In this document: positions 1-64,000 of the stretch, one piece after another | Layout of the letters: every line of letters starts with the position of its first letter | How positions within the stretch are numbered: position 1 is the stretch's first letter | DNA from: Collinsella sp. AF02-46-1 | Lineage (GTDB): Bacteria; Actinomycetota; Coriobacteriia; Coriobacteriales; Coriobacteriaceae | Direction of reading: 5' to 3' | DNA: 64,000 nucleotides | Assembly: GCF_003465825.1 (NCBI RefSeq) | Contig: NZ_QSBV01000008.1 | Span: 31,624-95,623 of the forward strand | Notes under the pieces: model-generated | Told to the model about the DNA's origin: nothing | The model's input: only the letters and a program-made list of their open reading frames with translations | Databases searched by the model: none | Made by a program: the position numbers and the translations under genes

Positions 1-444
1 GGCAAGATCGGTCTTGCCGGCGGTGGCGCCGTTCTCGGCCTCAACGCGCATTTCGAGGTTCTTCTTGGTGGAGTCGGTCACGACCTCGCCCAGGAGCTCA
101 GCGAACTTGGCGGCGTGCTCGGCCTCCTCGTGGGCAGCCTTCTCCCAGTACAGGCCGATCTCGGGATAGCCCTCGCGATGAGCGACGCGAGCCATGGCCA
201 GGTACATACCGACCTCAGAGCACTCGCCCTCAAAGTTGGCGCGCAGATCGGCAACGATGTCCTCGGAGACGCCCTCCATCTTGGCGACGCCCACGACGTG
301 CTCGGCAGCCCACTCGAGCTGGCCCTCCTCCTGCTTCAGGAAGCGAGAGCCGGGAACGCCGCACTGGGGGCACTTGAAATCCTCGGGCAGCTGGTCGCCG
401 TCGAACTCTTCCACATAACCGCAAACGGGGCAAACAAACTTCAT
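1..444 (-). CDS. Rubrerythrin-type peroxidase (N-terminal part, cut by window edge)
   Basis: Only the first 148 codons lie in the window. The protein opens with a rubredoxin-like knuckle: CPVCGY at residues 5-10 and CPQCG near residue 29. A ferritin-like helical region follows, with iron-ligand-type motifs (ANFEGECSE, then HEEAEHA). This rubredoxin-first order is that of reverse rubrerythrin/NADH peroxidase, which reduces hydrogen peroxide in the cytoplasm of anaerobes. The ATG at 442-444 follows an AAAGGA ribosome site. The gene is transcribed alone toward the left edge, with a promoter candidate just upstream. The function is inferred from the domain order; the C-terminus is unseen. Confidence 0.9.
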   Translation of the reverse strand, partial: MKFVCPVCGYVEEFDGDQLPEDFKCPQCGVPGSRFLKQEEGQLEWAAEHVVGVAKMEGVSEDIVADLRANFEGECSEVGMYLAMARVAHREGYPEIGLYWEKAAHEEAEHAAKFAELLGEVVTDSTKKNLEMRVEAENGATAGKTDLA

Positions 445-528
445 GATTCGATCCTTTCGATCGATGGCGATGGTGCGCTCGTCCGGTCCCGTAAGGGCCC
501 TCTCCGGACGTGCGTCTTGACGAGTTCT

Positions 529-556
529 ATTATCCATAAATGAGACCGAATGTGAA
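529..556 (-). promoter_or_regulatory. Candidate sigma-70-type promoter for the rubrerythrin gene
   Basis: Read on the minus strand, TTCACA (551-556) and GATAAT (529-534) are separated by 16 bases, about 85 bases upstream of the rubrerythrin ATG. The match is by eye and unproven. Confidence 0.4.
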
Positions 557-701
557 GCCTATTAGGAATGATTTTTAATAAAACAATTTTGGGCATGTGT
601 AGATGTTGATTGATTAACGATTGCTAGACCTCGTGCGACCTCCGATGAGTACAATCGGTCGAGCAAATGTTGACCTATCAACAAATGAAGGAGTTTCCTT
701 T

Positions 702-1922
702 ATGCATCTAGCCCGTCGTGCCTGGTGCCGAACATATCAGACGGTTTTTCGCATCGCATTGCCGATCCTGCCCTATACCGAGCCGCGCATTTTGGAGCAT
801 GCCGAGGACGTGCCCGCGGTGCTTCAAAAGCGCTCGATACAGCGGGTTCTTATCGTGACGGATCCCGGCATTGCCCGTCTGGGGCTCACGGCGCCGCTCG
901 AGACGGCGCTCGCGTTCAAGGGAATTGGCGTTACGGTCTATGCCGAAACGCGTGCGAACCCCACGGTCTCAAACGTGGAGGAAGCGGCGTCCCTGTATCG
1001 GGAGAACGCCTGTCAGGCCATTATCGGCTTTGGCGGCGGCTCGGCCATGGACTGTGCCAAGGGCGTGGGCGCACGCATCGCACAGCCAAACAAGCCCATC
1101 AACAAGATGCGCGGCCTGCTGCGCGTTCATCGTCGCCTGCCGCTGCTCATCGCCGTTCCCACCACGGCAGGTACGGGTAGCGAGGTCACGCTCGCAGCGG
1201 TCATTACCGATGACGAGACGCACTACAAGTACCCCATTAACGACTTTGTGCTGATCCCGCGCTTTGCGGTACACGACCCCGAGTTTACACGTGGCCTGCC
1301 CGCCTCCATTACGGGGCAGACGGGTATGGATGCCCTGACGCATGCCGTCGAGGCCTTTATCGGGCGCAGCACCACGCCCTACACGCGCAAGATGGCGCGC
1401 CAGGCGGTGCAGCTCATCCACGACAATTTGCTCGAGGCCTATGAGTATGGCGACGACATACGTGCGCGTCGCAATATGCTTTCGGCGGCGTATAAGGCGG
1501 GCGTTGCGTTTACCCGCTCCTATGTGGGATACGTTCACGCCATCGCGCACAGTCTGGGCGGCCGATACGGAATTCCGCACGGTTTGGCCAACGCGATCAT
1601 CCTGCCGCACATGCTTCGCGCTTATGGTGACGCCGCCGCCCCCATGCTTGCCGATCTTGCTCGCATGGCAGGCATTGCGCCGGCTAACGCGCAGGACAGT
1701 CTTGCGGCCGAGGCATTTATCGATTGGGTCGATCGCATGAACGTTGCCCTGGGTATCCCCAAATATGTGACAGGCATTCGCCGCTCCGACATTCCCGAAA
1801 TGGCGGCACATGCCGACGCCGAGGCCAATCCGCTATACCCCGTTCCGCTTTTAATGGACCGTCTGGAGCTCGAGCATATGTACGAGGTCGTTGCGGGTGG
1901 TATGTTTGAAGACGAGAATTAG
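702..1922 (+). CDS. Iron-containing alcohol dehydrogenase
   Basis: A 406-residue group III (Fe-dependent) alcohol dehydrogenase, probably NAD(P)-linked and interconverting an alcohol and an aldehyde. The nucleotide-binding motif GGGSAMDCAK is at 111-120 and PTTAGTGSE at 153-161. The expected metal ligands are present as D210, H214, H279 and H293, with the spacing seen in FucO-type enzymes. The ATG at 702 was preferred to one 81 bases upstream because AAGGAG lies 8 bases before it. An aldehyde dehydrogenase begins 8 bases after its stop, so the two probably act on the same substrate series. The substrate cannot be read from sequence. Confidence 0.92.
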   Translation: MHLARRAWCRTYQTVFRIALPILPYTEPRILEHAEDVPAVLQKRSIQRVLIVTDPGIARLGLTAPLETALAFKGIGVTVYAETRANPTVSNVEEAASLYRENACQAIIGFGGGSAMDCAKGVGARIAQPNKPINKMRGLLRVHRRLPLLIAVPTTAGTGSEVTLAAVITDDETHYKYPINDFVLIPRFAVHDPEFTRGLPASITGQTGMDALTHAVEAFIGRSTTPYTRKMARQAVQLIHDNLLEAYEYGDDIRARRNMLSAAYKAGVAFTRSYVGYVHAIAHSLGGRYGIPHGLANAIILPHMLRAYGDAAAPMLADLARMAGIAPANAQDSLAAEAFIDWVDRMNVALGIPKYVTGIRRSDIPEMAAHADAEANPLYPVPLLMDRLELEHMYEVVAGGMFEDEN

Positions 1923-1930
1923 GAGGGTCC

Positions 1931-3310
1931 ATGAACACCGAGGAAATTGCGCGCATCGTTGCCGATCAGCGCGCCTATTTTAAGACGCACGCCACGTTTG
2001 ATGTCGACGCTCGCCGCCGTGCGCTCGTGCGCCTGCGTGATGCGGTTCGTGCGCACGAGGCCGATATCGCCCATGCGCTCAAGACCGATTTGGGAAAGTC
2101 GCATGACGAGGCCTATATGTGTGAGATCGGCACCTCGCTTTCCGAGATTCGACATCAGATTGCGCATGTGGCCCGATGGAGCCGTGCCCACTTGCGCCCG
2201 TGCGACCTCGCCAATGCTATTAGTGTGTGCAAGACGCAGTCCGTGCCCTATGGCGTCACGCTCATTATGGCGCCCTGGAACTACCCGTTTTTGCTAACGC
2301 TCGAGCCGCTTGCCGGCGCCCTTGCCGCGGGCAATACCGTGGTCATCAAGCCGAGCGCTTATGCTCCGGCATCGAGCGCGGTGCTCAGGCGAATCTGTGA
2401 AGAGGCATTTGATCCGCGTCTGGTAACGGTTGTCGAGGGCGGCCGCGCCGAAAACGAAGCGCTGCTCGACGAGTGCTGGGACAAGATCTTCTTTACCGGC
2501 AGCGTTCCGGTCGGCAAGCTCGTCATGGAGCGCGCGAGCAAAAACCTTACGCCCGTGACGCTTGAGCTGGGCGGAAAGAGCCCCTGCATCGTGGATGCGA
2601 CGGCAAACTTGAAGGTCGCAGCACGCCGCATCGCCTTTGGTAAATGGCTCAACGTGGGGCAGACCTGCGTGGCGCCCGACTATCTGTTGGTCGATGCGCG
2701 CGTGCACGACGAGCTGTTGGGCCTCATCAAGGAGGAGGTCCGCCGCATGTTTGGCGAGCATCCGCTCGACAACGAGGATTACGGCCACATCGTCAACGCC
2801 AAGCATTTTGCGCGCGTGCGCGGGCTGATCGATCCCGACAAGGTTGTGCTGGGAGGCACGGCGCGCGAGTCGTCGCTCAAGATTGAGCCGACGATCCTAG
2901 ACGGCGTGGCGCCTGGGGACGCCGTAATGCAGGAGGAGATTTTCGGCCCCATCTTGCCGGTGCTGACGTTTGAGAGCCTAGACGAGGCCGAGACATTTAT
3001 TACGGATCGCCCGACACCGCTGGCCTTATATATCTTTAGCCAGGACCGCGCAGTTCAGGAGCGCTTTGTGCGCTATGTGCCCTTTGGCGGCGGCTGCGTC
3101 AACGACACGATCATGCATCTGGCTACGAGCCATATGGGCTTTGGCGGCATGGGCGCGAGCGGTATGGGGCAGTACCATGGCCGCGAGAGTTTCGATACGT
3201 TTAGCCACAAGAAGAGCATCGTGAACAAGGCAACCTGGCTGGACGTGCCATTCCGCTATGCCCCTTATGCAAGCTGGAAGCACAAGTTCGTGCGTATGTT
3301 TGTGCATTAG
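1931..3310 (+). CDS. Aldehyde dehydrogenase, NAD(P)-dependent
   Basis: A 459-residue member of the aldehyde dehydrogenase superfamily, of the shorter ALDH3-like length. The sequence shows the PWNYP motif with N117, LELGGKSP with the general base E212, and the catalytic cysteine C246 in NVGQTCVAP. The start follows AGGAGGG directly after the alcohol dehydrogenase stop, so the two form an operon. Together they would oxidise an alcohol to an acid or run in reverse during fermentation. A strong hairpin ends the operon. The family call is secure; the substrate is unknown. Confidence 0.92.
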   Translation: MNTEEIARIVADQRAYFKTHATFDVDARRRALVRLRDAVRAHEADIAHALKTDLGKSHDEAYMCEIGTSLSEIRHQIAHVARWSRAHLRPCDLANAISVCKTQSVPYGVTLIMAPWNYPFLLTLEPLAGALAAGNTVVIKPSAYAPASSAVLRRICEEAFDPRLVTVVEGGRAENEALLDECWDKIFFTGSVPVGKLVMERASKNLTPVTLELGGKSPCIVDATANLKVAARRIAFGKWLNVGQTCVAPDYLLVDARVHDELLGLIKEEVRRMFGEHPLDNEDYGHIVNAKHFARVRGLIDPDKVVLGGTARESSLKIEPTILDGVAPGDAVMQEEIFGPILPVLTFESLDEAETFITDRPTPLALYIFSQDRAVQERFVRYVPFGGGCVNDTIMHLATSHMGFGGMGASGMGQYHGRESFDTFSHKKSIVNKATWLDVPFRYAPYASWKHKFVRMFVH

Positions 3311-3318
3311 AAAAGATC

Positions 3319-3358
3319 GCGGGTAATACGAACAAGTGTTCCTATTACCCGCATTTTG
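3319..3358 (+). terminator. Hairpin terminator after the adh-aldh operon
   Basis: A 10-bp perfect stem, GCGGGTAATA at 3319-3328 with TATTACCCGC at 3343-3352, is followed by ATTTTG. It sits directly after the aldehyde dehydrogenase stop. Confidence 0.75.
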
Positions 3359-3379
3359 CGTTAGACTACTGCTATGGAG

Positions 3380-3588
3380 CACGGATGGGCCAACTCCCTT
3401 TAGAAGGGATTTGGTATGAACGTAAGCGATGTTATTTCGTTATTGGCGTTGTTGATCGCGGCTATCGAACTCGGCCTGTTTATCGGCCGAATGAAATAGC
3501 CGCCCCCGCGTAAGCGAAGACGGCCACTTCTCACGATGAAAACGTGTATCGGAGTTGGCAAGACCCGCTGCCACGGGTGCCATCCGTG
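3380..3588 (+). ncRNA. Structured transcript with paired 5' and 3' ends around a 27-aa ORF
   Basis: CACGGATGG (3380-3388) joined to GCCAACTCC (3389-3397) is the exact complement of GGAGTTGGC (3551-3559) plus CCATCCGTG (3580-3588). This gives 18 bp of long-range pairing enclosing the small ORF. A local hairpin, ACCCG-CTGCCA-CGGGT (3563-3578), is inserted between the two 3' segments. A second hairpin, CCCTT-TAG-AAGGG (3396-3408), covers the ribosome site of the small ORF. Such end-to-end pairing that silences translation is known from type I toxin mRNAs. Its role here is inferred; no antisense RNA was identified. Confidence 0.55.
3416..3499 (+). CDS. 27-residue membrane peptide, candidate type I toxin-like
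   Basis: A 27-residue ORF starts at an ATG 7 bases after AAGGG. The product has an N-terminal MNVSD, a hydrophobic helix from about residue 5 to 23, and a basic end (RMK), so it should be a single-pass membrane peptide. The size and layout match the small hydrophobic toxins of type I toxin-antitoxin systems and holin-like peptides. The ribosome site is inside a 5-bp hairpin, and the flanking sequences pair over 18 bp, which suggests tight translational control. There is no recognised homologue; a regulatory or leader peptide is the alternative. Confidence 0.5.
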   Translation: MNVSDVISLLALLIAAIELGLFIGRMK

Positions 3589-3735
3589 TTCCTATCTTAT
3601 CTGCAAGCGTCCCGTCGCGCAAGCGTTGCGGCAAGCGATTGAAAGACGCAGACAGGATGAATTTGTGTCCGCACGGGCCCGTAGACTTCTCAATAAGGTT
3701 AAACGCCGGGTATTCCGGCCGGTAGAGGAGCTGCC

Positions 3736-4062
3736 ATGTACGAGCCTTCACGTGTTCTTTTGTCGTTTCATATTGCAGGATTTCAGTATGCCGATGGCGC
3801 CTTGGTCTTGGGCGATCTTAAAGCGGGCGATAAGCTGACGCTGTGTGCCGAGCGCGATAATCCCCATGATCCCGAGGCGGTTGCGATCTACTACGGCAAC
3901 ACCAAGCTCGGCTATGTTCCGGGAAACGAGGCCGGCCCGCTGTCCTTGATGATGTATTACGGCCATGGGTACGTATTTGAAGCCCGTGTGCAGCAGGTTG
4001 CTCCCGAGCGCAGCCCGTGGCATCAGGTGCGCGTTGGCCTCTATGTGGTGGATGCCCGCTAA
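3736..4062 (+). CDS. HIRAN domain protein
   Basis: A 108-residue protein that is essentially one HIRAN domain. The telling segment is ERDNPHDPEAVAIYY followed by KLGYVPGNEA, the conserved core of this fold. HIRAN domains in SNF2 proteins such as HLTF bind 3' ends of DNA, and stand-alone bacterial versions are thought to sense damaged DNA or stalled forks. The start is preceded by GAGGAG. A 59-residue charged protein begins 18 bases downstream, so the two are probably co-transcribed. The exact role is unknown. Confidence 0.8.
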   Translation: MYEPSRVLLSFHIAGFQYADGALVLGDLKAGDKLTLCAERDNPHDPEAVAIYYGNTKLGYVPGNEAGPLSLMMYYGHGYVFEARVQQVAPERSPWHQVRVGLYVVDAR

Positions 4063-4080
4063 TCGGTGAGGGGGGCTGCC

Positions 4081-4260
4081 ATGTTTGATGACGATGATCT
4101 GTTTAATCTGACAGATGATCCGTTTGAGTGGGATCTGCTGCTCGATGACGATGAGCTGGTGCGGGACCGTAAAAAGCGGCAGGACAAGAACGCCCAGGGT
4201 GACGCGTCGAAAAAGAAAGACAAACGCCGCCGAGGTCCGTTCGGTGGGCTCTTTGGCTAA
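4081..4260 (+). CDS. Small charged protein, unknown
   Basis: A 59-residue protein with an acidic first half rich in Asp (MFDDDDLFN...) and a strongly basic second half (KKRQDKN, KKKDKRRR) ending in GPFGGLFG. I recognise no domain. The ATG at 4081 has GAGGGGG just upstream; an in-frame GTG 15 bases earlier is a weaker alternative. It follows the HIRAN gene by 18 bases. The charge split and glycine-aromatic end suggest a disordered, perhaps nucleic-acid-binding partner, which is inference only. Confidence 0.6.
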   Translation: MFDDDDLFNLTDDPFEWDLLLDDDELVRDRKKRQDKNAQGDASKKKDKRRRGPFGGLFG

Positions 4261-4326
4261 CCGACGCGCCAAAGCGTCTGTATACTAGGCACGTGTTAGA
4301 CACGTTGCGAAATGAGGATACAGACG

Positions 4327-4872
4327 ATGATGTGGTTTACCGCCGACCTGCACCTGGGCGATACGAATATCTTGCACGATATGGATCGGCCGTTTGATTC
4401 GGTCGAGGAGATGAACCGCAAGGTCATCGATGCCATCAATGAGTGCGTGGCGACGGACGACCGCCTCTATATTCTGGGTGACTTTACCTATCGTTTGCCC
4501 CTGGCGGAGGCGGTTCGCCTGCGCGAGCGCATCGAATGCCAGAATGTAACGCTCATCCGTGGTAACCATGACGGCGATTGGGAAGATCCGGACGCGCCGC
4601 ACATTTGGGATGAGGTGCGCGATTACCTGGAGGTTGCCCCGGGCTATGCCAAGGGCCATCGTCTAGTTATGAGCCACTACCCCATGCTCAGCTGGAATGG
4701 CAAGGCGCGTGGCGCCATCATGCTGCACGGGCATATCCACAGCAGGGGAGACCGCGCCAACGCGCGCAACCGCGATCGCGAACGTCCCATTTACCGCTAC
4801 GATGTGGGCCTCGACGCCAACAACTACAAGCCCGTAAGCCGAGACCAGATCCTGAATTTCTTTGGCCTGTAG
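4327..4872 (+). CDS. Metallophosphoesterase
   Basis: A 181-residue calcineurin-like phosphoesterase. The metal-binding motifs appear in order: DLHLGD near residue 7, GDFTY, GNHDGDW, SHYP and HGHIHSR. This set coordinates a dinuclear metal centre that hydrolyses phosphodiesters or phosphomonoesters. The ATG at 4327 has GAGGA 8 bases upstream; an ATG immediately after it is in frame and indistinguishable. The small size suggests a bare catalytic domain. The substrate cannot be deduced. Confidence 0.85.
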   Translation: MMWFTADLHLGDTNILHDMDRPFDSVEEMNRKVIDAINECVATDDRLYILGDFTYRLPLAEAVRLRERIECQNVTLIRGNHDGDWEDPDAPHIWDEVRDYLEVAPGYAKGHRLVMSHYPMLSWNGKARGAIMLHGHIHSRGDRANARNRDRERPIYRYDVGLDANNYKPVSRDQILNFFGL

Positions 4873-4878
4873 CTCGCA

Positions 4879-4915
4879 AACCGCCACAAAGGGGACAGTC
4901 GCCTTTGTGGTGGTT
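4879..4915. repeat. Palindromic repeat with GGGACAG in the loop
   Basis: AACCGCCACAAAGG (4879-4892) pairs with CCTTTGTGGTGGTT (4902-4915) over 14 positions with one G-T pair. The short loop contains GGACAG and is preceded by two more G. It lies right after the phosphoesterase stop and resembles the hairpin at 18982-19018. Confidence 0.6.
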
Positions 4916-4919
4916 CTGG

Positions 4920-4952
4920 CGCCGTTGCCATTATGGCGGCGGCGTCTTTTTT
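4920..4952 (+). terminator. Rho-independent terminator after the phosphoesterase gene
   Basis: A GC-rich stem, GCCGTTGCCAT and its imperfect complement ATGGCGGCGGC, is followed by TCTTTTTTG. It would end the phosphoesterase transcript before the DUF2130 gene. Confidence 0.65.
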
Positions 4953-5010
4953 GTCCGTGCGGCGCGGTAGAGTGTAGGCGGTTGAAATTTGCGTCCATCG
5001 AGGAGCTGCC

Positions 5011-6768
5011 ATGAACGAGATCAAGTGCCCGCATTGCGGCGAAGTTTTTAAGGTCGATGCGTCCGGTTATGCGGATATCGTCAAGCAGGTGCGCGATGCC
5101 GAGTTCTCGCGCGACCTGGATGAGCGCGTGAAGGCGGTCCAGCGCGAGGGCGAGCAGGCACTGGAGCTTGAGCGCTCGCGCTCGACGGCTGCTTTGCAAA
5201 AGGCAGAGTCTCAGCGCGACGCTCAGCTTGTCGAGCAGAAGAATGCTGCAGCTCAGCAGCTGGCGCAAGAGGTTGCCAAGCGCGACGCTGAGCTTGCCGA
5301 GCTGCGCGCCAAGCTCGAAGGCGCTGCCGCAGAGCGCGAGAGTGCAAGTCAGCGCGCGGCGGTTGAGGCCCGCGCCGATGCTCAAAAGGAGAATGCCGAA
5401 CTGCAGCGCGAGATCGACAACCTGCGTGCGCAGTTGGGGCGCAAAGATGATGAAGCCAAGCTTGCCGAGGCAGCGGCACGCAATGCTGCTCAAAACGACC
5501 TGTCCGCACGTGATGCCCAGATTGCCGAGCTGCAAGCCAGGCTCGCCGCGGCGGACAAGGCCCAGGAGATGGCGCTTGCTGCTGCTGCGGCCGAATCGCA
5601 GCGTGAGCTCGAGGCCGCTCGCAGCGAGGCCGAACGTACGCTTGCTGACTATCGCGCGAAGGTTCAGGAGAAGTTTTCCGTCGCAAAGGCTCAGTCCGAG
5701 CAGGAGGCCGAGGGTCTGCGTGCTCAGCTGCGCGAACAGGAACTGACGGCCAAGATGAACCTATCGGAGGCGGTCGCCGCGGCGGAGCGTGAGCGTGACG
5801 AGGCCCGCGCCAAGCTCACGAGTGAGCTGGCGGTGCGCGATTCACGCGAGGAGCAGGCCAAGGCGGCACACGAGCTCGAACTTGCGCAGACCAAGCGCGC
5901 GAACGAGGAACTGATTCGCTACAAGGATGAAGAGATTGAGCGCCTTAAGGACATGAAGGTCCGCCTGTCCACCAAGATGGTGGGCGAGTCGCTCGAGCAG
6001 CACTGCGAGACCGAGTTTAATCGTCTGCGCATGACGGCGTTTCCCAACGCGTACTTCGAGAAAGATAACGATGCGTCCGAGGGCACCAAGGGCGACTTTA
6101 TCTTCCGCGAGTGCGACGCGAGCGGCAACGAGATCATTTCGATCATGTTCGAGATGAAAAACGAGAACGACGAGACCGCGACCAAACACAAGAACGAGGA
6201 TTTCTTTAAGAAACTCGATCACGATCGCCGCCAGAAAGGCTGCGAGTATGCGGTGCTCTGCACCCTGCTGGAGCCCGAGAGTGACCTCTATAACGCGGGT
6301 ATCGTCGACGTGAGTTACCGCTATGAGAAGATGTACGTGATCCGCCCGCAGTTCTTCATCCCCATGATTACGCTCCTTCGCAACGCCGCTATGGGTTCGC
6401 TTCGCTATAAGCAGGAACTGGCGGAGTACAAACAGCAGAATATCGATGTCACGAACTTCGAAGCCAAGATGGAGAAGTTCAAGGATGGCTTCTCGCGCAA
6501 CTACAACCTGGCGAGCAAGCAATTCGAGTCGGCAATCAAGGAGATCGATGCCGCCATTAAGCAGCTCGAGAAGACCAAGGACGACTTGCGCCGCAGCACC
6601 GAGAACCTACGCTTGGCCCACAACAAGGCCGATGAGCTTACCATTCGCAAGCTCACATGGGGCAACAAGACCATGAAGGCAGCGTTTGACGAGGCGCGCG
6701 AGGCTGCGCCAGAGACAAACGAGGAGCCAGCCGAGGCGGATTCGTATGAGGTCGAGGATGCCGAGTAA
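5011..6768 (+). CDS. DUF2130 protein with long coiled coil
   Basis: A 585-residue protein. The N-terminus has a small zinc-ribbon-like CPHCGEVF (5-12). Residues about 25-330 form a very long, Ala/Glu/Arg-rich coiled coil. The next 140 residues or so match the DUF2130 core: GDFIFRECD, then FEMKNENDETATKHKNEDF, which looks like a degenerate restriction-type nuclease fold with acidic and lysine residues. A second coiled coil and an acidic tail complete it. The start follows GAGGAG. DUF2130 proteins have no firm function; a DNA-associated role is plausible. It converges on the helicase gene across a shared terminator. Confidence 0.85.
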   Translation: MNEIKCPHCGEVFKVDASGYADIVKQVRDAEFSRDLDERVKAVQREGEQALELERSRSTAALQKAESQRDAQLVEQKNAAAQQLAQEVAKRDAELAELRAKLEGAAAERESASQRAAVEARADAQKENAELQREIDNLRAQLGRKDDEAKLAEAAARNAAQNDLSARDAQIAELQARLAAADKAQEMALAAAAAESQRELEAARSEAERTLADYRAKVQEKFSVAKAQSEQEAEGLRAQLREQELTAKMNLSEAVAAAERERDEARAKLTSELAVRDSREEQAKAAHELELAQTKRANEELIRYKDEEIERLKDMKVRLSTKMVGESLEQHCETEFNRLRMTAFPNAYFEKDNDASEGTKGDFIFRECDASGNEIISIMFEMKNENDETATKHKNEDFFKKLDHDRRQKGCEYAVLCTLLEPESDLYNAGIVDVSYRYEKMYVIRPQFFIPMITLLRNAAMGSLRYKQELAEYKQQNIDVTNFEAKMEKFKDGFSRNYNLASKQFESAIKEIDAAIKQLEKTKDDLRRSTENLRLAHNKADELTIRKLTWGNKTMKAAFDEAREAAPETNEEPAEADSYEVEDAE

Positions 6769-6784
6769 GGCATAGCGGATAGTG

Positions 6785-6832
6785 AAAAAGCGGGGCTGCT
6801 GGCGATGTTGCCAACAGCCCCGCTTCGTTTCG
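6785..6832. terminator. Bidirectional terminator between convergent genes
   Basis: GCGGGGCTG (6790-6798) and CAGCCCCGC (6815-6823) form a stem that also contains TGGC/GCCA. An A-run precedes it and a T-rich stretch follows, so it can serve both the DUF2130 gene and the helicase gene. Confidence 0.75.
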
Positions 6833-6847
6833 TCCCAATATGCTTGG

Positions 6848-9529
6848 CTAATCCTCGAGCAAATCCTCGATAAAACCGACGCGGTAGTTCTTGAAGATGA
6901 CCTCGCCACCGTCTTGCGTGGCGTCCAGATCGACATCGCCCATGATGCCAAAGTCGTGGTCGCCGTCCTCGTCGGCAAAAATCTGGTGCACGTGCCACAC
7001 GTGGAGCGCCTTCTCGTCGGACTCGTCGATCGAGAACATAGCAGAGGAGCGCGCGTCGCCGTCGGTGAGAATCTCCTCGTGCTGCTCGTGGTAAGCGTCG
7101 AGTGCTTTTTGCCAGCGGATCTCGCTCATGCCCCAGTCGTCGTCGAGTTCGCCCAGGTCGCGCACATGCTCGCGGGCGGCAAGAGTCACGCGGCGGAAGA
7201 GCGCGTTGCGCACCAACAGCGTGCAGCCGCGACGGTCCGCCACGACCTCGTCGATGCCCTGCGGCGGCGTGGCGTCGAGGGCTGCCGGGTTGCCAGCGTT
7301 CTCCCACTCGTCTACCAAGCTCGAGTCGACCGAGCGCACCACAAAGCCCAGCCACGAGATAATGTCGCGCAGGCGCTCGTCGCGCTTCTCGATGGGTACG
7401 GTGCGGTCGAGCGAACGGTAAGCCTCTGCCAGGTAGCGCAGCAAAATGCCCTCGGAGCGGGCGATGCCGAGCTTTTGAATGTAGCCCTTAAAATCGCTCG
7501 CGCTCTCCAGCATATCGCGCAGAACGCTCTTGGGAGAGAGTTGGTAGTCGTTTGCCCAGGGTACTTCCTGGCAGTACTTGTCAAAGGCGGCGTCGAGCAG
7601 GTCCTCAAGCGGCTTTTCGTACGTGACGTCCTGAATACGCTCCAGGCGCTCCTCATACTCGATGCCGTCGGCCTTCATCTCGGCCATAGCGCGATCGCGC
7701 GCGGCACGCTCCTGTGCGCGCAGCACCTGTTTGGGGTCCTCGAGCGTGGCCTCGACCATCGAGATCAGATCCATGGTATAGGTCTCGCTCTCGGGATCGA
7801 GCAGCTCCAGCGCGGCAAGCAAAAACGGTGAGAGCGGCTGGTCGAGCGCAAAGTCCTCGGGCAGGTCGACCGTCAGCGCGTAGTCGATGTCCGGCGCGGC
7901 ATCAGCCGGAGCGTCGGGTGCGGGCGGTACCTCGGTGCGCACGACGACGCCGGAGTCGATGAGCGTGGCGAAGATTTCGTCGGCGCGAACCTCGAGCTTA
8001 GCCTTTTCTTCGGGAGTCTGCAGGCTCGTCTCGATGAGGTCGTGTACGCGGGCGCGGGCGTCGCCGCCCTGCTCGACCACGCTAATCACCATGGAGTGTG
8101 TGATGCGAAGGCGCGGCTTGAGCGTTTCGGGCTGCGTCTCGATCAGGCGCTCAAAGGTCTGCTTGTTCCAGGTGACAAAGCCCTCGGGGGCCTTCTTCTT
8201 TTTAATCTTGCGGAGCTTCTTGGGGTCGTCGCCCGCCTTGGCCATGAGCTTGGCGTTCTCGATCTCGTGCTCGGGTGCCTCGGCAATCACCATGCCCTCG
8301 GTATCGAAGCCCGAGCGGCCGGCGCGACCGGCAATCTGATGAAACTCGCGGGCGCGCAGACGACGCATCTTGTAGCCGTCGAACTTGGTGAGCGCGGTGA
8401 GCACCACGGTATGGATGGGCACGTTGATACCGACGCCGAGCGTATCGGTGCCGCAGATGACGGGCAACAGGCCCTGTTGTGCCAAGCGCTCGACCAGCAG
8501 ACGATAGCGCGGCAACATGCCAGCATGGTGCACGCCGACGCCGCATCCGAGCAAGCGCTTAAGAATCTTGCCAAAGGCCGTCGAGAAGCTCGTGCCCTTG
8601 GCCGCCTCCTTGATGGCCCCACGCTGCTCCTTGCTGGCAATACCAAAGTTGGCGAGGGATTGCGCCGTCGCAAGTGCGGCGTCCTGGCTAAAGTGCACGA
8701 TGTAGAGCGGGGCCTCGCCGCGGCGCATTGCGAGCTCGACCGTGCCCTCGAGGGAGGTCGTCACGTAGTCGTAGCTCAGCGGCACGGGGCGTGGGGCATC
8801 GACGACCAGATCGCACGCGGCGCCGGTGTGCTCCTCGAGTGAGGCGGCGATCGCGGTGACATCGCCGAGCGTGGCGCTCATGAGCATGAATTGTGTGTGA
8901 GGCAGGGTGAGCAGCGGTACCTGCCAGGCCCAACCGCGATCGGGGTCGGCAAAGTAGTGGAACTCGTCCATGGCGACGCAGCCCACATCGGCATCTTCGC
9001 CCTCGCGCAGTGCGTCGTTAGCAAGGATCTCTGCCGTGCAGCAGATGACGGGCGCTTTAGTATTGATATGCGTGTCGCCGGTGATCATACCGACGTTATC
9101 GCGGCCGAGCACCTGTACCAGGTCGAAGAACTTTTCGCTGACCAAGGCTTTGATGGGGGCCGTGTAATAGCAGCGCTTGCCCTGCGCCATGCCCATAAAG
9201 AGCATGCCCAGCGCGACGAGCGATTTGCCCGATCCGGTCGGTGTGCCCAAAATGACGTGATCGCCGGCAGCCAGGTCCATGAGGGCCTCTTCTTGGTGAT
9301 CCCACAGCTCGATGCCGCGGTCGCTCGTCCATTCAAAGAAGCGTTCGAAGGCCTGATCGGCCGTGAGCCACGGTTCGGGCTCACTGCCGTCTTCGGGCTC
9401 CCACCAGGTGGGGGAGAGCGCGCCGAGCGAGCCGAACTCGGCCTCGGTTCCCGTGCCGCCCGAGAATGAGCTGGCGGCGCCGGCGCCCGAGACGGTGCTG
9501 GCGGCGGTATCTGTCGTGGTCTGTGCCAT
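6848..9529 (-). CDS. DEAD/DEAH-box helicase with DUF3516 C-terminus
   Basis: An 893-residue superfamily 2 helicase. The first half shows Walker A GTPTGSGKS, the motif II variant MDEFHYF, SATLGD, and motif VI HQIAGRAGRSG. The long C-terminal half has the length and character of the DUF3516 region found in actinobacterial helicases of the Ski2/HelY-like group, which act on RNA or structured nucleic acid. The ATG at 9527-9529 follows a GAGAGAAAG stretch and is preferred to an in-frame TTG 33 bases upstream that has no ribosome site. It is transcribed alone, with a 123-bp inverted-repeat element upstream. Confidence 0.88.
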   Translation of the reverse strand: MAQTTTDTAASTVSGAGAASSFSGGTGTEAEFGSLGALSPTWWEPEDGSEPEPWLTADQAFERFFEWTSDRGIELWDHQEEALMDLAAGDHVILGTPTGSGKSLVALGMLFMGMAQGKRCYYTAPIKALVSEKFFDLVQVLGRDNVGMITGDTHINTKAPVICCTAEILANDALREGEDADVGCVAMDEFHYFADPDRGWAWQVPLLTLPHTQFMLMSATLGDVTAIAASLEEHTGAACDLVVDAPRPVPLSYDYVTTSLEGTVELAMRRGEAPLYIVHFSQDAALATAQSLANFGIASKEQRGAIKEAAKGTSFSTAFGKILKRLLGCGVGVHHAGMLPRYRLLVERLAQQGLLPVICGTDTLGVGINVPIHTVVLTALTKFDGYKMRRLRAREFHQIAGRAGRSGFDTEGMVIAEAPEHEIENAKLMAKAGDDPKKLRKIKKKKAPEGFVTWNKQTFERLIETQPETLKPRLRITHSMVISVVEQGGDARARVHDLIETSLQTPEEKAKLEVRADEIFATLIDSGVVVRTEVPPAPDAPADAAPDIDYALTVDLPEDFALDQPLSPFLLAALELLDPESETYTMDLISMVEATLEDPKQVLRAQERAARDRAMAEMKADGIEYEERLERIQDVTYEKPLEDLLDAAFDKYCQEVPWANDYQLSPKSVLRDMLESASDFKGYIQKLGIARSEGILLRYLAEAYRSLDRTVPIEKRDERLRDIISWLGFVVRSVDSSLVDEWENAGNPAALDATPPQGIDEVVADRRGCTLLVRNALFRRVTLAAREHVRDLGELDDDWGMSEIRWQKALDAYHEQHEEILTDGDARSSAMFSIDESDEKALHVWHVHQIFADEDGDHDFGIMGDVDLDATQDGGEVIFKNYRVGFIEDLLED

Positions 9530-9652
9530 GTGTGGTTGCTTTCTCTCGCGATTGTCCGCCAACTATTATGGCGTAGCGGCGGCGCGGGGTGCCAGCGCGC
9601 GAGAAAATGCAGGAAATGGGCGTTCTGCCCAGCCGTTTGGTGCAGTAGCCAG

Positions 9653-9775
9653 CTAAGTGAGTAGACTTTTTGCGATATCGCGAGCACATGGCTTTTGCGC
9701 AAGGGCTCTACCTGCGGTTTTAGTTTTCGCTATGCGGGTTGTGCTTGGCTATTGCTAAATAGTCTACTCACTTAG
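9653..9775. repeat. 123-bp element with perfect 15-bp terminal inverted repeats
   Basis: CTAAGTGAGTAGACT (9653-9667) is repeated in exact inverted form at 9761-9775. The interior, about 93 bases, encodes nothing evident. It lies between trmB and the helicase gene, both on the minus strand. No target-site duplication is visible at the ends. It could be a MITE-like element or a pair of regulator sites. Confidence 0.7.
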
Positions 9776-9840
9776 GTTTGAGGACCGTTCGCTGGCGCTT
9801 ATTTGCGCTTGTTTGCCGATGCCGCGACCATCAGAAGCCC

Positions 9841-10680
9841 CTAGGACTTCTGCGGTAAGCGCTTCTTGCCCTTGCGGGCGCGGTTTCTAAAGTTCTCGAC
9901 GGCTTCTTCCATGCCCAGAGGCACATAGGTGAGCTCATCGAGGTTATCGGGCAGGTAGCAGGCAAGACTTTGCTCCTGCATGTGACCCGCCGTGAGCACA
10001 TCGTCACTGGGATGTGCGCCGGGTGTGGCGCAAATGCCATAGACGACGGCACCCATCTCGCGCGTGCGGCGCTCGTATTCGGTCTCGGGGTGCTCGGGAT
10101 GGTCGCGGCGGACGTCGTCGCTTACCCAAAGCGTGTCGTAGCCTGCCGCAGCAAACTGCCCCAAGGCGTAGTCGCGCAATGGCTTACTGTCGGTTCGCAG
10201 TGTGACGGTGGCACCGGCTGAAAAGAGCGGACGGTACAGCATTAGGTGGTCGACATGGACGAGTCGCTTTTTGGCGTACTTGGCCTTGGGCTGCGGCGTG
10301 GGAAAGTTGATGGTGATGGCATCGAGCTCGCCTGCGGCAAATAGCTGCGACAGCGATGCGGCACCTCGGGGCAGGACGAGTGCGTTGGACAGCCCCTGCT
10401 CGCAGATTTTCTGTGCGGCATAGGCGATGCAGATGGGCTCCTGGTCCATACCGATAAAGAGCGTGTCGGGCTCGTGGGCCGCGCGCTCTACAAGGTACGT
10501 TCCCTTGCCACAGCCAAGGTCCAGGTGAAGGTGTTCGAAAGGCTTGCTGCCTGCGGGCGCACAGGCCTTGCGCCAATCTCCGGCATAGGCCTCGGGGTTC
10601 GTCTCAATCGCATCGGCATAGCGCTCCAAGCGCTCCTCGAGCACAAAGTTCTTAGGGGTGCGAGCGTGGACGGCTCCCAT
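9841..10680 (-). CDS. trmB: tRNA (guanine-N7)-methyltransferase
   Basis: A 279-residue SAM-dependent enzyme that methylates N7 of G46 in the variable loop of tRNAs. The SAM-binding motif DLGCGKG is at 54-60. The family signature normally reads NFPDPWPK; here it is NFPTPQPKAKYAKKR, a divergent version with the basic end preserved. The N-terminal extension and basic C-terminus (KGKKRLPQK) are typical. AAGGAG precedes the ATG. The altered signature residues lower certainty about activity slightly but not about family. Confidence 0.85.
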   Translation of the reverse strand: MGAVHARTPKNFVLEERLERYADAIETNPEAYAGDWRKACAPAGSKPFEHLHLDLGCGKGTYLVERAAHEPDTLFIGMDQEPICIAYAAQKICEQGLSNALVLPRGAASLSQLFAAGELDAITINFPTPQPKAKYAKKRLVHVDHLMLYRPLFSAGATVTLRTDSKPLRDYALGQFAAAGYDTLWVSDDVRRDHPEHPETEYERRTREMGAVVYGICATPGAHPSDDVLTAGHMQEQSLACYLPDNLDELTYVPLGMEEAVENFRNRARKGKKRLPQKS

Positions 10681-10792
10681 GAGGCTCCTTGGTCATAAGT
10701 ATGGAACGCATGGCTGCGCGTTCCGGCGATGGGTTAGAAGGGGGCGATTTGCCCGAACGCTGCGGTGCGGCTCGGCGGCGAGTCGTCGGTGC

Positions 10793-11665
10793 CTACAGAC
10801 GCTTGAGAATCACATAGCGGTTGAGCTCGCCGCTGCGACCGTCGGCGTGGAAACGCTCGAGCTCGCGTACGGGAACCTCGCCGCTCTTGTAGAACGTACG
10901 GACGCCGCGCACCAAGTCGGTGATCTGCTGATCGTCAAAGTGATGGCAATAGCGGTAGGCGTGGCGGTCGTTTTGCCAGCCAATGAGGTGGTCGCCGGCT
11001 TCAAACTGCGCGGAATCGTAACCCTCAAACGGCGGGGTGAGCTCGGCGCGGGCTTCGGCTCGAACGGCCTTGCGCGCCATGCGCTCGTCATTCATAAACT
11101 CCCAAAAGCTGATGGCGATGATGCCGCCCGGGTGCGTCTGGCGCACCAGGGCGTCGAGCACGCGTACGCGGTACTCGCATGACGGCACGTGGTGCATAAA
11201 GCCAAAGCAGACCGAGATGTCGGCGAGCGGGGCGTCGAAAAGCACGTCGGGTGTCTCGGCGGGGTTGAGCTTCATGAGGGCGTCGAGCACGTCGAGTTCC
11301 TGGAAGTGCAGGTTGGGAATGCGCAGGGCGTGGCCGTGGGCGTCTATTGCCAGATCTTGGCACGAGTCGACACCATAGAACTCAAACGGGCAGCTGGCAT
11401 CTGCCGAGGGGTTTGCGCCGTCGACGCCCTTGGCGGCAAGTGCCCCGCCGGCGGCAAAGTTCTCGAATCGCATATTGCCGCAGGCAAGGTCGAAGACGCG
11501 GACGGGATGCTCGATCGTGGCCACATCGAGCTGATCAAGCGCGATGTCCATGGTGCGCACCCAGCCGGGCCACGGGGCCTGGCGCGTATCGGAAAAGGAA
11601 GCGGAGTGCTCGCGATAGAACGTATTGTTGAGCTGGATGAGCGATGATGCGAAATCGCGGTTCAC
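10793..11665 (-). CDS. Class I SAM-dependent methyltransferase
   Basis: A 290-residue protein with the class I methyltransferase motif VFDLACGNMRFENF near residue 50 and a downstream acidic and aromatic pattern (DVLFDAPLADISVCFGFMHHV) that fits motifs III-IV. The open frame extends 45 codons upstream, but GAGGGAG sits about 9 bases before the GTG at 11663-11665, so that start was chosen. The substrate is unknown. It precedes trmB in the same direction with about 110 bases between, so co-transcription is possible. Confidence 0.8.
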   Translation of the reverse strand: MNRDFASSLIQLNNTFYREHSASFSDTRQAPWPGWVRTMDIALDQLDVATIEHPVRVFDLACGNMRFENFAAGGALAAKGVDGANPSADASCPFEFYGVDSCQDLAIDAHGHALRIPNLHFQELDVLDALMKLNPAETPDVLFDAPLADISVCFGFMHHVPSCEYRVRVLDALVRQTHPGGIIAISFWEFMNDERMARKAVRAEARAELTPPFEGYDSAQFEAGDHLIGWQNDRHAYRYCHHFDDQQITDLVRGVRTFYKSGEVPVRELERFHADGRSGELNRYVILKRL

Positions 11666-11932
11666 GGCGCGGAACTCCCTCCGTTGGCGGTGCGGAATAA
11701 ACAGTACGACCATACTACCGTTAACGCCGCAACGGGGACAACCGAGCTGCGGGTCATTGCTTTGTTTGGACACATTTCCGCAGCTCATATGCGCCCGCAA
11801 CCTCCGGCTGTCAAAAATCTCACTAGAATAGGTGGCATGCTTTTGGCGGTGGCGGATAGATTTTTAACTGTGCAAGGCGCCTTAAGAACAAAAACGGTCC
11901 GGCGGCACGGCTGGCATCGCATAGGAGGAACC
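11666..11932. other. Divergent intergenic region with a palindromic operator candidate
   Basis: This 267-base gap separates the methyltransferase and the HTH gene, which run in opposite directions, so it must hold promoters for both. A perfect 10-bp palindrome, AAGGCGCCTT (11874-11883), lies 50 bases upstream of the HTH start and could be its own operator. No clear promoter pair was assigned. Confidence 0.4.
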
Positions 11933-12649
11933 ATGAATGTAGAAACTGCTCAGCGGCTCGCCGACCTTCGCCGCAGCAAGGGCTTTAGCCAAGAAGGATT
12001 GGCGCGAAAGCTGGGACTGTCGCGCCAGGCGGTCAGTAAATGGGAGCGCGCGGAGAGCTCGCCTGATACCGAGAACCTGATCTCGCTTGCCAAGCTCTAT
12101 GGTGTGAGTCTGGACGAGCTACTCAATCCGAGCGACGAGATCGAGGACGATATCGAGTTTGAGAACGAGGACCGTGCTCGCCAGCGCGAGGCCGAGGCGG
12201 CCGAGCGCGCCCGTACCCACGAGGCGGCAGCGCGCGCTACCGAGGCGGCAACACAGGCGAGTGATGCTGCGGCCAAGGCGGCGCAAGCTGCAAGTTGGAG
12301 CGCACAGGCGGCTAACGCCGCGACGGCGCAAGCGACGAGCGCTGGCGCGGTCAATCCGACTCCAGTGAAAGGTCCGTTCCAGTCGTTTCCGTATTGGGCC
12401 GTGTGCTGGCTGCTGTTCTTTTTACTGATGTTCCTGTTTGGTGGTGCCCCCTTTGCCGCACTGATCTTCTTTACGATCCCCATCTATCACTGGGTGGCGC
12501 GTGCGCTCGACGGCGATTGGGCGCGCGGGAATATTCAGGTTGGTCCGGCGCCGGTGGCATCCAGGGCTCAGGATGATTCCCCTGCGGTTGATACCGACGT
12601 GGCTACCGCGACCCCCGTTGATCCGAGCGCCAAAGAAGGTGATGAATAA
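11933..12649 (+). CDS. Membrane-anchored HTH (XRE-type) regulator
   Basis: A 238-residue protein. Residues 6-62 form an XRE-type helix-turn-helix (KGFSQEGLARKLGLSRQAVSKWE). An acidic stretch and a long Ala/Glu-rich helical linker follow, then two membrane helices around residues 150-190. The ATG at 11933 follows AGGAGG. The stop overlaps the ATG of the next gene (TAATG), so the two are translationally coupled. This layout of a DNA-binding head tethered to the membrane beside a DUF4097 protein resembles envelope-stress circuits of the LiaFSR/PspC type. Confidence 0.85.
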   Translation: MNVETAQRLADLRRSKGFSQEGLARKLGLSRQAVSKWERAESSPDTENLISLAKLYGVSLDELLNPSDEIEDDIEFENEDRARQREAEAAERARTHEAAARATEAATQASDAAAKAAQAASWSAQAANAATAQATSAGAVNPTPVKGPFQSFPYWAVCWLLFFLLMFLFGGAPFAALIFFTIPIYHWVARALDGDWARGNIQVGPAPVASRAQDDSPAVDTDVATATPVDPSAKEGDE

Positions 12650-13545
12650 TGAAACTCTCGCATGAATCGAAGGTGCGTCTGGGCGTTGGCATCGGAGCGT
12701 TTGTGCTTATTGTTGGGCTTGTCTTTGGCGCTTCGCGGACATGGATTCATTTTGATGGTCCGTGGGATCTCGGCACTATTGCATCCGGCTTGTCCGGTAG
12801 GGACGATGCGGTTGACGCCGATGTTTTGAACGATGGCGGTAAGTATTCCGCTCAGCCTCAGCAGCTTTCGAGCACGACTTTTGATGCCGATGAGTTCCGC
12901 TACCTCGATTTCGATATCAATGCGGCTTCGGTGGACGTCAAGGTTGTTGATGGCAACAAGGCTCGCGTTATCGAGCGGGGGCGCGTTGCCGAGGGTATGG
13001 ATGCCTCCAAGGCCGCGACGCAAAACATCGCATCCGTCGAGGACTCGACGCTCAAGGTTTCCCAGTTTGGAAGTGACGACGGTAAGGCAATCGATCGCTC
13101 AGTTACGGTCGAGCTGCCGCGCCGTGTTGCCGAACATCTGAAGGGAGTCAACGCGCACGTGGGCTCGGGCGATCTGCAGATTGCCGGTGTCATCTGTGAT
13201 GGTTTCGATCTTTTCCTGGGTGCGGGAGATGTAGAGTTTACGGGCAGCGTGACTGATGCGCTCAGCGCTGAGGTCGGTTCGGGTGATGTGACGTTCGAGC
13301 TTTACCAGGCCCCCGCGAAGTCGATGGACGTGAGTGTGGGCTCGGGCGATGTGGAGATGACGGTTCCGAACTCTACGGGCTTTAAGGCGAGCCTCACCGT
13401 GGGCAGCGGTGACTTTGAGAGCGATTTCCTTCCGCTTGGCTACGATGGCGAGACCATATTGAATGCTGAATTCGACAACGGTGACAAGTCTGCAACGTAT
13501 CGTTTTAAGGTCGGTTCGGGCGACATGTCGTTCGAATCGGTGTGA
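12649..13545 (+). CDS. DUF4097-type beta-strand repeat protein, membrane anchored
   Basis: A 298-residue protein with one N-terminal membrane helix (residues about 10-28) and an extracytoplasmic part made of a beta-repeat. The unit G[SA]GD recurs six times in the second half: VGSGDLQI, LGAGDVEF, VGSGDVTF, VGSGDVEM, VGSGDFES and VGSGDMSF. This is the pattern of DUF4097/LiaG-like proteins, which form a right-handed beta-solenoid. It overlaps the upstream HTH regulator by one base, implying joint production and likely a shared envelope-sensing task. The function is inferred. Confidence 0.82.
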   Translation: MKLSHESKVRLGVGIGAFVLIVGLVFGASRTWIHFDGPWDLGTIASGLSGRDDAVDADVLNDGGKYSAQPQQLSSTTFDADEFRYLDFDINAASVDVKVVDGNKARVIERGRVAEGMDASKAATQNIASVEDSTLKVSQFGSDDGKAIDRSVTVELPRRVAEHLKGVNAHVGSGDLQIAGVICDGFDLFLGAGDVEFTGSVTDALSAEVGSGDVTFELYQAPAKSMDVSVGSGDVEMTVPNSTGFKASLTVGSGDFESDFLPLGYDGETILNAEFDNGDKSATYRFKVGSGDMSFESV

Positions 13546-13592
13546 CATGCGGTTTTCGGAGATCGGTGCATATAGGCATGCTCTTTGATGGA

Positions 13593-13631
13593 GGCGTCGG
13601 GGCCGTGACGGGTTCCGGCGCCTTTGCCTTT
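13593..13631 (+). terminator. Candidate terminator after the HTH-DUF4097 pair
   Basis: GGCGTCGG (13593-13600) pairs with CCGGCGCC (13615-13622) with one wobble pair, followed by TTTGCCTTT. The T-run is weak. Confidence 0.45.
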
Positions 13632-13642
13632 ACAATGGGGGC

Positions 13643-15550
13643 ATGGAACAGATTATTTTGAACATACTCGAGGCTCTGCGTCGCGGCGAGACCGTGGACG
13701 ACAAGGCACTCGTCAAGCTGATACATGCCGAGGCGCGCCGTGAGGGCGCCGACAAACGCGATTTGGCCAAGCGCCGCCTGCTGCCGTTTTACCAGCGGGT
13801 GAAGCGCGAGGAGCCGGCTCGTTGGGCTGGATGGAATGTCGATGCCGATCTGGAACGCCAACTGCTGCAGGTGCTGCGTATGAAGCCGCGCCGAACGGCC
13901 TCGGGCGTGGCGACCATTACCGTCATCACCAAGCCCTGGCCATGCTCGGGCGATTGCTTGTTTTGCCCCAACGATCTGCGCATGCCCAAAAGCTACCTGC
14001 ACGCCGAGCCGGCGTGCGCCCGTGCAGAGCAAAATTGCTTTGACCCGTACCTGCAGGTGAGCGCCCGTTTGACGGCGCTTTCGCAGATGGGGCATGCGAC
14101 CGACAAGATCGAGCTCATCGTGCTCGGCGGTACCTGGAGCGACTATTCGCAAGGGTATCAGGCATGGTTTATGTCGGAGCTCTTCCGTGCGCTCAATGAT
14201 GATGCGGTGGCGGGCGTGGCGGCAAACCCCATGTTGGCGCGTCCGGGCATCAGCCGTGCCGAGGCGGGGCGCCTGCTCGACGATGCGCCCGCCGATGCCC
14301 TGCCGCCGGTGGTGGCGGAGCGTCGCGAGCGCTATCGGGCCGCCGACATTGCGACCGATGAGGCCGAGCTCGCTGCCGGCGCTGCCGACGAACAGAGGCG
14401 TGTGGATGCCGCCGTGGGCGGTTATAACCGTGCGGTGCGTCGTCTGTACGGCCCTGGCACGCCGTGGGGTGAGGTCGCCGAGTGGCAGACGGCGACGATG
14501 GAAGAGCTTGAGCGGCAGCAGCGCATCAACGAGACGGCGAAGCATCGCGTGGTGGGACTCGTTATCGAGACGCGCCCCGATGCCGTAACGCCGCAGGCGC
14601 TCACGCTCATTCGTCGCCTGGGCTGCACCAAGATCCAGATGGGTATCCAGAGCCTCGACCAGCACCTGCTCGATATCAACGAGCGTCGCATTTCGGTGGC
14701 GCAGATCGAGCGGGCGTTTTCGCTTGCGCGCCTGTTTGGCTTTAAGATCCACGCGCATTTTATGCTTAACTTGCTGGGCGCCACGCCCGAGGGGGACAAG
14801 CGCGACTACGAACGCTTTATGACCGAAGGGGCCTTTATGCCCGACGAGGTCAAGGTCTACCCGTGCGCGCTCATCGAGGGCTCGCGTCTGGTGGGCTGCT
14901 ATGAGCGTGGCGAGTGGCGCCCCTATACCGAGGAAGAGCTGCTTGATGTGTTGGCCGATGACATCGTGGTGACGCCGGCGTTCTGCCGCATCAGTCGCAT
15001 GATCCGCGACTTTAGCTCCGACGACATCATGGTGGGCAACAAGAAGCCCAACCTGCGTCAGCTCGTCGAGAATCGCTTGGCGGCTCGTGGAGAAGGCGCA
15101 GTGGTGCGCGAGATTCGCTATCGCGAGATCAGTACCGCGGGTGCCGACTTGGATGAGCTTTCTCTTGATGAGGAAGTGGCGTACGAGACGCCGGTGACTT
15201 ACGAGCGCTTTTTGCAGTGGGTGACGCCGCGGGGCAAGATCGCGGGCTTTTTGCGGTTGTCGCTGCCCGACCATTCGTTTGTTGCCGCGCATGCGGACGA
15301 GTTGCCGACGACGCCGGACGAGGCGATGATTCGCGAGGTGCACGTGTATGGCATGGCGGCACGCGTGGGCGACCAGGGCCAGGTGGCGCAGCATCACGGG
15401 TTGGGGCGTTTGCTCGTAGAGCGTGCGTGCGAGATTGCCCGGGATGCCGGCTATGCGCGCATCAACGTGATCAGCGCGATCGGTACGCGCGAGTACTATC
15501 GCCATCTTGGTTTTTATGACCATGGCCTTTATCTGCAAAAGGAGCTCTAG
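13643..15550 (+). CDS. Elp3-family tRNA U34 radical SAM/acetyltransferase
   Basis: A 635-residue Elp3 homologue. The radical SAM cluster is the unusual C-x3-C-x2-C type at C101, C105 and C108 (PCSGDCLFCPN). The C-terminal GNAT domain has GLGRLLVERA as acetyl-CoA site and ends with the family pattern EYYRHLGF. Elp3 adds the carboxymethyl group to uridine 34 of tRNA. The insert at about 215-270 (Ala/Arg-rich) seems longer than minimal. The ATG has only one base between GGGGG and itself, and TACAAT sits 7 bases upstream, hinting at a leaderless transcript. The next gene starts immediately after the stop. Confidence 0.9.
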   Translation: MEQIILNILEALRRGETVDDKALVKLIHAEARREGADKRDLAKRRLLPFYQRVKREEPARWAGWNVDADLERQLLQVLRMKPRRTASGVATITVITKPWPCSGDCLFCPNDLRMPKSYLHAEPACARAEQNCFDPYLQVSARLTALSQMGHATDKIELIVLGGTWSDYSQGYQAWFMSELFRALNDDAVAGVAANPMLARPGISRAEAGRLLDDAPADALPPVVAERRERYRAADIATDEAELAAGAADEQRRVDAAVGGYNRAVRRLYGPGTPWGEVAEWQTATMEELERQQRINETAKHRVVGLVIETRPDAVTPQALTLIRRLGCTKIQMGIQSLDQHLLDINERRISVAQIERAFSLARLFGFKIHAHFMLNLLGATPEGDKRDYERFMTEGAFMPDEVKVYPCALIEGSRLVGCYERGEWRPYTEEELLDVLADDIVVTPAFCRISRMIRDFSSDDIMVGNKKPNLRQLVENRLAARGEGAVVREIRYREISTAGADLDELSLDEEVAYETPVTYERFLQWVTPRGKIAGFLRLSLPDHSFVAAHADELPTTPDEAMIREVHVYGMAARVGDQGQVAQHHGLGRLLVERACEIARDAGYARINVISAIGTREYYRHLGFYDHGLYLQKEL

Positions 15551-16429
15551 ATGAACAAGCCGAGTGTTTCTGCCGGCGTCGTTGCCGGCGTTGCTCTGGG
15601 AGCCGCGGCGCTTGGTGCGGCCGCTGTCGCTGTTCGTGCTGCCTGTCTGCAGGTTGCGCGAACCCGCAATGGGTTGGCGCGCGTGAAGCGCATGTACGAC
15701 GAGAGCGGTGACGAGGTCCGTGTGCTCGTGCAAGGCGGCGTCTACCAAAGTGCGAGTTACGTTGGCGAGCGCTGGGCGGAGCCCGTCTTTGCGTACTATC
15801 GCGCGTTTGACGACGTGTTTGAGGCCGAGGACGCGATGCGCGACGTTTATGGTCACGGTATCAGCCGCATGCTCATGCTGGGCGGCGGCGGGTTTGCCTA
15901 TCCCAAGTTTGCGCTGATGTCGCACGAGGGCTTGCGCATGGACGTCATTGAGTACGATGCCGAGATTACGCGCCTGGCGCGCCGTTGGTTCTACCTGGAT
16001 GAGCTGGAGCACGCGGTGAGCGATCGCCTGCGGGTGATTACCGCTGAGGCTCGCTCATATCTGGGTGTGACGAGCGTGGGTCATCGTCGCTACGACGTGG
16101 TCGTGAGCGATTGCTTTGGCGGTGCCGAGCCCGTACGCGAGCTGGCGACGGTTGAGGCGTTGCGTTTGGTGCGGGGTAGCTTGAACTCGGGCGGCATCTA
16201 CGTGGCTAATATCGTGAGCTCGAACGAGGGGAGCGACGTGACGTTCCTGCGCGACTGCGCTGCCACGGCACTCGAGGTATTCGCCCACGCTTGGGTGGTC
16301 CCATGTGGCGATGCGGAGTTCGGCGGCGAGGAGAACTACCTGCTCATCGCCAGCGACGGCGACTACGCTTTTGCCGAAGCCGTGCCCTTCGACACCGACT
16401 TCCTCGGCACCGTCCTCCACGACAAGTAA
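15551..16429 (+). CDS. Spermidine synthase-like methyltransferase-fold protein
   Basis: A 292-residue protein. An N-terminal hydrophobic segment (residues 8-33) could anchor it in the membrane. The Rossmann part has MLMLGGGGFAYPK, VIEYDAEIT with the acidic nucleotide-binding residue, and the motif VVVSDCFGG. This is the pattern of spermidine synthase-related proteins. True aminopropyl transfer is not assured, since many membrane-tethered relatives are unassigned. The ATG abuts the elp3 stop, so the two share a transcript. The transcript converges on the helicase gene. Confidence 0.72.
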   Translation: MNKPSVSAGVVAGVALGAAALGAAAVAVRAACLQVARTRNGLARVKRMYDESGDEVRVLVQGGVYQSASYVGERWAEPVFAYYRAFDDVFEAEDAMRDVYGHGISRMLMLGGGGFAYPKFALMSHEGLRMDVIEYDAEITRLARRWFYLDELEHAVSDRLRVITAEARSYLGVTSVGHRRYDVVVSDCFGGAEPVRELATVEALRLVRGSLNSGGIYVANIVSSNEGSDVTFLRDCAATALEVFAHAWVVPCGDAEFGGEENYLLIASDGDYAFAEAVPFDTDFLGTVLHDK

Positions 16430-16455
16430 GTCTCCCCGTCCCAAAAAGACTGGTT

Positions 16456-18900
16456 TTATGTGTGGTCGCGCCAGCTGCGGACACGCTGCTTCATGCCCTC
16501 TATGTCGAGCACGCCTTCGGCGAAGCCCTTGCGCACGAGCTCCTCGGGAACGTACTCGTCGTAGCGATCAAAATAAGGCACCTCGCCGGGATAGACGAGC
16601 TCGATGGGATTGAAGTCCTTCTCGGCCTCGGCGGCGAGCACCTCAAAGAACGTCTCCTCGTCGGCCTTCATCTTAAACTGCATAAAGTACGGGCGTGACG
16701 GGTCAAGTCCGCGAAGGCCCAGTTCCGCGGCACACTTAATTTTGAGCATGCGCTCGAGCGCCAAAAAGGCGTAGCTGCCCAGCCAGGGGAAAAGTGCCCA
16801 GGTATCGCCGCCCAGGTTGATGAGCGGCTTAGTTCCCGCACCCGAAATATCGGCCGTATGACGAGCCTGCGCCAAGCGGGCTCTCGCGTTGCCCATAAGG
16901 TACGGATATGTCGCGTGCTCGTTGAGCGCCTTGCGCATGCGCTCGAGTACGTGTGTATTGATGTCACCGGGGCAGTCGCCAAAGTAGGCCGGCACCCGGC
17001 CCTTGACCTGCGTGGCAAAGACGGTATGACGCTTCCAGTCCACTTCCTCGACAATCCAGCAGTGTCCGGCGATGGCGATGCGCTCACCGGGCGGTGGCGG
17101 ATTGACGATCGTGCCCAACTCGGCCGACTCGCTGCGAACGGTGAACTCCTCGTTTTCCTGGAATACGGCGTAGAACTTAAAGTTGTTAATGATGCGCTCG
17201 CCCGCGAGACCCACGATGAGCCCGCCACCCTCGGTGACTTGGATATGGTCGATGGTAATGAGGTGACGCAGCAACACGCGATAGTCATCGGCCGAGATGC
17301 GATGGAAATAGCTGAGTGTGAGCACGCGCTGGGCAAGCTCTGCCGGCGTGAGTTCGCCGGTGCTGGCAAGCGTCGACATAGTCTGGTGATAGAGCAGACT
17401 GTAGGGGAGTCGATCGAGCTCGGGCGGCTCGACCCACTTTTCCTCGCTATAGAGTTGTACGAGTGCGATGCCCTGGAGGAGCTTCCAGGGAATGGTCTCG
17501 GGCATCATCGTGCGCGGCTCGGGTTCTTCCTCGCGCATGACGAACCACATCTCGGGCGGAAGATCGCGGCGTCCCGTGCGGCCCATACGCTGCAAAAAGG
17601 AGCTGACGGTAAACGGCGCATCGATCTGGAACGCGCGCTCCAGACGGCCGATATCGATGCCGAGTTCCAGCGTAGAGGTGGTGACGGTTGTCTGTGCCTG
17701 CTCCTCATCGCGCATGAGTTCCTCGGCCGTCTCGCGCAGCGATGCCGAAAGATTGCCATGGTGGATGAGGAAACGGTCGGGCTCGTGCCGGCTCTCGCAG
17801 TAGCTGCGCAGCATGGAGCACACGGCCTCTGCCTCCTCGCGCGAGTTGGCAAAGACCAGGCATTTGCGGCCGCGCGTATGCTCAAAGATATAACCCATGC
17901 CGGGGTCGGCGTTGTCGGGCGCCGTGTCGGTGGGGTTGAGAAGCGCCTGCTCGGTCGCACGTGGGATGTCGACTTCGCCCTCGGGGGCCGAGGAAGTGCG
18001 ACGGTCTTTGGGAGCGGCCTTGCCCCGCGCCTGCTCACGACGTTGACGGTGTTCTTCCTGTGTAAGCTGTCCGCTGTGGCACATGTCTTGTCCGGATGCG
18101 GGCAGCGCCGCGGGCGCCGCCGTCTCAATACGCTCGCAAGCAAGCACCTCGGCTTCTTGTGGACCTGTGCCTACGAATCCTCGCTGCTGAGCCTGGGGGC
18201 CCGAGTTGTAGAAGTGCTCCATGGAGATGCGCCACACGCGGCGCGGTTCCTCAAAGCGGGGGATGATGCAACCGCGTCCCGTTCCCTGTGAGAGAAAGGC
18301 GCCCGTGCGCTCGGGGTCGCCGATGGTGGCAGAAAGGCCAATGCGGCGAGGCTGCACGCCGGCCATGCGCGAGAGTCGCTCGATAAGACAGAGCGTCTGA
18401 CCGCCGCGGTCGCCGCGCATGAGCGAATGAACCTCGTCGATAACCACATAGCGCAGGTCGCAAAACATGCGCGGGATTGCCATGTGCTTATGGATCAGGA
18501 GCGCCTCGAGCGATTCGGGCGTAATCTGTAGGATACCGCTCGGCTTTTTGATGAGTTTGGCCTTGTGTGATTGTGAGACATCGCCATGCCAGTGCCAGAC
18601 GGGGATATCGGCTTCTTCGCACAGGTCGTTGAGGCGGACGAATTGGTCGTTGATGAGCGCCTTGAGGGGGCCAATGTAGAGGGCGCCCACGCTTGCGGGC
18701 GGGTTCTCCCAAAACTCGGTCAGGATGGGAAAGAAGGCTGCCTCGGTTTTGCCGGAAGCCGTTGACGCCGTCAGGAGCACATTGTCCTGTGTGTTGAAGA
18801 TGGCATCTGCCGCCGCAACCTGGATAGAGCGCAAGCTCTCCCAATCGTGGGAGTAGATGAAGCCTTGGATAAACGGGGCGTAGCGGTCAAAGGCGTTCAC
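16456..18900 (-). CDS. Lhr-like DEAD/DEAH helicase (BrxHI-like)
   Basis: An 814-residue superfamily 2 helicase of the Lhr group. Motifs from the chosen start are ASTASGKT (45-52), PLKALIND, DEVH (155-158), SAT (190-192) and QRMGRTGRR. A charged, low-complexity insert lies between the two RecA domains, about residues 235-335. The GTG at 18898-18900 was chosen because AAAGGAGG precedes it. Lhr-like helicases of this size serve in BREX type 2 as BrxHI. Here it is the last gene after a BrxD-like ATPase and a TerB-domain protein, which suggests one functional unit on DNA. Confidence 0.85.
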   Translation of the reverse strand: MNAFDRYAPFIQGFIYSHDWESLRSIQVAAADAIFNTQDNVLLTASTASGKTEAAFFPILTEFWENPPASVGALYIGPLKALINDQFVRLNDLCEEADIPVWHWHGDVSQSHKAKLIKKPSGILQITPESLEALLIHKHMAIPRMFCDLRYVVIDEVHSLMRGDRGGQTLCLIERLSRMAGVQPRRIGLSATIGDPERTGAFLSQGTGRGCIIPRFEEPRRVWRISMEHFYNSGPQAQQRGFVGTGPQEAEVLACERIETAAPAALPASGQDMCHSGQLTQEEHRQRREQARGKAAPKDRRTSSAPEGEVDIPRATEQALLNPTDTAPDNADPGMGYIFEHTRGRKCLVFANSREEAEAVCSMLRSYCESRHEPDRFLIHHGNLSASLRETAEELMRDEEQAQTTVTTSTLELGIDIGRLERAFQIDAPFTVSSFLQRMGRTGRRDLPPEMWFVMREEEPEPRTMMPETIPWKLLQGIALVQLYSEEKWVEPPELDRLPYSLLYHQTMSTLASTGELTPAELAQRVLTLSYFHRISADDYRVLLRHLITIDHIQVTEGGGLIVGLAGERIINNFKFYAVFQENEEFTVRSESAELGTIVNPPPPGERIAIAGHCWIVEEVDWKRHTVFATQVKGRVPAYFGDCPGDINTHVLERMRKALNEHATYPYLMGNARARLAQARHTADISGAGTKPLINLGGDTWALFPWLGSYAFLALERMLKIKCAAELGLRGLDPSRPYFMQFKMKADEETFFEVLAAEAEKDFNPIELVYPGEVPYFDRYDEYVPEELVRKGFAEGVLDIEGMKQRVRSWRDHT

Positions 18901-18981
18901 GGGGCCTCCTTTCAACAACGAATTTCTCAACGCGGCTGGCAACGGCTTGCTGCATTACTGCTTCAACGTTTGCCCAGATAA

Positions 18982-19018
18982 AACCTGCCAAAATAAACCT
19001 GTCCCTTTTTGGTAGGTT
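18982..19018. repeat. Palindromic repeat with GGGACAG in the loop
   Basis: AACCTGCC (18982-18989) pairs with GGTAGGTT (19011-19018) with one wobble. On the minus strand the loop carries AAAAAGGGACAGG. It lies between the BrxD-like and Lhr-like genes and overlaps the last codon of the former. It may attenuate readthrough into the helicase gene. Confidence 0.55.
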
Positions 19019-20321
19019 AGATGGTGAACTCGGCGAAGTTGCGGTCGCCGCCTGCGGTGCCGGTGTCGCCTGTTGCGGCTGCCGGCGCCAGCGCGTCGCC
19101 GCCGACGCTTTGCAGCAGCTCGGCCACGTTGGCGTCGGGGTTTTGGCATAGGATGTCGAGCAACTCGATAAAGTCACGAATGACCTCGCGCGGCGTCAGG
19201 TGCGTGTCGGCTCCCACACGACCGAACTCAATCTTGAGGAAGTCAACCAAGTCGTTTTCGGTCAGCGTGGGCGTCCAGCCAAAGTAGCCGGCGTGAATTT
19301 GCATGAGTTTTTCGATCAGCACCAGCAACTCCTCGTAGGTGAGTGGTTGCAGGCGGATGATGGGCGCAAGCATGTCCTTAAGGTCCTCGCGCGCAAAGCG
19401 GCCCTGGGCGAGTCGGCTGCGTAGGGCCTCGTAGGAAAACACACCGCGGCGGCGGTCCTCGATGGAGGTCGGCGTGCCACCCATGATCATGCCCAGGTAC
19501 TGCGCCTTGCCCTGAAGTGTGTCGTTGTACATGGTCAGGATCTTCTCGTAGTTGTACTGGCGCGTGATGGCGTTGGGAATCTTATACAGATTCACGAGCT
19601 CGTCGATGAGCACCAGCATGCCCTTGTAGCCACTGCAAACCAAAAAGCGCGCAATGAGCTTAACGTAGTTGTACCAGTCGTCATCGCTGATGATGGTCGA
19701 GGAGCCCAGCTCGGCGCGTGCCTCGCTCTTGGTGCGGTATTCGCCGCGAATCCATTTGGTCACGCGGCTCATGGTCTCTTCGTCGCCCCCGGATGCGGCC
19801 ATGCGATAGCGGCGGAGCATGCGGGTGAAGTCGAAGCCGTGGACCATCTCCTCGAGCGGGGCCAGTTGGGCATTGACGACCGACTCGTCGACGTCGGCAC
19901 ACGAGGCGACCCAGCGATCCAGAATAAGGTTGAGCGCACCGCCCTCGGGGCGCGTCTTGGTCGATATATTGCGGATGAGCTCGCGGTAGGTGGCAAGGCC
20001 CTGTCCCTGACCGCCCTGCAGGCGGCGCTCGGGCGACAGGTCGGCATCAGCGACGACGAACCCCTCGCCCATGGCGTGCGTGCGGATAGTCTGGAGCAAA
20101 AAGCTCTTGCCGGCGCCGTAACGACCGACCAGAAAGCGGAAGCTCGCGCCACCGTCGGCGATGAGACTCAGATCGGTGAGCAGGGCGCGGATCTCGACCT
20201 CGCGCCCTACGGTGATGTAAGGAAGGCCGATGCGCGGGACCACGCCGCCCTTGAGCGAGTTGAGAATGACGGCAGCGACGCGCTTGGGCACGCGAGGTGC
20301 TGCGGATGCGGTATCACTCAT
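19017..20321 (-). CDS. BREX-type ATP-binding protein (BrxD/DUF2791-like)
   Basis: A 434-residue P-loop ATPase. Walker A is GRYGAGKS (66-73) and Walker B is MLVLIDE (235-241), followed by ELVNLYK. The later segments RRGVFSYEALRSRL and LTYEELLVLIEKL fit the DUF2791 family that includes BrxD and BrxC. In BREX type 2, BrxD acts with the helicase BrxHI in phage defence. Its start overlaps the end of the TerB-domain gene by 8 bases, so the two are translationally coupled. No PglX, PglZ, PglW or PglY gene is in this window. Confidence 0.82.
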   Translation of the reverse strand: MSDTASAAPRVPKRVAAVILNSLKGGVVPRIGLPYITVGREVEIRALLTDLSLIADGGASFRFLVGRYGAGKSFLLQTIRTHAMGEGFVVADADLSPERRLQGGQGQGLATYRELIRNISTKTRPEGGALNLILDRWVASCADVDESVVNAQLAPLEEMVHGFDFTRMLRRYRMAASGGDEETMSRVTKWIRGEYRTKSEARAELGSSTIISDDDWYNYVKLIARFLVCSGYKGMLVLIDELVNLYKIPNAITRQYNYEKILTMYNDTLQGKAQYLGMIMGGTPTSIEDRRRGVFSYEALRSRLAQGRFAREDLKDMLAPIIRLQPLTYEELLVLIEKLMQIHAGYFGWTPTLTENDLVDFLKIEFGRVGADTHLTPREVIRDFIELLDILCQNPDANVAELLQSVGGDALAPAAATGDTGTAGGDRNFAEFTI

Positions 20322-22068
20322 GGTCTAGGTATCCTCTCACGTCTGCTTCGTAGTCCTCGATAATCTGCGGCCCTGCTGCGCTAAATTCAATTACGGTGTC
20401 GCCCACCAGGTCAAAGAGCGCCTCGTTGATGGTATCGACGAGCATGTCCTCGCTCTGCTCCGATTGCACTACCGCCGATTCCGCCTGTACTGCGTTGTGC
20501 TCGAGCAGAGCGCGGAGATAGGCGTTTGCGGCGGGCGCGAGTTCGTTTGTGGCGTCAGCGGGCGTAGCAGCTGCGAACGCGGGCGTCGGCGCGAGAAGCG
20601 GTGCCACGACACCAAACTGTTCGGTGGATATGGTTGGCTCGTCGGACTCGTCCTGCCCTGCGGCCGCCGCGACCGCCTCGACCATCGCGTCGGCTACGGG
20701 CTCGGCTTCCGGTTGCCCTGAGTCCGCTGCCTCGGCTTCTGCGGACGCGCCGTCCTCGCGTTCCTCGTCGATCAAAAGCGCTTCGCGCGTTTGTGCGGCA
20801 GCGCTCCGAATGTGCCCCAGCTGGCTCAAATCGATATCGATCTTGACGGGCTGGTGTGCGGCGTCCCACGAAAGCCATGCCACAATCTCGTCATCGATAA
20901 TCTTGGCCAGATATTTGGGGACCTTTTCTTCCTTAAGGGGATGGGCGGGGTCCAGCGCCAGGCGCAGGCGTTGGTCGCAGGCGCGCATCATTTCACCGAG
21001 CTTGCTGCTCTTTTGCCTGCTACCGTGAATCCGCATGCATTCCCAAAAACCGTTTTGGCAACGGTAGATATGGATGGGGTCCAGACGGTATTCGCAGTCC
21101 TCGTGGCGCTCGGGCGCAAAGAATACGGCCGAGGCAAACATGGTGTAGGGCATGGCCGTCTCCTCCCCAAATAAACTTGCCACGATGCCGGTCTTTCGGT
21201 GCGTGTCATAGTAGCGCGCCATGCGGACATACACGGCGCACGCCACGTGGCGCAGATCACGGTGGTGGCTGCGGTCGAGCCGCGAGCTACTTAGGTTGTA
21301 CGTGGAGAGGGCGTTGATGGCGGCCATGAGTCGCTCCTCGCGCACCTCATCGGGCGGAAGGGGGAGCGTGGGCTCGGAGGTTTTGCGACGCTTAGGGGTC
21401 TGGCCGGACGGTGCCGGTACAAGGTCTCGTGCCGCGCGCCGCAGTTCGATAAGGGCGTTATCGAACATGACGGTTTTAGAGTCGCGAAGCAGCTTGGGGT
21501 CGAGCCCGTGGAACACGGCGTAATCTTGCAGCCACACGCGCGCAAACCGGTCGATGCCGGGCTCGAAGGCGCGATAGACATCCCAAAAAGCCTTGATCTT
21601 GTTAAAACCATCGAGTGGATTATCTACGCCAATGCCGCAGATCAGCTCATAGAGATACAGAAAGGCAAAGGACGTAGACGTTTCCTCGACGGTTCCGCGG
21701 CGCACTTGGGCACGCCAGGTAAAGTAGCCGCGCAGTTGCCGGTCGCTCATGGCGTTGTAGGTGGGAAAGTACGACTTAAAGGTGCCGTTGTAGGGACAGT
21801 CGTCCTCAAAGTCGGCCATCAGCAGGCCCTGGCGGTAAAAAAGCTCGGCTTCCGAAAGCCAGCGGCCCGCACCGCCCTTGGGGTCATCCTGCCAGCGCGA
21901 TATCTCGCGCATTTTACGGTACTGGTCGGGGAGGAAATTCTGCATCTGTCGGCCGGTTTTGAGAATCGGCTCGTCTGCGTAGGTTTCGTTTGAGAAGCGG
22001 GCGGACTGATGGGTCCGGGCCTCGGCCATAATGCGCTCGATGAGCATCTTGATGTCCTGGTCGGCCAC
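20314..22068 (-). CDS. TerB-N / TerB-C domain protein
   Basis: A 584-residue protein. Residues about 60-250 match the TerB-N region, with its aromatic and acidic core: AELFYRQGLLMADFED, YFPTYNAMSDRQLRGYFTWR and the VRRGTVEETS stretch. The last 90 residues fit TerB-C (EALFDLVGD). An Ala/Glu-rich flexible linker lies between. These domains belong to the tellurium-resistance (Ter) network, proposed to link stress sensing with DNA processing. The GTG start follows AGGAGGAG. The gene leads a module with the BrxD-like ATPase and Lhr-like helicase. The biochemical role is unknown. Confidence 0.8.
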   Translation of the reverse strand: MADQDIKMLIERIMAEARTHQSARFSNETYADEPILKTGRQMQNFLPDQYRKMREISRWQDDPKGGAGRWLSEAELFYRQGLLMADFEDDCPYNGTFKSYFPTYNAMSDRQLRGYFTWRAQVRRGTVEETSTSFAFLYLYELICGIGVDNPLDGFNKIKAFWDVYRAFEPGIDRFARVWLQDYAVFHGLDPKLLRDSKTVMFDNALIELRRAARDLVPAPSGQTPKRRKTSEPTLPLPPDEVREERLMAAINALSTYNLSSSRLDRSHHRDLRHVACAVYVRMARYYDTHRKTGIVASLFGEETAMPYTMFASAVFFAPERHEDCEYRLDPIHIYRCQNGFWECMRIHGSRQKSSKLGEMMRACDQRLRLALDPAHPLKEEKVPKYLAKIIDDEIVAWLSWDAAHQPVKIDIDLSQLGHIRSAAAQTREALLIDEEREDGASAEAEAADSGQPEAEPVADAMVEAVAAAAGQDESDEPTISTEQFGVVAPLLAPTPAFAAATPADATNELAPAANAYLRALLEHNAVQAESAVVQSEQSEDMLVDTINEALFDLVGDTVIEFSAAGPQIIEDYEADVRGYLDHE

Positions 22069-22155
22069 CGCTCCTCCTCTCGAACGCAGCTACGGTGACC
22101 TCATATCATAGCACAGCATCAAACAGATGTTCGAGATACCGCTGCGTTGCTAGAT

Positions 22156-22872
22156 TTAGAACAGGAGGGCGTATATGACGGCGATGACGACGGAGGGAAG
22201 CATATTGGCCGTGCGGAAGGTCTGAGGACGGATGAGGTTGACGCCGACGCAGAAGATGAGCATGGAGCCTACGAGCGAAAGGCTGTTGAGGGCTGCTGTG
22301 GTCATGATGGGGGAGAGCGCGCCGGCAAACAACGTGATCGTCCCCTGGAACACGGCGACGGGCAGGGCGGAGAAGATGCAGCCGCGGCCAAGCGAGGCCG
22401 TCATGGTGCAGACGATGATGCAGTCCAGTGCGCCCTTGAGGGCAAGCGTTGACCAGTCGCCGAGCAGGCCGTCCTGGATCGATCCCACAATGGCCATGGC
22501 GCCGATGCACACGGTGAGTGAAGTCGAGACAAAAGCGTTGGTGAACTCGTTATCGCCCTCACTGCCAGTCTTGCGCTTGAGCCATTCGCCAAGGTTCTCG
22601 ATGGCGGCCTCCAAGTTGATGGCCTCGCCGATGAGCGAACCGAGCGCAAATGAGACGATGAGCATGGTGGTACCGGTGGTCGCTAGCGCCTTTCCATCGA
22701 TGATGAGCATCTTTTGCATGGTGCCGCCCAGGCCGATAAACAGGACGCACAGCCCCGATGCTTTCATGAGCGTGTCTTGGATGCGCGGTGTAATGAAGCG
22801 GCCGCCCGCTAATCCCAAAAGACCGCCCGCAACTAAAAGCGCAACGTTGATGATTGTTCCCAAGCCCGGCAT
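22156..22872 (-). CDS. DUF554 family membrane protein
   Basis: A 238-residue integral membrane protein with about seven hydrophobic helices and glycine-rich turns (NVALLVAGGLLGLAGG, GSLIGEAI). The pattern and length fit DUF554, a family of probable transporters without a proven substrate. The ATG at 22870-22872 has AGGAGGG just upstream; the frame runs further but without a ribosome site. It stands alone between the TerB module and the secreted-protein cluster. Confidence 0.82.
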   Translation of the reverse strand: MPGLGTIINVALLVAGGLLGLAGGRFITPRIQDTLMKASGLCVLFIGLGGTMQKMLIIDGKALATTGTTMLIVSFALGSLIGEAINLEAAIENLGEWLKRKTGSEGDNEFTNAFVSTSLTVCIGAMAIVGSIQDGLLGDWSTLALKGALDCIIVCTMTASLGRGCIFSALPVAVFQGTITLFAGALSPIMTTAALNSLSLVGSMLIFCVGVNLIRPQTFRTANMLPSVVIAVIYALLF

Positions 22873-22990
22873 GAGCCCTCCTGTATTGATGCCAACGTGG
22901 CAATCGTAGCAGAACGAAATGCGAGGCACATCGCGACTCATCTAATACGTTATATAAGTGGTATTAGGAATGATGCGCAGCATTTAAGCC

Positions 22991-24421
22991 TCAGGTGGTT
23001 GTCGGGACATAGGGGTAGTAGTCAAAGCGCAGTGTCATAAGCCGCTGCGGGGATTCAATAGCCGCGGCGATGATATTGGCATCGCGGGCACGATCAAACC
23101 CTTCGAGTTCGATCTGATACGAGACGTCTTGCATAATGTCCAGACGTCGCCAGGCTAGAAGTGTGTCGCCATCGAATTCCAAGGTCTTGCCTCCGTCTGG
23201 GGCAACGGCGTATAGACGCAGTTTAGCGGTGGTTGCAGGGTCGACAACCGTGACCTTTTTAATTTCGTTTCGAGTATTCTTGGCGCCCAACAAGGTGAGC
23301 AGTGTTGGGGCCACGACCTCGCCCGATGGCAAAAAGACGACTTCGATGGATTCGGGAAATGCGATGATGGCCGACTTGCGGACGGGCTGATTGGCGGCGG
23401 CAACTTCGATGTTTGCAGCATCGATGACCTCTGTGTGGTCGAGGGCGGCAAGCACGCAGCAGTTACCTTCATCGATCTCCTGAGGATCAGCAAGTCCCAG
23501 ACTGTCCGCGAGCTCGGGATCGTTTGGACCGGTAGCGGGCTCATTCGGTGCTTCGAAAGAAGCTGGGACGCTGTTTGTCGGCGACGGCGTGTCGCCCGCA
23601 CCTGCTTCTTTGTCCGTGCTCTCTTCTTGTATGGTTGCGTTGATGGGTTCGTCGTTTGAGGGGAGCGTCTTGGCGTCAAGCGCGGAGGGGACAATCCCGA
23701 TGGCTCCGGATCCGTTCCACTCCATCTCGAGAAGCGCCGGGTCGGCAAGAATGCGTTGCCTGCCTAGCGTGTGGGTATCGATCGCAATAGGGCCTGCCTC
23801 CGTCCCGCGCGTAAGGCTGAGCGATCCGGCCGGCTTCTCGAAATGAATGTCTGTGTCTTCGGTACTGGCGGCGTAGAACAGCAGGGATGCTTCTCCCGCC
23901 GCGATGGCATCGGTGCCCGCCTTGGTCAGCCGCAGCGATGCCGTGAATGAGAGGGTGGGCTGCACATCGTCTGCATTCGCGGCGGCGCAGCCCAGACATA
24001 TACCGCCTCCTTTCTCGAAAAACGCACCGTCGAAGGCGACCTTCGCTCCGTTCGCCGAGTCATCGACCGAAGCGATATCGATGCGCAACCCCAAATCGCA
24101 CGGATCGCCATCTGCATCGAGCACAATCGAGCGCCATGTGCAGACGGCGCACCCCGCCTGGGAGCCGTTTGCCTTGTTCGAACGATTGATATCCACGACT
24201 ATCGAGCCGTCCGTATTACGACGAAGGCATCCCGAGGTTGAGATTGCGGCCTGTGCGAACGAAAAACGCTTGCACGCAATGGCGCTCGACGGATTTGGTG
24301 CGGAGCTTAGGGCTGCTGGTAAGGAGTCTGCCATGACGGGAGTCGCCCAAGCGGCGACAGGCGTTCCGGTTGCGAGCGCGCCGCAGAGTGCGACGACGGG
24401 CAAAAGGTTCTTCGATGCCAT
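22991..24421 (-). CDS. Secreted protein with CxxC motifs, unknown
   Basis: A 476-residue protein with a clear signal peptide ending near AWATPVMA. The mature part is cysteine-bearing, with CAVC and CLGC pairs in the first 150 residues, which could form disulfides or bind metal. A Ser/Pro/Glu-rich linker occupies residues about 265-320, followed by a beta-rich end. There is no sorting signal or C-terminal membrane helix, so it should be released or held by partners. AAGGAG precedes the ATG. It is the last gene of a five-gene group of exported proteins. I do not recognise a family. Confidence 0.7.
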   Translation of the reverse strand: MASKNLLPVVALCGALATGTPVAAWATPVMADSLPAALSSAPNPSSAIACKRFSFAQAAISTSGCLRRNTDGSIVVDINRSNKANGSQAGCAVCTWRSIVLDADGDPCDLGLRIDIASVDDSANGAKVAFDGAFFEKGGGICLGCAAANADDVQPTLSFTASLRLTKAGTDAIAAGEASLLFYAASTEDTDIHFEKPAGSLSLTRGTEAGPIAIDTHTLGRQRILADPALLEMEWNGSGAIGIVPSALDAKTLPSNDEPINATIQEESTDKEAGAGDTPSPTNSVPASFEAPNEPATGPNDPELADSLGLADPQEIDEGNCCVLAALDHTEVIDAANIEVAAANQPVRKSAIIAFPESIEVVFLPSGEVVAPTLLTLLGAKNTRNEIKKVTVVDPATTAKLRLYAVAPDGGKTLEFDGDTLLAWRRLDIMQDVSYQIELEGFDRARDANIIAAAIESPQRLMTLRFDYYPYVPTTT

Positions 24422-24439
24422 GGGGTCTCCTTAGCTAAT

Positions 24440-24718
24440 TTAGTGCGGCCTGTCCGTGTTTCGTTTCTGGCTGCGTTTGATGTGCAGACCGAGGCCGGCG
24501 GTTCCCGCACCTGCTGCCGTGGCGCCTGCTGCCAAGAGCCATCGTCTGTCGTCTGTCTGTGCCAACGGTTCCTTGCAGTTGCCGCGGTCGAGCTCCGAGA
24601 GGTCGACCGTCACTTGCGTGGCGGCCTGCGCCTGTTCTTGCTGGGCAAAGGCCATGGCTGGCCCAAACGCTAGGATACTGACGGCGGCCAGGGCGACGGC
24701 CTTATGCCGTGTGCGCAC
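24440..24718 (-). CDS. Small membrane-anchored secreted protein, LAQT motif
   Basis: A 92-residue protein. A signal peptide (to about AMAFA) is followed by a 30-residue extracellular part, then LAQTDD, a glycine/alanine-rich hydrophobic helix and a basic tail (KRSQKRN). That order mimics a cell-wall sorting signal, with LAQTD in place of LPXTG or the LAXTG used by class E sortases. The GTG at 24718 is preferred and overlaps the preceding gene by 17 bases. An upstream ATG would overlap by 47. It may simply be a type I membrane protein. Confidence 0.55.
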   Translation of the reverse strand: MRTRHKAVALAAVSILAFGPAMAFAQQEQAQAATQVTVDLSELDRGNCKEPLAQTDDRRWLLAAGATAAGAGTAGLGLHIKRSQKRNTDRPH

Positions 24719-25301
24719 CGGGCTCGACCGTCCAGGTGATCGTTGCAACCTGATCGCCTTCGCCGGTTACGCGGAAGATGTCGCGCGTGACGCGGGCGAC
24801 GTTTCCGCTTGTCTTGAGCTTAATTTTGTCCGTGCCGCCGGCAATGCCCTGGTAGCCCATGTCGAAGGCTGCATTCTTGGAAAGATCGAGGCCCGTCTCC
24901 TGCATTGCGGCGCTGGCGTTCTGGAGTGCGCCGTCGGGGCCGACCTTAAAGTCGATGGAATTCTGCGCGGTTCCGGCCTTGGCGTCGGCGGCAATGGTCC
25001 AGGTGTTCATGGCGTCGATCTTCATGTTGGTGACATGGATGCCGTAGGCCGAATGATTGTCGATGGTGGTCGCGTCTTCTGAGGGGCCCTGAAGCGTGCC
25101 GTCGGCCTTGGCGACGAAGGGAATAACCGTCGGAACTTTGAACTCTACGTTGTCGATCTCGGTCCTGACCATTACTTTCGTGGTTCCAACGCGCCCGGCT
25201 GCCAGAGCTGGCGTCGGGGCGGCGCCCATTGCGAGCGCGAGCGCGAGCCCTGCGCCCACGACGAGCGCTCTGGCTCCGTTCATGTTCCTGGTGATGTCCA
25301 T
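24702..25301 (-). CDS. Secreted beta-rich protein, WxL-like C-terminus
   Basis: A 199-residue protein with a signal peptide (cleavage near TPALAA). The mature part is Thr/Asn/Asp-rich and beta-like, with SAYGIHVTNM and NTWTI in the middle and ATITWTVEPG at the end. The terminal pattern recalls WxL domains, which bind the cell wall non-covalently, but the match is partial. It is the third gene in the exported-protein group, so a surface or matrix role is likely. Confidence in the gene is high and in the family low. Confidence 0.65.
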   Translation of the reverse strand: MDITRNMNGARALVVGAGLALALAMGAAPTPALAAGRVGTTKVMVRTEIDNVEFKVPTVIPFVAKADGTLQGPSEDATTIDNHSAYGIHVTNMKIDAMNTWTIAADAKAGTAQNSIDFKVGPDGALQNASAAMQETGLDLSKNAAFDMGYQGIAGGTDKIKLKTSGNVARVTRDIFRVTGEGDQVATITWTVEPGAHTA

Positions 25302-25391
25302 GGTCGTTCCTTTCTATTCGCCGCGGGCCGTCCCCGCGATGATTGGACGAATGCTGGTGAATTGCGTGCGGTGTCGCGTCGGCCGAAAAAG

Positions 25392-25901
25392 CTAGTTCTC
25401 GGCTTGCTCAACCCGTACCTTGACACGTGTCGGATTGCCGTGGCTGTCGAGGGTCTTGGCATCGAGTGCCTGGATCTCGATGTATGCCTCTCCTTCTTTG
25501 ATGTCGCCGGCGGGGCACGTCTCGATTGTCTTGCCGGTCTCGACCACACCGGATTCGTACATGGTCTCGTCGTTTTGGATGACGCGGAATCGCTGGGGAA
25601 ATTTATTGTCTTGGACGTTTTGCACGTTGACGCGCAGCTTGCCGTCCTCCTGTAGCTGAGCGACCGGCGCGACCGAAATCGTCATCATGTTGTCGCGGAC
25701 GATGGCATCGAGCTCATCTTGGATTTCTTGTCGCGATTTACCCTCTGCCGTCGTGACTGAGGCGCCCGCTTCGGGCACGGGCTGCGACTGCCAGGCGTAT
25801 AGCCCTACGGCGATGAGGGCGCAGGCGATAGCCAGGCAGACAACGACGAGTTTCTTGCGACGCCCCAGTCCTGCGAGGCGGGGCGGCTTCTTCGCACTCA
25901 T
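25392..25901 (-). CDS. Single-pass membrane protein, unknown
   Basis: A 169-residue protein with a basic cytoplasmic start (RRKK), a membrane helix at about residues 18-41, and an extracellular domain of beta character that contains VAPVAQL and KVRVEQ. There is no lipobox or sorting motif. The ATG overlaps the stop of the upstream 98-residue gene by four bases (ATGA), so translation is coupled. Its place between a small cytoplasmic protein and WxL-like secreted proteins suggests an anchor or assembly partner. Confidence 0.6.
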   Translation of the reverse strand: MSAKKPPRLAGLGRRKKLVVVCLAIACALIAVGLYAWQSQPVPEAGASVTTAEGKSRQEIQDELDAIVRDNMMTISVAPVAQLQEDGKLRVNVQNVQDNKFPQRFRVIQNDETMYESGVVETGKTIETCPAGDIKEGEAYIEIQALDAKTLDSHGNPTRVKVRVEQAEN

Positions 25902-26194
25902 GCGGCGTCCTTGGTGGTGTAGACACGTGCGAACGTGGACGGGTCCGCTCCAAAGAGCATGTGAAGCATCAGGCGGCGCGAGTAGATGAGCTCGTCAAAG
26001 TCGTGAGGGAGCTCGATGTCGTGGATACGCGCGATGTGGTGGGCGAGCGCCGAGAACGACTCGGGGTCGCAGATAACATCGGTGGTGACGTGGTAGACCG
26101 CCGTATCGGGGAACGCCTCTTCGTCGAAAGGCAGGAGATAGGGATCGTCGTCGACCTCGATGGCGACGCCGTACTGGGGCCAGTAATATGCCAT
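25898..26194 (-). CDS. Conserved-looking small cytoplasmic protein, unknown
   Basis: A 98-residue soluble protein, rich in acidic and aromatic residues, beginning MAYYWPQYGVAIEVDDDP. There is no signal peptide. The start follows GGGAGG-like sequence. It is the first gene of the exported-protein operon, coupled to the next by an ATGA overlap. A perfect 8-bp hairpin lies just upstream in the leader. The pattern resembles a small regulatory or nuclease-like protein (LELPHDFDELIY), but I do not recognise a family. Confidence 0.6.
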   Translation of the reverse strand: MAYYWPQYGVAIEVDDDPYLLPFDEEAFPDTAVYHVTTDVICDPESFSALAHHIARIHDIELPHDFDELIYSRRLMLHMLFGADPSTFARVYTTKDAA

Positions 26195-26539
26195 GGGAAC
26201 CTCCCTGCTTCTGGGGCCAAAACTTCTATCGGTTTTGGCTGTCGACGCCGACCGTATCAGCCGCTACTTGACCAATTTCTGACCAAATGCTTGACGGATT
26301 GACATCTCCGCAGGTAAAAGGTGGAAAAATTACTTCAACTTTTTTCGAGCGACAATCGAGCGGTCGGCGACGGCGGGGCGATATGTGTCAAAAGCATCGT
26401 CTGCCGAGGAAGCCTTGCCGTTCGCCGAATTGCACAAACGTAAAAATCGCCAATTATGGAGACGGTCTCGAACACGTCGACGAAACGATGCGGTAACATC
26501 TCCCTGCAAACACTGTAGTTAGCTAAAGGGGGAGTTCGC
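26195..26539. other. Divergent intergenic region with hairpin and TTGAC repeats
   Basis: This 345-base region lies between two divergent operons. GCCAAAAC and GTTTTGGC (26216-26239) form a hairpin in the leader of the minus-strand operon. From about 26265 the motif TGAC occurs four times in 40 bases (TTGACCAA, TGACCAAA, TTGACG, TTGACA), which could be regulator sites or -35 boxes. No gene is apparent in the rest. Confidence 0.45.
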
Positions 26540-28141
26540 GTGTCTGCAACCATTAAACCCTTCACCGATGAGTTCGAAGAGTATGGCCGCGATGAATCTC
26601 GTGCATCGGGCGAAGCATCGAGCATCTCGTTTCCGACAACGGAAGACGAGGTCCGTGCCATTTTGGAAACGCTCCATGCCGAGCGTGTCCCGGTAACGGT
26701 TCAGGGCGCCCGAACCGGCCTTGCCGCCGGTGCCGTGCCCCACGGTGGGCATATCCTCAATACTTCCCGTATGAATCGCTACTTGGGCCTTCGCCGCGAT
26801 GAACAAGGCCAATTTCTGCTGCGCGTGGAGCCGGGCGTTGTGCTCTCGGAGCTGCGTAAGCAGCTGAGCAAGAAGGTACTGCCGACCGCTGGTTGGGACC
26901 AGGCATCGCTTGAGGCCTACGAGGAGTTCCAAGAGTCCCCCGAGCAGTTCTTTCCCACCGATCCCACCGAGGCATCTGCCTGTCTGGGTGGCATGGCGGC
27001 ATGCAACGCCTCCGGCGCCCGCAGCTACGCTTACGGCCCCATGCGCCCGCATATCACGGGACTCCACGTCGCGCTGGCTGATGGCGATTTGCTTGAGCTT
27101 CAGCGCGGCGAGGCTTTTGCCCAGGGCCGCCACCTGTCGCTCGTGACGGCAGAGGGTCATACATTCGAGCTTGATCTTCCTGACTACACCATGCCCAAGA
27201 CCAAAAATGCCTCGGGGTATTTTGTTGCGGACGATATGGACGCCATCGATCTTTTTATCGGTGCGTGCGGCACGCTCGGCGTCATTACCGAGCTCGAGAT
27301 CGCCCTGCAGGCGGCACCTTCGGTCGTATGGGGTGTGAGTTGCTTTTTCGATAGCGAAGACAAGGCCGTGTCCTTTACCGATTCCGTGCGTCCCGTGCTG
27401 TCCCATGCCGCCGCTATTGAGTATTTCGATGCTGGCGCCCTGGATATCCTGCGTCGCCAGCGCGAGCAGTCGACAGCGTTTGCCTCGCTGCCGGCGCTCG
27501 ACGACGAGGCAAAGGTCTGTGTCTACGTGGAGCTCGACTGCGATGACGAGGCGCAGGCGACCGAGGAGCTGTACCACCTTGGATGGGTGCTGGAGTTTGC
27601 GGGCGGCCGCGACGATGCGACATGGGTCGCCCGCACCGAAGTCGATCGCGAGTGCCAGCGGTTCTTCCGCCGCGCGGTGCCCGAGAGCGTCAACATGCTC
27701 ATTGACGAGCGTCGCCGCACCGACCCCACCATTACCAAGCTGGGATCGGATATGTCGGTGCCCAATGCACGCCTTGCCGATGTCATGGCCCTCTATCGCC
27801 GCACGCTGGCCGAAAGCGGGCTTGAGTCTGCTGCCTGGGGACACATCGGGAACAACCATCTGCATGTGAACATCCTGCCGCGCGATGCGCAAGACTACCG
27901 TCGTGGTGGAGAGCTCTTTGCCCAGTGGGCTTCCGAGGTCACGGCCATGGGCGGTGCCGTTTCTGCCGAACACGGCGTCGGCAAGATCAAGGCGGGCTTC
28001 TTGGAGACGATGTACGGCCACGAGGCCATGGTCGAGTCGGCGCGCCTCAAACTCCAGCTCGATCCTGCCGGCCAGTTGGGTCGCGGCAACCTGTTTACGG
28101 AGAAGCTCTTGGATGAACTCGTCCAGAAAGGGGGCGCGTGA
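26540..28141 (+). CDS. FAD-linked lactate/glycolate dehydrogenase subunit
   Basis: A 533-residue oxidoreductase of the FAD_binding_4/FAD-oxidase_C family (GlcD, LctD, D-lactate dehydrogenase). Seen are GARTGLAAGAVP in the FAD domain, the SACLGGMAACNASG segment, and HIGNNHLHVNI in the C-terminal domain. It begins with GTG after GGGGGAG. The EtfB and ferredoxin-EtfA genes follow at once, as in the electron-confurcating lactate dehydrogenase of Acetobacterium. Lactate oxidation with NAD driven by ferredoxin is the likely reaction, but another 2-hydroxy acid is possible. Confidence 0.85.
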   Translation: MSATIKPFTDEFEEYGRDESRASGEASSISFPTTEDEVRAILETLHAERVPVTVQGARTGLAAGAVPHGGHILNTSRMNRYLGLRRDEQGQFLLRVEPGVVLSELRKQLSKKVLPTAGWDQASLEAYEEFQESPEQFFPTDPTEASACLGGMAACNASGARSYAYGPMRPHITGLHVALADGDLLELQRGEAFAQGRHLSLVTAEGHTFELDLPDYTMPKTKNASGYFVADDMDAIDLFIGACGTLGVITELEIALQAAPSVVWGVSCFFDSEDKAVSFTDSVRPVLSHAAAIEYFDAGALDILRRQREQSTAFASLPALDDEAKVCVYVELDCDDEAQATEELYHLGWVLEFAGGRDDATWVARTEVDRECQRFFRRAVPESVNMLIDERRRTDPTITKLGSDMSVPNARLADVMALYRRTLAESGLESAAWGHIGNNHLHVNILPRDAQDYRRGGELFAQWASEVTAMGGAVSAEHGVGKIKAGFLETMYGHEAMVESARLKLQLDPAGQLGRGNLFTEKLLDELVQKGGA

Positions 28142-28143
28142 AG

Positions 28144-28959
28144 ATGAGTGATTTCCATATGGTGGTGTGCGTCAAGGCGGTGCCCGGAAGCACCGAGGTC
28201 AAGATGGACCCCAAGACCAATACTATCGTGCGTGATGGCAAGCAGGCGGTCATTAATCCCTTCGATGCAAGTGCCCTCGAATGTGCGCTAGCGCTGAAGG
28301 ACGACTTTATCGGCTTTGGCATGGACGTGCGTGTGACGGTGGTGTCGATGGGCATCCCCGCGACCGAATCGCTGCTGCGCGACTGCATCGCCCGCGGTGC
28401 CGACGACGCGCTGCTGCTGACCGATCGCGCCTTTGCGGGCGCCGATACCCTAGCCACCACCTATGCCCTCAAATGCGGCATCGAGGCACTCGATGAGGAC
28501 TTTGACCTGCTCATCTGCGGCAAGATGGCGGTGGACGGCGATACGGCCCAGATCGGCCCCGAGCTGGCCGGCGCCTTTGGGGTCCCCTGCGTGACCGACG
28601 TGAGCTGTGTGCAGAGCGCGGGATTTACGACGTGTGGCTCGCTGGCGCTCGTTCACGGCTGCGATGCCGGCGAGGAGACGGTGTACCTGGAGATGCCGTG
28701 TGCGATGACGACTGCCAAGGAGATTGGCCAGCTGCGCATGCCGAGTATTGCCGGTATTCGCGCGGCCGAGGATGCAGACGTGCGTGTGGCCAGCGCTGCC
28801 GACGTAAACGCCGATCCCTCGCGTTGCGGCCTTGCCGGATCACCGACGCAGGTCGTGCGCTCGTTTGTGCCCGACCGTGACCAAACGTGCGAGGCCGTTG
28901 AGGGAACGGCGTCCGAGCAGGCGGTAAAACTTGCCAAGATTATCGAGGGGATGGCATAG
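28144..28959 (+). CDS. Electron transfer flavoprotein, beta subunit
   Basis: A 271-residue EtfB-family protein. The N-terminal VVCVKAVPG and later DGDTAQIGPELAGA are family hallmarks; the latter binds the AMP/FAD group. The stop abuts the EtfA start. A GTG six bases upstream overlaps the previous stop and is an alternative start. EtfB holds the bifurcating FAD and accepts electrons in complex with EtfA and the lactate dehydrogenase subunit. Its position in the operon supports that complex. Confidence 0.9.
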   Translation: MSDFHMVVCVKAVPGSTEVKMDPKTNTIVRDGKQAVINPFDASALECALALKDDFIGFGMDVRVTVVSMGIPATESLLRDCIARGADDALLLTDRAFAGADTLATTYALKCGIEALDEDFDLLICGKMAVDGDTAQIGPELAGAFGVPCVTDVSCVQSAGFTTCGSLALVHGCDAGEETVYLEMPCAMTTAKEIGQLRMPSIAGIRAAEDADVRVASAADVNADPSRCGLAGSPTQVVRSFVPDRDQTCEAVEGTASEQAVKLAKIIEGMA

Positions 28960-30165
28960 ATGAGCGGGCTGATTATCGATGGCGAAGCCTGTATCGGCTG
29001 CGGTCGCTGCGTTCGCGCCTGCGCCTCGGGCGGCATTGTGGTGGAGGGTGAGCGCCCCAATCGCTGTGCCCGCGTAACCGACGGCTGTATCCTGTGCGGT
29101 GGGTGCGTCGACGCCTGCCCCGTCAACGCCATCTCGATTGAGCGCGACGAGGCCGCCGGCGCGGCAGACCTTGACGCATATCGAGACATTTGGGTCTTCG
29201 TGCAAACTGACAAGCACGATGCCGTGGCATCCGTGGCCTTCGAGCTCATGGGCAAGGGGCGCGAGCTTGCTGATGCACGCGGCTGTCGCCTGGTGGCGCT
29301 GATCGGCATAGGTTCCGAGGGCTCGCTCGAGGACCTCGAACACCTGGTTTGTGCCGGCGCGGACGAAGTTCTGGTCTGTCGTGACGAGCGCCTGCGTCAG
29401 AACGACGCGGAGGTCTATGCTCGCCTGATCTACGATTTGGTGGCCGAGCGCAAGCCCGAGGCCATTCTGTACGGCGCGACCGCCTTTGGTCGCGAGCTGG
29501 CGCCCGGTGTGGCCGTGCGCTTGCAGACGGGTCTTACAGCCGATTGCACGGTGCTTTCTATGGATACGGAGACGGGTCTGCTGCAGCAGACGCGCCCGGC
29601 GTTTGGCGGCAACCTGATGGCCACCATTATCTGCCCCAACCACCGTCCTCAGATGGCAACGGTGCGCCCCGGCATCTTTAAGGCGCCCGAGTTTGACTAT
29701 AGCCGCTCCGGCACGATTACCCAGGTAGTGCTTGCGGATGACGTTAAGGCCCGCGTCGAGATCTCGATTCCCGCCGAGGAGTGGGGACAGCAGGCCTCAA
29801 TTGCCGATGCCGAGCGTCTGGTCGTGGTGGGCCGCGGCATCGGCTCCAAGAAGAATCTGCCCCTGATGCGAAAGCTCGCCGATGCCCTGGGTGCCGAGCT
29901 TGGTTGCACGCGTCCCATTGTGGAGGCAGGCTGGTTGGAGTATCGCCACCAAATTGGCCAGACGGGTGTATCGGTCTCGCCCAAGCTCCTCGTGAGCATC
30001 GGTGTCTCGGGCGCTATCCAGCATCTCGCCGGCATCGGTGGGGCGGAGTGCATTGTCGCCATCAATGAGGACCCGGATGCCCCCATCTTCGGTGCTGCCC
30101 AGTATAAGGTCGTCGGCGATGCCGTTGAGATCGTTGAGGAGCTGCTGGCTCAGCTTGAGCGCTAA
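28960..30165 (+). CDS. Electron transfer flavoprotein alpha with N-terminal ferredoxin domain
   Basis: A 401-residue EtfA. The first 60 residues form a 2[4Fe-4S] ferredoxin, with C11, C14, C17 and C21 and then C43, C46, C49 and C53. The rest is a standard EtfA, with GATAFGRELAPGVAVR and the FAD signature near the C-terminus (VGRGIGSKKN). A ferredoxin domain on EtfA is typical of the LctC subunit of electron-confurcating lactate dehydrogenases. The gene overlaps the convergent HD gene by 4 bases. Confidence 0.9.
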   Translation: MSGLIIDGEACIGCGRCVRACASGGIVVEGERPNRCARVTDGCILCGGCVDACPVNAISIERDEAAGAADLDAYRDIWVFVQTDKHDAVASVAFELMGKGRELADARGCRLVALIGIGSEGSLEDLEHLVCAGADEVLVCRDERLRQNDAEVYARLIYDLVAERKPEAILYGATAFGRELAPGVAVRLQTGLTADCTVLSMDTETGLLQQTRPAFGGNLMATIICPNHRPQMATVRPGIFKAPEFDYSRSGTITQVVLADDVKARVEISIPAEEWGQQASIADAERLVVVGRGIGSKKNLPLMRKLADALGAELGCTRPIVEAGWLEYRHQIGQTGVSVSPKLLVSIGVSGAIQHLAGIGGAECIVAINEDPDAPIFGAAQYKVVGDAVEIVEELLAQLER

Positions 30166-30974
30166 GCGCGCGTCAGCCAGTCGCGCATCTCGTCCTTTAG
30201 GCGGCTCCAGGTTGCCTGCGTGGCGGGGTTGGTAAAGGGCCGCGTAATGCCAAAGGGCGCATCGAGCAGGCGGTGGATATCGCCCTGTTCGCGCGCCAGC
30301 GCGCGGCTCGCTGGATAGACGAGCTCAAACATAAAGCAGATGAGTCCCACCAGGTAGTCTGCGGGCTCATCGCGCTCATCGCGTGCGACGCAGCGGTGCT
30401 CGTCAAAGGCGGTAAGCGCCGGTGCCGAGAAGTGGCTGGCGAGAAATGCGTCCTCATCCACCTTGAGGATGGTCTCGACGGTGCTGTCGGCGATGGTGCG
30501 CATAATGTCGATCTTGTCACCATCGCGCACGATATCGCAGAAGCTCCGCGTACGCTCGTCGAGCTGCGCGGGTAGACGAAAATCGCTGTGATAGGCAATG
30601 CTCGCTCGGATGAGCTCATCTTCTGCCGGGTCATCGATAAAGTCGCGGATGCTCGTTACGGCGGGTGCATCGGCGGGATTCTCGCCAAAGAGGACCTCGA
30701 TGCCCAGCGCTGCATGGCTCATGCTCTCGGCGTCCTTAAAGGTGTCCCAGCGCCGCAACTGCTCAAAGCGGCCCATATCGTGTAGCAGGCCGCAAAGCCA
30801 TGCCAGGTCAATATCTTCTGACGACCAGCCCTGCTCGCGTGCTACGGCATCGCATGCCTCGGCCACGTGGTACGTATGCTCGAATTTGAGCGCGATGCGT
30901 GGGTTAGTGGCGTCGTAGGCATCGGTGTAGCTTTTGAAGGCCGCGCGCGCCCGGTCTCGATCGATAGCTGTCAT
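30162..30974 (-). CDS. HD domain phosphohydrolase
   Basis: A 270-residue protein with the HD superfamily signature: FEHTYHV (first His), then LLHDMGRF (His-Asp). Such domains are metal-dependent phosphohydrolases that act on nucleotides or cyclic dinucleotides. There is no other domain, signal or membrane helix. The transcript converges on the etf operon, and the stop codons overlap (CTAA). The substrate is not predictable. Confidence 0.8.
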   Translation of the reverse strand: MTAIDRDRARAAFKSYTDAYDATNPRIALKFEHTYHVAEACDAVAREQGWSSEDIDLAWLCGLLHDMGRFEQLRRWDTFKDAESMSHAALGIEVLFGENPADAPAVTSIRDFIDDPAEDELIRASIAYHSDFRLPAQLDERTRSFCDIVRDGDKIDIMRTIADSTVETILKVDEDAFLASHFSAPALTAFDEHRCVARDERDEPADYLVGLICFMFELVYPASRALAREQGDIHRLLDAPFGITRPFTNPATQATWSRLKDEMRDWLTRA

Positions 30975-31100
30975 AATGACTTCCTAAAAAGTTGTGTCTT
31001 TCGATCCGGTGGCAATTGTAGGTGAACTCGGTTGCTGTCGGATGATGATTCTGCCGTGTCGCTACATGCGGCTCGGAGACCTTGTCAGGATGAGAAGCGT

Positions 31101-31793
31101 ATGGTGCTCAAAATCGTTAGAACCGTCTGGCCAGTGATGCTTACCTATGTTGCAATAGGCGCGCCGTGCGGAATGATCATGGGGCAGACGGGAATGGAAC
31201 CCTGGATGGTCTTTGCTCTGAGCAGCACGTTCGTGACGGGCAGCGGGCAGTTTATGATCTGCAATCTGTGGCTGGCAGGTGTGCCTGCGGCGTCGATCGT
31301 CGCGAGCGTTGCTGCCATCTCCTCGCGCTTTGCGCTTTACTCGGCATCGATCACGTCGCATCTGACGGGTGCCTCGAAGAGTCAGACGCTGGCTGTTGCC
31401 GCGACACTTACCGAGGAGGCATATGGCATCTCGCTTGCCAAGTTGGTTGAAGGGGAGGATTGGGGCCCGCGCGAGTCCTTTGTGCTCAACGTGATCCTTA
31501 TCGCAACATGGGGCGTATCGTGTACGACGGGCGCCATCGTCGGCGCCGTTGTCGATGTTCCCACCGCCATTGCAGCCTTTGTCTGCACCTCGCTCTTTAT
31601 CTGCCTGCTCTTTTCGCAGCGGCTGTCGCGCGGCAACGTTGTCGCGGCGGTTTCGGGCGCGGTGTCCGTCGCCGTATGCAAGTTCTTGGGCCTCGTGAAT
31701 ATTGCCGTGCCGGCAAGCGTCGTGGTCGGCATTACCATTGCGCTGGCGTGCGATGCTGTATTTGACGGAAGAGGTGCCCGCGATGCCCGTTAA
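31101..31793 (+). CDS. azlC: AzlC family branched-chain amino acid exporter subunit
   Basis: A 230-residue membrane protein with the AzlC pattern: GAPCGMIMGQTGM, FVTGSGQFM and FALYSASIT in hydrophobic helices. AzlC and AzlD form a two-subunit exporter of branched-chain amino acids and analogues such as azaleucine. The ATG at 31101 follows AGGATGAG. The frame is open for 23 codons upstream without a better start. It overlaps azlD by 11 bases. It could balance the Liv uptake system 13 kb away. Confidence 0.85.
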   Translation: MVLKIVRTVWPVMLTYVAIGAPCGMIMGQTGMEPWMVFALSSTFVTGSGQFMICNLWLAGVPAASIVASVAAISSRFALYSASITSHLTGASKSQTLAVAATLTEEAYGISLAKLVEGEDWGPRESFVLNVILIATWGVSCTTGAIVGAVVDVPTAIAAFVCTSLFICLLFSQRLSRGNVVAAVSGAVSVAVCKFLGLVNIAVPASVVVGITIALACDAVFDGRGARDAR

Positions 31794-32106
31794 CGAGTTC
31801 TTGGTTCTGTGGCTGTCGTCGTGGGCTGCTATCGCGTTCTTTCGCATCGCGCCGGCGTTCGCCTTGCGCGGGCGGACCCTGTCGCCCCGTATTACCGAGG
31901 CCCTGGGCTATATCCCGCCCGCTGCCTTTGCCGCGCTGGTCGCCAACGACTTGGTGAGTCCCGGCGCGTTCGACGCGGGGCTCTGGCCTGCCTTGGTTCC
32001 CTGGATTGCGGCCGCCGGCGTCGTGGTCGTGGCGGTCAAGACAAAATCGATGCTGTGGTGCTGCGTCTCGGGCATCGTACTCTATATCGTCTTGAGCCTT
32101 ATATAG
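31783..32106 (+). CDS. azlD: AzlD family branched-chain amino acid exporter subunit
   Basis: A 107-residue membrane protein with four hydrophobic helices. It has the AzlD features FRIAPAFALRGR and EALGYIPPAAFAALV. It starts within the end of azlC (11-base overlap), so the subunits are made together. GGAAGAGG provides the ribosome site inside azlC. It pairs with AzlC to export branched-chain amino acids; the partner requirement is known for the family. Confidence 0.85.
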   Translation: MPVNEFLVLWLSSWAAIAFFRIAPAFALRGRTLSPRITEALGYIPPAAFAALVANDLVSPGAFDAGLWPALVPWIAAAGVVVVAVKTKSMLWCCVSGIVLYIVLSLI

Positions 32107-32196
32107 GGGTGGCGTCGCGGGCGCCGAATCTCGTTCCATCCCAACTTGTCGAGTTTTTCACCGAGCTGGTCTATTTCTTCTGGTACCATGGTCAAA

Positions 32197-32212
32197 CTTT
32201 ACTGTAGCAAAG
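32197..32212. promoter_or_regulatory. Imperfect palindrome, possible operator of the KdgT-type gene
   Basis: CTTTACTGTAGCAAAG reads nearly the same on both strands (12 of 16 positions) and lies about 45 bases upstream of the permease start. This is the size and place of a GntR- or IclR-type operator. No regulator gene is adjacent. Confidence 0.3.
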
Positions 32213-32256
32213 CGTGACGTGGGCTTTTGTACCCCGTCAGCGGAAATGGGGGTTTC

Positions 32257-33279
32257 ATGGCACAGGAAGCAACCGCCAACGAGCAAAAGAAATTCAAGGT
32301 CCCGCGCATCCCGGGCGACATCATGATTTATCCGATGATCGTCGGTCTTTTGCTCAACACCTTCTGCCCGCAGGTTTTTGAGATCGGCGGATTCTTTACG
32401 GCTGCCTGCCGCGGTGGCTCCAATACCATCGTCGCCGCGATCCTGCTGTTTGTGGGCGCCGGCATCAGCTTTAAGTCCACGCCGGGCGCTATCAAGACCG
32501 GCATCGTCGTGCTGATTCCCAAGCTGGTCGTCGCAGCGGCTCTCGGCCTGGGCGTGGCATATTTCTTTAACGACAACTTCCTGGGTCTGAGCTCCGTGTC
32601 TATCATCGGCGGCATCACGTTTTGCAACATGGCGCTCTATACGGGCATCATGGGCGAGTTCGGTGATGAGTCTGAGCAGGGCGCCGTCGGTATCCTGTTC
32701 TTTACGGCCGGCCCCGCCGTCACGATGATCATCCTCGGTGTTTCCGGCCTCGCCAACATTCCCATTGGCACCATTATCGGCTCCATCTTGCCACTCGTTA
32801 TTGGCATGGTTCTGGGCAACCTGTTCCCGTTTATCAAGAACCTGCTGGTTCCCGGTGCCAATCCCGCGATTGCCGTCATCGGATTTCAGCTCGGTGCGTC
32901 CATGAGCCTGTCGAGCTTTATCACCGGCGGTATTTCCGGCATCTTGCTGGGCCTTGTCACGCTGTTTGTCGTCGGTCCCATCACCTTTGCGTTCGAGCGT
33001 CTGTGCGGCGGCAATGGCAAGGCCGCTGTGGCTTGCTCCACCATTGCCGGCACGGCTATGACCACACCGGTTGCCCTCGCCGAGGTCGCACCGCGTTACG
33101 CCGAGCTTGCGCCCACCGCGTACGCTCAGATCGCCACCGCCGTTATCATCACGGCGATCATGGCTCCGATTCTGACTGGCTGGGTCGACAAGAAGTTCTG
33201 CCAAGGCAAGGAGGATCTGTCGCCTGTCGGTGTCGAGGCCATCGAGGAGGCCGTCGCGACTGACATCGATGGCGAGTAG
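32257..33279 (+). CDS. 2-keto-3-deoxygluconate permease family protein
   Basis: A 340-residue membrane protein of the KdgT family, with about ten helices. Family features include ICNMALYTGIMGEFGD-like sequence (here FCNMALYTGIMGEFGDESE) and the ending VTPVLLAPILT-like IMAPILTGWV. KdgT imports 2-keto-3-deoxygluconate, a pectin breakdown product, by proton symport. The ATG at 32257 follows AAATGGGGG. It is a single-gene unit with no other pectin genes nearby, so the substrate here is only inferred. Confidence 0.8.
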   Translation: MAQEATANEQKKFKVPRIPGDIMIYPMIVGLLLNTFCPQVFEIGGFFTAACRGGSNTIVAAILLFVGAGISFKSTPGAIKTGIVVLIPKLVVAAALGLGVAYFFNDNFLGLSSVSIIGGITFCNMALYTGIMGEFGDESEQGAVGILFFTAGPAVTMIILGVSGLANIPIGTIIGSILPLVIGMVLGNLFPFIKNLLVPGANPAIAVIGFQLGASMSLSSFITGGISGILLGLVTLFVVGPITFAFERLCGGNGKAAVACSTIAGTAMTTPVALAEVAPRYAELAPTAYAQIATAVIITAIMAPILTGWVDKKFCQGKEDLSPVGVEAIEEAVATDIDGE

Positions 33280-33328
33280 CAATCGATACCCATCAATGAT
33301 GCCGGCGTGTGCAATTCGCGCCGTATGG

Positions 33329-33368
33329 GCGCCCGAACAGAAACTGTTTTGCAGTGATGTTCGGGCGC
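33329..33368. repeat. Hairpin with 11-bp arms after the permease gene
   Basis: GCGCCCGAACA (33329-33339) and TGTTCGGGCGC (33358-33368) form a perfect stem. The loop has its own ACTG/CAGT pair. There is no T-run, so terminator function is uncertain. Confidence 0.55.
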
Positions 33369-33379
33369 TCTGCTATTAT

Positions 33380-33412
33380 CCCCTTTACCCCTGCGGAGTA
33401 AAGGGGTGTTTA
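33380..33412 (+). terminator. Terminator after the KdgT-type gene
   Basis: CCCCTTTAC (33380-33388) pairs with GTAAAGGGG (33398-33406), followed by TGTTTATT. It separates the permease from the diguanylate cyclase gene. Confidence 0.55.
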
Positions 33413-33460
33413 TTGCCCTGATTCGAATTGGGCGATTCTGACCACTTGGGTATTGAAGGG

Positions 33461-34612
33461 ATGGCGCTAGTGGTTAAGGCACTCAAGATTGAGATATTCG
33501 TGCTATGCATGATTGTTCTTATCGGGCTTGCCGTGCGAAGTCGTCGCTCCTTGTTCTCGAGCACCCAGCAGCTATTGTTTAGCATGCTTGGCTACACCTC
33601 TGCCGCGTACATATTATTCGATATGATCTGGACGCTTTCGGACGGTGTGGACGGCACGTTGGGCATTGCTGCCAACTGGATTTCCAACGCGGTTTCGTTT
33701 TCGCTCTTTGCTATCGCGTGTCTCATTTGGTTTATCTATTCCGAGACGGTGCAGGGTTCTCGCCTTTTGACCTCGCGCTATAGGGTGGTGCTTGTAGCGT
33801 TGCCTACGGCTCTGGTGGTCGTGCTGGCGTTTACCAGTTACTGGACGCACGCCCTGTTCTATATCGATTCGCAGGGCGTGTATCGTCGCGGCTTTGCCTA
33901 TATGATCCAGCCCATCGTCAGCTACTGTTACGTTATACATACGTCCCTGCATGCGTTTGTGCAATCTCGCAGGGTCGAGAGCCTGCAGACGAAGGCCATC
34001 TATCGAACCTTGGCATTTTTCGCCATTCCGGCCCTGGTGGGCGGTACCTTTCAGGTCGTATACTCGGTGCCCGGCCTTTGTGTCGGCATAATGATTAGCA
34101 TGTTGCTGCTTTACATCATCTACCAGGAGCAGCTCATCTCGACCGACCCGTTGACTGGACTTAACAATCGCAACCGTTTTGAGACCTATATGCTGTCGCT
34201 CTTCTCAAATGTGGATCAGGCCGAAGATGTATATCTGCTTATGATGGACGCCGACGGCTTTAAGCAGATTAACGATCGCTATGGGCATGTGGAGGGCGAC
34301 CACGCTCTTCAGGTCATATCCGCTGCGCTCAAAGAAGTCTGCTCGGCGTCTGGCGGCTTTATCGCACGTTATGGCGGCGATGAGTTCGTGGTGCTCCAAA
34401 AGGCGACGGCGGAGCAGGACATCATAAGCCTGTGTGCGGCAATCAACGATGAGCTCGCACGTGCCGACGTGCCGTATCTGTTGCGGATGTCCATCGGCTA
34501 CGCACGGGTTGGTGATGGCGTCGATACCTGGCAAGACTTGCTTCGTGCTGCCGATGCGGAGCTCTACCGCGTCAAGGCCGAGAAAAAGAAAGCCGGCGTC
34601 CAGATACGCTAG
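33461..34612 (+). CDS. Membrane diguanylate cyclase (GGDEF)
   Basis: A 383-residue protein. The first 220 residues hold about seven membrane helices, as in a MASE-type sensor. The C-terminal GGDEF domain is intact (YGGDEF with DPLTGLNNRNR before it), so it should make cyclic di-GMP from GTP. The start is unsettled: ATG at 33461 has no spacer to GAAGGG, while an in-frame GTG at 33470 has a 9-base spacing and may be the true start. It is a single gene ended by a hairpin. No PilZ or EAL partner is in the window. Confidence 0.85.
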   Translation: MALVVKALKIEIFVLCMIVLIGLAVRSRRSLFSSTQQLLFSMLGYTSAAYILFDMIWTLSDGVDGTLGIAANWISNAVSFSLFAIACLIWFIYSETVQGSRLLTSRYRVVLVALPTALVVVLAFTSYWTHALFYIDSQGVYRRGFAYMIQPIVSYCYVIHTSLHAFVQSRRVESLQTKAIYRTLAFFAIPALVGGTFQVVYSVPGLCVGIMISMLLLYIIYQEQLISTDPLTGLNNRNRFETYMLSLFSNVDQAEDVYLLMMDADGFKQINDRYGHVEGDHALQVISAALKEVCSASGGFIARYGGDEFVVLQKATAEQDIISLCAAINDELARADVPYLLRMSIGYARVGDGVDTWQDLLRAADAELYRVKAEKKKAGVQIR

Positions 34613-34613
34613 A

Positions 34614-34641
34614 AAAAGGGGCGCACGCTTGCGTGCGTGGT
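34614..34641 (-). terminator. Terminator for the EamA transporter gene
   Basis: CGCACG and CGTGCG flank a short CTTG loop. On the minus strand the stem is followed by CCCTTTTTC, so it should stop the EamA transcript, which comes from the right. Confidence 0.55.
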
Positions 34642-34712
34642 GGCCTTCAGCTCACCGATGTACTCCATTAAACTAAAGTATGTGAATCTCTCTGCTAAAT
34701 AAGGGCAGTTCG

Positions 34713-35648
34713 CTAGGCTTTTTTGGGTTTGTTGACGATGATGATGCCGCTGCAGACCAAGAGCAGGGCAACGATGACGGTAACGGGGCTCGTGCCGGCG
34801 CCCTCGCCAAGCAGCAGTGCGCTCAGCAGTACGCCAAAGACCGGGTTCATAAACCCAAAGACCGAGACGCGGCTGACGGGGTTGACGGCAAGCAGGCGCG
34901 ACCACAGCGAGTAGGCGACCGCGGAGATAAGCGCCATGTAGATGATGAGCACGATGGCGGGGACAATCGCCGTGGGGGAGAGCGCGCCACCCATCAAAAA
35001 GCCGATGGCGGTGAGGACCAGGCCGCCGACCAAGAACTGCCACCCGGCGAGCAAGACGCCGTCATGCTTGCGCGAGAAGATGCCGATCAGGCAGGTCGAA
35101 AGAGCACCCGCGACAGTGGAGGCTAGGATAAAGCCCTCGCCATCGAGCCTGAAGCCAAAGGTGCCATCTGCGCCCGAGAGGTTGACGAGCGCGACGCCGG
35201 CAAAGCCCAGCGCACAGCCAAGCACCTTGGCCGTATTGAGCTTCTCGGTGTGAAATGCCAGGGCGGCAAAGAGGATTGCGAGGAAGTTGGCGCTGGCCTC
35301 GATGATGGAGCTCGACATGGCACTGGCGCGCGAGAGTCCCAGGTAGAAAAAGAAGTACTGCCCGATAGTCTGGAAGAGTGACAGGATGCAGATGGGCTTG
35401 ATATCGCGTACCTGTGGGACGAGCGGGCGGCGCTGAGCTGTGCTCATACCGACGATAACCAGGATGCCGGCAAGCGTGAAGCGCAAACCTGCAAAGAGTA
35501 GCTGCGACGCGCTATCGTGCGCCGGGATCCCAAAGAGTGCGTAGCCGATCTTGATGCAGGGAAAGGCCGATCCCCAGAGTGCACAGCAAACAAGACAGCC
35601 CAGGATGAGTCCGGGCAGGGTGGCGAGATACGGCTTGCGGCTTTCCAT
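34713..35648 (-). CDS. EamA family transporter (DMT superfamily)
   Basis: A 311-residue membrane protein with two EamA repeats and about ten helices. Each repeat has the typical pattern of a small-residue-rich helix pair, with EASANFLAILFAALAF in the first and PVFGVLLSALLLGE in the second. These proteins export or import metabolites such as amino acids. The ATG follows AGAAGGAC. The gene lies downstream of purL in the same direction but is separated by a strong terminator. Confidence 0.85.
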   Translation of the reverse strand: MESRKPYLATLPGLILGCLVCCALWGSAFPCIKIGYALFGIPAHDSASQLLFAGLRFTLAGILVIVGMSTAQRRPLVPQVRDIKPICILSLFQTIGQYFFFYLGLSRASAMSSSIIEASANFLAILFAALAFHTEKLNTAKVLGCALGFAGVALVNLSGADGTFGFRLDGEGFILASTVAGALSTCLIGIFSRKHDGVLLAGWQFLVGGLVLTAIGFLMGGALSPTAIVPAIVLIIYMALISAVAYSLWSRLLAVNPVSRVSVFGFMNPVFGVLLSALLLGEGAGTSPVTVIVALLLVCSGIIIVNKPKKA

Positions 35649-35674
35649 GATGTCCTTCTCCTATACGCGCAAAG

Positions 35675-35712
35675 CAAAAAAGAACCCGCCACCGGGCGTG
35701 CCGGTGGCGGGT
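35675..35712 (-). terminator. Rho-independent terminator of purL
   Basis: CCCGCCACCGG (35685-35695) pairs perfectly with CCGGTGGCGGG (35701-35711). On the minus strand a T-rich tail follows (TTCTTTTTT). Confidence 0.85.
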
Positions 35713-35749
35713 GTTGTTACCCGAGGGGATTGTACCCGATGGGAAAGGC

Positions 35750-38700
35750 TTAGGCGAAGTAGGCTACGCCGCTCTCAAAGATCGGCATGAACTTGTCGCC
35801 GGGGACATGCTCGGGCACGTTGCGGTACAGGTTGTCGCCGCGACGCTCGGCATGGCCCATCTTGCCCAGGACGCGGCCGTCGGGGCTCGTGATGCCCTCG
35901 ATGGCGAGTGCGGAGCCGTTGGGGTTGACGGAAAGATCCATGCTGGGCTTGCCGTTCTCGCCCACGTACTGCGTGGCGACCTGGCCGTTGGCGATCAGCT
36001 GGGCGAGCACTTCGTCATTGGCGACAAAGCGGCCCTCGCCGTGGCTGATGGCGACGGTGTAGGGGTCGTCCAGGCTGCACTGCGACAGCCACGGGGACAA
36101 GTTGGACGAGATGCGGGTGCGCACCAGACGGCTCTGGTGGCGACCGATGGTGTTGAACGTCAACGTGGGCGCATCGGGCGTGGCGTCGACGATGTCGCCG
36201 TAGGGCACCAGGCCGAGCTTGATCAGGGCCTGGAAGCCGTTGCAGATGCCCAGCATCAGGCCATCGCGGGCCTTGAGCAGGTCGCGGACTGCCTCGGTGA
36301 CCTCGGGAGCGCGGAAGAACGCCGTGATGAACTTGGCGGAGCCGTCGGGCTCGTCGCCGCCCGAGAAGCCGCCGGGGATCATGACGATCTGGCTTGCACG
36401 GATGCGGCGGGCAAGCTCGTGGGTGCTCTCGGCGACGGCCTCGGGCGTGAGGTTGTTGATCACGAAGGTGTCGGCCTCGGCACCGGCGGCACGGAAGGCG
36501 CGGGCGCTGTCGTACTCGCAGTTGTTGCCGGGGAACACGGGGATGATCACGCGCGGGCGGGCGATCTTGGCGCCGCCGTACACGTGGATATCCTTGGCGC
36601 GGAAGTCGATGGTCTCGACCTCGGGGGTCTCGCCGGCGCTGCGGTAGGTGAAGACGCCCTCGATGCCGCTCTCCCAGGCCTCCTGGAGCTCGGAGAGCTC
36701 GATGACTTCGGAACCGGTGTCGATGACATAGCCCTCGACGGTGGTGCCCAGGGGCTCGACGACAACGCCGTCGGCGACCTCGGGCAGCTCGGCATCCTCG
36801 GCGAGCTCGACAATAAAGCTGCCGTAGAGCGGGGTGAAGAGGCTCTCCACGTCTACATCCTCGGCAAGCTCGATACCGATCTGGTTACCGACGCACATCT
36901 TAAAGAGGCTCTCGGCGCCGCAGCCGTAGCCGGGCGTGGAGATGGCCAGGGCGTTGCCGGTAGCAGTGAGCGCCTCGACGGCGTCAAACGCGGCGAGCAG
37001 CTGCTGAGCATCGGGGCGGTAGTCCTCGCCATAGGTGGCGGGGGCGATGCGGACGACGCGGTGCGTGAGGCCCTTGAACTCGGGCGAGACGGCGCGGGCG
37101 GCCTTGCCCACGGCCACGGCGAAGCTGATGAGGGTCGGCGGAACGTTGAGCTCGCCGGCCTCGTCCTCAAAGGAGCCGCTCATGGAATCCTTGCCGCCGA
37201 TGGCGCCGGCGCCCAGGTCGACCTGGGCCATAAGGGCGCCCAGGACGGCTGCCATGGGCTTGCCCCAGCGCTCGGCCTCGGTGCGCAGGCGCTCGAAGTA
37301 CTCCTGGAAGGAGAGGTAGGCGCGCTTGTGCTCAAAGCCGGCGGCAACGAGCTTGGCGATGGACTCGACTACGGACAGGTAGGCGCCCGCAAACTGGTCG
37401 GCCTCCATCAGGTAGGGGTTGAAGCCCCATGCCATAGCGCTCGCCGTGGTGGTCTCGCCGTCCACGGGGAACTTGGCGACCATGGCAGAGCTCGGAGTGA
37501 GCTGCGTCTTGCCGCCAAAGGGCATGAGCACGGTCGCGGCGCCGATGGTGGAGTCGAAGCGCTCGGAAAGGCCCTTGTTGGAAGCGACGTTGAGGTCGGT
37601 GACAAGCGAGGTCATACGCTCGGCAAGCGTGGTACCGGCCCAGCTGGGCTGCCACACGCTGCGGGCACAGACGTGGGCGACCTGGTGCTTGGGCGCACCG
37701 TTGGAGTTGAGGAACTCGCGGGACAGGTCGACGATGGCGACGCCGTTCCAGGCCATGCGCATGCGCGGCTCGGCGGTAACCTCGGCGATAACGGTAGCCT
37801 CCAGGTTTTCCTCGGCGGCGTAGCCCATGAACTCCTCGACGTCACTGTCGGCGACGGCGCAGGCCATACGCTCCTGGGACTCGGAGATGGCGAGCTCGGT
37901 GCCGTCCAGGCCGTCGTACTTCTTGGTCACGGTGTCCAGGTCCACGTACAGGCCGTCGGCAAGCTCGCCCACGGCGACCGAGACGCCGCCGGCGCCAAAG
38001 TCGTTGCAGCGCTTGATCAGGCGGCAGGCGTCGCCGCGGCGGAACAGGCGCTGCAGCTTGCGCTCGACCGGGGCGTTGCCCTTCTGGACCTCGGCGCCCG
38101 AGGTCTCGATGGACTCGGTGTTCTGAGTCTTGGAGGAGCCGGTGGCGCCGCCGATGCCGTCACGGCCGGTGCGGCCGCCCAGCAGGATGATCTTGTCGGT
38201 GGGGGCGGGGCACTCGCGACGCACGTGGTTTGCCGGGGTAGCGCCTACGACGGCGCCGACCTCCATGCGCTTGGCCACGTAGCCGGGGTGATAGAGCTCG
38301 TTGACCTGGCCGGTGGCAAGGCCGATCTGGTTGCCGTAGCTGGAGTAGCCGGCGGCGGCGGTGGTTACGAGCTTGCGCTGCGGCAGCTTGCCCTCGAGCG
38401 TCTCGGACACGGGGACGGTGGGGTCGCCGGCGCCGGTGACACGCATGGCCTGGTACACGTAGCTGCGGCCCGACAGCGGGTCGCGGATGGCACCGCCCAC
38501 GCAGGTGGCGGCACCGCCGAAGGGCTCGATCTCGGTCGGGTGGTTGTGGGTCTCGTTCTTAAACAGGAACAGCCAGTCCTGGTCCTCGCCGTCGACATCG
38601 ACCTTTACCTTGACGGTGCAGGCGTTGATCTCCTCGGACTCATCGACATCGGTCATGACGCCGGTCTTCTTGAGATACTTGGCGCCGATGGTGCCCATGT

Positions 38701-39496
38701 CCATGAGGCAGACGGGCTTGGCGTCGCGACCGAGTTCGTGGCGCATCTCCATGTAGCGGTCGAAGGCCTGCTGCACCACGGCGTCATCGATCGTCACATC
38801 ATCCAGGACGGTGCCGAAGGTGGTGTGGCGGCAGTGGTCGGACCAATAGGTGTCGATTACGCGGATCTCGGTGATGGTGGGGTCGCGGTCCTCATCGCGG
38901 AAGTACTGCTGGCAGAAGGCGATGTCCGCCTCGTCCATGGCAAGGCCGCGCTCGGAGATAAAGGCGGCAAGGCCGGCTTCGTCGAGCTCGCGGAAACCGT
39001 CGAGCACCTCGACGGGCTGGGGCTCGGGGGTCTCCATGTACAGCGTCTCGGGCAGGTCGAGTGAGGCGATGCGCGCCTCGACGGGGTTCACCACGTAGTG
39101 CTTGATGGCATCGATGGCGGCCTCGTCCAGAGCGCCCGAGATCATATAGACCTTGGCGGAGCGCACGGCGGGGCGCTCGCCCTGGCTGATGAGCTGCACG
39201 CACTCGCTGGCGGAGTCGGCGCGCTGGTCAAACTGGCCAGGCAGGAATTCGACGGCAAAGACGGCGCCATCGCTTGCGGGGAGCTCGTCGTAGGTCACAT
39301 CGACCTGGGGCTCGCTAAAGACGGTCGGCACGCAGGAGCGGAAAAGCTCTTCGTCGATGCCCTCGACGTCGTAGCGGTTTATGATCCTCAGGGCCTCGAT
39401 GCCCTTGATGCCGAGAATTTCGGTCAGCTCGCCCTTGAGCTGCTGAGCCTCGACGTCGAACCCGGGTTTCTTCTCCACGTAGATACGAGAGACCAT
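35750..39496 (-). CDS. purL: Phosphoribosylformylglycinamidine synthase, single chain
   Basis: A 1,248-residue enzyme that converts FGAR, ATP and glutamine to FGAM in step four of purine synthesis. The N-terminal PurS-like part is followed by the ATP-dependent domain, with HNHPTEIEPFGGAATCVGG and the glycine-rich stretch DSMSGSFEDE. The C-terminal class I glutaminase domain has the nucleophile in GICNGFQALI and PGGFSGGDEPDG. This is the long one-chain form typical of clostridia and related anaerobes. The ATG at 39494-39496 has GGAAGG upstream. Confidence 0.95.
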   Translation of the reverse strand: MVSRIYVEKKPGFDVEAQQLKGELTEILGIKGIEALRIINRYDVEGIDEELFRSCVPTVFSEPQVDVTYDELPASDGAVFAVEFLPGQFDQRADSASECVQLISQGERPAVRSAKVYMISGALDEAAIDAIKHYVVNPVEARIASLDLPETLYMETPEPQPVEVLDGFRELDEAGLAAFISERGLAMDEADIAFCQQYFRDEDRDPTITEIRVIDTYWSDHCRHTTFGTVLDDVTIDDAVVQQAFDRYMEMRHELGRDAKPVCLMDMGTIGAKYLKKTGVMTDVDESEEINACTVKVKVDVDGEDQDWLFLFKNETHNHPTEIEPFGGAATCVGGAIRDPLSGRSYVYQAMRVTGAGDPTVPVSETLEGKLPQRKLVTTAAAGYSSYGNQIGLATGQVNELYHPGYVAKRMEVGAVVGATPANHVRRECPAPTDKIILLGGRTGRDGIGGATGSSKTQNTESIETSGAEVQKGNAPVERKLQRLFRRGDACRLIKRCNDFGAGGVSVAVGELADGLYVDLDTVTKKYDGLDGTELAISESQERMACAVADSDVEEFMGYAAEENLEATVIAEVTAEPRMRMAWNGVAIVDLSREFLNSNGAPKHQVAHVCARSVWQPSWAGTTLAERMTSLVTDLNVASNKGLSERFDSTIGAATVLMPFGGKTQLTPSSAMVAKFPVDGETTTASAMAWGFNPYLMEADQFAGAYLSVVESIAKLVAAGFEHKRAYLSFQEYFERLRTEAERWGKPMAAVLGALMAQVDLGAGAIGGKDSMSGSFEDEAGELNVPPTLISFAVAVGKAARAVSPEFKGLTHRVVRIAPATYGEDYRPDAQQLLAAFDAVEALTATGNALAISTPGYGCGAESLFKMCVGNQIGIELAEDVDVESLFTPLYGSFIVELAEDAELPEVADGVVVEPLGTTVEGYVIDTGSEVIELSELQEAWESGIEGVFTYRSAGETPEVETIDFRAKDIHVYGGAKIARPRVIIPVFPGNNCEYDSARAFRAAGAEADTFVINNLTPEAVAESTHELARRIRASQIVMIPGGFSGGDEPDGSAKFITAFFRAPEVTEAVRDLLKARDGLMLGICNGFQALIKLGLVPYGDIVDATPDAPTLTFNTIGRHQSRLVRTRISSNLSPWLSQCSLDDPYTVAISHGEGRFVANDEVLAQLIANGQVATQYVGENGKPSMDLSVNPNGSALAIEGITSPDGRVLGKMGHAERRGDNLYRNVPEHVPGDKFMPIFESGVAYFA

Positions 39497-39680
39497 TGGT
39501 TCCTGCCTTCCTGATCGGTTGGGCGTACGGTACGGTATGCGGCAGCGGTCGGTTTGCGGGGCCTGCCCTGCGGTCGCCTTGAGCCACATGTTTGTAAACC
39601 TCACTATGATACGACAGCTCGCGGCGCGTTGAGGACGGCGAGGGTGCTACAGTGAAGCGCAAACAAGAGAAAGGCATCAC

Positions 39681-41243
39681 ATGGCATTCGTTTCACTCGC
39701 CATCATCGCACTCGTGGCCTTTGCAAGCCCCTTCATCGCCTCGGCGATTCCCGGAAAACCCGTTCCCGAGACGGTCTTTTTGCTCGTGTTTGGTGCGGTG
39801 CTGGGACCTCATATGCTCGGCATTATCCATGTAGATGCCGAGGTCTCGCTCGTGTCCGAGCTCGGCCTGGCCTTTTTGTTCCTGCTTGCCGGCTTTGAGA
39901 TCGATCCCAAGAACATCACGGGCATCGAGGGGCGTTACGGCATGGCGACGTGGGTCGTCACGTTTGGCATCGCCTGGCTTGCCGTGCGCTTTACCCCGTG
40001 GTTTTCGGTCAGTCATTTTGATGGCATCGCCGTGACGCTGGCGTTGACCTCGACGGCGCTTGGGGCGCTCATGCCCATCTTGCGCGAGCGGTCGCTTGCT
40101 GGGACGCGCGTCGGCGATTCGATTCTTGCCTATGGTACGTGGGGCGAGCTCGGGCCCGTGCTCGCCATGTCGGTGCTGCTGTCTGCCCGTACGGGTGTCG
40201 AGACGCTGTTGATCTTGGGGCTGTTCGCCGTGGTGTGCGTGCTGCTTGCCGTGGTCCCCAGTCGCTCCAAGCGTATTGGCAGCCGCTTCTTTGCCTTTAT
40301 TCAGGAGCGCGCCGATACGACTTCTCAGACGTTCGTGCGCCTCACAGTGCTCATCCTGGTCACGCTCGTGGCGTTTTCCGCCATTTTTAGCCTCGATATC
40401 GTGTTGGGCGCTTTTGCCGCGGGCTTTGTCCTGCGCTATATCATCCCCGAGGGCAACCATACGCTCGAACTTAAACTCGATGGCCTTGCCTATGGCTTTT
40501 TGATCCCGGTGTTCTTTACCGTGTCGGGTGCCAAGATCGACCTGACTGCTGTAGCATCGCGCCCCGGCTTGCTCGTGGGCTTTATCGTGGCGTTGCTGGT
40601 TATCCGCGCCGTGCCCATTCTTATTTCTATGAGCATTTGTCCTGCGACGCGCGATGTGTCGGCGTATGGCCGCATTACCGTGGCCCTGTACTGCACCACG
40701 GCGCTGCCGATTATCGTCGCCGTGACGAGCGTCGCTGTCAACGCCGGCGCATTATCACAGGGCGTCGCTTCGGTTATGGTGGCGGCCGGCGCCATCACGG
40801 TGTTCCTGATGCCACTGCTCGCGCAGCTCTTCTACCGCGTGGTCGATGCCGCGCCGGTTGCCGCCGTGGCAGAGGTTGCCGAGCATCCATCCGATGCGCT
40901 CGACATCTTGCGCGCCCACCACGACCTAGCGAGCTTGCTCGCGCGCGAGCACGAGCTGCTGACCTCGCATGGCCATGGTCGCGTATTCGACGGCCTGCCT
41001 ACGCTCGATACGATTGCCGAGCGTCTTTCCGCCGAGGCAGCGAGCGGCCACATCGATGCGCGCATTGTGGACGCGGCGCACCTGCTTGCCGATAAGACCT
41101 ATGGAGACGAGGTCGACCCGTCCGAGCTGACTCCGCGTGAGCGCCGCCGCCTGGAGCGCGCCAAGCTCGCTGTGCGCGAATACCGCCGCCGCATGCTGGA
41201 GCTCTATGCGCGCGAAGAAGCCGAAGACGACGACGGTAAGTAG
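39681..41243 (+). CDS. Cation:proton antiporter (CPA2-like)
   Basis: A 520-residue protein with about twelve helices in the first 390 residues, of the monovalent cation:proton antiporter-2 type. ELGLAFLFLLAGFEID and the acidic LTLALTSTALGALMPIL pattern fit the transport core. Unlike KefB it lacks a TrkA-N nucleotide domain; instead the tail is about 125 charged, helical residues. It probably exchanges Na+ or K+ for protons. The ATG follows GAGAAAGG. The 3' side carries a palindromic array. Confidence 0.85.
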   Translation: MAFVSLAIIALVAFASPFIASAIPGKPVPETVFLLVFGAVLGPHMLGIIHVDAEVSLVSELGLAFLFLLAGFEIDPKNITGIEGRYGMATWVVTFGIAWLAVRFTPWFSVSHFDGIAVTLALTSTALGALMPILRERSLAGTRVGDSILAYGTWGELGPVLAMSVLLSARTGVETLLILGLFAVVCVLLAVVPSRSKRIGSRFFAFIQERADTTSQTFVRLTVLILVTLVAFSAIFSLDIVLGAFAAGFVLRYIIPEGNHTLELKLDGLAYGFLIPVFFTVSGAKIDLTAVASRPGLLVGFIVALLVIRAVPILISMSICPATRDVSAYGRITVALYCTTALPIIVAVTSVAVNAGALSQGVASVMVAAGAITVFLMPLLAQLFYRVVDAAPVAAVAEVAEHPSDALDILRAHHDLASLLAREHELLTSHGHGRVFDGLPTLDTIAERLSAEAASGHIDARIVDAAHLLADKTYGDEVDPSELTPRERRRLERAKLAVREYRRRMLELYAREEAEDDDGK

Positions 41244-41258
41244 TCGATACTTTCTCGG

Positions 41259-41428
41259 GGAAGCCGCGTCCCGCTTCGAAGGCTCGGAACGGGATGTGGT
41301 TTCCGAAACGGGGAGCGTTGGGAAACTGTGTCCCGGAATGGGCGCTCAGAGTGGGATGCAGTTTCCGCGAGAGGCTCGTTAGGGAAAGCGCATCCCATTC
41401 TGAGCCGGAATTATGGGACGCAGTTTCC
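41259..41428. repeat. Periodic palindromic repeat array, six 14-bp units
   Basis: Six 14-base units of the type GGGANGNNGTTTCC alternate in orientation at 41259, 41291, 41321, 41353, 41383 and 41415. Steps between starts are exactly 32, 30, 32, 30 and 32 bases. Three inverted/direct pairs therefore repeat every 62 bases, each pair enclosing an 18-base loop. It lies between the antiporter gene and the bidirectional terminator and encodes nothing. Confidence 0.8.
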
Positions 41429-41440
41429 TTTTCGAATAGA

Positions 41441-41483
41441 AGAAGGTGCGCTGCCTGCGGTTGATGCAGGCAGCGCACCTTCT
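41441..41483. terminator. Strong bidirectional terminator
   Basis: AGAAGGTGCGCTGCCTGC (41441-41458) and its exact complement (41466-41483) form an 18-bp stem with a 7-base loop between convergent genes. Confidence 0.85.
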
Positions 41484-41526
41484 TGCGTTGAGCTCGGTTG
41501 AGGTTTAAAGCTGTGGCTTGCGACCT

Positions 41527-42276
41527 TTAAGAGCGAGCAGCTCCGTCGACGGGGAGCACAGCGCCCGTAACGTAGGCGGCCATGTCGCTCGCTAGGAAGA
41601 CAAAGGCGTTGGCGACATCCTCGGGCTCGCCCATGCGGCCGAGCGGGATGGTAGCGATGATGGGCTTGATGACTTCTTCGGGCAGGTTGGCGACCATGTC
41701 GGTCCTGGTTACGCCGGGGGCGACGGCATTGACGCGAATGCCCACGGGGGCGAGCTCGCGTGAGAGCGACTGGACCATGCCGTTGACGGCGAACTTGGAC
41801 GTGGGATAGCCAACGCCGGAGGGCTGACCGTACTTAGCGACCATCGAGCTCGTGGTGGTGATGGTGCCACCGTGGCCGGCTTCGGTCATGATCTTGGCAG
41901 CGGCCTGGTGACCATTAAAGACGGCGACGACGTTGAGGTCCATGACCTTGGCGAACTCCTCGGCCGTGTAGTCCAAAAGGGGCGAGCGCTGGGAGATACC
42001 GGCATTGTTGACGACCGTGTCGAGACCGCCCATGTCGGCTGCGGCCTGCGTAAAGGCCTCGGTTACGGCCTCGAGTGAGGTGAGGTTGCACGAACGCCCC
42101 CAGATCTTTGCCTCGGGATAGGCGGCGGCGAGCTTCTCAACGGCCGCGTCGGCGGTTTCCTGACGCGAACCAAAGACGGTGACGGCGGCGCCTTCCTCGA
42201 TAAAACGGCAGGCGATGGCATAGCCGATACCGCGCGTGCCTCCGGTGATGATTGCTTTCTTACCCTCGAGCAACAT
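41527..42276 (-). CDS. SDR family NAD(P)-dependent oxidoreductase
   Basis: A 249-residue short-chain dehydrogenase. The nucleotide motif TGGTRGIG is at 11-18 and NNAGIS lies in the middle. The catalytic Ser-Tyr-Lys are in SSMVAKYG and YPTSKFA. The FabG/3-ketoacyl-ACP reductase-like pattern is general, and the substrate cannot be named. The ATG at 42274-42276 follows TGGAGG. It is transcribed alone, convergent with the antiporter. Upstream lies the terminator of hom. Confidence 0.88.
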   Translation of the reverse strand: MLLEGKKAIITGGTRGIGYAIACRFIEEGAAVTVFGSRQETADAAVEKLAAAYPEAKIWGRSCNLTSLEAVTEAFTQAAADMGGLDTVVNNAGISQRSPLLDYTAEEFAKVMDLNVVAVFNGHQAAAKIMTEAGHGGTITTTSSMVAKYGQPSGVGYPTSKFAVNGMVQSLSRELAPVGIRVNAVAPGVTRTDMVANLPEEVIKPIIATIPLGRMGEPEDVANAFVFLASDMAAYVTGAVLPVDGAARS

Positions 42277-42427
42277 GGTGCCTCCATTCTTCGGGGGTTG
42301 ACATACGCAGCACAGCATAACGGCGCGCAAAATCAACTTCGTTCGCATATCGGTAAACGGCACCCTCGGTTGTCAGCGAATGGCCAAGTTGTTCAAACTT
42401 TTGCTTGATGAACGCAATGGGCGGTTT

Positions 42428-42465
42428 CAAACAAAGGGGCTCCCATCCAAACGGACGGGAGCCCC
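42428..42465 (-). terminator. Rho-independent terminator of hom
   Basis: GGGGCTCCC (42436-42444) and GGGAGCCCC (42457-42465) form a 9-bp stem. On the minus strand a T-rich tail (TTTGTTTG) follows. Confidence 0.8.
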
Positions 42466-42496
42466 TCAGGTGCTATGTTGTGTGCCAAGGACTGGA

Positions 42497-43840
42497 CTAG
42501 TTCGCCATGACGCCTTCGGTCCAGGCCTCGACGTCCTCGATGCGCAGGACGTTGGCGACCTCGGCCACGCAGTCGACGCTGGCAAGCTCGGCGGCGGCAG
42601 CCTGGACGTCCTTCTCGAGTGCGCGGTGCGTCAGGAAGATGACCGAGCAGGCATTGCTGACGCCCGACTTGCCGTCCTCGACCTGGTTGATGAGCGAGAT
42701 CGAGATGTTGTGCTTGGCAAAGATGTCGACCGTCTCGGACAGGGCGCCCACGCGGTCGGCGACCTTCAGGCGCACATAGTACTTGGTCTGGAGCTCGTCC
42801 ATAGGCTTAAAGGCGAGGTTGTGGCCATAGGGCTCAATCTCGGGCAGCGGAGCCACACCGCGGCTGATCTGCTCGGAGAGCGACAGGATGTCGCCCACGA
42901 CGGCACTCGCGGTGGGGAAGGAGCCTGCGCCGGCACCGTAGAACATGGTCTCGCCCACGGCGTCGCCCACCACGTAGACGGCATTCATGGCGCCGTTGAC
43001 CTTGGCGAGCATATGGTCTGCCGGGATGAGCGTGGGATGCACGCGAACGTCGACGCCGGCGTCGGTGTTGCGTGCGATGCCCAGCAGCTTGATGGTGTAG
43101 CCGAGCTCGCGGGCCTGGGCAATGTCCTCGGCGCCGATGGTGCGGATACCCTGCTGGTAGACATCGTCGGTGGTCACGCGGGTGCCAAAGCCGATGGAAG
43201 CGAGGATTGCCGTCTTGCTGGCGGCGTCGAAGCCGTCGACGTCGGCGGACGGGTCGGCCTCGGCATAGCCCTTTGCCTGGGCGTCGGCGAGCACGTCAGC
43301 GTAATCGGCGCCCTCGGCGTCCATGCGCGACAGGATGTAGTTGGTGGTGCCGTTGAGAATGCCAGCGATGGTCAGGATCTTGTTGCCCACCAGGTCGTGC
43401 TCGAGCGTGCTGACAATGGGGATGCCACCGCCGCAGCTGGCCTCGCACTTAATCTGCACGCCGCACGCGCGCGCCTTCTCGGCGAGCGTCTCGACATGAC
43501 GGCCCAGCAGGGCCTTGTTGGCAGAAACGACATGCTTGCCGTTCTCAAAGGCGGTGGTGAAGATCTCGGTTGCGGGATGCTCGCCGCCGATCAGCTCGAC
43601 GACGATGTCGATGGCGGGGTCGGTGACGACATCGTGCCAGTCGCTTGTAAAGGCCTCGCGCTCAATGCCGGCTGCCTCGGCCTGCTCCCAAGCAAGCGCG
43701 CAGGCGCGGGTCAGCTTAAGGTCGATGCCGTAGGCTGCCAGGTACTCATCGTGGTGGCTCTTGATCAGACGGGCCACGCCGCCGCCGACGGTTCCCAGGC
43801 CGATCAGACCGACGTTCACGGTGCGCAGGGGTTCGCTCAT
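42497..43840 (-). CDS. hom: Homoserine dehydrogenase with ACT domain
   Basis: A 447-residue enzyme that reduces aspartate semialdehyde to homoserine on the way to threonine, methionine and isoleucine. The nucleotide motif GLIGLGTVGGG is at 11-21. NGTTNYILSRM and the catalytic-region residues of the family are visible. The C-terminal 90 residues form an ACT domain, so feedback control by an amino acid, probably threonine, is likely. The ATG has GAAGGAG upstream. It diverges from the liv region. Confidence 0.93.
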   Translation of the reverse strand: MSEPLRTVNVGLIGLGTVGGGVARLIKSHHDEYLAAYGIDLKLTRACALAWEQAEAAGIEREAFTSDWHDVVTDPAIDIVVELIGGEHPATEIFTTAFENGKHVVSANKALLGRHVETLAEKARACGVQIKCEASCGGGIPIVSTLEHDLVGNKILTIAGILNGTTNYILSRMDAEGADYADVLADAQAKGYAEADPSADVDGFDAASKTAILASIGFGTRVTTDDVYQQGIRTIGAEDIAQARELGYTIKLLGIARNTDAGVDVRVHPTLIPADHMLAKVNGAMNAVYVVGDAVGETMFYGAGAGSFPTASAVVGDILSLSEQISRGVAPLPEIEPYGHNLAFKPMDELQTKYYVRLKVADRVGALSETVDIFAKHNISISLINQVEDGKSGVSNACSVIFLTHRALEKDVQAAAAELASVDCVAEVANVLRIEDVEAWTEGVMAN

Positions 43841-43958
43841 AGATAGCTCCTTCGTGCATCTTGTGGATGGATTAACTGCTTATAGGTTGAGTGCATTCTA
43901 GCGTGAAGTGCGGGCGCGTGCTTGCCAGGCAGCCGGAGCGGTGCAAAACGCTACCCCC

Positions 43959-44022
43959 GTAACGCTGCGGAAATATTGGAAACACGCTCGCTACAAACGA
44001 ACTCCCGTAACAAACTGTCAAC
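43959..44022. promoter_or_regulatory. GlnR-like boxes upstream of hom and the livJ relic
   Basis: GTAAC-N6-GAAAT (43959-43974), with a further GAAAC at 43979-43983, and GTAAC-N6-TCAAC (44007-44022) resemble the GTNAC-N6-GAAAC consensus of actinobacterial GlnR. They sit upstream of both hom and the relic. The regulator itself is not in the window. Confidence 0.4.
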
Positions 44023-44054
44023 GTTTGCGCCATAAGGTTTGCCCTGTACCACAA

Positions 44055-44186
44055 GACGGCATGGACGGTCCGAGGGCTTCGACACCTCTCTTGCCGAGGG
44101 TGTGCTGCTCATGACCCCGTTCTCCGCCGACGACGAGAAGAACGCCGACTTCGGTGATTCAGGACGGCAAGTATATCGCCGCCTAA
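44055..44186 (+). pseudogene. Remnant of a second livJ-type binding protein gene
   Basis: Bases 44069-44153 closely repeat an internal part of livJ (EGFDTSLAEG, then LMTPFSADDEKNADF), and bases 44154-44186 match the last ten codons of livJ (VI-DGKY). The parts between and before are missing, and the frame is broken near 44153, so the copy cannot encode a functional protein. It records an ancestral tandem duplication of the binding protein followed by deletions. Confidence 0.85.
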
Positions 44187-44238
44187 GTGCGCATAAAACG
44201 CTACCGGTGAGGCTGTTTTATTCAGGGCGGGGGCGCTT

Positions 44239-44254
44239 GTAACAGAATGGAAAC
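44239..44254. promoter_or_regulatory. GlnR-like box upstream of livJ
   Basis: GTAAC (44239-44243), six bases, GAAAC (44250-44254) is a full match to the GTNAC-N6-GAAAC half-site pair, about 200 bases before the livJ start. It suggests nitrogen control of the transporter. Confidence 0.45.
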
Positions 44255-44457
44255 ATTACTTTTACATAATAAAGTGGCATTACTGCATAAAATAGTGTAA
44301 ATACGCAGAACTATGGATAAATGAACAAATCCAAAGAAAAGTTGAAATAATCGCCACTTTTCCTAACTAAAGCGTCTACTATTTTGCGAACGCCGAACAC
44401 GGCGAAGGATGGCCTGTCGGGCAACCAAAACCCGACGAGATTTGAGAGGAGAGCCGC

Positions 44458-45645
44458 ATGTCGAGCCTCACCGGTAAGTCATTGAACCCTGTTATGAATC
44501 GCAGGAGCGTTATCGCGAGCGCAGCAGGTCTGGGGGCGATGTCCATTCTAGCGGGCTGCTCCTCCAACGGCGGCGACAGTGGTTCCGCTTCGGGCGACGC
44601 TTCGTTTAAGATCGGCACCATCGGCCCGCTGACCGGTGCCGCCGCGTCCTACGGCAAGTCCGTTACCCAGGGTGTCGAGCTTGGCTGCAAGGATTTCTCG
44701 ACCAAGGAGCTGCCGCTTGCCAGCAAGGCCGAGGATGACCAGGCCGACGGCGAGAAGGCCGTTAACGCCTTCAACACCCTGCTCGACTGGGGCATGCAGG
44801 CCCTTGTCGGCCCGACCACCACGGGTGCGTCGGTTGCCGTTGCCGCCGAGTGCGGTAACGACCCCAAGACGTTCATGATCACCCCGTCCGCGTCCTCCGA
44901 GGACGTCACTGACGGCAAGGATTGCGTCTTCCAGGTTTGCTTTACCGACCCCAACCAGGGCGTCAACGCTGCCAAGTTCCTGGCGCAGAAGTATGCGGAC
45001 GAGAAGTTCGTGCTGTTCTATAACTCCGGCGACGCCTATTCTTCGGGTGTCGCGGATGCCTTTAAGGTTCAGGCTGCTGAGTCCAAGCTCGAGATTGTCG
45101 ACGAGGAGACCTTTAAGGACGACTCCGCCACGAGCTTTACCAACCAGCTGACCAAGGCCAAGCAGGCAGGCGCCACCATGATTTTTGCGCCGATCTACTA
45201 CACGCCGGCGTCCGTCCTGCTCAAGAACGCCAAGGACATGGGCTACGACGTCAAGATGATGGGCTGCGACGGCATGGACGGCATCCTGGGCGTTGAGGGC
45301 TTCGACACCTCTCTTGCCGAGGGTCTGCTACTCATGACCCCGTTCTCCGCCGACGACGAGAAGAACGCCGACTTCGTTAACGCTTACAAGTATAAGTACG
45401 GCGATACCCCCGACCAGTTTGCCGCTGACGCCTACGACGGCGTGCACGCGGTGGCCGAGGCCCTCAAGGAGGCCGGTCTTGGTGTCGACGCCGACCCGAC
45501 CGAGGTCGCCGAGAAGCTGTCCAAGGCTATGCTCAAGATTACCGTTGACGGTCTGACCGGCAAGCTCACCTGGAACGATAAGGGTCAGGTCCAGAAGGAG
45601 CCCACGGCGTACGTCATCACCGACGGCAAGTACGTACAGGCCTAA
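44458..45645 (+). CDS. livJ: Branched-chain amino acid ABC transporter, substrate-binding lipoprotein
   Basis: A 395-residue periplasmic-binding-type protein. An NRRSVIA twin-arginine-like signal is followed by a lipobox ending at C34 (ILAGC), so it is an anchored lipoprotein. The mature protein is a type 1 binding fold (IGPLTGAAA near the N-terminus). It captures leucine, isoleucine or valine, or a related amino acid, and delivers it to LivHM. The start follows GAGGAGAG. It leads the livJHMGF operon. Confidence 0.92.
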   Translation: MSSLTGKSLNPVMNRRSVIASAAGLGAMSILAGCSSNGGDSGSASGDASFKIGTIGPLTGAAASYGKSVTQGVELGCKDFSTKELPLASKAEDDQADGEKAVNAFNTLLDWGMQALVGPTTTGASVAVAAECGNDPKTFMITPSASSEDVTDGKDCVFQVCFTDPNQGVNAAKFLAQKYADEKFVLFYNSGDAYSSGVADAFKVQAAESKLEIVDEETFKDDSATSFTNQLTKAKQAGATMIFAPIYYTPASVLLKNAKDMGYDVKMMGCDGMDGILGVEGFDTSLAEGLLLMTPFSADDEKNADFVNAYKYKYGDTPDQFAADAYDGVHAVAEALKEAGLGVDADPTEVAEKLSKAMLKITVDGLTGKLTWNDKGQVQKEPTAYVITDGKYVQA

Positions 45646-45784
45646 TAGGCCGCCTTACATAGAGCGGTTTTGATCCCAAGCAGGGGAGGTTTTGGCCTTC
45701 CCTGCTTGCTTGGTATCTAGGGACGATGTAACGTCCCTGTTTCATACATCAACTGGAAACCTATTCGAAAGGGGGATGTGGAAC

Positions 45785-46666
45785 ATGACAGTCTTTATCC
45801 AATACCTGGTCAACGGCCTGTCCATGGGCAGCGTCTACGCCATCATCGCGTTGGGCTACACCATGGTCTACGGTATCGCCAAGATGCTGAACTTCGCTCA
45901 CGGCGACGTCATCATGGTCGGTGCCTATGTCTCGTTCTGCGCCACGTCGTACCTCGGCCTCCCGGGCTGGGCATCTGTAATTCTCTCTTGTGTGGTCTGC
46001 ACGGTTCTCGGTGTTCTCATCGAGGGTCTGGCATACAAGCCGCTGCGCCAAGCAGGCCCTCTGGCCGTTCTGATCACGGCCATCGGCGTGTCTTACTTCC
46101 TGCAGAACGCCGCGCAGCTTCTGTGGGGCGCCACGCCCAAGAACTTCACTTCGCTCGTCACCTTCCAGGTGCCGGAGTTCTTGGCCAAGTTCAACGTAAG
46201 CGCCGTCTCGCTCGTCACCATCGTCGCCTGCCTGGTTATCATGGCCGGCCTGATGTTCTTTACAGGCAAGACCAAGATGGGCAAAGCCATGCGCGCCGTG
46301 TCCGAGGACAAGGCCGCCGCTCAGCTCATGGGCATCAACGTCAACCGCACCATCTCGATGACGTTCGCCATCGGCTCCGCCCTTGCCGCCATCGCCGGCG
46401 TGCTGCTGTGCTCCTACTCGCCGGTGCTGCAGCCCACGACGGGTGCCATGCCTGGCATCAAGGCCTTCGATGCCGCTGTCTTCGGTGGCATCGGCTCCAT
46501 CCCCGGTGCCTTTGTCGGTGGCATTCTCATCGGTATCATCGAGGCGATGGCACAGGCTTATATTTCCACGAGCCTTGCCAACTCCATCGTCTTTGGTGTT
46601 TTGATCATCGTCCTGCTCGTCAAGCCTGCCGGCCTCTTGGGCAAGTACGTCCCCGAGAAGGTGTAG
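45785..46666 (+). CDS. livH: Branched-chain amino acid ABC transporter permease
   Basis: A 293-residue permease with about eight helices. It has the LivH hallmarks NGLSMGSVYAIIALGYTMVYG and LNFAHGDVIMVGAY. It forms the membrane channel with LivM. The ATG at 45785 has GGGGG 9 bases upstream; an ATG three codons earlier is too close to that site. It follows livJ by about 140 bases and is followed closely by livM. Confidence 0.92.
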   Translation: MTVFIQYLVNGLSMGSVYAIIALGYTMVYGIAKMLNFAHGDVIMVGAYVSFCATSYLGLPGWASVILSCVVCTVLGVLIEGLAYKPLRQAGPLAVLITAIGVSYFLQNAAQLLWGATPKNFTSLVTFQVPEFLAKFNVSAVSLVTIVACLVIMAGLMFFTGKTKMGKAMRAVSEDKAAAQLMGINVNRTISMTFAIGSALAAIAGVLLCSYSPVLQPTTGAMPGIKAFDAAVFGGIGSIPGAFVGGILIGIIEAMAQAYISTSLANSIVFGVLIIVLLVKPAGLLGKYVPEKV

Positions 46667-46675
46667 GTGAGCGTT

Positions 46676-47755
46676 ATGAAGTTTCTTAAAGACAAGCAGG
46701 CGCGTCACGACTTTGTTACGTACGCCATGTGCCTTGTGGCGTTCGCCATCGTGTTCTTTATGCAGTCTAACCACATGATTCCGCGCATGATCGCCGGTCA
46801 GCTGGTTCCCATCACGGCCTATATCGTCATGGCTATCTCCCTTAACCTCGTCGTCGGCATCGCGGGCGACTTGTCGCTGGGCCACGCGGGCTTTATGAGC
46901 GTCGGCGCCTATACAGGCATCGTTACCGCGGTCGCCCTCGAGAGCGCCGTTCCCTCCGATCCGATACGTCTTGTCATCAGCATCGTGGTCGGCGCCATCG
47001 CTGCCGCCATCCTGGGCTTCTTGATCGGCATCCCGGTCCTTCGCCTGAGCGGCGATTACCTGGCTATCGTGACGCTGGCCTTTGGCGAGATTATCAAAGA
47101 GATCGTCACCTGCCTTATCGTGGGCGTCGACTCCCACGGCCTGCATGTGATCTTTAACATCACGGGCAACTCCACGATCGACGACCTGCACCTGCTCGAG
47201 GACGGCACCGCCATCATCAAGGGCGCCCAGGGCGCCTCGGGCGTGTCGACGTACTCGACCTTCCTTGCCGGTGCCATCTTGGTCATGGTCGCACTCGTGA
47301 TCGTGCTCAACCTGGTGCGCAGCCGTACCGGCCGTGCCATCATGGCCGTGCGCGATAACAAGATTGCAGCCGAGTCCGTAGGCATCTCCGTCACCGAGTA
47401 CCGCATGATCGCCTTCGTGGTTTCCGCCGCCCTCGCCGGTGCTGCCGGAGCCCTCTTCGGCGGTAACTTCTCGCAGCTCTCCGCCACCAAGTTTGACTTC
47501 AACACGTCCATCCTCATCCTGGTGTTCGTGGTCCTGGGTGGTCTGGGCAACATGCGCGGTTCCGTCATCGCGGCCGCACTGCTTACGGTGCTCCCCGAGC
47601 TGCTCCGTCAGTTCTCGGACTACCGCATGCTCATCTACGCCATCGTGTTGATCCTGGTCATGATCTTTACCAACAACCCGCAGCTCAAGGCGTTCTTCGC
47701 ACGCATTAAGGACCGCTTTGCTTCCAAGAAGGAGGTGGCAGCCGATGCCCAGTAA
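46676..47755 (+). CDS. livM: Branched-chain amino acid ABC transporter permease
   Basis: A 359-residue permease with about ten helices. Family landmarks are ISLNLVVGIAGDLSLGHAGF and the cytoplasmic coupling region near AVRDNKIAAESVGI. It pairs with LivH. The ATG at 46676 follows AGGTGAG; an in-frame GTG lies 9 bases upstream. It overlaps livG by 11 bases. Confidence 0.92.
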   Translation: MKFLKDKQARHDFVTYAMCLVAFAIVFFMQSNHMIPRMIAGQLVPITAYIVMAISLNLVVGIAGDLSLGHAGFMSVGAYTGIVTAVALESAVPSDPIRLVISIVVGAIAAAILGFLIGIPVLRLSGDYLAIVTLAFGEIIKEIVTCLIVGVDSHGLHVIFNITGNSTIDDLHLLEDGTAIIKGAQGASGVSTYSTFLAGAILVMVALVIVLNLVRSRTGRAIMAVRDNKIAAESVGISVTEYRMIAFVVSAALAGAAGALFGGNFSQLSATKFDFNTSILILVFVVLGGLGNMRGSVIAAALLTVLPELLRQFSDYRMLIYAIVLILVMIFTNNPQLKAFFARIKDRFASKKEVAADAQ

Positions 47756-48605
47756 GTTTGAGTTCAACAAGGGCAAGATGGTCCCGTATCCTTCTGGCGC
47801 CATCGTTCCCGACCGCGACTTGGGCCAGCGCCCGGCGCTCGAGTGCATCCACCTGGGCATTGAGTTCGGTGGCCTTAAGGCAGTCGACGACTTTAGCCTG
47901 ACTATCGGCAAGACCGAGATCGCCGGTCTGATCGGCCCCAACGGTGCCGGAAAGACCACGGTCTTCAACCTGCTCACCAAGGTGTATCAGCCCACGCACG
48001 GCACCATCCTGCTCGACGGTGAGGACACCTCGGGCAAGTCGGTCTACCAGGTCAACCGCATGGGCATTGCCCGTACGTTCCAGAACATCCGCCTGTTCAA
48101 CACCATGACGGTGGAGGATAACGTTAAGGTCGGCCTGCATAACCAGGAGCGTTACTCCGGCTTTGAGGGCGTGCTGCGCCTGCCGACGTATTGGAAGCAC
48201 GAGAAGGCCGCCCATGAGCGCGCCATGGAGCTGCTCTCCATCTTTGATATGGAGCATCTGGCAAATGAGCAGGCCGGTTCGCTGCCTTATGGTGCCCAGC
48301 GTCGTCTGGAGATTGTCCGCGCGCTTGCCACCAACCCCAAGCTACTGCTGCTTGACGAGCCTGCCGCCGGCATGAACCCGTCCGAGACCGCCGAGCTCAT
48401 GGAGAACATCGTCAAGATTCGCGACACCTTTGGCATTGCCATCATGCTTATCGAGCATGATATGTCGCTCGTTATGAACATCTGCGAGGGCATCTGCGTG
48501 CTCAACTTTGGTAAGGTCATCGCCAAGGGCACGGCCGAGGAAATCCAGAACAACGACGCTGTTATCGAGGCGTATCTGGGCAAGCAGGATAAGGGGGAGA
48601 ACTAA
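47745..48605 (+). CDS. livG: Branched-chain amino acid ABC transporter ATPase
   Basis: A 286-residue ABC ATPase with a 20-residue N-terminal extension. Walker A is GPNGAGKTT, the signature is the Liv-type variant LPYGAQRRLEI and Walker B is LLLLDEPAAGMNP. It powers transport together with LivF. The start lies within livM, preceded by AAGGAGGTGG. The next gene starts at the base after its stop. Confidence 0.92.
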   Translation: MPSKFEFNKGKMVPYPSGAIVPDRDLGQRPALECIHLGIEFGGLKAVDDFSLTIGKTEIAGLIGPNGAGKTTVFNLLTKVYQPTHGTILLDGEDTSGKSVYQVNRMGIARTFQNIRLFNTMTVEDNVKVGLHNQERYSGFEGVLRLPTYWKHEKAAHERAMELLSIFDMEHLANEQAGSLPYGAQRRLEIVRALATNPKLLLLDEPAAGMNPSETAELMENIVKIRDTFGIAIMLIEHDMSLVMNICEGICVLNFGKVIAKGTAEEIQNNDAVIEAYLGKQDKGEN

Positions 48606-49319
48606 ATGGCAGAGCCGATGCTTTCCGTCTACAACATCAACGTCTGGTACGGCGCCATCCACGCCATCAAGGACATCTCCTTTAACGTTAACGAGGGCGA
48701 GATCGTGGCCCTGATCGGTGCGAACGGTGCCGGCAAGTCCACAACGCTCAAGACGGTCTCGGGCCTGCTGCGCTCCAAGACCGGCTCCATCAAGTTTATG
48801 GGTGAGGACATTACTCATACGCCCGCCGATAAGCTGGTTGGTAAGGGCCTGGCTCAGGTCCCCGAGGGCCGTCGCGCCTTTTTGCAGATGACGGTCGAGG
48901 AGAACCTGGAGATGGGCGCCTACACGCAGCCCAAGTCCACGGTTGCTCCGGGCCTTGAGCGCGTCTACGAGCAGTTCCCGCGCCTGAAGGAGCGCCGTCG
49001 CCAGGTCGCCGGCACCCTTTCGGGCGGCGAGCAGCAGATGCTCGTTATGGGGCGCGCCCTTATGAGTAACCCCAAACTGCTTATGCTCGACGAACCTTCC
49101 ATGGGTCTGGCGCCGATTCTGATTGAGCAGATCTTCCAGATTGTCGAGGACCTGCACAAGGCCGGCACCACGGTGCTTCTGGTCGAGCAGAACGCGCAGA
49201 TGGCGCTCTCGATCGCCACGCGTGGCTACGTGCTCGAGACCGGCAAGATCACCATGACCGGCACCGGCCAAGAGCTCCTGCACGACGATAACGTCCGCAA
49301 AGCCTACCTGGGCGGTTAA
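48606..49319 (+). CDS. livF: Branched-chain amino acid ABC transporter ATPase
   Basis: A 237-residue ABC ATPase, the second of the pair. Walker A is GANGAGKST, the signature is LSGGEQQML and Walker B is LLMLDEPSMGLAP. It completes the five-gene operon. A perfect 12-bp hairpin follows the stop. The GGGGG ribosome site lies in the end of livG. Confidence 0.92.
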   Translation: MAEPMLSVYNINVWYGAIHAIKDISFNVNEGEIVALIGANGAGKSTTLKTVSGLLRSKTGSIKFMGEDITHTPADKLVGKGLAQVPEGRRAFLQMTVEENLEMGAYTQPKSTVAPGLERVYEQFPRLKERRRQVAGTLSGGEQQMLVMGRALMSNPKLLMLDEPSMGLAPILIEQIFQIVEDLHKAGTTVLLVEQNAQMALSIATRGYVLETGKITMTGTGQELLHDDNVRKAYLGG

Positions 49320-49322
49320 CTA

Positions 49323-49350
49323 GTTACGCGGTTTTACCAAACCGCGTAAC
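49323..49350 (+). terminator. Hairpin at the end of the liv operon
   Basis: GTTACGCGGTTT (49323-49334) and AAACCGCGTAAC (49339-49350) form a perfect 12-bp stem with a 4-base loop right after the livF stop. No T-run follows. Confidence 0.6.
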
Positions 49351-49363
49351 GGCTCGACGCTGC

Positions 49364-49462
49364 AAGCCCGCCAGAGCGGCAATCTGCCTTTCAACTTCGG
49401 CGGCATGACCAGAAGGTCAATGCCGCCTCGTTTCAAGGCACCTTGCTCGCTCTGGCGGGCTT
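49364..49462. repeat. Large palindromic element, 15-bp arms
   Basis: AAGCCCGCCAGAGCG (49364-49378) is repeated exactly in inverted form at 49448-49462. Inside lies another palindrome around 49399-49432 (GGCGGCAT and ATGCCGCC). It belongs to the run of palindromes between liv and cutC. Confidence 0.65.
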
Positions 49463-49517
49463 TCGCTGTCGTTGTCAAAACATCGACGTTGTGGCAGATG
49501 CCAACGACTACCCCTTT

Positions 49518-49586
49518 AAGTTGCGGTGGAATAGGGACTAAATGGGAGCCTCAGAGGCCAAAAGAGTCCTTATTCCACCGCAACTT
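49518..49586. repeat. Palindromic element, 22-bp arms
   Basis: Arms at 49518-49539 and 49565-49586 pair over 22 bases with a single mismatch (core AAGTTGCGGTGGAATA). The 25-base loop encodes nothing. It lies 59 bases upstream of the cutC start. With the two elements before it, it fills the 325-base gap between livF and cutC. Confidence 0.7.
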
Positions 49587-49644
49587 CATGGGGGTGTGTG
49601 ACAATGCCCGTCGGAAAACATCTGCTGTCTTCGGGGGTCTATCT

Positions 49645-50322
49645 ATGCTGTACGAGTTTTGTGCCGAGAACTTTGAGCGGGTGCCGGCGGCCATTAAGGC
49701 CGGTGCGAGTCGTATTGAGCTGTGCGACAACCTTGCCGTTGGCGGCACCACACCTTCCGCCGGCGTTATCAGCGCTACGGTCAGCTACGCTCACGAGCAC
49801 GATGCGCGCGTGATGTGCATGATTCGTCCGCGCGGCGGGGACTTTCATTACAACCAGGACGAGCTGCGCATGATGGAGATGGATCTGGGCCTTGCCGTAA
49901 GCGCCGGCGTCGATGGTCTGGTCTTTGGCTGCTGCAAGCCCTGTGCCGGCGGATGGGCGCTCGACGAACTCACGCTCGGTGCCTTGGTGATGGCTGCGGG
50001 GTGTGCGGCCGAGGAGTGCAAGCGCGAGTCCCTTGACATCACCTTCCACATGGCGTTTGACCAGCTCTCGCCCGAGGCTCAGCTCGATGCGATTGATACA
50101 CTTGCCGACTGCGGCGTTACGCGCATCCTCACGCATGGCGGCGCTGCCGGTACGTCGATCGAGGGCAACTTCGAAAACCTGGTCCGCTTGATCGAGTACG
50201 CGGGCGACCGCCTGACCATCCTTCCTGGCGGCGGCATTACCACGGCCAACCGCGATGCCGTGGCGGCAGCACTTGGCGTCTCCGAGCTGCATGGCACCAA
50301 GATCGTGCCGCTGGAGGTGTAA
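49645..50322 (+). CDS. cutC: Copper homeostasis protein CutC
   Basis: A 225-residue TIM-barrel protein of the CutC family. Seen are GASRIELCDNLAVGGTTPS near the N-terminus, MIRPRGGDFHY and HMAFDQ. CutC was linked to copper tolerance, although its biochemical role is not settled. The ATG at 49645 has GGGGG 9 bases upstream. The next gene begins 3 bases after the stop, so they are co-transcribed. Confidence 0.9.
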   Translation: MLYEFCAENFERVPAAIKAGASRIELCDNLAVGGTTPSAGVISATVSYAHEHDARVMCMIRPRGGDFHYNQDELRMMEMDLGLAVSAGVDGLVFGCCKPCAGGWALDELTLGALVMAAGCAAEECKRESLDITFHMAFDQLSPEAQLDAIDTLADCGVTRILTHGGAAGTSIEGNFENLVRLIEYAGDRLTILPGGGITTANRDAVAAALGVSELHGTKIVPLEV

Positions 50323-50325
50323 CCT

Positions 50326-51123
50326 GTGGCACTGGTATTTGACGTTCAGCAGGCGAGCGGTAAGCCCGACGATAATCGTCGCCCTGGCACCGCGTGCCCC
50401 TTTTGTGATACGGAGGGGCTCGCCAGCGTCATCCAGCGCGATGGTGACTGCATCTGGCTCGAGAATAAGTTCAAGACCTTGCGGGCCACCCGTCAGACCG
50501 TATTGATCGAGTCTGCCAATCACGACGCCGACCTGGCGACCTATGAACCGGATGAGCTGCATCATGTGATGCGGTTTGCCCTGGGCTGTTGGCAGCAGAT
50601 GCTCGATTCCCAACAGTACCGCAGTGTGCTCCTGTACAAGAACAAAGGCCCGCTTTCGGGCGGCAGCCTCGTCCATCCACACATGCAGATTGTGGGCTTG
50701 GAGCAGGAAGACGGCTATGCTTCGCTGGCTTCCGCCAATTTCGAAGGCATCAATGTTTGGCAACAGGGGAGAATCTCGGTCAACATCTCAACCGAACCGA
50801 TTATGGGATTCTTTGAGGTTAACGTCTCGGCTCCACAGGGAATCGCCGCCAGCGACGACGCCCGCGACCAAGCCGAAGCGGACCTGTTTGCCGATGCGAT
50901 TCAGGTGGCCCTGCACTATATCCTGCACGAGCACCACGGCGGCCGCGCGGAGTCGTACAACTTGTTCTTCTACCACATGGACGGCCGGACCATTGCCAAG
51001 GTGTTGCCGCGTTGGGTGGTTTCGCCCTACTTTGTCGGTTATCGTTTGGCCCAGGTCAATGCCGAGACCACGCTCGATATCGATGCAGAGCGCCTGCGTG
51101 CGCATCTGGAAACGCTCGTATAG
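50326..51123 (+). CDS. DUF4931 protein, GalT/HIT-like
   Basis: A 265-residue protein that begins with GTG. CPFCDTEG near residue 24 is a zinc-type pair, and VHPHMQI at about 122 is the His-x-His-x-Gln motif of galactose-1-phosphate uridylyltransferase-like enzymes. This combination fits DUF4931. A nucleotidyl transfer or hydrolysis is likely, but the substrate is unknown. It follows cutC without a gap and converges on the symporter gene. Confidence 0.8.
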   Translation: MALVFDVQQASGKPDDNRRPGTACPFCDTEGLASVIQRDGDCIWLENKFKTLRATRQTVLIESANHDADLATYEPDELHHVMRFALGCWQQMLDSQQYRSVLLYKNKGPLSGGSLVHPHMQIVGLEQEDGYASLASANFEGINVWQQGRISVNISTEPIMGFFEVNVSAPQGIAASDDARDQAEADLFADAIQVALHYILHEHHGGRAESYNLFFYHMDGRTIAKVLPRWVVSPYFVGYRLAQVNAETTLDIDAERLRAHLETLV

Positions 51124-51153
51124 CAAGACTATCACCCGCGTAATGCGGACAGT

Positions 51154-52152
51154 CTAGCGTCCCATGGCGTCGCGGCCGGCCTCGACGCGCTTGCGCTGGG
51201 CGGCGCGCTCCTCGCCGGTCAGTCGCTCAAAGAGATGTCCGATAACCGAGGCGAGCACCTGCTGAAACAGCGTTCCGCACATGACGGGAAACACGACCTC
51301 GCCGGGAAAATACTGCGTGGCGATGACGGCGCCCGAAGAGATATTGCGCATGCCGCAGGTAAAGCACATGGTGGTCGTCTCGCTATACGGCAGGTGCAAC
51401 GCGCGGGCGACCAGAATGCCGACGACAAAGCCGCTGATGGCGAAGGTCAAAATAAAGAGGGCGACTTCCAGGCGCACCGCGTTCATGTGCAGCACGTACT
51501 CGCTCATGGCGGTGGAGTTGGACGCGATAACGCTCATCATCATGAACTTGCAGGCGGGCGAGAGCGCGGGGGAGAGTTTCTCGTGTCCCCATCCGCGCGT
51601 GAGTTCGTTGATCACGATGCCGAGGATGGCAGGGATGGCAATCATAAAGGCCATGTTCTGCATCATGCTCGACACATCGATTGCGACGGTGGCACCCAGC
51701 AGGAGCTTGAGCGTGAGCGGAATCGTCACAGGTGAGATGACCGAGGACGTCAGGATGATGGTGAGCGCGAGCGGGCCGTTGCCGCCGAACATGCTAATCC
51801 ACATAAAGGCGGTGACTGCCACGGGTACGCTGTACTCGAGCACGATGCCGCAGACAAGGTTTGGGTTGGAACCAAAGAACAGTGAGCTCATGGCATACGC
51901 CGCGATGGGGATGAGCACGGCCGAGACAAATAACGCCAAAATCAAATGTAGGGGACGGCGGAACACCTCGGCCACCTGGTGAAAGGTGTTGCTGAGCGCA
52001 CCTTGGAACGTCATAAAGGCAAACAGGGCGGGAACGATGGGCTTGAGCACGCCGATCTGCCGGGGAAAGAGCACGCCGAGCGTCACGCAAATCGGAACGA
52101 TGACCTGCATGTGCCCCGCAAGAAACTTGCCCAGTCCAACCCATTGCTTCAT
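51154..52152 (-). CDS. Bile acid:sodium symporter family protein
   Basis: A 332-residue membrane protein with about nine or ten helices and the SBF/BASS pattern, including VALEYSVPVAVTAF-like sequence (here VLEYSVPVAVTAF) and the crossover segments near CGMRNISSGAV. Family members import bile acids or other organic anions with sodium; related ArsB-type members expel arsenite. A gut lifestyle makes bile salts plausible, but the substrate is not shown by sequence. The start has GGGAGTC only weakly upstream. Confidence 0.78.
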   Translation of the reverse strand: MKQWVGLGKFLAGHMQVIVPICVTLGVLFPRQIGVLKPIVPALFAFMTFQGALSNTFHQVAEVFRRPLHLILALFVSAVLIPIAAYAMSSLFFGSNPNLVCGIVLEYSVPVAVTAFMWISMFGGNGPLALTIILTSSVISPVTIPLTLKLLLGATVAIDVSSMMQNMAFMIAIPAILGIVINELTRGWGHEKLSPALSPACKFMMMSVIASNSTAMSEYVLHMNAVRLEVALFILTFAISGFVVGILVARALHLPYSETTTMCFTCGMRNISSGAVIATQYFPGEVVFPVMCGTLFQQVLASVIGHLFERLTGEERAAQRKRVEAGRDAMGR

Positions 52153-52292
52153 ATGCTCTTGTGACTCCCTTTGCTCGTGAATCCGTTTTGAATGGATATG
52201 CTAGACGCTCGCATGCGTCCGTGCGTCAGAAACGCTCGATTATTTCGAGGGTATTACCACCCTCGTTTATCGAAACCGCGGCGTGCTGGACG

Positions 52293-52319
52293 TTGTGCGT
52301 CCGCGCTGCACGGTATAAT
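52293..52319 (+). promoter_or_regulatory. Candidate promoter of the recJ-recQ gene
   Basis: TTGTGC (52293-52298) and a perfect TATAAT (52314-52319) are 15 bases apart, about 110 bases before the RecJ-RecQ start. An imperfect hairpin, CGAGGGT with ACCCTCG, lies nearby at about 52246-52265. Confidence 0.45.
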
Positions 52320-52427
52320 AAATCCGTTCAACAGATCTGCCTGCCGAAGCGGGTATACACAGAGGACTCATCGCTATGAACCGTGAGAGGTATCGCGGCG
52401 ACCTGCCCCTATCGGGGGTGGGCGCCT

Positions 52428-55400
52428 ATGTCATCGCTTAAGACGACGCATCGCTGGGCAGTCGCTCGGCAAAACCCCGAGCTCGAAAAGGAGCTTTCGG
52501 CTGGCCTGGGCATACCCGGGCTGGTGGCGCGCATTATGGTTGCGCACGGCATAACATCCATCGAGGAAGGCCAGCTGTTTTTGACGCCTTCGCTCGATCG
52601 CGACTGGGCCGACCCACTCATTATTCCGGGCATGGCGGTCGTTGCCGACCGCGTCGAGCGCGCTATTCGCAACCACGAGCACATCGCGGTCTTTGGCGAT
52701 TTTGACGTCGACGGCATTACGTCGACTTGTCTGTTGACCGAGGCGCTACGTTCGTTTGGCGCCAACGTCACGCCGTTTATTCCGCATCGCTTTGACGAGG
52801 GCTACGGCCTGTCGCGTGCGGCGCTCGACCGCGTCAACGAGCTCGCCCAACCCAACCTGATCGTGACCGTCGATAACGGCATTGCCGCCAAGGGAGAGGT
52901 TTCCTATCTGGAGAGCCTGGGGATCGATTTGGTGGTCACGGACCATCACGAGCCCTCCGACCAGGTGCCGCAGGGCGTGCCCCTGACCGACCCCAAGCTC
53001 GAGGACGAGGGTCCCTCGCGTGAACTTGCCGGTGCTGGTGTGGCGCTCAAGCTGGTGCAAGTCCTGGGTGAGCGCCTGGGCAAGCCGTCGTATTGGCGTT
53101 CGCTAATCGAGGTCGCGGCGCTGGGCACCGTGTCCGACATGATGCCGCTCACGCCCGAGAACCGCGCGCTGGTTGCCGAGGGCATCCAGCAGATGCGCGT
53201 AACCGCTCGTCCCGGCTATATCGCGCTTGCTGCGCTCGCCAAGACGGACCTTTCTACCATTACGGCCGACGGCCTGTCGTTTTCGCTCATCCCTCGTCTG
53301 AATGCTGCCGGCCGCATGGCTGATCCCAAGCTGGCGCTCGACCTGCTGCTTGCCCGCGATCCCATCGAAGCAAGCGCACTGGCGGCTGAGCTCGAGGAAA
53401 TCAACCGCCAGCGCCGTGAGATCGAGGCGGAGCTCACGCGCGATGCCATGGCAAAGGTCGAGAAGACCTATGACGGCGGACGCGCAATCGTCGTGGGTGG
53501 CGAGGGCTGGCACGAGGGCGTCAAGGGCATCGTGGCGAGCCGCCTGACCAATCGCTATCACGTGCCGGCGCTGCTCTTCTCGATCGAGGACGGCGTTGCA
53601 CGCGGATCGGGCCGCTCGGTGGGCAAAGTTAACCTGTTTGACGCCGTCGAGCGCTGTTCCGACCTGCTGATTCGTCGCGGCGGACATGCCGGTGCGGTGG
53701 GTGTGACCATCGAGGCATCCAAGCTCGATGAGTTCCGCCGCCGCCTTTCCGCCGTGCTATCGGAGCTTCCCGCCGAGGACTTTGAAGACACCGACGAGGT
53801 CGCCGCCACCGTCGACCTTTCCGAGCTGAATATTGAGACCATCGAGCAGATCTCCCGTCTTGAGCCGTTTGGCCAGGGCAACAAGGTGCCGCTGTTGGCG
53901 GCCGAGGGCGTGACAATGTGCGATCGCGCCGTGGTGGGCAAAACCGGCGAGCACATGCGCTTCGTGGCGACCGATGGCGCCGCGAGTGTGCCGGCCATTA
54001 TGTTCCGCGTGCCGCAGATCGATAAGCTCATCAATTGTGATAGCGCCGTCGACTTGGTGTTCGAGGCCGTGGCCGAGCATTGGCAAGGTCGCGTAAAGCC
54101 CAAGCTCATGATCAAGGATGTTCTGGTCCGCGATACCACGCTGCCCAGCGTCGACGATCCGGCATGCGAGCTTCGTCGTGGCGTGCAGCCGGCGGATTCC
54201 GGCCTGCGCCTGGAGTCCCGAAAGCGCCAAACGCTCGCCCAACTTTCTTATACCGAGCTCACGCGCTCGCTTATCCATAGCTTTATCGGCTCGAACCAGC
54301 CGCACCGCGCGCAGGTCGAAGCGCTCGATGCCCTGGCCGATCACCAAAGTGTTCTGGCCGTTATGGGAACGGGGCGCGGAAAGTCTCTTATCTTCCATGT
54401 GCACGCCGCGCGCGAGGCGGTCCTTCGCGGGCGTGCGAGTATCTTTGTCTATCCGCTGCGTGCGCTCGTTGCCGACCAGGCCTATCACCTCTCGTCGACG
54501 ATGGCTGCGCTCGGCATTGGCGTAGGCGTGCTGACCGGCGAGACCGTGGAGGCGGCGCGCGATGACGTGTTTGCCGGCTTGGCTTCGGGCCGCACCGGCA
54601 TCGTGCTCACGACGCCTGAGTTCCTGTCTATTCACCGCGACCGCTTTGCTCGCTCGGGTCGTATCGGGTTTGTCGTTATCGACGAGGCGCATCATGCCGG
54701 TCTTGCCAAGGGCGGCGACCGTAGCGCATACCTCGACATGCCCGATATCCTCAAGGCCCTGGGCGATCCGGTCGTTATGGCGGCGACGGCCACCGCGACG
54801 GCTCCGGTCGTGGCGGAGCTTGCCCGCGTGTTGCCGATTACCCGTACGGTGGTCGACGAGACCGTGCGCGAGAACTTGCAGCTCGAGGACGACCGCGATC
54901 TTGCGAGCCGCGAAAACCGCCTGGTGTCCATCGTCGCGACGGGGGAGAAGACCGTCATCTACGTCAATTCGCGTGATCAGTCCGTGGCGCTTGCTAAGAC
55001 GCTGCGCAAGCGGGTACCCGATTGCGCGACCCGCATCGCGTTCTATAACGCGGGGCTTGCGCGCTCCGATCGTCGCCGTGTCGAGGAAGCGTTTCGTGAC
55101 GGAAGCCTCAGTTGCATCGTTTCGACATCTGCCTTTGGTGAGGGCGTGAACCTGCCCGATATCCGCCATGTCGTGCTCTACCACATGCCGTTTGGCGGCA
55201 TTGAGTTTAACCAGATGAGCGGCCGCGCCGGTCGCGATGGCCAGCCCGCCGTGATCCATCTGCTCTATTCGTCGCGCGACGCCCGCATTAACGAGCGCCT
55301 ACTCGACTGCTATGCGCCCGAGCGCGACGAACTCGTCACGCTCTATCGCGCGTTGCAGACCATGTGGCGCTCCAACCGCGGCAAGACCGGGGACGATTCC

Positions 55401-55715
55401 TTTAGCGCGAGCGATATCGACATCGCTCAGATGTGTCTTGCCATCGATGCTCGCACGCCGGTTGACGAGCGCTCGGTGGAAAGCGGCCTGGGAATCTTCG
55501 AAGAGCTTGGTTTCTGTCGCGTTTCGGGGTTTGACGACACCCGTCGCATCGCGATGGCCGAAAACCCCGGCCGCGTGCAATTGAGCAGGTCGATTCGCTA
55601 TTTGGAGGGCTTGCGCTCGCGCATGGAGTTCTCGGCTTTCCGGAGCTGGGCGCTCGATTCGTGCGCTTCTGATATGCTAGCCAAAGTTAACCGCCCGATC
55701 GTACCGCGGGCCTAG
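52428..55715 (+). CDS. RecJ exonuclease fused to RecQ-like helicase
   Basis: A 1,095-residue fusion. Residues 1 to about 600 are a RecJ single-strand 5'-3' exonuclease: DFDVDG at 91-96, TDHHEP and RRGGHAGAVG. Residues about 610-1095 are a RecQ-like helicase: MGTGRGKS at 646-653, DEAH at 752-755, TATATA and SGRAGRDGQ. The two activities work together in recombinational repair in bacteria that carry them separately. The ATG at 52428 follows GGGGGTGGG. Whether the helicase part lacks the RQC and HRDC domains is unclear; no HRDC is evident. The relA gene follows closely. Confidence 0.9.
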   Translation: MSSLKTTHRWAVARQNPELEKELSAGLGIPGLVARIMVAHGITSIEEGQLFLTPSLDRDWADPLIIPGMAVVADRVERAIRNHEHIAVFGDFDVDGITSTCLLTEALRSFGANVTPFIPHRFDEGYGLSRAALDRVNELAQPNLIVTVDNGIAAKGEVSYLESLGIDLVVTDHHEPSDQVPQGVPLTDPKLEDEGPSRELAGAGVALKLVQVLGERLGKPSYWRSLIEVAALGTVSDMMPLTPENRALVAEGIQQMRVTARPGYIALAALAKTDLSTITADGLSFSLIPRLNAAGRMADPKLALDLLLARDPIEASALAAELEEINRQRREIEAELTRDAMAKVEKTYDGGRAIVVGGEGWHEGVKGIVASRLTNRYHVPALLFSIEDGVARGSGRSVGKVNLFDAVERCSDLLIRRGGHAGAVGVTIEASKLDEFRRRLSAVLSELPAEDFEDTDEVAATVDLSELNIETIEQISRLEPFGQGNKVPLLAAEGVTMCDRAVVGKTGEHMRFVATDGAASVPAIMFRVPQIDKLINCDSAVDLVFEAVAEHWQGRVKPKLMIKDVLVRDTTLPSVDDPACELRRGVQPADSGLRLESRKRQTLAQLSYTELTRSLIHSFIGSNQPHRAQVEALDALADHQSVLAVMGTGRGKSLIFHVHAAREAVLRGRASIFVYPLRALVADQAYHLSSTMAALGIGVGVLTGETVEAARDDVFAGLASGRTGIVLTTPEFLSIHRDRFARSGRIGFVVIDEAHHAGLAKGGDRSAYLDMPDILKALGDPVVMAATATATAPVVAELARVLPITRTVVDETVRENLQLEDDRDLASRENRLVSIVATGEKTVIYVNSRDQSVALAKTLRKRVPDCATRIAFYNAGLARSDRRRVEEAFRDGSLSCIVSTSAFGEGVNLPDIRHVVLYHMPFGGIEFNQMSGRAGRDGQPAVIHLLYSSRDARINERLLDCYAPERDELVTLYRALQTMWRSNRGKTGDDSFSASDIDIAQMCLAIDARTPVDERSVESGLGIFEELGFCRVSGFDDTRRIAMAENPGRVQLSRSIRYLEGLRSRMEFSAFRSWALDSCASDMLAKVNRPIVPRA

Positions 55716-55730
55716 GGGAAGGGGACCTCG

Positions 55731-58091
55731 ATGGATGCCGCAGCCCGTACCGCCCATGATTCCACCCTCCAGCCTTTTTCGGAGATGGAGCACTATAAGC
55801 ATGCCGATGAGCTGCCACCCGAGATTATGGCGGACAGCTACGACAAGCTGGAGCGCCTGTGCCTCAAATATATGAATGAGGACGACTTCTCTAAGGTGGA
55901 ACAGGCCTACTGCTTTGCCGCCGAGAAGCATTGCAACCAAAAGCGCCGCTCGGGCGAGATGTACATCAACCATCCCGTCGAGGTGGCCATCATTTTGGCC
56001 GACCTTAAGATGGACTGTGACGTGGTGTGCGCCGCGCTGCTGCACGATACCGTCGAGGATACCGAGACCTCGCTTGCCGATGTTTCCGGCCTGTTTGGCG
56101 AAACCGTGGCAGAGCTCGTCGACGGCGTGACCAAGCTCACCAACATCGAAGTCGACAGCATGGACGAGAAGCAGGCGCTTACGCTGCGCAAGATGTTCCT
56201 TGCCATGTCCAAGGACATTCGCGTTATCATCGTCAAACTCGCCGACCGCCTGCATAATATGCGCACGCTTGCCGCCCTGCGCGAAGACCGCCGCCTGTTT
56301 AAGGCGCGCGAGACCATGGACGTGTACGCGCCCCTGGCCGACCGCCTGGGCATGAGCTCTATCAAGTGGGAACTCGAGGACCTGTCCTTCTTCTATTTGG
56401 AGCCCGACGCCTACCAGCGCATCGCACGCATGGTGGCGGAGTCGCGCGAGGTCCGTGAGCGCTATCTGGCCGAGACCATCAAGACACTCACCGACGAGCT
56501 CAACCGCATTGGCCTGGAGGACTTCCAGATCAACGGCCGTTCCAAGCACTATTGGTCCATCTACCAAAAGATGAAGCGCAAGGGCAAGGAATTTTCCGAG
56601 ATCTACGACCTGGTGGCACTGCGCGTCATCACGCATTCGGTGCGCGATTGCTACTCCACGCTCGGTGCGGTGCATACGCTGTGGCACCCCATGCCCGGGC
56701 GCTTTAAAGACTATATCGCCATGCCCAAGGTCAATAACTACCAGTCGCTCCACACGACGGTTATCGGCCCCACGGCTCGTCCGCTCGAGATTCAGATTCG
56801 TACCTACGAGATGCACGAGCAGGCCGAGTACGGTATTGCCGCCCACTGGCTCTATAAGAAGTCGGGCGGATCGTCTGCGTCTAAGACCAATGATGCCCAG
56901 CGCTTGGACGACCAGATTAACTGGCTCAAACATTCGCTCGATTGGGCTGCGTCTGATGAGATCACCGACGCCAAGGAATACCTGCATTCGCTGAAGGTCG
57001 ATCTGTTCGATCAGGAGATCTTCGTCTTTACGCCCAAGGGCGAGGTCATGGCGCTTCGTGCCGGCTCCACGCCGCTCGACTTTGCCTATGCCGTTCACAC
57101 CGAGGTGGGCAACCACTGCGTCGGCGCTAAGATCAACGGTGCGGTGGCCCCGCTCACGCACGAGATCAAGACGGGCGACCGTGTCGAGATTCTGACCAAC
57201 AAGAGTTCCAAGCCGTCGCGTGATTGGCTCAAGATCGTTAAGACACCTTCCGCCAAGTCAAAGATCCGCCGTTACTTCGCCGCCGCGACCAAGGACGACG
57301 ACGCTGCCGCCGGCCGCGATATACTGGCTAAGGACCTGCGCAAGCGCGGATATGGCATCTCTACGCCACGATCCACGCGTGCGCTCAACGCCGTGGCGGA
57401 GCAGTTTAACTATAAGCAGCTCGAGGACCTGTTTGCCGCCGTTGGTGCGGGCAAAGTCGCCCCACGTGCCGTTGGCAATAAGGTCGAGCAAATCTTGGAC
57501 CCCAAACCCGAGGAACAGTTCACCAAGGCCGAAGCCATTGCCGAGGTCGTCAAGCAGCCTGCCCGCGGCTCCAACCGCAAGCCGCAAAAGCGCGGCAAGA
57601 GCGCCAGCAACGGCATTATCGTCAAGGGCGAGAGCAACAGCGGCCTACTGGTCCGTCTGGCTCATTGCTGCAACCCCGTGACGGGCGACGACATCGTCGG
57701 CTTCATCACGCGCGGTCGTGGCGTTTCGGTGCATCGCGCCAACTGTCCCAACGTCAAGGGTCTTATGGAGCATCCCGAGCGCATGATCGAAGTGGAGTGG
57801 GACGGCGCTGCCGACACCCTCTTTCAGGTCGAGATCGTGGTCGAGTGCCTGGACCGCATGGGCCTGCTCAAGGATGTCACCATTGCCATTGGCGATGCGG
57901 GTGGCAATATCCTTTCTGCCGCCACGTCGACCAACCGCGAGGGTATTGCAACCCTGCGCTTTATGGTCGAGATCTCGGACGCGAGTGGTCTGGATCCGCT
58001 GCTGGCCTCCATCAGCAGCGTTGACTCGGTCTACGACGCGCGTCGCTTGATGCCCGGCGAGGGTGGAGCCCAGCTTAAGCGCCGCGTTTAG
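55731..58091 (+). CDS. Bifunctional (p)ppGpp synthetase/hydrolase, RelA/SpoT family
   Basis: A 786-residue Rel protein. The N-terminal HD hydrolase domain has HDTVEDT with H105 and D106. The synthetase domain has YQSLHTTVIG. A TGS domain and a C-terminal ACT domain (DRMGLLKDVTIAIG) follow. It makes and degrades the alarmones that mediate the stringent response. Both catalytic motifs look intact, so it is likely bifunctional. AAGGGGA precedes the start. It lies 15 bases after the RecJ-RecQ stop, in one operon. Confidence 0.93.
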   Translation: MDAAARTAHDSTLQPFSEMEHYKHADELPPEIMADSYDKLERLCLKYMNEDDFSKVEQAYCFAAEKHCNQKRRSGEMYINHPVEVAIILADLKMDCDVVCAALLHDTVEDTETSLADVSGLFGETVAELVDGVTKLTNIEVDSMDEKQALTLRKMFLAMSKDIRVIIVKLADRLHNMRTLAALREDRRLFKARETMDVYAPLADRLGMSSIKWELEDLSFFYLEPDAYQRIARMVAESREVRERYLAETIKTLTDELNRIGLEDFQINGRSKHYWSIYQKMKRKGKEFSEIYDLVALRVITHSVRDCYSTLGAVHTLWHPMPGRFKDYIAMPKVNNYQSLHTTVIGPTARPLEIQIRTYEMHEQAEYGIAAHWLYKKSGGSSASKTNDAQRLDDQINWLKHSLDWAASDEITDAKEYLHSLKVDLFDQEIFVFTPKGEVMALRAGSTPLDFAYAVHTEVGNHCVGAKINGAVAPLTHEIKTGDRVEILTNKSSKPSRDWLKIVKTPSAKSKIRRYFAAATKDDDAAAGRDILAKDLRKRGYGISTPRSTRALNAVAEQFNYKQLEDLFAAVGAGKVAPRAVGNKVEQILDPKPEEQFTKAEAIAEVVKQPARGSNRKPQKRGKSASNGIIVKGESNSGLLVRLAHCCNPVTGDDIVGFITRGRGVSVHRANCPNVKGLMEHPERMIEVEWDGAADTLFQVEIVVECLDRMGLLKDVTIAIGDAGGNILSAATSTNREGIATLRFMVEISDASGLDPLLASISSVDSVYDARRLMPGEGGAQLKRRV

Positions 58092-58128
58092 TCGCGACGA
58101 ACGTGCCACATTATCGATATTCGCTACA

Positions 58129-58154
58129 CTCGAGGCATCGTTTGATGCCTCGAG
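58129..58154 (+). terminator. Hairpin after relA
   Basis: CTCGAGGCATC (58129-58139) and GATGCCTCGAG (58144-58154) form a perfect 11-bp stem with loop GTTT, followed by TTCTAT. It is only 22 bases before the next start, so it may also act in the leader. Confidence 0.6.
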
Positions 58155-58175
58155 TTCTATAGAGAGGAGAGGGGC

Positions 58176-58859
58176 ATGAGTGCTGTGTCCTTGGATTTAA
58201 CTCCCAAGGGATCGGTCGAGATTGAGACGCTCGTAAACGGTCCCATTCAGACCAATAGCTATGCTGTTATTTCGGACAATGAGTGCGTGATTATCGACCC
58301 CGCATGGGAAGGTGAGCGTTTGGTGGAACATATTCGAGCCGAGCATCCCGATGTGCAGGTGCTCGGCGCCATTTGCACGCACGGTCACGCCGACCATGTT
58401 GGCGGTGTCGCTGGAGTTCGGGCCGCCGTTGGCGCCGACGCCCTGTACGAGCTGTGTGGCAAGGACGCAGCAGTGCCGCATGCGAATATCGAGGAGCAGC
58501 GAGCGATGTGGGGCATCGAGACGCCCGATCCAGGTGAGCCGACGCGGCTGCTTGCCGAGGGCGACACCATTGAGCTGGGCGACATTTGCCTGCAGGTAAT
58601 TGAGGTGCCCGGGCACACACCGGGCGGCATCGTTCTGTTCGCCGCCACCGAGCAGGGGAACATTGCCTTTGTGGGCGACACCCTATTCCCGGGCAGCCAC
58701 GGCCGCACCGATCTTGCCGGTGGCGACGAGGCAGCGATTCTGCGTTCGCTCTCCAAGCTCGCCCACATGCTTCCACCCGATACCGTTTGCCTAACCGGCC
58801 ATGGCGATTCGACCACCATGGCACGCGAGCTCATGCAGAACCCTTTCATGCGGATGTAG
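58176..58859 (+). CDS. MBL-fold metallohydrolase
   Basis: A 227-residue metallo-beta-lactamase-fold enzyme resembling glyoxalase II. The zinc motif THGHADHVGG has H69, H71, D73 and H74; HTPGG and a GDTLFPGSHGRTD segment follow. Such enzymes hydrolyse thioesters like S-lactoylglutathione, but in an organism without obvious glutathione the substrate is uncertain. The ATG follows GAGGAGAGG. Confidence 0.88.
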   Translation: MSAVSLDLTPKGSVEIETLVNGPIQTNSYAVISDNECVIIDPAWEGERLVEHIRAEHPDVQVLGAICTHGHADHVGGVAGVRAAVGADALYELCGKDAAVPHANIEEQRAMWGIETPDPGEPTRLLAEGDTIELGDICLQVIEVPGHTPGGIVLFAATEQGNIAFVGDTLFPGSHGRTDLAGGDEAAILRSLSKLAHMLPPDTVCLTGHGDSTTMARELMQNPFMRM

Positions 58860-59054
58860 CTTAATAGTCGGCTTTTGAAGCACGAGAAGCGTCCAAACGT
58901 CAAGCTATTTTTCCCCAACGGGTCGATTCCGTAGGGCAAACGGTCAAAAAAAGTCTGTTTGGACGATATTCGTGAACAAACGAACGTTTATGCCCGGGTG
59001 CGCCGTGGTAAAATCTCAGGCGTTATCGGAGCAACCTTACAGGAGGTTTCTTTT

Positions 59055-59921
59055 ATGCTCGTCAACGCAGCAGACATGCTCAAGAAGGCTGAGGCCGGCA
59101 AGTACGGTCTCGGTGCCTTCAACACCAACAACCTCGAGTGGACCCTGGCTATTCTCCAGGCCGCCGAGGAGGCCAAGTCTCCGCTGATCCTTCAGTGCAC
59201 CGCTGGTGCCGCTAAGTGGATGGGCGGTTTCAAGGTCTGCGCCGACATGGTCAAGGCTGCCGTCGAGGCCACGGGCGTTACCGTTCCCGTCGCCCTTCAC
59301 CTCGACCACGGTTCTTACGAGGACTGCTTCAAGTGCATCGAGGCCGGCTTCACGTCCATCATGTATGACGGCTCTCACGAGGAGACCTTCCAGCTTAACC
59401 TCGACCGCACCAAGGAGCTCGTTGAGCTTGCCCACTCCAAGGGCATGTCCATCGAGGCCGAGGTCGGCGGCATTGGCGGCACCGAGGACGGCGTGACCTC
59501 CAACGGCGAGCTCGCTGACCCCGCTGAGTGCAAGCAGATTGCTGACCTGGGCGTCGACTTCCTCGCCTGCGGCATCGGCAACATCCACGGCGTGTATCCC
59601 GCCGACTGGGCCGGCCTTTCCTTCGAGCGTCTGGGCGAGATCAAGGCTCAGACCGGCGACCTGCCCCTCGTCCTGCACGGTGGCACCGGCATCCCCGAGG
59701 ATCAGATCAAGAAGGCCATTTCCCTGGGCATCTCCAAGATCAACGTCAACACCGACCTGCAGCTCGTCTTCGCCAAGGGCGTCCGCGAGTACATCGAGGC
59801 TGGCAAGGATCAGCAGGGCAAGGGCTTTGACCCCCGCAAGCTCCTCAAGCCTGGTCGCGACAACATCGTTGCCCGCACCAAGGAGCTCATGGAGGAGTTT
59901 GGCTCCGTCAACAAGGCGTAA
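59055..59921 (+). CDS. fba: Class II fructose-bisphosphate aldolase
   Basis: A 288-residue zinc-dependent aldolase that interconverts fructose 1,6-bisphosphate and two triose phosphates in glycolysis. The zinc and catalytic region HLDHGSYEDC has D84 and H85; HGGTGIPEDQI and SKINVNTDLQ are the phosphate-binding motifs. The ATG at 59055 has an excellent ribosome site (AGGAGGT). A frame from 58959 exists but is not needed. TAAAAT at 59009-59014 is a candidate -10 box. A very strong palindrome follows the stop. Confidence 0.93.
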   Translation: MLVNAADMLKKAEAGKYGLGAFNTNNLEWTLAILQAAEEAKSPLILQCTAGAAKWMGGFKVCADMVKAAVEATGVTVPVALHLDHGSYEDCFKCIEAGFTSIMYDGSHEETFQLNLDRTKELVELAHSKGMSIEAEVGGIGGTEDGVTSNGELADPAECKQIADLGVDFLACGIGNIHGVYPADWAGLSFERLGEIKAQTGDLPLVLHGGTGIPEDQIKKAISLGISKINVNTDLQLVFAKGVREYIEAGKDQQGKGFDPRKLLKPGRDNIVARTKELMEEFGSVNKA

Positions 59922-59941
59922 GCGTCGCTAAACTTCCCGCC

Positions 59942-60033
59942 GGAAGCCCCGTCCCCCTACACTGTTTCCTTTGCGCTCACCTGGCTTCGCCAGAAGTCGC
60001 GCCAAGGAAACAGTTCCGGGGGACGGGGCTTCC
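59942..60033. repeat. 92-bp near-perfect palindrome after the aldolase gene
   Basis: GGAAGCCCCGTCCCCC (59942-59957) is exactly complementary to 60018-60033. The inner arms ACTGTTTCCTT.GCGC and its complement pair with one mismatch, and CTGG/CCAG closes a small central loop. The outer arms resemble the first unit of the 41259 array (13 of 14 bases to GGAAGCCGCGTCCC). It may serve as terminator. Confidence 0.75.
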
Positions 60034-60170
60034 TTCGTTTAACGCCGCAGGGTTACGAGGCTGAATTAAAATGGCTTCTGGCTTCGCCAGAAGTCGCGCG
60101 ACGGAATCAGCTCCGGGGAAACGGGGCCTCCTTTGTTAACTCGCTACAGGGTTACTGGGCTGAATTCATT
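59981..60170. repeat. Imperfect tandem duplication, period about 97 bases
   Basis: CTGGCTTCGCCAGAAGTCGCG occurs at 59981 and again at 60078. The following bases (CAG.TCCGGGG, ACGGGGC.TCCTT, CAGGGTTAC, GGCTGAATT) are also repeated. The second copy lacks the left arm of the palindrome. The remaining bases to 60273 hold no gene apart from the leader of the next ORF. Confidence 0.7.
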
Positions 60171-60273
60171 TTTATAGGTACCGTTTATCGGTGTTGAGGG
60201 TTCCTTTATTGGGGCTTTCTTTTTATCTCGCTACAATGTGCTTCAAGAGTTCTAATGACTTGGAGTTTGGTAT

Positions 60274-61707
60274 ATGGCTGTTATTAATGTGCTGCCTTCG
60301 GATGGGAAGGTTATTGACGAGGGTCCAGTTGGTTGCTCTGCTGATGTTCGCTGTGATGACTTTCGTCATCTCGATGTTGGACTGCCGCCCGAGATTTTTC
60401 GTCTTAAGGATGCCGGGTATTTGACGCAGGCTGTTGCTGCCTGCGATCGCCTTTTGGAGCAGAACCCCGAGCCTTCGCTGGCTGCTTGTGTTCGTGCCGA
60501 GCGGTATCGCATGCTCGAGACGCCGCTTCATTTTTCGGTGTCGCGCGATCAGGCTATTACGATGATTCGCGAGGAGTGGCCTGAGTTTACCGAGGAGCAG
60601 TTTGACGATCTGATTGACCGTAAGCGTATTGACTGGCGCTTTATCGATGGCGAGCTGTTCGTTCTCGACAACTTCCTCGATTCGCTTCGCGTATATCCCA
60701 AAGAGGTCCCCGGCATGCGTCCCGATCCTACGGACGGAATTGCACTGCGCAACGAGATGCTCAAGGAGATGGAGTCGCAAAACGGATTGGCTCGCGTCAT
60801 TACGCTTAAAGCGTCTGTGTCTGTCCCCGGCGCTCTAGAGGGGGAGACCGTTCGCGCTTGGCTTCCCGTTGCCGCCACCTGCCGCCAGCAGTCTCGGGTC
60901 GACATTCTCGACATGACGCCGGAGGGTGCTGTTGCTCCCGCGAACGCTTCGGCGCGTACCGTCTCGTGGTCTTCTTCGAGTGAGCGCTCATTCTCGGCGA
61001 CCTATCGCTATCACATCGATGCTGCTTATTGTGATGTCTACGGTGGCACACTTCCGGTTCATCCGCGTATGGACGCGCCTCTGCCCGAGGATATTTCCGA
61101 GGACCGTCCGCACATTGCATTCACGCCGTATCTGCTGCAGCTGACGGCCGGTGTTGTTGACGGACTCGAGGATCCGCTCGATCGCGCCCGTGCTATCTAT
61201 GATTACCTGACGCAGCATATCGACTATCGCTATCAGCCGCCGTACTTGCTTTTGGGATCTATTGTCGATGACTGCGCGCATTCGCTCCGCGGCGATTGCG
61301 GCGTTATGGCGCTCACGTTTATCACCATGTGCCGTATCGCGGGCGTGCCTGCCCGTTGGCAGAGCGGCCTGTACGTTGCGCCCGATTCGGTGGGGTCGCA
61401 CGACTGGGCAGAGTTCTATACGCCGCAGACCGGTTGGCTCAACGCCGACGTGTCATTTGGATCTTCTGCTCGCAGGATGGGGGAGGAGTGGCGCCGCCGT
61501 CACTACTTTGGCAATCTCGACCCGTGGCGTATGGTGGCCAACAATCGATTCCAGGCAGAGTTTGAGCCCTCTTTCGACGGCATGCGCGAGGACCCTTACG
61601 ATAACCAGATGGGTGAGGCTTCGGTCGACGGTCGCGGATGCCGTCGGCGCGAGATGCTCCGCACGGTCGAACTCATCGAAATGCTCGAAGTTCCATTTTC
61701 GGACTAA
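60274..61707 (+). CDS. Transglutaminase-like domain protein
   Basis: A 477-residue soluble protein. The C-terminal half is a transglutaminase-like (papain-fold) domain with an apparently complete triad: C342 in RGDCGVMAL, H376 in GSHDWAEFY and D392 in NADVSFG. The N-terminal 160 residues are helical and not recognised. Bacterial members are often proteases or amidases and not cross-linkers. There is no signal peptide, so it acts in the cytoplasm. GGAG lies 9 bases before the ATG, with TACAAT about 40 bases upstream. Confidence 0.82.
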   Translation: MAVINVLPSDGKVIDEGPVGCSADVRCDDFRHLDVGLPPEIFRLKDAGYLTQAVAACDRLLEQNPEPSLAACVRAERYRMLETPLHFSVSRDQAITMIREEWPEFTEEQFDDLIDRKRIDWRFIDGELFVLDNFLDSLRVYPKEVPGMRPDPTDGIALRNEMLKEMESQNGLARVITLKASVSVPGALEGETVRAWLPVAATCRQQSRVDILDMTPEGAVAPANASARTVSWSSSSERSFSATYRYHIDAAYCDVYGGTLPVHPRMDAPLPEDISEDRPHIAFTPYLLQLTAGVVDGLEDPLDRARAIYDYLTQHIDYRYQPPYLLLGSIVDDCAHSLRGDCGVMALTFITMCRIAGVPARWQSGLYVAPDSVGSHDWAEFYTPQTGWLNADVSFGSSARRMGEEWRRRHYFGNLDPWRMVANNRFQAEFEPSFDGMREDPYDNQMGEASVDGRGCRRREMLRTVELIEMLEVPFSD

Positions 61708-61746
61708 TCGGTAGAAAGCTGTGATAAACTAACTCACGCATTGCGT

Positions 61747-61833
61747 GCCCGAGTGGCGGAATTGGCAGACGCAGTGGACTCAAAATCCACCGTTGGCAAC
61801 AACGTGCGAGTTCGAGTCTCGCCTCGGGCACCA
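61747..61833 (+). tRNA. tRNA-Leu (CAA)
   Basis: Acceptor arms GCCCGAG (61747-61753) and CTCGGGC (61823-61829) pair. The anticodon loop CTCAAAA gives anticodon CAA. A long variable arm, GGTTCGAG-type T arm (here AGTTCGAGTCTCG) and encoded CCA (61831-61833) complete the 87 bases, as in class II tRNAs. It reads the UUG leucine codon. Confidence 0.95.
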
Positions 61834-61852
61834 TACATGCAAGTGAGCGTTC

Positions 61853-61876
61853 AAGGGGGTTGCGGCCCCCTTTTTC
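61853..61876 (+). terminator. Terminator of tRNA-Leu
   Basis: AAGGGGG (61853-61859) pairs with CCCCCTT (61866-61872) and is followed by more T residues. Confidence 0.85.
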
Positions 61877-61879
61877 GTG

Positions 61880-61994
61880 CCGAACTCGCGTGAGCGCGCG
61901 AAGCGTTAAGCAAACAGGCCTGTGGCCTGTTTGTAGCGGAGCGTGGCGAGGGCGCCACGCGCCCGAAGCCCGGGGCTTCGCGAAGCGAAGGCCC
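61880..61994. repeat. Palindrome-rich insert between the two tRNA 3' copies
   Basis: The 115 bases contain CAAACAGGCC-TGT-GGCCTGTTTG and further nested inverted repeats (GGCGAGGGCGCC, CGAAGCCCGGGGCTTCG). There is no coding potential. Confidence 0.5.
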
Positions 61995-62062
61995 TTCGAG
62001 TCTCGCCTCGAGCACCATACATGCAAGCGAGTGTTCAAGGGGGTCAAGGTCCCTTTTTCGTG
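61995..62062 (+). repeat. Duplicate of the tRNA-Leu 3' end and terminator
   Basis: Bases 61995-62062 repeat 61811-61879 (T arm, acceptor 3' strand, CCA and downstream terminator) with only a few changes, 184 bases to the right. There is no 5' half, so it is not a second tRNA. It looks like the scar of a tandem tRNA duplication or of an integrated element at the tRNA 3' end. Confidence 0.85.
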
Positions 62063-62084
62063 TACGTAATGTGATAACGCGCTG

Positions 62085-62279
62085 TACGTGTTATTATTCG
62101 CAAGGCGTTGTTCCCACAATGCCCTAAAGAGGAACCTGAGGGTTCCCACCTTTTGGCGCCAATGAGCAGCTGACTGGTCATACAACTTAGATTCCCTTCC
62201 TCAAATCGAGGAAGTCTATGTGTACGACCTGGTTGCTGAGAAGCGCCGGGTTATTTTTTTATGAATGGAGGTAGGGAAA
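62085..62279 (+). promoter_or_regulatory. infC leader RNA
   Basis: About 195 bases upstream of infC can fold into several hairpins, for example CTTCCTC-AAAT-GAGGAAG (around 62197-62215), and end in the attenuator at 62227-62260. In many bacteria the infC-rpmI-rplT leader binds L20 to control transcription or translation. A TATTAT near 62089 is a possible -10 box. The role is inferred from position and structure. Confidence 0.55.
62227..62260 (+). terminator. Attenuator-like terminator in the infC leader
   Basis: ACCTGG (62227-62232) pairs with CCGGGT (62246-62251), followed by TATTTTTTT, only about 20 bases before the infC coding region. Confidence 0.65.
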
Positions 62280-62834
62280 ATAGCTAAGTCTGATGACACC
62301 CGCATCAACGACGAGATCACTGCATCTTCGTGTCGTTTGATTGGCGTCGATGGCTCTCAGCTCGGCCTGTTCGCCATCCGCGATGCCCAGCGCGTCGCCG
62401 ACGATCAGGGTCTCGACCTGGTCGAGATCGCTCCCAACGCGGAGCCGCCGGTCTGCAAGGTCATGGACTACGGTAAGTTCAAGTACCAGCAGGCCATGAA
62501 GGCCAAGGCTGCTCGTAAGAACCAGTCCAAGGTCGAGGTCAAGGAAATGAAGTTCCGACCCAAGATCGACGTTGGCGACTACGAGACCAAGAAGGGCCAC
62601 GTTCTGCGTTTCCTCAAGAAGGGCGCACGCGTTAAGATCACCATCATGTTCCGCGGCCGTGAGATGGCTCACCCGGAGCAGGGCCTTAACGTTCTCGAGC
62701 GTCTCGCCGAGGATCTCAAGCCTTACGCTACGGTCGAGTCCAAGCCTAAGATGGAAGGCCGTAACATGCTTATGCTGCTCGCCCCGATTAAGGGCGCCTT
62801 CGATGAGGATAAAGCGGCAAGCGATAGCAAGTAA
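62280..62834 (+). CDS. infC: Translation initiation factor IF-3, AUA start
   Basis: A 184-residue IF-3, from AKSDDTRINDEI at the N-terminus. IF-3 binds the 30S subunit, rejects non-initiator tRNA and checks the start codon. The start was set at ATA (62280) because GGAGGT (62267-62272) lies 7 bases before it. An upstream ATG at 62265 overlaps that ribosome site. Non-AUG starts in infC (AUU in Escherichia coli) let IF-3 repress its own synthesis. RpmI and RplT follow in one operon. Confidence 0.9.
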   Translation: MAKSDDTRINDEITASSCRLIGVDGSQLGLFAIRDAQRVADDQGLDLVEIAPNAEPPVCKVMDYGKFKYQQAMKAKAARKNQSKVEVKEMKFRPKIDVGDYETKKGHVLRFLKKGARVKITIMFRGREMAHPEQGLNVLERLAEDLKPYATVESKPKMEGRNMLMLLAPIKGAFDEDKAASDSK

Positions 62835-62866
62835 CTAGTGTTCTGTAACCGATTAAGGAGTATTTC

Positions 62867-63058
62867 ATGCCTAAGATGAAGTCCCACAGCGGCACCAAGA
62901 AGCGTTTCCGCAAGACTGGTACCGGCAAGCTTATGCGCGCCAAGGCTTTCAAGAGCCACATCCTGAGCAAGAAGTCCACCAAGCGTAAGCGTGGCTTCCG
63001 TCAGGAGACCGAGATCGCCGCTGCCGACCGCAAGGTCATCAAGTCGCGTCTCGCCTAA
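62867..63058 (+). CDS. rpmI: Ribosomal protein L35
   Basis: A 63-residue basic protein that fits L35 from its start ([20 protein letters not shown]) and length. It is a component of the large ribosomal subunit. AAGGAG precedes the ATG. It lies between infC and rplT, the usual order. Confidence 0.95.
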
Positions 63059-63104
63059 GTTCGCGTTCCCGTTTTTCGTTTTACCGTCTAGGAGTTGATA
63101 GAAC

Positions 63105-63464
63105 ATGGCACGTATTAAGCGCGCTGTTGCCGCCAAGAAGAAGCGCCGTACCGTTATGCACCGTGCGAAGGGTTACTACGGTGCCGCTTCGCGTACTTAC
63201 AAGCATGCTAAAGAGCAGGTCCAGCACTCCCTGCAGTATCAGTATCGTGATCGCCGCAACAAGAAGCGCGAGATCCGTTCTCTCTGGATCACTCGTATCA
63301 ACGCTGCTGCTCGCCTGAACGATATTTCTTACTCTCAGTTCATGCACGGCCTGAAGGTTGCCGGCATCGAGCTCGACCGCAAGGTCCTGGCTCAGATGGC
63401 TTACGAGGACATCGAGTCCTTCAACGAGCTGGCTACCATCGCCAAGAAGGCTCTCGAGGCCTAA
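63105..63464 (+). CDS. rplT: Ribosomal protein L20
   Basis: A 119-residue basic protein of the L20 family (ARIKRAVAAKKKRR, KGYYGAASRTYKHA). It is an early assembly protein of the large subunit and, in other bacteria, represses the infC-rpmI-rplT operon through the leader. AGGAG precedes the ATG. A strong terminator follows. Confidence 0.95.
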   Translation: MARIKRAVAAKKKRRTVMHRAKGYYGAASRTYKHAKEQVQHSLQYQYRDRRNKKREIRSLWITRINAAARLNDISYSQFMHGLKVAGIELDRKVLAQMAYEDIESFNELATIAKKALEA

Positions 63465-63485
63465 TAGATTCTCTTGAATCGCTAG

Positions 63486-63522
63486 GGGAGTGTCGCGTTG
63501 TGCGCGGCGCTCCCTCTTTTTA
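63486..63522 (+). terminator. Terminator of the infC-rpmI-rplT operon
   Basis: GGGAGTGTCGCG (63486-63497) pairs with CGCGGCGCTCCC (63503-63514) with two wobble pairs, followed by TCTTTTTAT. Confidence 0.8.
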
Positions 63523-64000
63523 TCTGAAGCGCGGTTTACATTGCTAAAAGCGCGGGTAGATAGACACTTACAGGTGACCGATCTCTATATATTCCTGAAC
63601 CAAAGGGTCATCATCTGATACGTGCGGAAGATCCGCACCAGTCTTTCTATTAGCTATAGAAAGCGATATGTTGTGTAGGACTTGTGAAGAGTGGAATTGA
63701 CGTCCCACAGGGCTTCGCGGTCTGGCAATATATCTCCTTGCCGCGCGGCCCGGTCGGACCGGATGAGCCGCCAGGCGTGCACCTTGAGAACCGGATACTG
63801 CGAGGATGGACACATTCAGTGTCGCATCCGGGCAGACATCGAACCATTTGAAATGGTCTAACTTGGATTTGTTTTTCGCAAGGCCGCCGAGAGGCGGCCC
63901 CGAGAAATTCCTTTTCCTATACTAAAACCATATGAATCGAACGGAACCGATCAGCGATGGACTGAGAGGACCGGACGGGCTCGAAGCCCAGAATATTTTG
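63523..64000 (+). other. Probable 5' leader of an rRNA operon
   Basis: No credible gene is found in these 478 bases. CCTTGAGAACCGGATACTG at 63783-63801 resembles the boxA-containing TTTGAGAACTCAATAGTG element found in actinobacterial rRNA leaders and spacers. Local hairpins follow: GGATGGACAC with GTGTCGCATCC, ACCATTT with AAATGGT, and GGCCGCC with GGCGGCC. The end of the window (AATATTTTG) is compatible with the bases just before a 16S rRNA gene. TATACT at 63918-63923 is a possible -10 box without a good -35. The 16S gene itself is beyond the edge. Confidence 0.45.

Follow-up and report, generated by a model that had tools for sequence, protein, structure and literature searches.

Shango and related systems

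Shango has been described as a system that protects against phage (PMC10250203). According to the excerpted text of that paper, Shango in P. aeruginosa changed the EOP of many phages by 10–100-fold, and protection was stronger in liquid culture. A related pair of proteins, BrxD and BrxHI, forms a dyad in BREX type 2, and BrxD has been suggested to load or activate BrxHI (PMC12839542, as excerpted). In the literature searched we found neither a paper on the mechanism of Shango nor a functional test of Shango from any of the Coriobacteriales; among the matches listed, none paired Shango with "Coriobacteri", and those for Shango with Collinsella were cancer or microbiome papers that probably matched through author names. 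Here we describe a three-gene locus in a 64,000-nucleotide, Collinsella aerofaciens-like stretch of Collinsella sp. AF02-46-1 (hereafter the window) and compare it with these systems.

Gene content and identity of the locus

The features of the locus are given in Table 1. The three ORFs were intact and adjacent on the minus strand in the order A-B-C, which is the gene order of Shango. Their coordinates agreed with the earlier note, including an overlap of 8 bases (20314–20321) between the first two genes. The longest ORF for sngC (16456–18942, 828 aa) opens with TTG at 18942; however, the true start is most likely the GTG at 18900, because AGGAGG lies directly upstream of it and the resulting protein has the computed length of the ten nearest homologues. 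With this start, sngB and sngC are separated by about 116 bases. A scan found one promoter-like site (2.5 expected) and 10 terminator-like sites (7.1 expected).

Table 1 Genes of the Collinsella locus
Gene	Product	Length (aa)	Position	Strand	Basis
sngA	TerB_N + TerB_C protein	584	20314..22068	-	PADLOC SngA, Pfam
sngB	BrxD-like AAA+ ATPase	434	19017..20321	-	PADLOC SngB, Pfam BrxC_BrxD, motifs
sngC	BrxHI/Lhr-type SF2 helicase	814	16456..18900	-	PADLOC SngC, motifs, AGGAGG before GTG

The best PADLOC models for the three proteins were SngA (E = 1.1e-75), SngB (3.9e-168), and SngC (3.7e-275), respectively, with matches near full-length; at such E-values chance matches are no worry. Pfam searches identified TerB_N (2.1e-32) and TerB_C (5.7e-15) in SngA, BrxC_BrxD (1.3e-148) in SngB, and DEAD (1.9e-26) and Helicase_C (1.4e-17) in SngC, and no nuclease domain in any of them. 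The earlier description of the first protein as TerB-N/TerB-C was borne out for these two domains. PF05099, the actual TerB domain of the tellurite-resistance protein, was not detected in the window SngA at an E-value of 0.1; a scan of 10 further SngA proteins found it in one (G225, 4.1e-12). The C-terminus of SngA (residues about 504–584) looks winged-helix-like, and SngA is predicted to be a recogniser or bridging subunit.

The catalytic motifs of both the ATPase and the helicase were intact. In SngB, Walker A starts at residue 66 and Walker B lies near residue 236; G66, G69, G71, K72, S73, D240, and E241 were invariant across 27 aligned sequences. SngC carries TASTASGKT, DEVH, SAT, and QRMGRTGR, and its GKT, DEVH, SAT, and QRMGRTGR were invariant across 37 aligned sequences.

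Judged from its sequence, the sngA-sngB-sngC trio is a complete Shango anti-phage system, having the same three proteins, order, and strand as Shango of P. aeruginosa PA14 and E. coli. The earlier note had rightly proposed a stand-alone module linked to defence, consisting of a TerB_N/TerB_C protein, a BrxD-like ATPase, and a BrxHI/Lhr-like helicase. It had also offered the trio as a distinct new Ter-BREX system, where we find the already named and tested Shango, and its statement that no experimental account was known was wrong, because the anti-phage activity of Shango is published (PMC10250203, in the text excerpted).

Comparison with BREX and Lhr-type proteins

A Ter-BREX hybrid was rejected on the basis of PADLOC and NCBI model scores. 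The proposed correspondence of the ATPase and helicase to BrxD and BrxHI of BREX type 2 was correct as to kind: SngB shares the BrxC_BrxD family, and SngC was nearest to BrxHI after the SngC model itself. The trio is not BREX, however, because the PADLOC SngB and SngC models scored hundreds of bits higher than those for BrxD and BrxHI, and the ATPase scored 131.5 bits with the NCBI BrxD model, below its cut-off of 350. Unlike BREX type 2, it includes a TerB_N/TerB_C protein, and there was no Pgl family among the 15 PADLOC families found in 56 other window ORFs at an E-value of 1e-18; the scan covered 56 of the 64 ORFs that had at least 160 aa and passed a codon filter. This result is in line with the reported absence of PglX, PglZ, PglW, and PglY from the window. 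The sole Brx family in these 56 ORFs was the BrxHI model, matched by one ORF. PglZ was also absent from the nearest genome examined (G001).

The solved sequences closest to SngC, 5v9x (6.4e-25) and 7lhl (3.6e-24), are annotated as ATP-dependent DNA helicases. SngC has an SF2 helicase core in common with the Lhr and ligase-associated DEXH helicases, but those have other operon partners, and SngC scored only 192.9 bits with TIGR04121 (cut-off 850) and 162.9 bits with PRK13767 (cut-off 849).

Distribution in the family and order

Our sample comprised 65 species of the family containing Collinsella, with some counts made over 64. SngA was present in all 65, and a strong SngC match (>200 bits) in 64. 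SngB was found in 61 of 64, and all three genomes lacking a match had sngA at a contig end. By comparison, control genes scored above cut-off in the 64 genomes in a patchy manner (hsdR in 18, cas1 in 22, and PglZ in 20), and rpoB did so in 58. A distance of 0.6–5.9 kb separated sngC from sngB in 15 of the 65 genomes, and in 11 the examined stretch with sngB did not show sngC. The trio was near-universal and largely syntenic in the family.

The earlier note had held that conservation and synteny throughout the Coriobacteriia with no link to defence would speak against its proposal. Within the family this pattern was partly found, with a near-universal, largely syntenic trio and no clear defence island in this window, but it did not extend to the order, where SngA was present in 130 of 214 genomes and many related genera had no Shango. 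Shango is therefore not generally essential. Among the genomes listed for group f5, Shango was all-or-none by genus. What was already known is Shango as a system; what is unusual is its conserved chromosomal presence in every family species examined. Elsewhere Shango occurs on plasmids or in defence hotspots, whereas the Collinsella locus is chromosomal and would have the anti-phage activity known from its homologues.

Defence systems are typically patchy, with fast gain and loss. The locus lacked this patchiness in the family, a point that counts against the explanation preferred below, as do the genomes with displaced sngC and the lack of a nuclease domain in the trio. A partial precedent for core-like defence is the type I-E CRISPR-Cas of E. 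coli, found in about 70% of genomes (PMC10121019, as excerpted).

Inheritance and possible function

Values of dN/dS were 0.116 for sngA, 0.041 for sngB, and 0.044 for sngC, compared with 0.04–0.09 for five neighbouring genes, so selection on the trio resembles the purifying selection on its neighbours. Divergence of the trio correlated with that of rpoB to much the same degree as did the divergence of a gene nearby; over the same 32 species the distance correlations were 0.78 (sngA), 0.90 (sngB), and 0.71 (sngC), and 0.84 for the elp3-like neighbour. Because the locus is also near-universal where the controls were patchy, we conclude that Shango behaves here as a mainly vertically inherited core locus. 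Inheritance was not purely vertical, because some well-supported splits conflicted with rpoB (5 of 20 for sngA, 2 of 13 for sngB, and 4 of 19 for sngC) and the label Coriobacteriaceae required 10 changes on the SngB tree. Such splits would also arise if the locus had been acquired horizontally again and again, its apparent core status reflecting the refilling of one genomic site. The scattering of Eggerthellaceae copies over the SngB tree points the same way, as does the SngB-like protein on 681 of 72,556 plasmid records (540 of the 681 typed conjugative; two inspected). The two plasmid trios inspected, from Aeromonas caviae and Paenibacillus, had the same gene order and PADLOC models, with SngB 43.9% and 51.0% identical to that of the window. 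We regard repeated acquisition as very improbable, given the rpoB correlations, the presence of one SngA per genome (except where SngA was split over contigs), and the lack of any plasmid copy of at least 60% identity in those records.

It is likely that the locus is a complete Shango system, which the ancestor of Collinsella's family probably carried already and which has since come down, mostly by vertical descent, as part of the core chromosome. As in the BrxD loader model, the BrxD-like AAA+ ATPase SngB may load or activate the SngC helicase, which is of the BrxHI/Lhr type, on DNA; SngA, with its winged-helix-like C-terminus, would recognise or bridge the target and gate the motor; and the engaged helicase might then block phage DNA replication. 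The same AAA+ loader and Lhr-like helicase could instead have chromosome repair or replication restart as their main task, the anti-phage role being secondary or lost. The near-universal distribution in the family, the all-or-none pattern by genus among the f5 genomes listed, the neighbour-like dN/dS of sngB and sngC, and the retention of sngC even on a different large contig (G006 and G030) are consistent with such maintenance. We nevertheless consider it rather unlikely, because known homologues protect against phage, Shango is missing from many related genera, and the fast divergence of SngA (mean pairwise amino-acid distance 0.446, versus 0.198 for SngB) suits a recogniser under pressure. 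Somewhat less doubtful, yet still tentative, is the idea that Shango was domesticated in this family, a mobile anti-phage module having become a fixed vertical core that acts as permanent innate immunity or as a genome-maintenance machine made from defence parts.

A gut-bacterial family with a fixed, constrained Shango offers a natural setting for asking when defence becomes indispensable, and its chromosomal copies should be useful in studies of how Shango works. When genomes are annotated, trios of TerB_N/TerB_C, BrxD-like, and BrxHI-like proteins in gut actinobacteria should be tried against Shango models before partial BREX or tellurite-resistance labels are given.

Genomic surroundings

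R-M genes tend toward colocalisation with Shango genes outside defence islands (PMC10924106, as excerpted). The PADLOC scan of the 56 other ORFs revealed no clear defence island in the window. In genomes with a gap in the trio, 114 ORFs between sng genes were clustered, and several clusters recurred in related species. Judged by sequence, these clusters looked ordinary, but they may include variable defence cargo. Around 15 loci outside the family, 95 ORFs matched 13 PADLOC families at 1e-10, including AriA (three ORFs) and SoFic (two ORFs); most of the others were, in our judgement, generic proteins. Pfam hits there were most often to AIRS_C or to a glutamine amidotransferase domain, each in five ORFs. 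These loci formed no clear island, yet single defence-like neighbours occurred.

Identity of the trio

The gene unit contains three open reading frames with the domain content that the earlier note had reported: by Pfam, TerB_N and TerB_C in the first, BrxC_BrxD in the second, and DEAD with Helicase_C in the third. The accompanying claim that they form a novel Ter-BREX hybrid was wrong, because PADLOC names all three as Shango, with SngA (1.1e-75), SngB (3.9e-168) and SngC (3.7e-275) as the best models, and Shango has been published (excerpted text of PMC10250203). BREX models ranked second, BrxD at 1.3e-38 for the ATPase and BrxHI at 4.2e-122 for the helicase, and the ATPase reached 131.5 bits versus the NCBIfam BrxD cut-off of 350. 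An NCBIfam search with SngA gave no match. We conclude that the window trio is Shango; the suggestion of a possible defence or repair system was partly right. A GTG at 18900, preceded by AGGAGG, appears better placed as the helicase start. Among named genomes, the nearest SngB genes were those of Collinsella aerofaciens strains, with up to 100% identity; the nearest comparison genome had 42% of words in common.

Features of the window and of other genomes
Feature	Stretch	Position	Strand	Remarks
Shango unit	window	16456-22068	minus	three ORFs
sngA	window	20314-22068	minus	TerB-like protein
sngB	window	19017-20321	minus	ATPase
sngC	window	16456-18900	minus	helicase
Protein run	window	22991-25901	minus	several members with signal-peptide-like N-terminal stretches
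Members of run	window	22991-24421, 24702-25301, 25392-25901	minus	no Pfam match
Helicase gene	window	6848-9562	minus	DEAD; DUF3516 at C-terminus (5.7e-184)
1110-aa ORF	window	52383-55712	plus	DHH, DHHA1, RecJ_OB, then DEAD and Helicase_C; RecJ-like nuclease/RecQ-like helicase fusion adjoining relA/spoT gene
SngA-like gene, G225	L261	5935-8328		798 aa
Partial second SngC match, G049	C34	43771-44517		profile positions 476-718, 210 bits
Full-length sngC, G049	C34	61171-63558		approximately 17 kb from partial match
Hypothetical gene, Paenibacillus plasmid	L272	9504-10889		24 bases 3' of sngC, same strand

According to the excerpted text of PMC10250203, Shango is a three-gene system (TerB-like protein, ATPase and helicase) that is frequent at a defence hotspot of P. 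aeruginosa; it changed the EOP 10- to 100-fold for many, not all, phages, and its protection in liquid culture was generally strong. E. coli immune islands also yielded Shango, and two phages were inhibited approximately 10-fold (same excerpts). Excerpts of PMC12278908 group the defence helicases SngC, BrxHI, DruE and DpdJ in a single clade that is potentially distinct, and those of PMC12839542 suggest a possible role for BrxD in loading or activating BrxHI. The literature matches listed held no paper on the mechanism of Shango. An earlier paper on E. coli Shango is reportedly that of Millman et al. 2022.

Distribution

Genome searches used one genome per species. In family f1 (we infer that f1, f5 and f2 are Coriobacteriaceae, Atopobiaceae and Eggerthellaceae), SngA was found in 65 of 65 genomes, several matches being fragments at contig ends; SngC exceeded 200 bits in 64 of 65, and SngB matched at 1e-60 in 61 of 64. 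Genome G023, outside those 64, has sngB on stretch L067, and in all three genomes lacking a SngB match (G016, G027 and G065) sngA lay at a contig end. The patchy defence controls were hsdR (18/64 over the cut-off, 33/64 at E 0.001), cas1 (22/64) and PglZ (20/64). The core-gene control rpoB was over the cut-off in 58/64 and matched at E 0.001 in 61/64; it was missed about as often as sngB because the genomes are incomplete. Two SngA proteins 99% identical to that of the window, on 72 and 74 contigs, provide indirect evidence at the sub-species level. Shango, a defence system, appears to be fixed in one bacterial family, and this is the interest that remains; no report of such fixation was among the open-licence PMC matches listed.

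At the level of the order, with a completeness floor of 95%, SngA was present in 130 of 214 genomes (f1, 56; f5, 63; f2, 9; f3, 1; f7, 1). Among the f5 rows listed (63 with SngA and 17 without, assuming no f5 genome among the 64 remaining negatives), all 17 genera with at least two species were all-present or all-absent; shuffling the labels 10,000 times gave a mean of 9.4 mixed genera. The all-or-none pattern fails in f2, where genus g42 is mixed (present in G591 and G599, absent from G117). The phylum search found SngA in 27 of 396 genomes, one of them outside the order. That sole SngA-like protein, from G225, has PF05099 between TerB_N and TerB_C, an arrangement absent from the other nine SngA proteins scanned alongside it. 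PF05099 is a heading for Shango in the excerpted text of PMC10952713.

Gene order and inheritance

Both sngA and sngB were recovered on the fetched stretch, adjacent and on the same strand, in 60 of 65 f1 genomes; in the other 5, only one of the two was recovered. The gene sngC lay approximately 500 bases or less behind sngB in 39 of 65 and off the fetched sngB stretch in 11; in 15 the gap was 0.6-5.9 kb. Gap sizes are approximate, as the ORFs had been extended in the upstream direction. Two genomes, G006 and G030, have sngC on a separate large contig, with tens to hundreds of kb between the gene and any contig end. For genomes of the C. aerofaciens group, and for some from other f1 genera, the gene 3' of sngC is spds, which is convergent and adjoins an Elp3-like gene; its product is spermidine-synthase-like by our own reading, and a Pfam search gave no match.

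Pairwise distances were compared with those of rpoB in 51 of 65 f1 species, the other 14 being dropped for an incomplete or unfetched copy of one of the four genes. None of 500 permutations matched the correlation for any sng gene. Supported rpoB splits were contradicted by 5 of 20 sngA, 2 of 13 sngB and 4 of 19 sngC splits with support of at least 0.95.

Correlation of pairwise distances with those of rpoB
Species	sngA	sngB	sngC	Neighbouring gene
51	0.63	0.75	0.68	
32	0.78	0.90	0.71	elp3-like, 0.84
44	0.69	0.78	0.61	spds, 0.68
27	0.75	0.81	0.79	g26540, 0.81

Within the C. aerofaciens group, with each gene sampled in 17-21 genomes, median dN/dS was 0.116 for sngA, 0.041 for sngB and 0.044 for sngC. 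Neighbouring genes gave 0.062 (elp3-like), 0.092 (spds), 0.064 (DUF554), 0.064 (g26540) and 0.042 (g28138), and three further neighbours 0.278, 0.207 and 0.091; the first two of these, the highest among the tested genes, belong to the protein run at 22991-25901.

In a FastTree tree of 101 SngB rows, some of whose labels come from metagenome bins, a 35-row branch with support of 95 contained the window, 31 rows labelled Coriobacteriaceae, 2 labelled f1 and 1 labelled Atopobiaceae; the adjoining branch was Atopobiaceae/f5, with 19 rows. Because a second branch was of mixed families, the label Coriobacteriaceae needed 10 changes in all, and the five f2 rows were scattered, Shango has likely been transferred at the level of the order.

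Copies on mobile elements

SngB-like proteins at E 1e-30, which may include BrxD, occurred in 681 of 72,556 plasmid records, 540 of the 681 being typed conjugative; no copy in the 72,556 records had at least 60% identity. A SngC search of plasmid records at E 1e-100 found 1 record. Among 50,697 phage records, 0 matched at E 1e-20. The two of the 681 that were inspected both encoded a TerB_N protein, an ATPase and a helicase scoring as SngA, SngB and SngC, and both were typed non-mobilizable. The hypothetical gene next to sngC on the Paenibacillus plasmid is possibly a fourth Shango-linked gene.
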